NCBI GenBank assembly: GCA_002405445.1
Contig: DHLV01000035.1
Coordinates: 963 to 14,716, forward strand
Direction of reading: 5' to 3'
Length of the DNA stretch: 13,754 nucleotides
DNA from: Flammeovirgaceae bacterium UBA4659
GTDB taxonomy: Bacteria > Bacteroidota > Bacteroidia > Cytophagales > Cyclobacteriaceae
The notes under the pieces are model-generated. The model was given only the letters and a program-made list of their open reading frames with translations. It searched no databases and was not told the origin of the DNA. The position numbers and the translations under genes are program-made. This document shows, one piece after another, positions 1 to 13,754 of this stretch (positions within the stretch are counted from its first letter, which is position 1; each line of letters starts with the position of its first letter).

Positions 1-312
1 TTCATGGGAGATACGGGTAGCTTATCGTTGGGCGGTATTATTGCTGTGTTGGCATTGGCGGTGCGCAAAGAGTTGATGATACCGTTGATGTGTGGAATTT
101 TTTTAGTTGAGAACTTATCGGTGATGGTACAGGTAAGCTACTTCAAATACACAAAAAAGAAGTATGGGCAAGGCAGACGCATTTTGTTGATGTCGCCTTT
201 GCACCATCACTATCAGAAGAAAAATATTCCAGAGCCGAAAATTGTAACACGGTTTTGGATTGTAGGGATTCTCTTGGCGATACTGAGTTTAGCGATGTTG
301 AAATTGAGATGA
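1..312 (+). CDS. mraY: MraY, phospho-MurNAc-pentapeptide transferase (C-terminal part)
   Basis: Only the last 103 codons are present; the frame is already open at base 1, so the gene starts outside the window. MraY is the integral membrane enzyme that moves phospho-MurNAc-pentapeptide from UDP to undecaprenyl phosphate, giving lipid I. The fragment opens with [12 protein letters not shown], the conserved Asp-containing cytoplasmic loop of the family, and later has PLHHHYQKK, the HHH motif typical of MraY as opposed to WecA-type relatives. Hydrophobic segments lie at about residues 12-22 and 28-45 and at the C-terminus (about 84-98), which ends LKLR with a TGA stop. It is the first gene in view of the dcw cluster; murD follows after 136 bp, a gap widened by a palindromic repeat pair. 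Identity is certain from the two motifs. Confidence 0.97.
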
Positions 313-370
313 TAGATAATTTGTAAATGTATCGATTTGAAAATAATAGTTCTTCGTATTGGGCAATAAG

Positions 371-430
371 TAGCCGCGGCCTTTAGGCCGTGGATATAGT
401 AAACAGAAAATAAATGGGCTTTAGCCCTTG
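371..430. repeat. REP-like pair of palindromes
   Basis: Two compact palindromes sit 22 bp apart in the mraY-murD gap. The first pairs 374-381 (CCGCGGCC) with 386-393 (GGCCGTGG) around TTTA, with one G-T wobble. The second pairs 416-420 (GGGCT) with 423-427 (AGCCC) around TT. Both have the same CTTTAG apex. Two related hairpins close together resemble REP/BIME elements mobilised by RAYT-type transposases; that link is inference, since no second copy or transposase lies in this window. No T-run follows either stem, so they are not ordinary terminators, though they could affect mRNA stability between mraY and murD. Confidence 0.55.
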
Positions 431-451
431 GTGATTGAAAGAAAATAAATG
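405..451 (+). repeat. Direct repeat duplicating the murD start region
   Basis: The 12-mer AGAAAATAAATG occurs at 405-416 and again at 440-451, 35 bp later, and both are followed by a near-identical NGC. The downstream copy carries the real murD start codon. The upstream copy presents a decoy ATG at 414 that opens a six-codon frame (MGFSPW, stop at 432-434) running through the second REP-like palindrome. Either a tandem duplication or a short insertion with a target duplication would give this pattern. Confidence 0.5.
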
Positions 452-1804
452 AGCAAGAGGGTAGTCATATTAGGAGGAGGAGAAAGTGGAACAGGTGCAG
501 CGCTTTTAGCGAAAGCTAAAGGATATGACGTATTCGTGTCTGACCAAGGGACGCTTAAGGAAAAGTACAAAGGTGAGCTGCTTAGGGAGAGTATCGACTT
601 TGAAGAAGGGACGCATAGTTTTGATAAAGTCTTAAATGCTTCGTTGATAATAAAGAGTCCTGGTATTCCTGAAAAGTCAGAAGTAGTAAAAAAAGCAAAA
701 GCCGCTGGGATCGAGATTATCGATGAGATTGAATTTGCGTATCGTTTTTTGAGTGGTAGAATTATCGCCATCACAGGTACAAATGGCAAGACCACTACTA
801 CGCTGTTGACTTATCATTTATTGAAATCCGCTGGAGTCAACGTTGCTTTAGCCGGGAACGTAGGTGAAAGCTTGGCGCGGAAAGTGGCCTTTGGTAATTA
901 CGATTGGTACGTGATTGAAATCAGCAGTTTTCAATTAGATGGCACCATCACGTTCCGTCCAGATATTGGGATTCTTCTCAATATCACACCAGACCACCTC
1001 GACCGCTACGATTATAAGATGGAGAATTACATCCATTCGAAATTCAGGTTGGTAAAGAATATGTTGGCGTCCAATCACTTCATCTTTTATTCAGATGACC
1101 CTGTAACAGGCGCAGAGGCTAAGATGAGAAAGATTGCTCCAAGTCTGTTACAAGTGTCTTTAAAGGATACGAAAACGCCTGCTCATTACGATGGAGTAAA
1201 AATGAATTTTAATGTTGCCGGGAAATCGTTTGGTGTATTACAGGCAGATACAACATTAAAGGGGCCACACAACTTGATTAACACACTATCGGCTGTCTCA
1301 GCTGCTGTGCTGGCAGGCATAAGCGAACAGGCAATTCGTGAAGGGTTGAAGACATTCAGGAACGCGCCTCACCGATTGGAGTCGGTGGCTGTGATTAATG
1401 GAGTGGAGTTTGTGAACGACTCAAAAGCGACCAATGTAGATTCGGTGGTCTATGGATTGGGCAGCTACAAAGGCCCGTTGGTTTGGATCGCTGGTGGGAT
1501 CGATAAAGGCAATGATTATAAAATGATTGAAGACCAGGTACGCGACAAAGTACGCGTGTTGATTTGCCTGGGCAAGGACAATGAGAAATTAAAAAAAGCT
1601 TTTACAGGAGTTGTGCCAGAAATCTACGAAACACAAAGTGTAAAGGAACTAGCGCAACTTGCTCTCAAAGTTTCAAGAAGAGGAGATGTGGTGTTGTTGT
1701 CTCCCGCGTGTGCAAGTTTTGACTTGTTCAAGAACTACGAGGACAGGGGAACACAGTTTAGGGAAGCGGTACTGGAACTTAAGGAGACAGTAGTTAGAAT
1801 ATAG
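449..1804 (+). CDS. murD: UDP-N-acetylmuramoyl-L-alanine--D-glutamate ligase
   Basis: MurD adds D-glutamate to UDP-MurNAc-L-Ala in the cytoplasm at the cost of ATP. The 451 residues match the usual family length. A Gly-rich N-terminal UDP-binding fold (VVILGGGESGTGAA, residues 5-19) is followed by the Mur-ligase P-loop GTNGKTT at 110-116, NITPDHLDRY at 178-187, the lysine in HSKFRL (Lys198) that aligns with the carbamylated lysine of the family, HRLE at 308-311, NDSKATN at 323-329, and the C-terminal LLSPACASFDLFKNYEDRG at 416-434. The ATG at 449 is chosen because the Gly-rich motif follows at once and an in-frame extension has no conserved residues. The stop TAG (1802-1804) overlaps the left end of an inserted element; without that insertion the gene would end in TGA overlapping the ftsW start and encode the same last residues. 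Confidence 0.97.
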   Translation: MSKRVVILGGGESGTGAALLAKAKGYDVFVSDQGTLKEKYKGELLRESIDFEEGTHSFDKVLNASLIIKSPGIPEKSEVVKKAKAAGIEIIDEIEFAYRFLSGRIIAITGTNGKTTTTLLTYHLLKSAGVNVALAGNVGESLARKVAFGNYDWYVIEISSFQLDGTITFRPDIGILLNITPDHLDRYDYKMENYIHSKFRLVKNMLASNHFIFYSDDPVTGAEAKMRKIAPSLLQVSLKDTKTPAHYDGVKMNFNVAGKSFGVLQADTTLKGPHNLINTLSAVSAAVLAGISEQAIREGLKTFRNAPHRLESVAVINGVEFVNDSKATNVDSVVYGLGSYKGPLVWIAGGIDKGNDYKMIEDQVRDKVRVLICLGKDNEKLKKAFTGVVPEIYETQSVKELAQLALKVSRRGDVVLLSPACASFDLFKNYEDRGTQFREAVLELKETVVRI

Positions 1805-1823
1805 AATTTAGGAGACTAGGACT
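1803..1823 (+). repeat. Left heptamer array of the insertion element
   Basis: Read in steps of seven from 1803 the bases are AGAATTT, AGGAGAC, TAGGACT. The first is the exact reverse complement of the last heptamer of the right array (AAATTCT, 2226-2232). The second matches the complement of AACTCCT (AGGAGTT) at five of seven positions. AGAATTT also differs at only one base from the adjoining target repeat AGAATAT. Confidence 0.6.
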
Positions 1824-1834
1824 TTAAAAGGATC

Positions 1835-2206
1835 ATGGAGAAAAGAGAACCTGCTAAGTCGTTTAAGGAACTGATTGTATGGCAAAAAGCACATCAATTG
1901 GTACTTAATGTCTACCGAGCAACAAAAACTTTTCCGAAGGAAGAGATATATGGTTTGAGTTCGCAAATAAAAAGGTCATCTGTTTCGATTGCAGCAAATA
2001 TTGCAGAAGGATTTAAGAAGAAAGGAATCGCGGATAAACTAAAGTTTATGAATACTGCACAGGGCTCTTTGTCTGAAACAGAATATCATTTGTTGTTGGC
2101 TAATGATTTGGAATATTTTAACACAACTAAACTAACTAAAGACGCAGCAGAAGTAGGGAGATTATTGGAGGCTTATATGAGAGGTATTCGAGGTAACAAC
2201 TCCTAA
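1835..2206 (+). CDS. Four helix bundle protein, 23S rRNA intervening-sequence (S23/IVS) family
   Basis: A 123-residue, mostly helical, basic protein with the hallmarks of the IVS/S23 four-helix-bundle family: FKELIVWQKAHQLVLNVYR (residues 10-28), FPKEEIYGLSSQIKRSSVSI (33-52), AANIAEGFKKKG (53-64), and a C-terminal helix around LLEAYMRGIRG. Members were first found inside intervening sequences of 23S rRNA genes in other bacteria, and the Avd accessory protein of diversity-generating retroelements has the same fold; their oligomers are thought to bind nucleic acid. The function here is unknown. The gene has no role in wall synthesis that I can see and appears to be a passenger or mobility factor of an element inserted between murD and ftsW. 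Its last residues and stop (NNS, TAA) are encoded by the element's heptamer repeats. The ATG at 1835 is the only start upstream of the conserved region that keeps full length. Confidence 0.93.
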   Translation: MEKREPAKSFKELIVWQKAHQLVLNVYRATKTFPKEEIYGLSSQIKRSSVSIAANIAEGFKKKGIADKLKFMNTAQGSLSETEYHLLLANDLEYFNTTKLTKDAAEVGRLLEAYMRGIRGNNS

Positions 2207-2232
2207 CTCCTATATCCTAACTCCTAAATTCT
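2198..2232 (+). repeat. Right heptamer array of the insertion element
   Basis: Five consecutive 7-bp units: AACTCCT, AACTCCT, ATATCCT, AACTCCT, AAATTCT. The array is the inverted counterpart of the repeats at 1803-1823. It covers the end of the four-helix-bundle gene (stop at 2204-2206) and ends nine bases before the ftsW ATG. In RNA it could pair with the left array and bring the ends of the element together. Confidence 0.8.
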
Positions 2233-2241
2233 TTTAAGAAT

Positions 2242-3426
2242 ATGAAACTAAGTGTTGTTAAGACGTGGGCTGACAAAAACTTGCAAGGTGACAGAGTCAT
2301 TTGGGCAGTGGTTTTTGCGTTGTCGCTCATTAGTATTTTAGTAGTGTATTCTTCTATTGGTACACTCGCTTATAAACGGTCAAGTAGCACTGAATCGTAT
2401 TTGTTGAAACACACTTTTATGGTGATGCTCGGGTTGGGTGCGATGTGGTTCGCTCATAAAATTGACTATCGCTATTACTCAAAAATTTCTCGCTTAGCAT
2501 TATGGGTCAGTGTACCCTTGCTGCTCTATACGTTTAAGTTTGGAACTACATTGAATGATGCCGCGCGGTGGATTACCCTGCCGATTATCAATACATCATT
2601 TCAGCCCTCTGACTTTGCAAGTTTGGCTTTAATTATCAATCTGGCGAGTATGCTTTCAAAGAAGCAACAGAATATAGATGACATCAAAGATACCCTTATA
2701 CCAATTCTTATTTGGTGCGGTGTTATCTGCGCTTTGATTGGATTGACCAACGTATCGACAGCTGTTTTACTTTTCGCGACATGTATGCTGATAATGTTTA
2801 TCGGAAGGGTTTCTGTAAAGTATCTAGCGATGCTTGTCCTGGTCGGAGTGCTTGCAGGTGCTGCTGCTATTCATTTTGGAAATAGATGGGAAACGGTAAA
2901 GAAGCGGTGGGACGCTTTTGTTACAAGTAATTATTCTTTTCAAGCAACTCACGGTTTTATTGCCATTGCTACTGGAGAAGTTTTTGGCAAAGGCCCTGGC
3001 AACAGCGAACAACGCAACATCCTCCCTCATCCGTATTCTGATTTTGTGTATGCGATTGTAATCGAAGAATATGGAATGATTGGTGGCGTTGTGGTTTTGA
3101 TTTTGTATTTGATTTTGCTTCACCGTGGCATGAAGGCAGCATATAATAGTGAGCGTGCTTTTGGCGGGCTGCTCTCTGCCGGGTTAAGTTTTGATTTAGT
3201 CTGCCAAGCGATGGTGAATATGGGCGTGGTGGTGGGGCTTGGCCCCATCACCGGCCAACCATTGCCTTTGATAAGTATGGGTGGAACGGCCATGGTGTTT
3301 ACAGGCCTCTCTGTTGGAATTATTTTGAGCGTGAGCAGAGGAGAACAGGAAGAGAACTGGGGACAAGCAGCCGCCTCAAAAGAGTTGACTGCCGAAGAGA
3401 AAGATTTAGATGCTAAAGCAGCTTGA
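2242..3426 (+). CDS. ftsW: FtsW, SEDS-family septal peptidoglycan glycosyltransferase
   Basis: FtsW is the polytopic SEDS protein that polymerises lipid II at the septum with a class B penicillin-binding protein. The 394 residues hold about ten hydrophobic segments, starting at about 19-39 and ending at about 347-364, with a charged cytoplasmic tail (EEKDLDAKAA). Family landmarks are NDAARWITLP (105-114), QPSDFASLAL (121-130), LPHPYSDFVYAIVIEEYG (261-278), whose Asp267 aligns with the putative catalytic Asp of SEDS enzymes, and GLGPITGQPLPLISMGGTA (332-350), the FtsW/RodA/SpoVE signature. Position inside the dcw cluster favours FtsW over RodA. The start lies nine bases after a heptamer array; before the insertion upstream, it probably overlapped the murD stop. 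The TGA stop overlaps the murG start by four bases. Confidence 0.95.
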   Translation: MKLSVVKTWADKNLQGDRVIWAVVFALSLISILVVYSSIGTLAYKRSSSTESYLLKHTFMVMLGLGAMWFAHKIDYRYYSKISRLALWVSVPLLLYTFKFGTTLNDAARWITLPIINTSFQPSDFASLALIINLASMLSKKQQNIDDIKDTLIPILIWCGVICALIGLTNVSTAVLLFATCMLIMFIGRVSVKYLAMLVLVGVLAGAAAIHFGNRWETVKKRWDAFVTSNYSFQATHGFIAIATGEVFGKGPGNSEQRNILPHPYSDFVYAIVIEEYGMIGGVVVLILYLILLHRGMKAAYNSERAFGGLLSAGLSFDLVCQAMVNMGVVVGLGPITGQPLPLISMGGTAMVFTGLSVGIILSVSRGEQEENWGQAAASKELTAEEKDLDAKAA

Positions 3427-4574
3427 TAACAAAAAAAACATATCGATTAATCATAAGCGGGGGCGGCACCGGTGGCCACATCTTCCCTGCGTTGGCAATT
3501 GCCAATGAATTTAGGGAGCGGCACCCTAACGCAGAAATACTGTTTGTGGGCGCACAAGGAAAAATGGAGATGACGAAAATACCAGAGGCCGGGTACAAAA
3601 TCATTGGGCTGTGGATTAGCGGCATCCAACGCAAGTTGACATTCTCCAACCTCTCATTCCCGTTCAAATTGATTGCGAGTTACATCAAAGCTGGCAGCAT
3701 CGTCAAAAAGTTTAAACCTGATGTGGTGATAGGAACAGGTGGTTATGCAAGCGGCCCTATCATGTTGGCGGCTACTAAACACGAAATTCCTTCTTTGATC
3801 CAGGAGCAAAATTCATATGCCGGGTTGACCAATAGACAGTTGGGAGATAAAGTGACCAAAGTTTGCGTGGCTTATGCCGGAATGGAGAACTACTTTCCTG
3901 CATCAAAGATTGTTTTTACCGGCAACCCTGTGCGCAAAGATATCAATGGAATGGAGGCGAAACGTGAAAAAGCACTTTCTCACTTTGCTTTGAGTGCCAG
4001 CGAGCGAACGCTGTTGATCATCGGAGGCAGCTTGGGCGCGCGCACCATCAACGAGAGTGTTTTGGAGGGAATCGATAAATTCATCGATGCACGGGTGCAA
4101 GTGATTTGGCAGACAGGGAAGATTTACTTTGACGACATAAAACAGCAGCTCAAGAACAAAGACCTGCGAAGGGTTCGCGTATTCGATTTCGTGAAGCAGA
4201 TGGATTTGGCTTACGCTGCTGCCGATGTTGTGATTGCTCGTGCCGGGGCTCTGTCAATTTCAGAGTTATGCCTTGCTAAAAGGCCGTGTATGCTGGTTCC
4301 ATCACCAAATGTAGCCGAAGACCATCAGACGAAAAATGCCATGGCATTGGTGAACGAACAGGCGGCTGTGTTGGTGAAAGATGTGCAGGCAAAAGAGATT
4401 TTGGTAAGCGAGGCTTTAAAGTTAATCTATGATGAGGTTCGTTGTGAAAAACTGGCGACCCAGATTGCAAAACTAGCAAAGCCCAATGCCACTTCTGACA
4501 TTGTGGATGAGATTGAAAAAATGATTGGTATAAAAAACGGAAATCGAATTCATGCAGTTGGATCAATACGATAG
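3423..4574 (+). CDS. murG: MurG, lipid II-forming GlcNAc transferase
   Basis: MurG adds GlcNAc from UDP-GlcNAc to lipid I on the inner face of the membrane, forming lipid II. The 383 residues show the GT28 pattern: GGGTGGHIFPALAIA (13-27), IGTGGYASGP (103-112), QEQNSYAGLTNR (127-138), GNPVRKDI (167-174), the second Gly-rich loop IGGSLGARTINES (200-212), and the UDP-GlcNAc site ARAGALSISELC (272-283) with PSPNVAEDHQTKNA (293-306). The start must be TTG at 3423. An in-frame TAA stands at 3414-3416, only two codons lie between it and the TTG, and no ATG or GTG precedes the first Gly-rich loop. The TTG overlaps the ftsW stop (TTGA), suggesting coupled translation. The 3' end overlaps murC by 23 bp. 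Confidence 0.96.
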   Translation: MITKKTYRLIISGGGTGGHIFPALAIANEFRERHPNAEILFVGAQGKMEMTKIPEAGYKIIGLWISGIQRKLTFSNLSFPFKLIASYIKAGSIVKKFKPDVVIGTGGYASGPIMLAATKHEIPSLIQEQNSYAGLTNRQLGDKVTKVCVAYAGMENYFPASKIVFTGNPVRKDINGMEAKREKALSHFALSASERTLLIIGGSLGARTINESVLEGIDKFIDARVQVIWQTGKIYFDDIKQQLKNKDLRRVRVFDFVKQMDLAYAAADVVIARAGALSISELCLAKRPCMLVPSPNVAEDHQTKNAMALVNEQAAVLVKDVQAKEILVSEALKLIYDEVRCEKLATQIAKLAKPNATSDIVDEIEKMIGIKNGNRIHAVGSIR

Positions 4575-5949
4575 TGTTTATTTTTTAGGAATTGGTGGCA
4601 TCGGCATGAGTGCCATAGCCCGCTGGTTTAAGCACAAAGGATTGCGCATAGCAGGATATGATCGTACACCTACGCAATTGACCCACGAGTTGATAGAAGA
4701 AGGTATGGAGATACACTTTGATGACAAGGTGGAATTGATGCCAGGGTATATTTCTAAAGACAAAACGTTGGTGGTGTTTACGCCTGCCATTCCAAAAAAT
4801 CACGTGGAGCACCATTATTTGAAAACACAGGGCTACACAATACTGAAACGGAGTGAAGTGCTGGGGCTGCTCACTAAGAACTACCGAACCATAGCGGTGG
4901 CCGGAACACACGGCAAAACCACTACATCATCATTGATTGCGCACATTTTGAAAACCGCTCGGGTTAATATGGTTGGTTTCTTGGGAGGCATCACCACTAA
5001 TTACGAGTCTAACCTTGTGATGGAGGGAGACGTCTCTGTAGACACATGGGTGGTGGTCGAGGCCGATGAGTTTGACCGCTCGTTCTTACGTTTGTTTCCG
5101 CAGATTGCGGTAGTAACGTCAGCGGATGCCGATCATCTTGATATTTACGGTGATCACGCAAGCATGCTCACATCATTTAAGGAATTTATTAAGCAGATCA
5201 ATACAAATGGCAATTTGGTGATTCATGAGTCAGTTGCATCATTGGCAGATGGAATCAATATCAGTAAAGAGACTTATGGCATGAGCCGGGGAAAATTTTT
5301 TGCCAGCCACATTCACCCCGCTGATAGGGGAGTTTTTGAGTTCAGTCTCAACGGGTATGCCCGCGAGATGCCGAACATTCAGCTTGGTGTCCCCGGTTTT
5401 CATAACATGGAAAATGCCATTGCGGCAATCATTGTTGCCAAGAGGCTGGGCATTGGCAATGACGTAATTCGAGAGGCGCTGGTTTCATTCAAAGGTGTGA
5501 AACGCAGATTTGAGTATGTCATCAAAAAAGATGATCTCGTGTACATTGATGATTATGCACATCATCCCAGAGAAATTGAGGCATTTTTGACATCAGTAAA
5601 GTCGATGTACAAGGACAAAAAATTGACAGTGGTGTTTCAGCCTCACTTGTTTACACGCACCCGCGATTTCGCAGAAGGATTTTCGCAGAGCTTGAGCTTA
5701 GCAGATGAGCTGGTGCTGATGGACATTTACCCGGCACGCGAGGAGTCGATACCCGGGGTAACCTCGGATATGCTTTTCAGTAATATCACGTGCCCCGTCA
5801 AAGTGAGATGTGGAAAAAGAGATGTGTTGCAGAAATTGGAAGAATTGGATATCGAATTGTTGGTAACGGTGGGGGCAGGCGATATTGACACATTTGTTAA
5901 ACCGATAAAGGAGATGTTGATACGAAAAAATATAGCTACGAATTTCTGA
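4552..5949 (+). CDS. murC: UDP-N-acetylmuramate--L-alanine ligase
   Basis: MurC joins L-alanine to UDP-MurNAc in the cytoplasm, the first amino acid of the peptide stem. The 465 residues are of normal length. The N-terminal nucleotide-sugar fold shows YFLGIGGIGMSAIARW (10-25), the ATP loop is GTHGKTTT (118-125), then VVVEADEFDRSFL (167-179), DADHLDIYGDH (192-202), HNMENAIAA (284-292), VKRRFEYV (316-323), YIDDYAHHPREIEAF (331-345), VFQPHLFTRTRDF (361-373) and GAGDID (441-446). GTHGKT with DDYAHHP marks MurC rather than MurD, MurE or Mpl. The ATG at 4552 lies inside murG and is the only start in front of the Gly-rich motif, so a 23-bp overlap with murG is real. A 55-bp gap with nothing recognisable beyond a weak 4-bp hairpin separates it from ftsQ. 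Confidence 0.96.
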   Translation: MQLDQYDSVYFLGIGGIGMSAIARWFKHKGLRIAGYDRTPTQLTHELIEEGMEIHFDDKVELMPGYISKDKTLVVFTPAIPKNHVEHHYLKTQGYTILKRSEVLGLLTKNYRTIAVAGTHGKTTTSSLIAHILKTARVNMVGFLGGITTNYESNLVMEGDVSVDTWVVVEADEFDRSFLRLFPQIAVVTSADADHLDIYGDHASMLTSFKEFIKQINTNGNLVIHESVASLADGINISKETYGMSRGKFFASHIHPADRGVFEFSLNGYAREMPNIQLGVPGFHNMENAIAAIIVAKRLGIGNDVIREALVSFKGVKRRFEYVIKKDDLVYIDDYAHHPREIEAFLTSVKSMYKDKKLTVVFQPHLFTRTRDFAEGFSQSLSLADELVLMDIYPAREESIPGVTSDMLFSNITCPVKVRCGKRDVLQKLEELDIELLVTVGAGDIDTFVKPIKEMLIRKNIATNF

Positions 5950-6004
5950 CTGCCAAGCGGCACGCAGCTGGTAAATTAATGCTCTGAAGTTAGGTAGAGA
6001 AGAA

Positions 6005-6766
6005 ATGAAAAGGAATTTGAGTATACGAAAAGAAATCAAGGTAGCCTTTGCAGTATTGGCATTGTCATTTCTGATAGCATTTGCCGAGCGCAAGCAGGGT
6101 GCTGCTATTTGCAGAAATATTTCAGTGGAGATCGGAAATTTGACCGAAAACCATTTTTTGGATGAGGCCGATGTGATGAAGTTGTTGGAGACGAGTGGTG
6201 AGCCGATCAAAGGAATAGGGATTGACCGAATCAACTTAAAAGACATTGAGAAAAAATTGAAATACGACAAGCACATACTTGATGCCGAGCTGTTTTGCGA
6301 CTTAAAAGGAACCTTGCTCGTAAATGTAGAGTTGCGCAGGCCCATTGCCCGTATCGTACAAAATGATGCTCCTGATGCATACATCGCGGAAGATGGAGTG
6401 ATCATGCCGGTGTCAGAGAAGTACACCTCCCGCGTGTTGATCATCAGCGGATATGTGAAGCCTTTTCTTGAAAGCGAGGATTTGACAAAGACCGAGGAAG
6501 GCAAACAGTTGCTCGCCTTGATCAAATATATCAATGCTGATCGTTTCTGGAAAGCGCAGGTTGCGCAAATGGATATTGATAGAACCGGACGCATCAACAT
6601 ATTTCCACAAGTAACAGGGCAGCGTGTGGAGTTTGGCAAACCGGAAAACATAGAGGTGAAGTTGAGGAAATTGATGATTTTTTATAAGGAGATTTTACCA
6701 GCCCGCGGGTGGACGAGATATGAGCGAGTGAACTTGGAATATGAGGGGCAGGTGATTGCGGAGTAA
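6005..6766 (+). CDS. ftsQ: FtsQ-type cell division protein (POTRA domain)
   Basis: A 253-residue bitopic membrane protein. A short basic N-terminus (MKRNLSIRKEIK) precedes one membrane segment at about residues 13-27, and the rest is exported. Residues about 36-110 (ICRNISVEIG ... FLDEADVMKLLE ... LLVNVELRRPIARI) have the layout of a POTRA domain followed by the beta domain with AYIAEDGVIMPVS. FtsQ links the early and late divisome in the periplasm. Primary sequence is poorly conserved in this family, so the call rests on topology, the ELRRPIARI and DGVIMPV patterns, and location between murC and ftsA, the classical FtsQ position. The ATG at 6005 follows a purine-rich GAGAAGAA and is the first start before the membrane segment. 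An 81-bp gap leads to ftsA. Confidence 0.9.
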   Translation: MKRNLSIRKEIKVAFAVLALSFLIAFAERKQGAAICRNISVEIGNLTENHFLDEADVMKLLETSGEPIKGIGIDRINLKDIEKKLKYDKHILDAELFCDLKGTLLVNVELRRPIARIVQNDAPDAYIAEDGVIMPVSEKYTSRVLIISGYVKPFLESEDLTKTEEGKQLLALIKYINADRFWKAQVAQMDIDRTGRINIFPQVTGQRVEFGKPENIEVKLRKLMIFYKEILPARGWTRYERVNLEYEGQVIAE

Positions 6767-6825
6767 TTTGAAAATAAATCGATTTTAAAATTTGAAAACA
6801 GAACTAATTAGAAGTGAACGAAACA

Positions 6826-6837
6826 ACCACTAAAATA
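6826..6837 (+). promoter_or_regulatory. Leader motif shared by ftsA and ftsZ (ftsA copy)
   Basis: ACCACTAAAATA lies ten bases before the ftsA ATG. The same 12 bases lie eight bases before the ftsZ ATG (8231-8242). Similar distance to both starts suggests a shared translation-start or regulatory element, but A-rich leaders are common in Bacteroidota and the match could be chance. Confidence 0.3.
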
Positions 6838-6847
6838 CCTAAGCAAA

Positions 6848-8164
6848 ATGGAACAAGATAAGATAGTAGTAGGGCTCGATATCGGCACAACAAAAATTTG
6901 TGCCATCGTAGGCCGCCAAAACGAATTTGGTAAATTGGAAGTACTCGGCATGGGCAAAGCCGAATCCGAAGGCGTGATCAAAGGTATAGTCACCAATATC
7001 GATAAAACTGTTTTTGCCATCGAGAAGGCTGTCAAAGAAGCCAGTGACATGAGCGGCATCGATATCCGAGTGGTGAATGTAGGCATCGCGGGGCAACACA
7101 TCCGCAGCTCTATCCACCATGGCAGCATTACCCGATCTTCAAGCGATGATGAAGTAAGCATTGAGGATGTAACCCGCTTGACCGAGGATATGTATCGCAT
7201 CGTGATTCCACCCGGAAGCGAAATCATACACGTGATGCCACAGGACTATACAGTGGACTATGAGGAAGGCATTAAAGATCCGGTTGGTATGAGCGGTGTA
7301 AAATTGGAGGCCGATTTCCACGTGATCACTGCCCAAACCAGTGCGATCAATAACATCAACAAATGTGTGCGAAGGGCAGGTCTTGAAATTCAGGATTTGA
7401 TTCTGGAGCCGTTGGCATCCAGCCTGGCAGTATTGAGCGAAGAAGAAAAAGAGGCCGGTGTTTGTTTGATCGATATTGGTGGAGGCACTACTGACATTGC
7501 AATCTTTCATGACAGCATCATCCGGCACACTGCTGTTATTCCTTTCGGTGGAAATATTTTGACCACGGATATCCAACACGGGTTAATGGTGATGGCCAAG
7601 CAAGCGGAACAGTTGAAGACACGCTTCGGCAAGGCAATATCAGAGGAGGCAAGTCCGAATGAAATTGTCTCAATTCCGGGCATTCGCAATAGAACGGCAA
7701 AGGAGATTTCGGTGAAGAACCTGTCAAGCATCATCCAGGCTAGAATGGAAGAGGTGATAGAAATGGCGCACACTGAGATCATCAGTTCAGGATATGAGAA
7801 CCGGTTGGCAGGCGGAATTGTCATCACGGGAGGGGGTTCGCAATTGAATTCGCTCAAGCAGTTGGTAGAGTACATGACCGGCATGGACGCACGTATAGGC
7901 TACCCGAATGAGCACCTGGGCAAGAGTAAACTGGAAGTGGTGAAAAGCCCGATGTATGCAACCGGAGTGGGTTTGGTTTTGTCGGGCTTCCGCTCGTTGG
8001 ATGAGAGGCAAGATCGCTACAACGAAGCCAAGGCCGAAAACAGAAGCCAACAGAAGACAGTAAAAGTGAAGAAAGCAAACCCAGCGTCTGACTTTTTCTC
8101 GAGCATCTTGAATAAGACGAAGGGATTGCTGATCGATGACTTAGGCGATAAGAACGAGTATTGA
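6848..8164 (+). CDS. ftsA: FtsA, actin-like membrane tether of the Z-ring
   Basis: FtsA is the actin-fold ATPase that anchors FtsZ filaments to the membrane and recruits later divisome proteins. The 438 residues carry phosphate-1 motif GLDIGTTK (9-16), phosphate-2 motif DIGGGTTD (209-216) and the adenosine motif GGIVITGGGSQL (322-333), with the FtsA-specific 1C region between the first two (PPGSEIIHVMPQDYTVD, 121-137). After a polar, Lys-rich linker (about 385-412) the tail SDFFSSILNKTKGLL (414-428) can form an amphipathic helix, the usual membrane-targeting sequence; unlike in many proteobacterial FtsA proteins a further ten acidic residues follow. Start ATG 6848 precedes the phosphate-1 motif directly. 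The 86 bp to ftsZ are A-rich and gene-free. Confidence 0.96.
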   Translation: MEQDKIVVGLDIGTTKICAIVGRQNEFGKLEVLGMGKAESEGVIKGIVTNIDKTVFAIEKAVKEASDMSGIDIRVVNVGIAGQHIRSSIHHGSITRSSSDDEVSIEDVTRLTEDMYRIVIPPGSEIIHVMPQDYTVDYEEGIKDPVGMSGVKLEADFHVITAQTSAINNINKCVRRAGLEIQDLILEPLASSLAVLSEEEKEAGVCLIDIGGGTTDIAIFHDSIIRHTAVIPFGGNILTTDIQHGLMVMAKQAEQLKTRFGKAISEEASPNEIVSIPGIRNRTAKEISVKNLSSIIQARMEEVIEMAHTEIISSGYENRLAGGIVITGGGSQLNSLKQLVEYMTGMDARIGYPNEHLGKSKLEVVKSPMYATGVGLVLSGFRSLDERQDRYNEAKAENRSQQKTVKVKKANPASDFFSSILNKTKGLLIDDLGDKNEY

Positions 8165-8230
8165 TGTTTTTTGAAATGACCGAAAGCAACAAATACCAAA
8201 CATATAACCAATAAGTAAAAAATAAAATCG

Positions 8231-8242
8231 ACCACTAAAATA
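8231..8242 (+). promoter_or_regulatory. Leader motif shared by ftsA and ftsZ (ftsZ copy)
   Basis: Second copy of ACCACTAAAATA, eight bases before the ftsZ start codon. It matches the sequence in front of ftsA base for base over 12 positions, while the bases around it differ. Its role is unknown; it may mark the translation initiation region. Confidence 0.3.
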
Positions 8243-8250
8243 TTACAGTC

Positions 8251-9885
8251 ATGTTTGAGCCAGTAACAGGATATAAGTTTGACATACCGAAACATCACAA
8301 GTCGATCATCAAGGTGATTGGCGTAGGCGGTGGCGGTAGCAACGCAGTGAACCACATGTACAAACAAGGCATCAAAGATGTTGAGTTTGTGGTGGCGAAC
8401 ACAGATTTGCAGGCACTGAACAGCAGCCCCGTTCCGTACAAACTCCAATTGGGCGTAACGCTCACCGAAGGTTTGGGCTGCGGAGCAAATCCGGAAGTTG
8501 GCAGAGCGGCTGCGCTTGAAAGCAAAGAACAAATCCGCGAAATGCTGACCGGCACCAAAATGGTTTTCGTAACCGCAGGAATGGGTGGCGGCACCGGCAC
8601 GGGTGCAGCACCCGTGATTGCAAAAATTGCAAAAGATATGGACATCCTCACTGTAGGGATTGTGACGGTGCCATTTTCATTTGAGGGGAAGAAAAAACTC
8701 GCCCAAGCGCAAGCCGGTATTGAAGCATTCCGTGCGGGATGTGATACCGTGTTAGTGATTTTGAACGACAAGTTGCGTGAGATTTATGGTAATTTGTCTA
8801 TCGGGCAGGCCTTTGGCGAAGCTGACAATGTGCTGACCACGGCAGCCAAGGGCATTGCAGAGATCATTACCCTAGCGGGATATGTAAATGTTGATTTTCA
8901 AGACGTGCGCACGGTGATGCTAAACGCGGGCGCTGCCGTGATGGGAACAGCCGAAACACGTGGTGACACACGTGCAATGAAAGCGGCACAGCAGGCTTTG
9001 GCGTCTCCGCTGTTAGATAATCATGACATCATGGGTTCGAAGAAGATACTTCTATCGATCATTTCGGGAGAGGAGGCGGAGTTACAAATGGATGAACTCA
9101 CCACAATCACCGAGTATATTCAGGAACAAGCAGGCAATGATGCTGAAGTGATATTCGGCCACGGAGTAGACGCTGCGCTGGGCGACCGTATTCGCGTGAC
9201 AGTTATTGCCACAGGCTTTGTGTCCGAAAAGAAATCATACAAGAAAGAAGAGAAGAAGGTCCATGAACTTGACCGAACCCAGATCTCGTTGTTTGACGCG
9301 CCTGCCGATAATTCGGTAAATCAGCGCGTGGGAGATCTGGAGCTCAAGCTCAAATCACAAGAAACAGAAGAGGCCAAATCAATTCAAACACCAAAAGAGC
9401 AATTGCCACCGGTTCTTCCAGTCAAGGGCAGTAATCCGATTTTGGAAAGAGATGAAGATGAACTGCAGTCAGACCAGGCGATGACAGAGCGATCTTATGT
9501 TTTTGATATGCTCGGAGAAAACAAATCTGCAGAAGAACGTGGCGAAGAGGGATTGTTTGGAGACGATGATGACGATTTTAAATTGGGTAATGAGATATCT
9601 GCTGACCAAGTGATTGACGAGGAGGGACTGATGCACGTGCGCAAGACAAAAGAAAGGCTTGAGCATCAGGCAAAGGAGCGCAGAGAGAAATTGAAAGCAA
9701 GTCGTAAACAAGAAATGACAAAAGAGGAGTTCAATGAAAAGTGGACGTTACCCGCTTATTTACGCAGAGGCGTAAAGATGGACAATGTACCACATTCATC
9801 AGAACCGTTTATCTCGCGCTACAATTTGAATGACGATAACAACTTGTTGGGCAATAATAAATTTTTGCATGACAACGTAGATTGA
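8251..9885 (+). CDS. ftsZ: FtsZ, tubulin-like division GTPase
   Basis: FtsZ polymerises into the Z-ring. The GTPase core spans about residues 15-325: IGVGGGGSNAVNHM (23-36), the tubulin signature GGGTGTGAAP (112-121), PFSFEGKKK (141-149), and the T7 loop NVDFQD (213-218), whose acidic residues complete the GTP site of the next subunit. A long, highly charged linker (about 326-498) includes an acidic GDDDDDF (437-443) and a KR-rich helical stretch (about 463-495). The FtsA-binding C-terminal peptide LPAYLRRGV is at 500-508, but the protein then continues for 36 residues to end in NNKFLHDNVD. At 544 residues it is far longer than the roughly 380 of enteric FtsZ, mainly from the linker and this tail. 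It is the last gene of the dcw cluster here; the stop adjoins an inverted repeat array. Confidence 0.98.
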   Translation: MFEPVTGYKFDIPKHHKSIIKVIGVGGGGSNAVNHMYKQGIKDVEFVVANTDLQALNSSPVPYKLQLGVTLTEGLGCGANPEVGRAAALESKEQIREMLTGTKMVFVTAGMGGGTGTGAAPVIAKIAKDMDILTVGIVTVPFSFEGKKKLAQAQAGIEAFRAGCDTVLVILNDKLREIYGNLSIGQAFGEADNVLTTAAKGIAEIITLAGYVNVDFQDVRTVMLNAGAAVMGTAETRGDTRAMKAAQQALASPLLDNHDIMGSKKILLSIISGEEAELQMDELTTITEYIQEQAGNDAEVIFGHGVDAALGDRIRVTVIATGFVSEKKSYKKEEKKVHELDRTQISLFDAPADNSVNQRVGDLELKLKSQETEEAKSIQTPKEQLPPVLPVKGSNPILERDEDELQSDQAMTERSYVFDMLGENKSAEERGEEGLFGDDDDDFKLGNEISADQVIDEEGLMHVRKTKERLEHQAKERREKLKASRKQEMTKEEFNEKWTLPAYLRRGVKMDNVPHSSEPFISRYNLNDDNNLLGNNKFLHDNVD

Positions 9886-9968
9886 TTCAAGATTACAAAT
9901 TTCAGATTCAAGATGTATTGCGAACGAGCAATGTGAAATGTTGAATCTGTAGTCTTGAATATTGAAGA
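9884..9968. repeat. Inverted 7-bp-periodic repeat array without a gene
   Basis: From 9884 the bases read in sevens as GATTCAA, GATTACA, AATTTCA, GATTCAA, GATGTAT. From 9941 they read as TTGAATC, TGTAGTC, TTGAATA, TTGAAGA, the inverted counterpart. They form a long interrupted stem: 9885-9896 with 9949-9960 (one G-T wobble), CAGATTCAA 9903-9911 with TTGAATCTG 9941-9949, and an inner hairpin ATTGC/GCAAT (9917-9921 with 9928-9932). The array overlaps the ftsZ stop codon by two bases, so it forms the start of the ftsZ 3' untranslated region. The design matches the flanks of the four-helix-bundle element at 1803-2236, with different heptamers and no gene. Confidence 0.65.
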
Positions 9969-10125
9969 TATGGCACATCCGGCATGACTGGTTTTTACTC
10001 CATTCGTAGTGGTTGTTGGTGGTAAATATTTTTTGCCGGTGCCGGAGTGCCTTCTTAAGACCAGACTTTTGGAATTGCTGTTTTGATTTTTTGCAGCGTT
10101 CTGGTCTGCTAGTTTTTTCGGATAG
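9969..10125. other. Gene-free structured region, candidate small RNA or ftsZ 3' UTR
   Basis: No convincing gene lies between ftsZ and base 10203. Within it, GGCACaTCCGGCA (9972-9984) pairs with TGCCGGAGTGCC (10040-10051), 12 pairs with one bulged A. Inside this arm TTTAC (9994-9998) can pair with GTAAA (10022-10026) and CCA (10000-10002) with TGG (10017-10019), giving a long hairpin with a central bubble. A second hairpin pairs AGACCAGA (10058-10065) with TCTGGTCT (10100-10107), with GCTG/CAGC inside. TGCCGG is repeated in tandem at 10034-10045, so the first stem has an alternative partner. A terminator follows. A bubble-containing hairpin recalls 6S-type RNAs, but I cannot assign a family; an ftsZ 3' UTR or a leader of the next gene is equally possible. 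Confidence 0.35.
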
Positions 10126-10154
10126 AAAACCCCACGCTACGTGGGGTTTTTTTT
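10126..10154 (+). terminator. Rho-independent terminator after ftsZ
   Basis: AAAACCCCACG (10126-10136) and CGTGGGGTTTT (10140-10150) form a perfect 11-bp stem around the 3-base loop CTA, and the T-run continues to 10154. This is a textbook intrinsic terminator on the + strand. It most simply ends the dcw transcript and any small RNA upstream. The A-run on the 5' side means it could also work on the minus strand, although no minus-strand gene reads towards it. Confidence 0.92.
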
Positions 10155-10202
10155 GTTTAGGGTGATTTTGATTTCTTACTATCTTTATCAAAACAAATTG
10201 CC

Positions 10203-11825
10203 ATGAACAAGAAGCTACTTTATATCACTTTTCCTTTGATCGTTTTGGCTGGAGCTTATTTCTTAGGTCCGGCCCCCGCTAAACCGAAATGGGATTTGAC
10301 AATGCCAATGGTACCGCAAGAAGCGCTTGCCCTTGAAAATTATGTGGCGACACAAGAAAGTAAGCACAAGCTAAAGCGCGATAATGAAGCGCGCATTGTG
10401 TGGGCGGACAGTTCCAAAAAGAAAACGGAGTACAGTGTGGTGTATTTGCACGGGTTCTCTGCAAGCCAAGAGGAGGGCGACCCGGTTCATAAAAATTTTG
10501 CAAAAAAGTTTAACTGCAATCTTTATCTCGCTCGTCTGGCTGACCATGGCGTAGATACTACCGAACAGCTTCTGTATTTTACACCCGATCGTTGGTGGCA
10601 AAGCAGTAAAGAGGCACTTGCCATTGGCAAAGCGCTGGGCGATAAAGTGATCTTAATGAGCACCTCTACCGGAGGAACAATGTCATTAATTCTAGCATCT
10701 GAATATCCTCAAGATGTTTTTGCGTTGATAAACATGTCACCCAACGTACAGATTTTCCATCCGCTTGCTTGGTTGTCCAATAACCCGTGGGGTTTACAAT
10801 TGGCACGGCAGGTGGTGGGTGGACATTACAATGTCTCGAAGCCGATTGCTGGTGTGGATATGAAATTGCAGAATCAATATTGGAATAACAAGTATAGGCT
10901 TGAGGCTGTAAGCCAAATGCAGGAAATGCTCGAAGACAAAATGAATGAAAATACATTTAAGAAAATCAAAGCGCCTTCACTGTCGCTGTATTATTTTAAA
11001 AGTGAGGCTGAACAAGACTCAACAGTAAAAGTGAGTGCTATTTTGAAAATGAACGAACAATTGGGCACACCCGATTCCTTGAAGGCAGCGGTGGCCATAC
11101 CCGAAGCGGGCACGCATGTGATTGGCTCCTACATTCGCTCCAAAGATGTTTTTTCTGTGGAGCGAGCGGCTGAAAATTTCGCGGTAGAGAAATTGGGAAT
11201 GAAAATTAATTACGGTCTCAAGCCAACAAAAATTGAAGCTTATAAGGCGAGTTTGAAAACCAATCCCGAAAATGAATTGGTTGATTTGGAAAAAGCAATA
11301 CCGGGAATCGTGTTAGATGTTCGCTACGCTACCACAGATAATTTCACCAAAGAAAAAATCTACAACCGGCCCAAGGCATACGCGCGCAAACCGGTGGCCA
11401 TAGCGTTGAAAAAAGCGCAAGAGGAATTTAACAAGCTTGGTTATGGTATAAAAGTCTATGATGGCTATCGCCCTTACTCTGCCACCGTCAGGTTTTATGA
11501 GGTGATGAAAGGCGATACCATGTATGTAGCTAGCCCGTATAAAGGCTCAAAACATAATAGAGGCTGTGCATTGGACCTGACCATAGTGGATTTGAAAACA
11601 AAAGAAGAATTGAAAATGCCCACCGAATGGGATACCGCCTCAAAAGAAAGTTGGGCAGATGCACCCGTCAGCGACCCAATCGTTGCCAAGAATAGAAATA
11701 CGCTTATTTCCATTATGGAGAATAATGGTTTTAAGGTGTACACTGCCGAGTGGTGGCATTTTGATTTCGTGGGCTGGCAGAAGTATGATGTGATGGATAT
11801 TGAGTTTGAGGAGTTGGGGAAGTGA
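10203..11825 (+). CDS. Secreted alpha/beta hydrolase fused to VanX-like D-Ala-D-Ala dipeptidase
   Basis: One 540-codon frame holds two enzyme domains. Residues 4-22 are a hydrophobic signal or anchor without a lipobox cysteine, so the protein should act in the periplasm. Residues about 45-325 form an alpha/beta hydrolase: oxyanion region YLHGFSAS (81-88), nucleophile elbow STSTGGT (153-159, Ser155), a candidate Asp272, and His305 in EAGTHVIG. Residues about 358-540 are a zinc dipeptidase of peptidase family M15D: DVRYATTDNF (372-381), YDGYRP with the essential Arg at 423, SKHNRGCALD (449-458, zinc ligands His451 and Asp458), and EWWHF (516-520, catalytic Glu516 and ligand His519). VanX-type enzymes cleave free D-Ala-D-Ala. 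The hydrolase substrate is unknown. No stop or repeat separates the domains, so the fusion looks real. The gene has its own unit after a terminator. Confidence 0.9.
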   Translation: MNKKLLYITFPLIVLAGAYFLGPAPAKPKWDLTMPMVPQEALALENYVATQESKHKLKRDNEARIVWADSSKKKTEYSVVYLHGFSASQEEGDPVHKNFAKKFNCNLYLARLADHGVDTTEQLLYFTPDRWWQSSKEALAIGKALGDKVILMSTSTGGTMSLILASEYPQDVFALINMSPNVQIFHPLAWLSNNPWGLQLARQVVGGHYNVSKPIAGVDMKLQNQYWNNKYRLEAVSQMQEMLEDKMNENTFKKIKAPSLSLYYFKSEAEQDSTVKVSAILKMNEQLGTPDSLKAAVAIPEAGTHVIGSYIRSKDVFSVERAAENFAVEKLGMKINYGLKPTKIEAYKASLKTNPENELVDLEKAIPGIVLDVRYATTDNFTKEKIYNRPKAYARKPVAIALKKAQEEFNKLGYGIKVYDGYRPYSATVRFYEVMKGDTMYVASPYKGSKHNRGCALDLTIVDLKTKEELKMPTEWDTASKESWADAPVSDPIVAKNRNTLISIMENNGFKVYTAEWWHFDFVGWQKYDVMDIEFEELGK

Positions 11826-11827
11826 TA

Positions 11828-11874
11828 CTGGATCCTAGCACCTGGCATCAAGTATCCAGTGTCGTAAACAGGTT
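11828..11874. repeat. Short 7-bp-periodic insertion between the dipeptidase and MazG genes
   Basis: Heptamers CTGGATC, CTAGCAC, CTGGCAT (11828-11848) are followed by inverted-type units AGTATCC, AGTGTCG (11851-11864). ACTGGAT (11827-11833) pairs with ATCCAGT (11854-11860). The segment is flanked by GTGATA at 11822-11827 and 11875-11880. Removing it with one copy puts the MazG-like ATG one base after the upstream TGA stop. This matches, in miniature and without a gene, the element between murD and ftsW. The 6-bp direct repeat alone could be chance. Confidence 0.5.
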
Positions 11875-11879
11875 GTGAT

Positions 11880-12212
11880 ATGAGACTAACAATAGAAGAA
11901 GCCCAAAGCCAAGTCGACCAATGGATAAAAACCCATGGCGTACGCTACTTTAATGAACTAACCAATATGGCGATCCTCACTGAAGAAGTAGGAGAGGTGG
12001 CGCGGATCATAGCTCGTAGGTATGGTGAGCAGTCAGAAAAGGAGTCAGATAAAAATAGAGACCTAGGTGAAGAAATGGCCGATGTGCTGTGGGTGTTGAT
12101 TTGTTTGGCTAATCAAACAGGCGTAAACCTCACGGAGGCGTTTCAAAAAAACGTAGAAAAGAAAACACTTCGCGACCATGAGCGACATCATTCCAATCCA
12201 AAACTGAGATAG
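11880..12212 (+). CDS. MazG-like nucleotide pyrophosphohydrolase
   Basis: A 110-residue all-alpha protein of the MazG/all-alpha NTP pyrophosphatase superfamily, single-domain rather than the duplicated form of enteric MazG. The magnesium-binding signature is complete: EEVGE at 35-39 (Glu35, Glu36, Glu39) and GEEMAD at 63-68 (Glu65 and Asp68, spaced ExxD). Such enzymes hydrolyse (d)NTPs, often non-canonical ones, to monophosphate and pyrophosphate; the actual substrate cannot be read from sequence. The protein should be cytoplasmic. The start ATG follows a short repeat-bearing 54-bp gap after the dipeptidase fusion gene and is probably co-transcribed with it. It converges with comB, leaving only 17 bp between the two stop codons and no visible terminator there. 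Confidence 0.92.
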   Translation: MRLTIEEAQSQVDQWIKTHGVRYFNELTNMAILTEEVGEVARIIARRYGEQSEKESDKNRDLGEEMADVLWVLICLANQTGVNLTEAFQKNVEKKTLRDHERHHSNPKLR

Positions 12213-12229
12213 GTTTATCTTATCAATAT

Positions 12230-12934
12230 CTATACTGTGATAATCCCGTTCTTCAATCTCGGTAACACATTATATTTATCAACTGTCAAACAAAACTCAA
12301 AGTCCTCGTGGATGTTGAGTCTGTTCAGCCGCTTTACGTGCGAAGACTCACTTAAGAATTTTGACATATCCTCTTTCGCCATGTTGTAGAGGTGGCGTGC
12401 CGCCAGCGGTGCATCGCAATCCGGGCCTAAATAGTCTTTCAGTTTTTCCACCACCGCTCCAGCAAACAAAGTATCTTCTAAGTTCACGCGACCTTTCCAA
12501 CCCGCGCAAACAATCAATACACTGTTTTCACCCAGCAAAAGATTTCTTACCACGGCCGTTAAATTTAAGAACGAACCGATGATTACCTGTTTAGCGTCTT
12601 TTGATTTTTCAATGGCTTGCGTACCATTCGTAGTGGTGAATGCAATTTTTAGTCCGCGCACTTCCTCACCCATGTATTCAAAAGGAGAGTTTCCCTTGTC
12701 GAAGCCATCTACTTTTTTTCCCTCCCGTTCTCCAGAAGTGACAAAACCCCTCATTTTCATTTTTCGGCATTCTTCCAGGTCGGCAAAAGGCATAATAGAA
12801 TCCGCGCCATTGGCCAAGGCCGTTACCATGCAGGATGTTGCTCGCAAGATATCTACTACCACTACCGTTCTATCCTGCACATTGTAAAGGTGCATGAGTT
12901 CGGGGCTCAAACAAACGTCAATAGTTTTGCTCAT
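12230..12934 (-). CDS. comB: ComB-family 2-phosphosulfolactate phosphatase
   Basis: ComB removes phosphate from 2-phosphosulfolactate to give sulfolactate, using magnesium; in methanogens this is step two of coenzyme M synthesis. The 234 residues carry the family motifs: VVVDILRATSCMVTAL (25-40), SGEREGKKVDGFDKGNSP (67-84), FTTTNGTQAI (99-108), and CAGWKGRVNLEDTLFAG (143-159). Many bacteria that do not make coenzyme M have ComB, and in Bacteroidota a link to sulfonate metabolism such as sulfonolipids is possible but not shown; no ComA or other sulfonate gene is in view. The start ATG overlaps the stop of the TPR gene by four bases (ATGA), so the two are probably translationally coupled. Family call is firm, physiological role uncertain. 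Confidence 0.93.
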   Translation of the reverse strand: MSKTIDVCLSPELMHLYNVQDRTVVVVDILRATSCMVTALANGADSIMPFADLEECRKMKMRGFVTSGEREGKKVDGFDKGNSPFEYMGEEVRGLKIAFTTTNGTQAIEKSKDAKQVIIGSFLNLTAVVRNLLLGENSVLIVCAGWKGRVNLEDTLFAGAVVEKLKDYLGPDCDAPLAARHLYNMAKEDMSKFLSESSHVKRLNRLNIHEDFEFCLTVDKYNVLPRLKNGIITV

Positions 12935-13590
12935 TTTTTTTCAGTTAGTAGGCAAGGTTTTGGATACCGTTCGCAGTTTCTGTCTAAGTGTGAGGCCGAG
13001 TTTGGACTCCCTTTCAATAGTGCTTGACACCAATCTTCACATGCGAGTTCTTTTAGGCCTACCTTGTATCTTGCAATACCACGATTGTGGTAAGAACTAT
13101 GATGTTCGTGGTTTAGGTTGATCGACTCATCAAAATCTTTAATTGCCAAGGCGTAGGAATTTCTTTTTAGAAAAAATGTGCCACGTTTAAAAAAGTAGTG
13201 AAAATTTTCTTTTTCCAGTCGAATGGCGTTACCGTAATAGACTTCAGCATTTGTTTGATTGCCCGCGCGTTCAAACAGGTCGCCTAATTGGAAGTGATAC
13301 TCCGCTTCGTCAGGCAACTGTTTGACCAGTATCAAATAATCTCGGATCGCGTTTTGAAATAGGTTGAGGTGCGTGAACGTGACAGCGCGATTATAGCGAT
13401 AGATGGTCGAAAGTGAATCAAATCCAACAAGTTTATTAAAGATAGGCAGTGCTTCTTGGTACTTGCCTTTTCCCATTAAGTGCAATCCTTTTTCGTTAAG
13501 TTCTACTTCTTGACCCTTAGTTGTAAAGGGTGACCATAACGTAATTGCGGTGGCAATAACCCAAGAACGAACAATCGACTGAAAAATCAC
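12931..13590 (-). CDS. Secreted tetratricopeptide-repeat protein
   Basis: A 219-residue protein with a likely signal peptide (residues about 8-26, hydrophobic VIATAITLW, probable cleavage near TKGQ) and then tandem helix-turn-helix TPR units. Units begin near [21 protein letters not shown] (31-50), around 63-95, at about 97-128 ([24 protein letters not shown]), about 131-160 ([25 protein letters not shown]) and about 165-192 ([25 protein letters not shown]). The last, with ACEDW, is a frequent end repeat in Bacteroidota periplasmic TPR proteins. TPRs bind partner proteins; the partner is unknown. The start must be GTG at 13590, as no ATG or TTG occurs before or within the signal peptide; it overlaps the gcvT stop (GTGA). 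Its stop overlaps comB (ATGA), after a run of eight A. Confidence 0.85.
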
Positions 13591-13754
13591 ACAAATGGGA
13601 CTTTGGTTACAATTGCTTTGAGACCCTTACCCCGCACATCTACAAATATCTCAGTGCCCACTTTTGAGTTCTCAGTGGTGACATACCCAAGGCCCACCCC
13701 CACGGATAGCATAGGCGATTGCGTGCCGGAGGTCACCTTGCCGATCACATTTCC
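13587..13754 (-). CDS. gcvT: Aminomethyltransferase (glycine cleavage T protein), C-terminal part
   Basis: Only the last 55 codons and the stop are present; the gene continues past the window edge. GcvT moves the aminomethyl-bound methylene group to tetrahydrofolate in the glycine cleavage system, releasing ammonia. The fragment reads [19 protein letters not shown] at its start, followed by [21 protein letters not shown] and ending VTKVPFV. The VTSGTxSP and GxGYV motifs followed by a C-terminal KxPF are typical of the GcvT beta-barrel domain. A YgfZ or dimethylglycine dehydrogenase-type paralogue shares this domain, but the close fit and stand-alone end favour GcvT. The TGA stop overlaps the GTG start of the TPR gene, so gcvT, TPR gene and comB look like one transcription unit. 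Confidence 0.9.

Follow-up and report, generated by a model that had tools for sequence, protein, structure and literature searches.

Introduction

MITEs and REP/RAYT elements are short, gene-less elements with inverted ends that are dispersed in intergenic DNA. In the excerpts available from the relevant papers, a 23S rRNA intervening sequence (IVS) with an S23p/IVP open reading frame is described at a length of 428 nt (PMC4990558), and degenerate heptameric intergenic repeats are described from several lineages: GGGNATC in Xanthomonas and Nostoc, generally not found with mobile elements (PMC4692102), and TAACTGA in Beggiatoaceae, Cyanobacteria and Bacteroidetes (PMC4679880). The excerpted literature also includes the P6b stem of the Nostoc trnL intron, which is built of the 7-nt motifs TDNGATT and NNTGAGT and varies in length in motif steps (PMC4476775), and Avd of the diversity-generating retroelements, a related four-helix-bundle protein for which homology is suggested (PMC10053308). 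Searches of the open-access literature turned up no publication that connects IVP genes with heptamer repeats.

The murD-ftsW locus

The window, which is the whole 13,754-nucleotide stretch of DNA analysed here, holds an IVP gene between murD and ftsW. Its features are as follows.

449..1804, + strand: murD, the upstream host gene (ORF; TIGR01087 389.6 bits, cut-off 211.95)
1796..1802, + strand: AGAATAT, proposed target duplication, left copy (read directly; one mismatch to the array unit)
1796..1824, + strand: left arm, a degenerate heptamer array (sequence; score of 16 in local alignment with the reverse-complemented right arm)
1835..2206, + strand: IVP (four-helix-bundle) gene, 123 aa (PF05635 1.8e-36, TIGR02436 1.3e-34)
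2198..2232, + strand: right arm, heptamer array AACTCCTAACTCCTATATCCTAACTCCTAAATTCT (lag-7 array score 16)
2237..2243, + strand: AGAATAT, proposed target duplication, right copy (read directly; one mismatch to the array unit)
2242..3426, + strand: ftsW, the downstream host gene (ORF; PF01098 238 bits, cut-off 26.4)
9884..9969, no strand: gene-less heptamer arrays at the ftsZ end, unit like GATTNNA (lag-7 arrays, scores 10 and 12)
11824..11863, no strand: second gene-less heptamer array, halves inverted (lag-7 array score 11)

The IVP protein of the window reaches 125 bits with PF05635 (cut-off 33.8) and 118.7 bits with TIGR02436 (cut-off 24), which places it in the family, and the solved structures 2gsc and 2rld are among its relatives. 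As the first-pass annotation had recognised, the gene lies between inverted repeats and no transposase accompanies it there, the IVP gene being the sole ORF of at least 60 aa between the arms. An IVP ORF between inverted terminal arms is an arrangement that the insert shares with 23S IVSs. No Rfam family matches the window at gathering score, and the insert is flanked by murD and ftsW and hence lies outside a 23S rRNA gene.

The unit of the right arm approximates the reverse complement of the left-arm unit, with AGAATTTAGGAG (1803-1814) opposite CTCCTAAATTCT (2221-2232). Aligned locally to the reverse complement of its own right arm the left arm scores 16, as against at most 13 with the right arms of the 38 other loci of the genus. 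That these inverted repeats are heptamer arrays had escaped the first-pass annotation. At present murD ends in Val-Val-Arg-Ile-TAG, and this stop codon overlaps the left array; joining 1802 to 2244 does yield, as claimed earlier and checked by eye, Val-Val-Arg-Ile-TGA and an ATGA overlap with ftsW. The gene-less arrays at the ftsZ end are perhaps a relic or a gene-less relative.

Arrays at IVP loci

All ten PF05635 copies in the window's own genome adjoin a tandem array that scores at least 10 at a period of 7 or 8. Among 125 IVP loci, drawn from over a dozen phyla, this score is reached by 99 at lag 7 and by 105 at lag 7 or 8; each of the other lags (4-6 and 9-12) gives it at 1 to 6 of the 125, and a strong array is absent at 20. 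Control arrays were found in 6% of 119 samples of neighbouring-gene DNA and at 35 of 320 ordinary genes of one same-genus genome. The set of 125 consists of 132 loci minus 7 with short flanks and includes L001 (which has N inside), L042, L153 and L172. These four were omitted from the neighbour-gene control and from the arm-similarity, Mantel, wobble, orientation and period analyses; L042 has no visible array, so that its omission favours an association of arrays with IVP genes, and it is restored in the 125-locus count. L073, L089 and L092, which nearly duplicate L072 and L070, were excluded from the locus sets. The 80 loci taken from genomes are the top 80 among 547 relatives of a single L075-type query, and therefore mostly sample one subfamily.

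At loci with two clear arms, the left arm is similar to the reverse-complemented right arm: for the 59 loci with both arrays, arm similarity is 0.697 in inverted and 0.469 in direct orientation, and 0.498 against other loci. The unit varies among IVP copies, and the period tends to go with the subfamily (140 loci, with at least two places counted twice, L041 lying within L200 and L062 being the same as L207). The arms of the Gemmatirosa locus (L079) were rejected as heptamers, their period being that of an octamer. A tblastn search of 50,697 phage records gave no match, and two IVP loci were found in viral contigs.

The murD-ftsW junction in relatives

The junction was surveyed in 25 genomes of the same genus, the window's own included, 20 of which have a readable murD-ftsW junction. 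An IVP gene is present there in six and absent in 14, and it is found at none of the eight readable junctions from other families. This distribution, together with the full and empty plasmid sites of relatives, bears out the earlier reading of an insertion into a tight operon junction. The accompanying expectation about close relatives fared unevenly: most do lack the gene, but the supposedly ancestral ATGA overlap is found in just three of the 14 uninterrupted junctions. Sister pairs G001/G002 and G005/G003 differ in IVP presence, and a tree of 19 genomes requires at least three changes, compatible either with several gains or with one gain and later losses. Within the genus this copy is an old one, and its protein is under purifying selection (dN/dS 0.053 between the orthologues at this junction in G010 and G011, compared with 0.082 for murD of the same pair).

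Orientation was scored at 114 loci with called neighbours (by a simple ORF rule) within 500 bp. Both neighbours lie on the IVP strand at 94 and both on the opposite strand at 9. The resulting 103 of 114 loci between co-directional genes are little above the background of other neighbouring gene pairs at the same loci (48 of 58); the choice of strand, 94 to 9, alone stands out.

Sense orientation, the low dN/dS and the shared junction in six of the 20 genomes would all suit a domesticated operon regulator, that is, an old insertion kept as a host gene, with the IVP protein acting at the arrays to control how the murD-ftsW message is processed or translated. The gene is not needed at murD-ftsW, however, because 14 of 20 genomes lack it and sister genomes differ, and a different junction that recurs in the genus (identified by eye) holds different IVP subfamilies with different units in different species. 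Such a regulatory role is therefore unlikely, if still worth keeping in view.

Array units, proteins and gene-less elements

Unit similarity follows protein similarity across 107 loci (Mantel r 0.428, with none of 2000 permutations as high, the permutations ignoring relatedness). For pairs drawn from different groups, unit similarity is 0.575 at 55-65% protein identity and 0.436 at 25-35%; groups were assigned from record titles, so that 'genus' and 'Bacteroidota', like 'plasmid' and 'Cyano', count as separate even with the phylum wholly or partly common. This link between unit and protein, which holds across groups, makes it in our view more likely than not that the IVP protein recognises and binds the units of its own element's arms. 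The correlation may instead come from common descent of whole elements.

In cyanobacterial plasmids, one IVP gene is interrupted by a 181-bp gene-less element with the same heptamer ends. This element has 98 matching places in 43 plasmid records, some of the partial matches being ends of IVP elements, and 28 records have a match with at least 80% coverage. The dispersed gene-less copies have their interior in common. Gene-less arrays greatly outnumber IVP genes in genome G056, where 20 arrays of score at least 14 in 400 kb have no IVP motif within 700 bp and the whole genome holds 11 IVP copies. Across 13 genomes, a test of IVP count against array density gave rho 0.37 (p 0.21).

The excess of gene-less arrays in G056, and a 14-bp gap in the left array between the otherwise closely alike L072 and L073, can be accommodated if gene junctions acquire arrays through replication slippage and hairpin copying, with IVP genes as mere passengers. 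Slippage alone nevertheless leaves unexplained that the unit, and partly the period, go with the protein across groups and that dispersed gene-less copies share an interior, and we consider it improbable.

Full and empty sites

Near-identical cyanobacterial plasmids provide full and empty sites for relatives of the IVP element, the best pair having 97% identity. The length of the target duplication was sought in six such comparisons. The best pair (Trichormus) has 8 bp repeated with one mismatch, two others have a repeat of about 3-5 bp, the insertion site of a gene-less relative has at most 1 bp, and in the remaining two the length is not definable. At a seventh place (L087 versus L086 and L088) the target is altered, with no definable duplication. 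The annotated plasmid loci inspected have neither a transposase nor a reverse transcriptase as a constant neighbour. The plasmids of Calothrix NIES-22 were discarded as evidence of transposition because their annotation places the two copies in one and the same gene block.

The first-pass annotation had proposed an element that makes a 7-bp target duplication; as a general model this would mean a duplication of fixed length and an unseen transposase. AGAATAT does stand on either side at the two places given above, and the Trichormus repeat is of comparable length, but the duplication is not constant across the six comparisons. Nor is AGAATAT diagnostic of a duplication, because it differs by one letter from the array unit AGAATTT; it occurs six times in the window against 1.98 expected, a number reached in 3 of 200 shuffles. 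Since the inverted repeats are heptamer arrays common to the family, the direct repeat can be explained without duplication. This model is accordingly quite improbable. An ancestral operon gene, never mobile and lost in most lineages, is hardly credible: the six junction IVP proteins do resemble one subfamily by eye, but the gene is absent at all eight readable junctions outside the genus, and the movement of relatives shown by the plasmid pairs and the dispersed gene-less copies contradicts it for the family. There is thus little doubt that the segment is a mobile insert in the operon.

Proposed explanation and significance

On balance, we read the segment as a representative of a widespread class of small mobile elements, each with a single IVP gene and two heptamer or octamer arms, the right inverted relative to the left. 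That 23S IVSs belong to the same class is likely. Binding of the units would allow the element to be mobilised, and gene-less versions in trans, and the IVP gene would be read from the host operon. The IVP protein could itself be the mobility factor, a suggestion that we make tentatively.

The insert may be tolerated because RNase III, which cuts 23S IVSs, possibly acts on its paired arms too. The arms can pair in the predicted fold, but its advantage over shuffled sequences is slight (z -1.68, with 6 of 100 shuffles folding as well), and mismatches between arms show no preference for G.U over C.A (77 versus 63, 71 loci, p 0.27); RNA pairing thus gains no support of its own. Excision of the insert at the RNA level is conceivable but somewhat doubtful.

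A more speculative extension is that IVP proteins act as repeat-specific mobility factors for elements without a transposase, a class present across bacterial phyla in which each subfamily recognises its own 7- or 8-bp unit and can mobilise gene-less copies in trans. The 23S rRNA IVSs would then be one niche of the class, and the heptameric intergenic repeats of Nostoc, Xanthomonas, Beggiatoaceae and Bacteroidetes its ends and relics. The function of the IVP/S23 four-helix bundle and the origin of heptameric intergenic repeats in bacteria may be one question. If the IVP protein drives movement, it would represent a mobility mechanism without a recognisable transposase. The many natural protein-unit pairs make the specificity of the protein for the unit open to direct binding assays. 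For annotation, a working rule would be to regard an IVP gene within an operon as a probable insertion and not as part of the operon's own function.

Comparison with known systems

The 23S IVS is like the window copy in protein family, in size (428 nt versus about 430 bp here) and in its inverted end arms (PMC4990558), and the Azospirillum 23S rRNA IVS of locus L078, where a whole LSU rRNA gene contains an IVP gene, likewise has heptamer arms. The window copy differs in lying between protein genes instead of within an rRNA helix, and the excerpted text of PMC4990558 makes no mention of heptamers in the arms. In the same way the GGGNATC, TAACTGA and cyanobacterial STRR repeats are described, in the portions of the papers at hand, as degenerate 7-bp tandem repeats that are largely intergenic, like the window arms, and those of Xanthomonas as often forming inverted pairs, preferably between aligned ORFs. 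In contrast, those portions name no IVP gene and propose regulation or quadruplexes; the likeness is drawn from the papers. The Nostoc trnL P6b stem, as excerpted (PMC4476775), also consists of 7-nt repeats but is situated within a group I intron. With the DivGenRetAVD profile for Avd of the diversity-generating retroelements, the window protein scores 29.5 bits against a cut-off of 80, in profile searches that covered three ORFs. Finally, the 181-bp Nostoc element resembles a MITE, but unlike MITEs and REP/RAYT elements its partner with matching ends encodes an IVP protein instead of a transposase, and the ends are repeat arrays with a family-specific unit.

The element between murD and ftsW

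The 437 bp between murD and ftsW hold a single gene, which encodes a 123-aa member of the PF05635/TIGR02436 four-helix-bundle family (IVP), known elsewhere from 23S rRNA intervening sequences (IVSs).

449-1804, murD, upstream neighbour of the IVP gene
1835-2206, IVP gene, 123 aa, PF05635/TIGR02436 family
2242-3426, ftsW, downstream neighbour of the IVP gene

The first-pass annotation placed AGAATAT at 1796-1802 and 2237-2243, on either side of inverted repeats and an IVS-family gene, and both the positions and the gene are confirmed. The inverted repeats are also present, not as a single pair but as degenerate tandem arrays (arms) of a 7-bp unit, approximately AGAATTT/TTAGGAG on the left and the reverse complement of this on the right. 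AGAATAT had been taken for a 7-bp target duplication; because it is one letter off the array unit and the window contains six occurrences of it, it cannot confidently be read as one. The mraY-murD gap (313-448) contains further short palindromes, GCGGCCTTTAGGCCG and GGGCTTTAGCCC, which by eye are unlike the heptamer arrays.

The junction in relatives

Among 25 genomes of the window's genus, its own included, 20 had a readable murD-ftsW junction. An IVP gene was present at six (G000, G001, G005, G007, G010 and G011), the proteins appearing to form a single subfamily, and absent from 14. In other families of the order eight junctions were readable, and none of these has the gene, in line with the proposed insertion. 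A gene-less heptamer hairpin lies at this junction in G026, from another family of the order, and a short gene-less stretch of the window element's unit lies there in G018. The data do not show that the insertion precisely split an ATGA overlap: three of the 14 IVP-less genus junctions have ATGA, the remainder having gaps or overlaps of -17 to 34 bp. A murD and ftsW tree of 19 genomes implies at least three changes between presence and absence, with the sister pairs G001/G002 and G005/G003 differing; an old insertion followed by losses and repeated insertion are both compatible with this history. In G010/G011, the sole close pair for dN/dS (silent sites being saturated in nearly all others), the IVP gene has a ratio of 0.053 and murD one of 0.082, which indicates that the IVP protein is maintained. 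The murD 3' ends of G005, G007, G010 and G011 (L018, L012, L013 and L014) encode 6-10 residues more than that of the window, and the extra C-terminal tail in G005 is visibly built of the heptamer.

Distribution of the arrays

The window's genome has 10 PF05635 copies, and 55 of 58 genomes of the genus have a match above cut-off. All 10 copies of this genome adjoin an array (score for tandem repetition at least 10). The period is 7 in eight copies and 8 in two (L007, L010), and units vary (e.g. GATTACA, AACTTCT, ACCGATT, AAAGTGG). In G018, three IVP genes of different subfamilies occupy three junctions within 7.5 kb (L200), each with its own unit.

The wider survey gathered 39 loci from the genus, the best 80 of 547 from named genomes (picked by similarity to one IVP protein), two from viral contigs and 11 from plasmids; 125 loci had sufficient flank for the array count. 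Autocorrelation in IVP flanks peaks at lags 7, 14, 21 and 28. Lag 7 gave a score of at least 10 in 99 of the 125 loci, a number that rises to 105 when lag 8 is also allowed; each of lags 4-6 and 9-12 did so in just one to six. By source, arrays accompany 28/39 genus, 66/73 named-genome and 11/11 plasmid loci; in the controls they occur in 6% of 119 stretches of neighbouring genes and in 35 of 320 ordinary genes of the relative G056. Judged from record titles, array-bearing loci derive from Bacteroidota, Cyanobacteria, Chloroflexota, Planctomycetes, Poribacteria, Deltaproteobacteria, Nitrospirota, Acidobacteria, Ignavibacteria, Verrucomicrobia, Patescibacteria, Fibrobacter, SAR324, Balneolia-type and other organisms, and those on plasmids include Pseudomonadota and Gemmatimonadota.

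Neighbours of the IVP gene were compared at 114 loci with both called within 500 bp: both lie on the IVP strand in 94, both on the opposite strand in nine, and 11 are mixed. Co-directional neighbours (103/114) are thus near the background of 48/58 gene pairs away from an IVP gene; the strand choice of 94 to 9 stands out, and fits an element dependent on host transcripts. Two IVP elements lie within CRISPR operons, between cas10 and cmr3 (L074) and between cas6 and cas4 (L075). In L177, a related plasmid, the cas6/cas4 site carries a gene-less array with a different unit.

Occupied and empty sites

The proposal of a mobile insert is supported by full and empty plasmid sites of related elements. 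Plasmid C of Trichormus variabilis and a plasmid of Scytonema each have an element separating two genes within a VirB-like operon; four plasmids of 97.0-97.4% identity have the empty counterpart, and a fifth (L085, 90.4%) retains an array together with part of the IVP gene. Over 50 kb compared with Nostoc carneum, the sole arrays scoring at least 14 belong to the element. In the empty N. carneum plasmid its flanks share an 8-bp overlap, and these 8 bp lie on both sides of the Trichormus element, the left copy having one mismatch; the corresponding overlaps are 0, 1 and 0 bp for two TnpB elements and a group II intron lying within the compared region. Insertion-site repeats range from these 8 bp to 1 bp or nothing definable, and do not show the fixed 7-bp duplication first supposed. 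In different Nostoc plasmids, two neighbouring junctions of one operon are occupied by IVP elements that differ in protein and unit, each with empty counterparts. At L071 the insertion lies inside the 3' end of the upstream gene, judged from plasmids 91-93% identical. A 14-bp gap in the left array distinguishes L072 from L073. In two Calothrix NIES-22 plasmids (L178, L179) the IVP gene is directly 3' of a phage-integrase-family gene.

Gene-less elements

In Nostoc N6 a 181-bp gene-less element interrupts an IVP gene and has the same TCAGRA-type heptamer ends as the IVP element. Its sequence matches 98 places in 43 plasmid records, some partial ones being ends of IVP elements, and is at least 80% covered in 28 records; the copies in L071 and L087 have different surroundings. 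Gene-less elements at one plasmid site (L087:449-631, L092:450-570) share the left end and differ within, as if their interiors had been exchanged. Arrays lacking a gene are frequent: a 400-kb portion of G056, a complete genome, contains 20 lag-7 arrays scoring at least 14, none of which has an IVP motif within 700 bp. An inverted partner lies within 250 bp of 11 of 42 G056 arrays scoring at least 10, versus 1 of 42 in the control. Across 13 genomes, IVP number correlates weakly and non-significantly with array density (rho 0.37, p 0.21). The window has further gene-less arrays:

9884-9969, heptamer arrays where ftsZ ends, unit GATTNNA-like
11824-11863, array at a further gene junction, its halves inverted

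The unit of the former resembles that of L005, an IVP element of the same genome.

Correspondence between protein and unit

At 59 two-armed loci, similarity of the left profile is 0.697 to the reverse complement of the right, 0.469 to the right itself and 0.498 to right arms of other loci, inverted similarity exceeding direct in 50. The best lag among 140 loci is 7 in 100, 14 in 17, 8 in 10, another in three and none in 10; period 8 marks the L007/L202/L211 type and a few others. Unit similarity increases with protein identity (107 loci, Mantel r 0.428, 0/2000 permutations), and in pairs from differently labelled groups only it is 0.436 at 25-35% identity and 0.575 at 55-65%. By eye, the window subfamily's TTAGGAG resembles TCAGGAG of 60%-identical Nostoc proteins, and units close to NNTYAGC go with the L075-like subfamily in most groups, though not in all (exceptions include Poribacteria and L119). 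This correlation is the best hint that the IVP protein may recognise the unit of its arms. The alternative is that protein and unit correlate through shared descent of whole elements. Two RNA tests did not support arm pairing at the RNA level beyond unit similarity.

The window observation and its reading as a mobile insert stand. Support for a single mobile system made up of IVP genes and heptamer arrays is good at the level of association and moderate at the level of mechanism.

Relation to known systems

Heptameric repeats are treated in PMC4692102, PMC4679880 and PMC4476775, and IVS or Avd proteins in PMC4990558 and PMC10053308; among the open-access titles, abstract openings and passages covered, none joined these proteins with heptameric repeats. 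For two strains of Flavobacterium columnare, available text of PMC5524665 lists, among phage elements, a four-helix-bundle gene between those for guanylate kinase and a nicotinate-mononucleotide adenylyltransferase. The Coxiella IVS, in the available part of PMC4990558, is 428 nt long, with inverted ends and RNase III cleavage. In an Azospirillum 23S rRNA gene (L078), matched along its whole length by the Rfam LSU model, an IVP gene is flanked by heptamer arms; this one true 23S IVS examined thus has the same anatomy as the operon elements.
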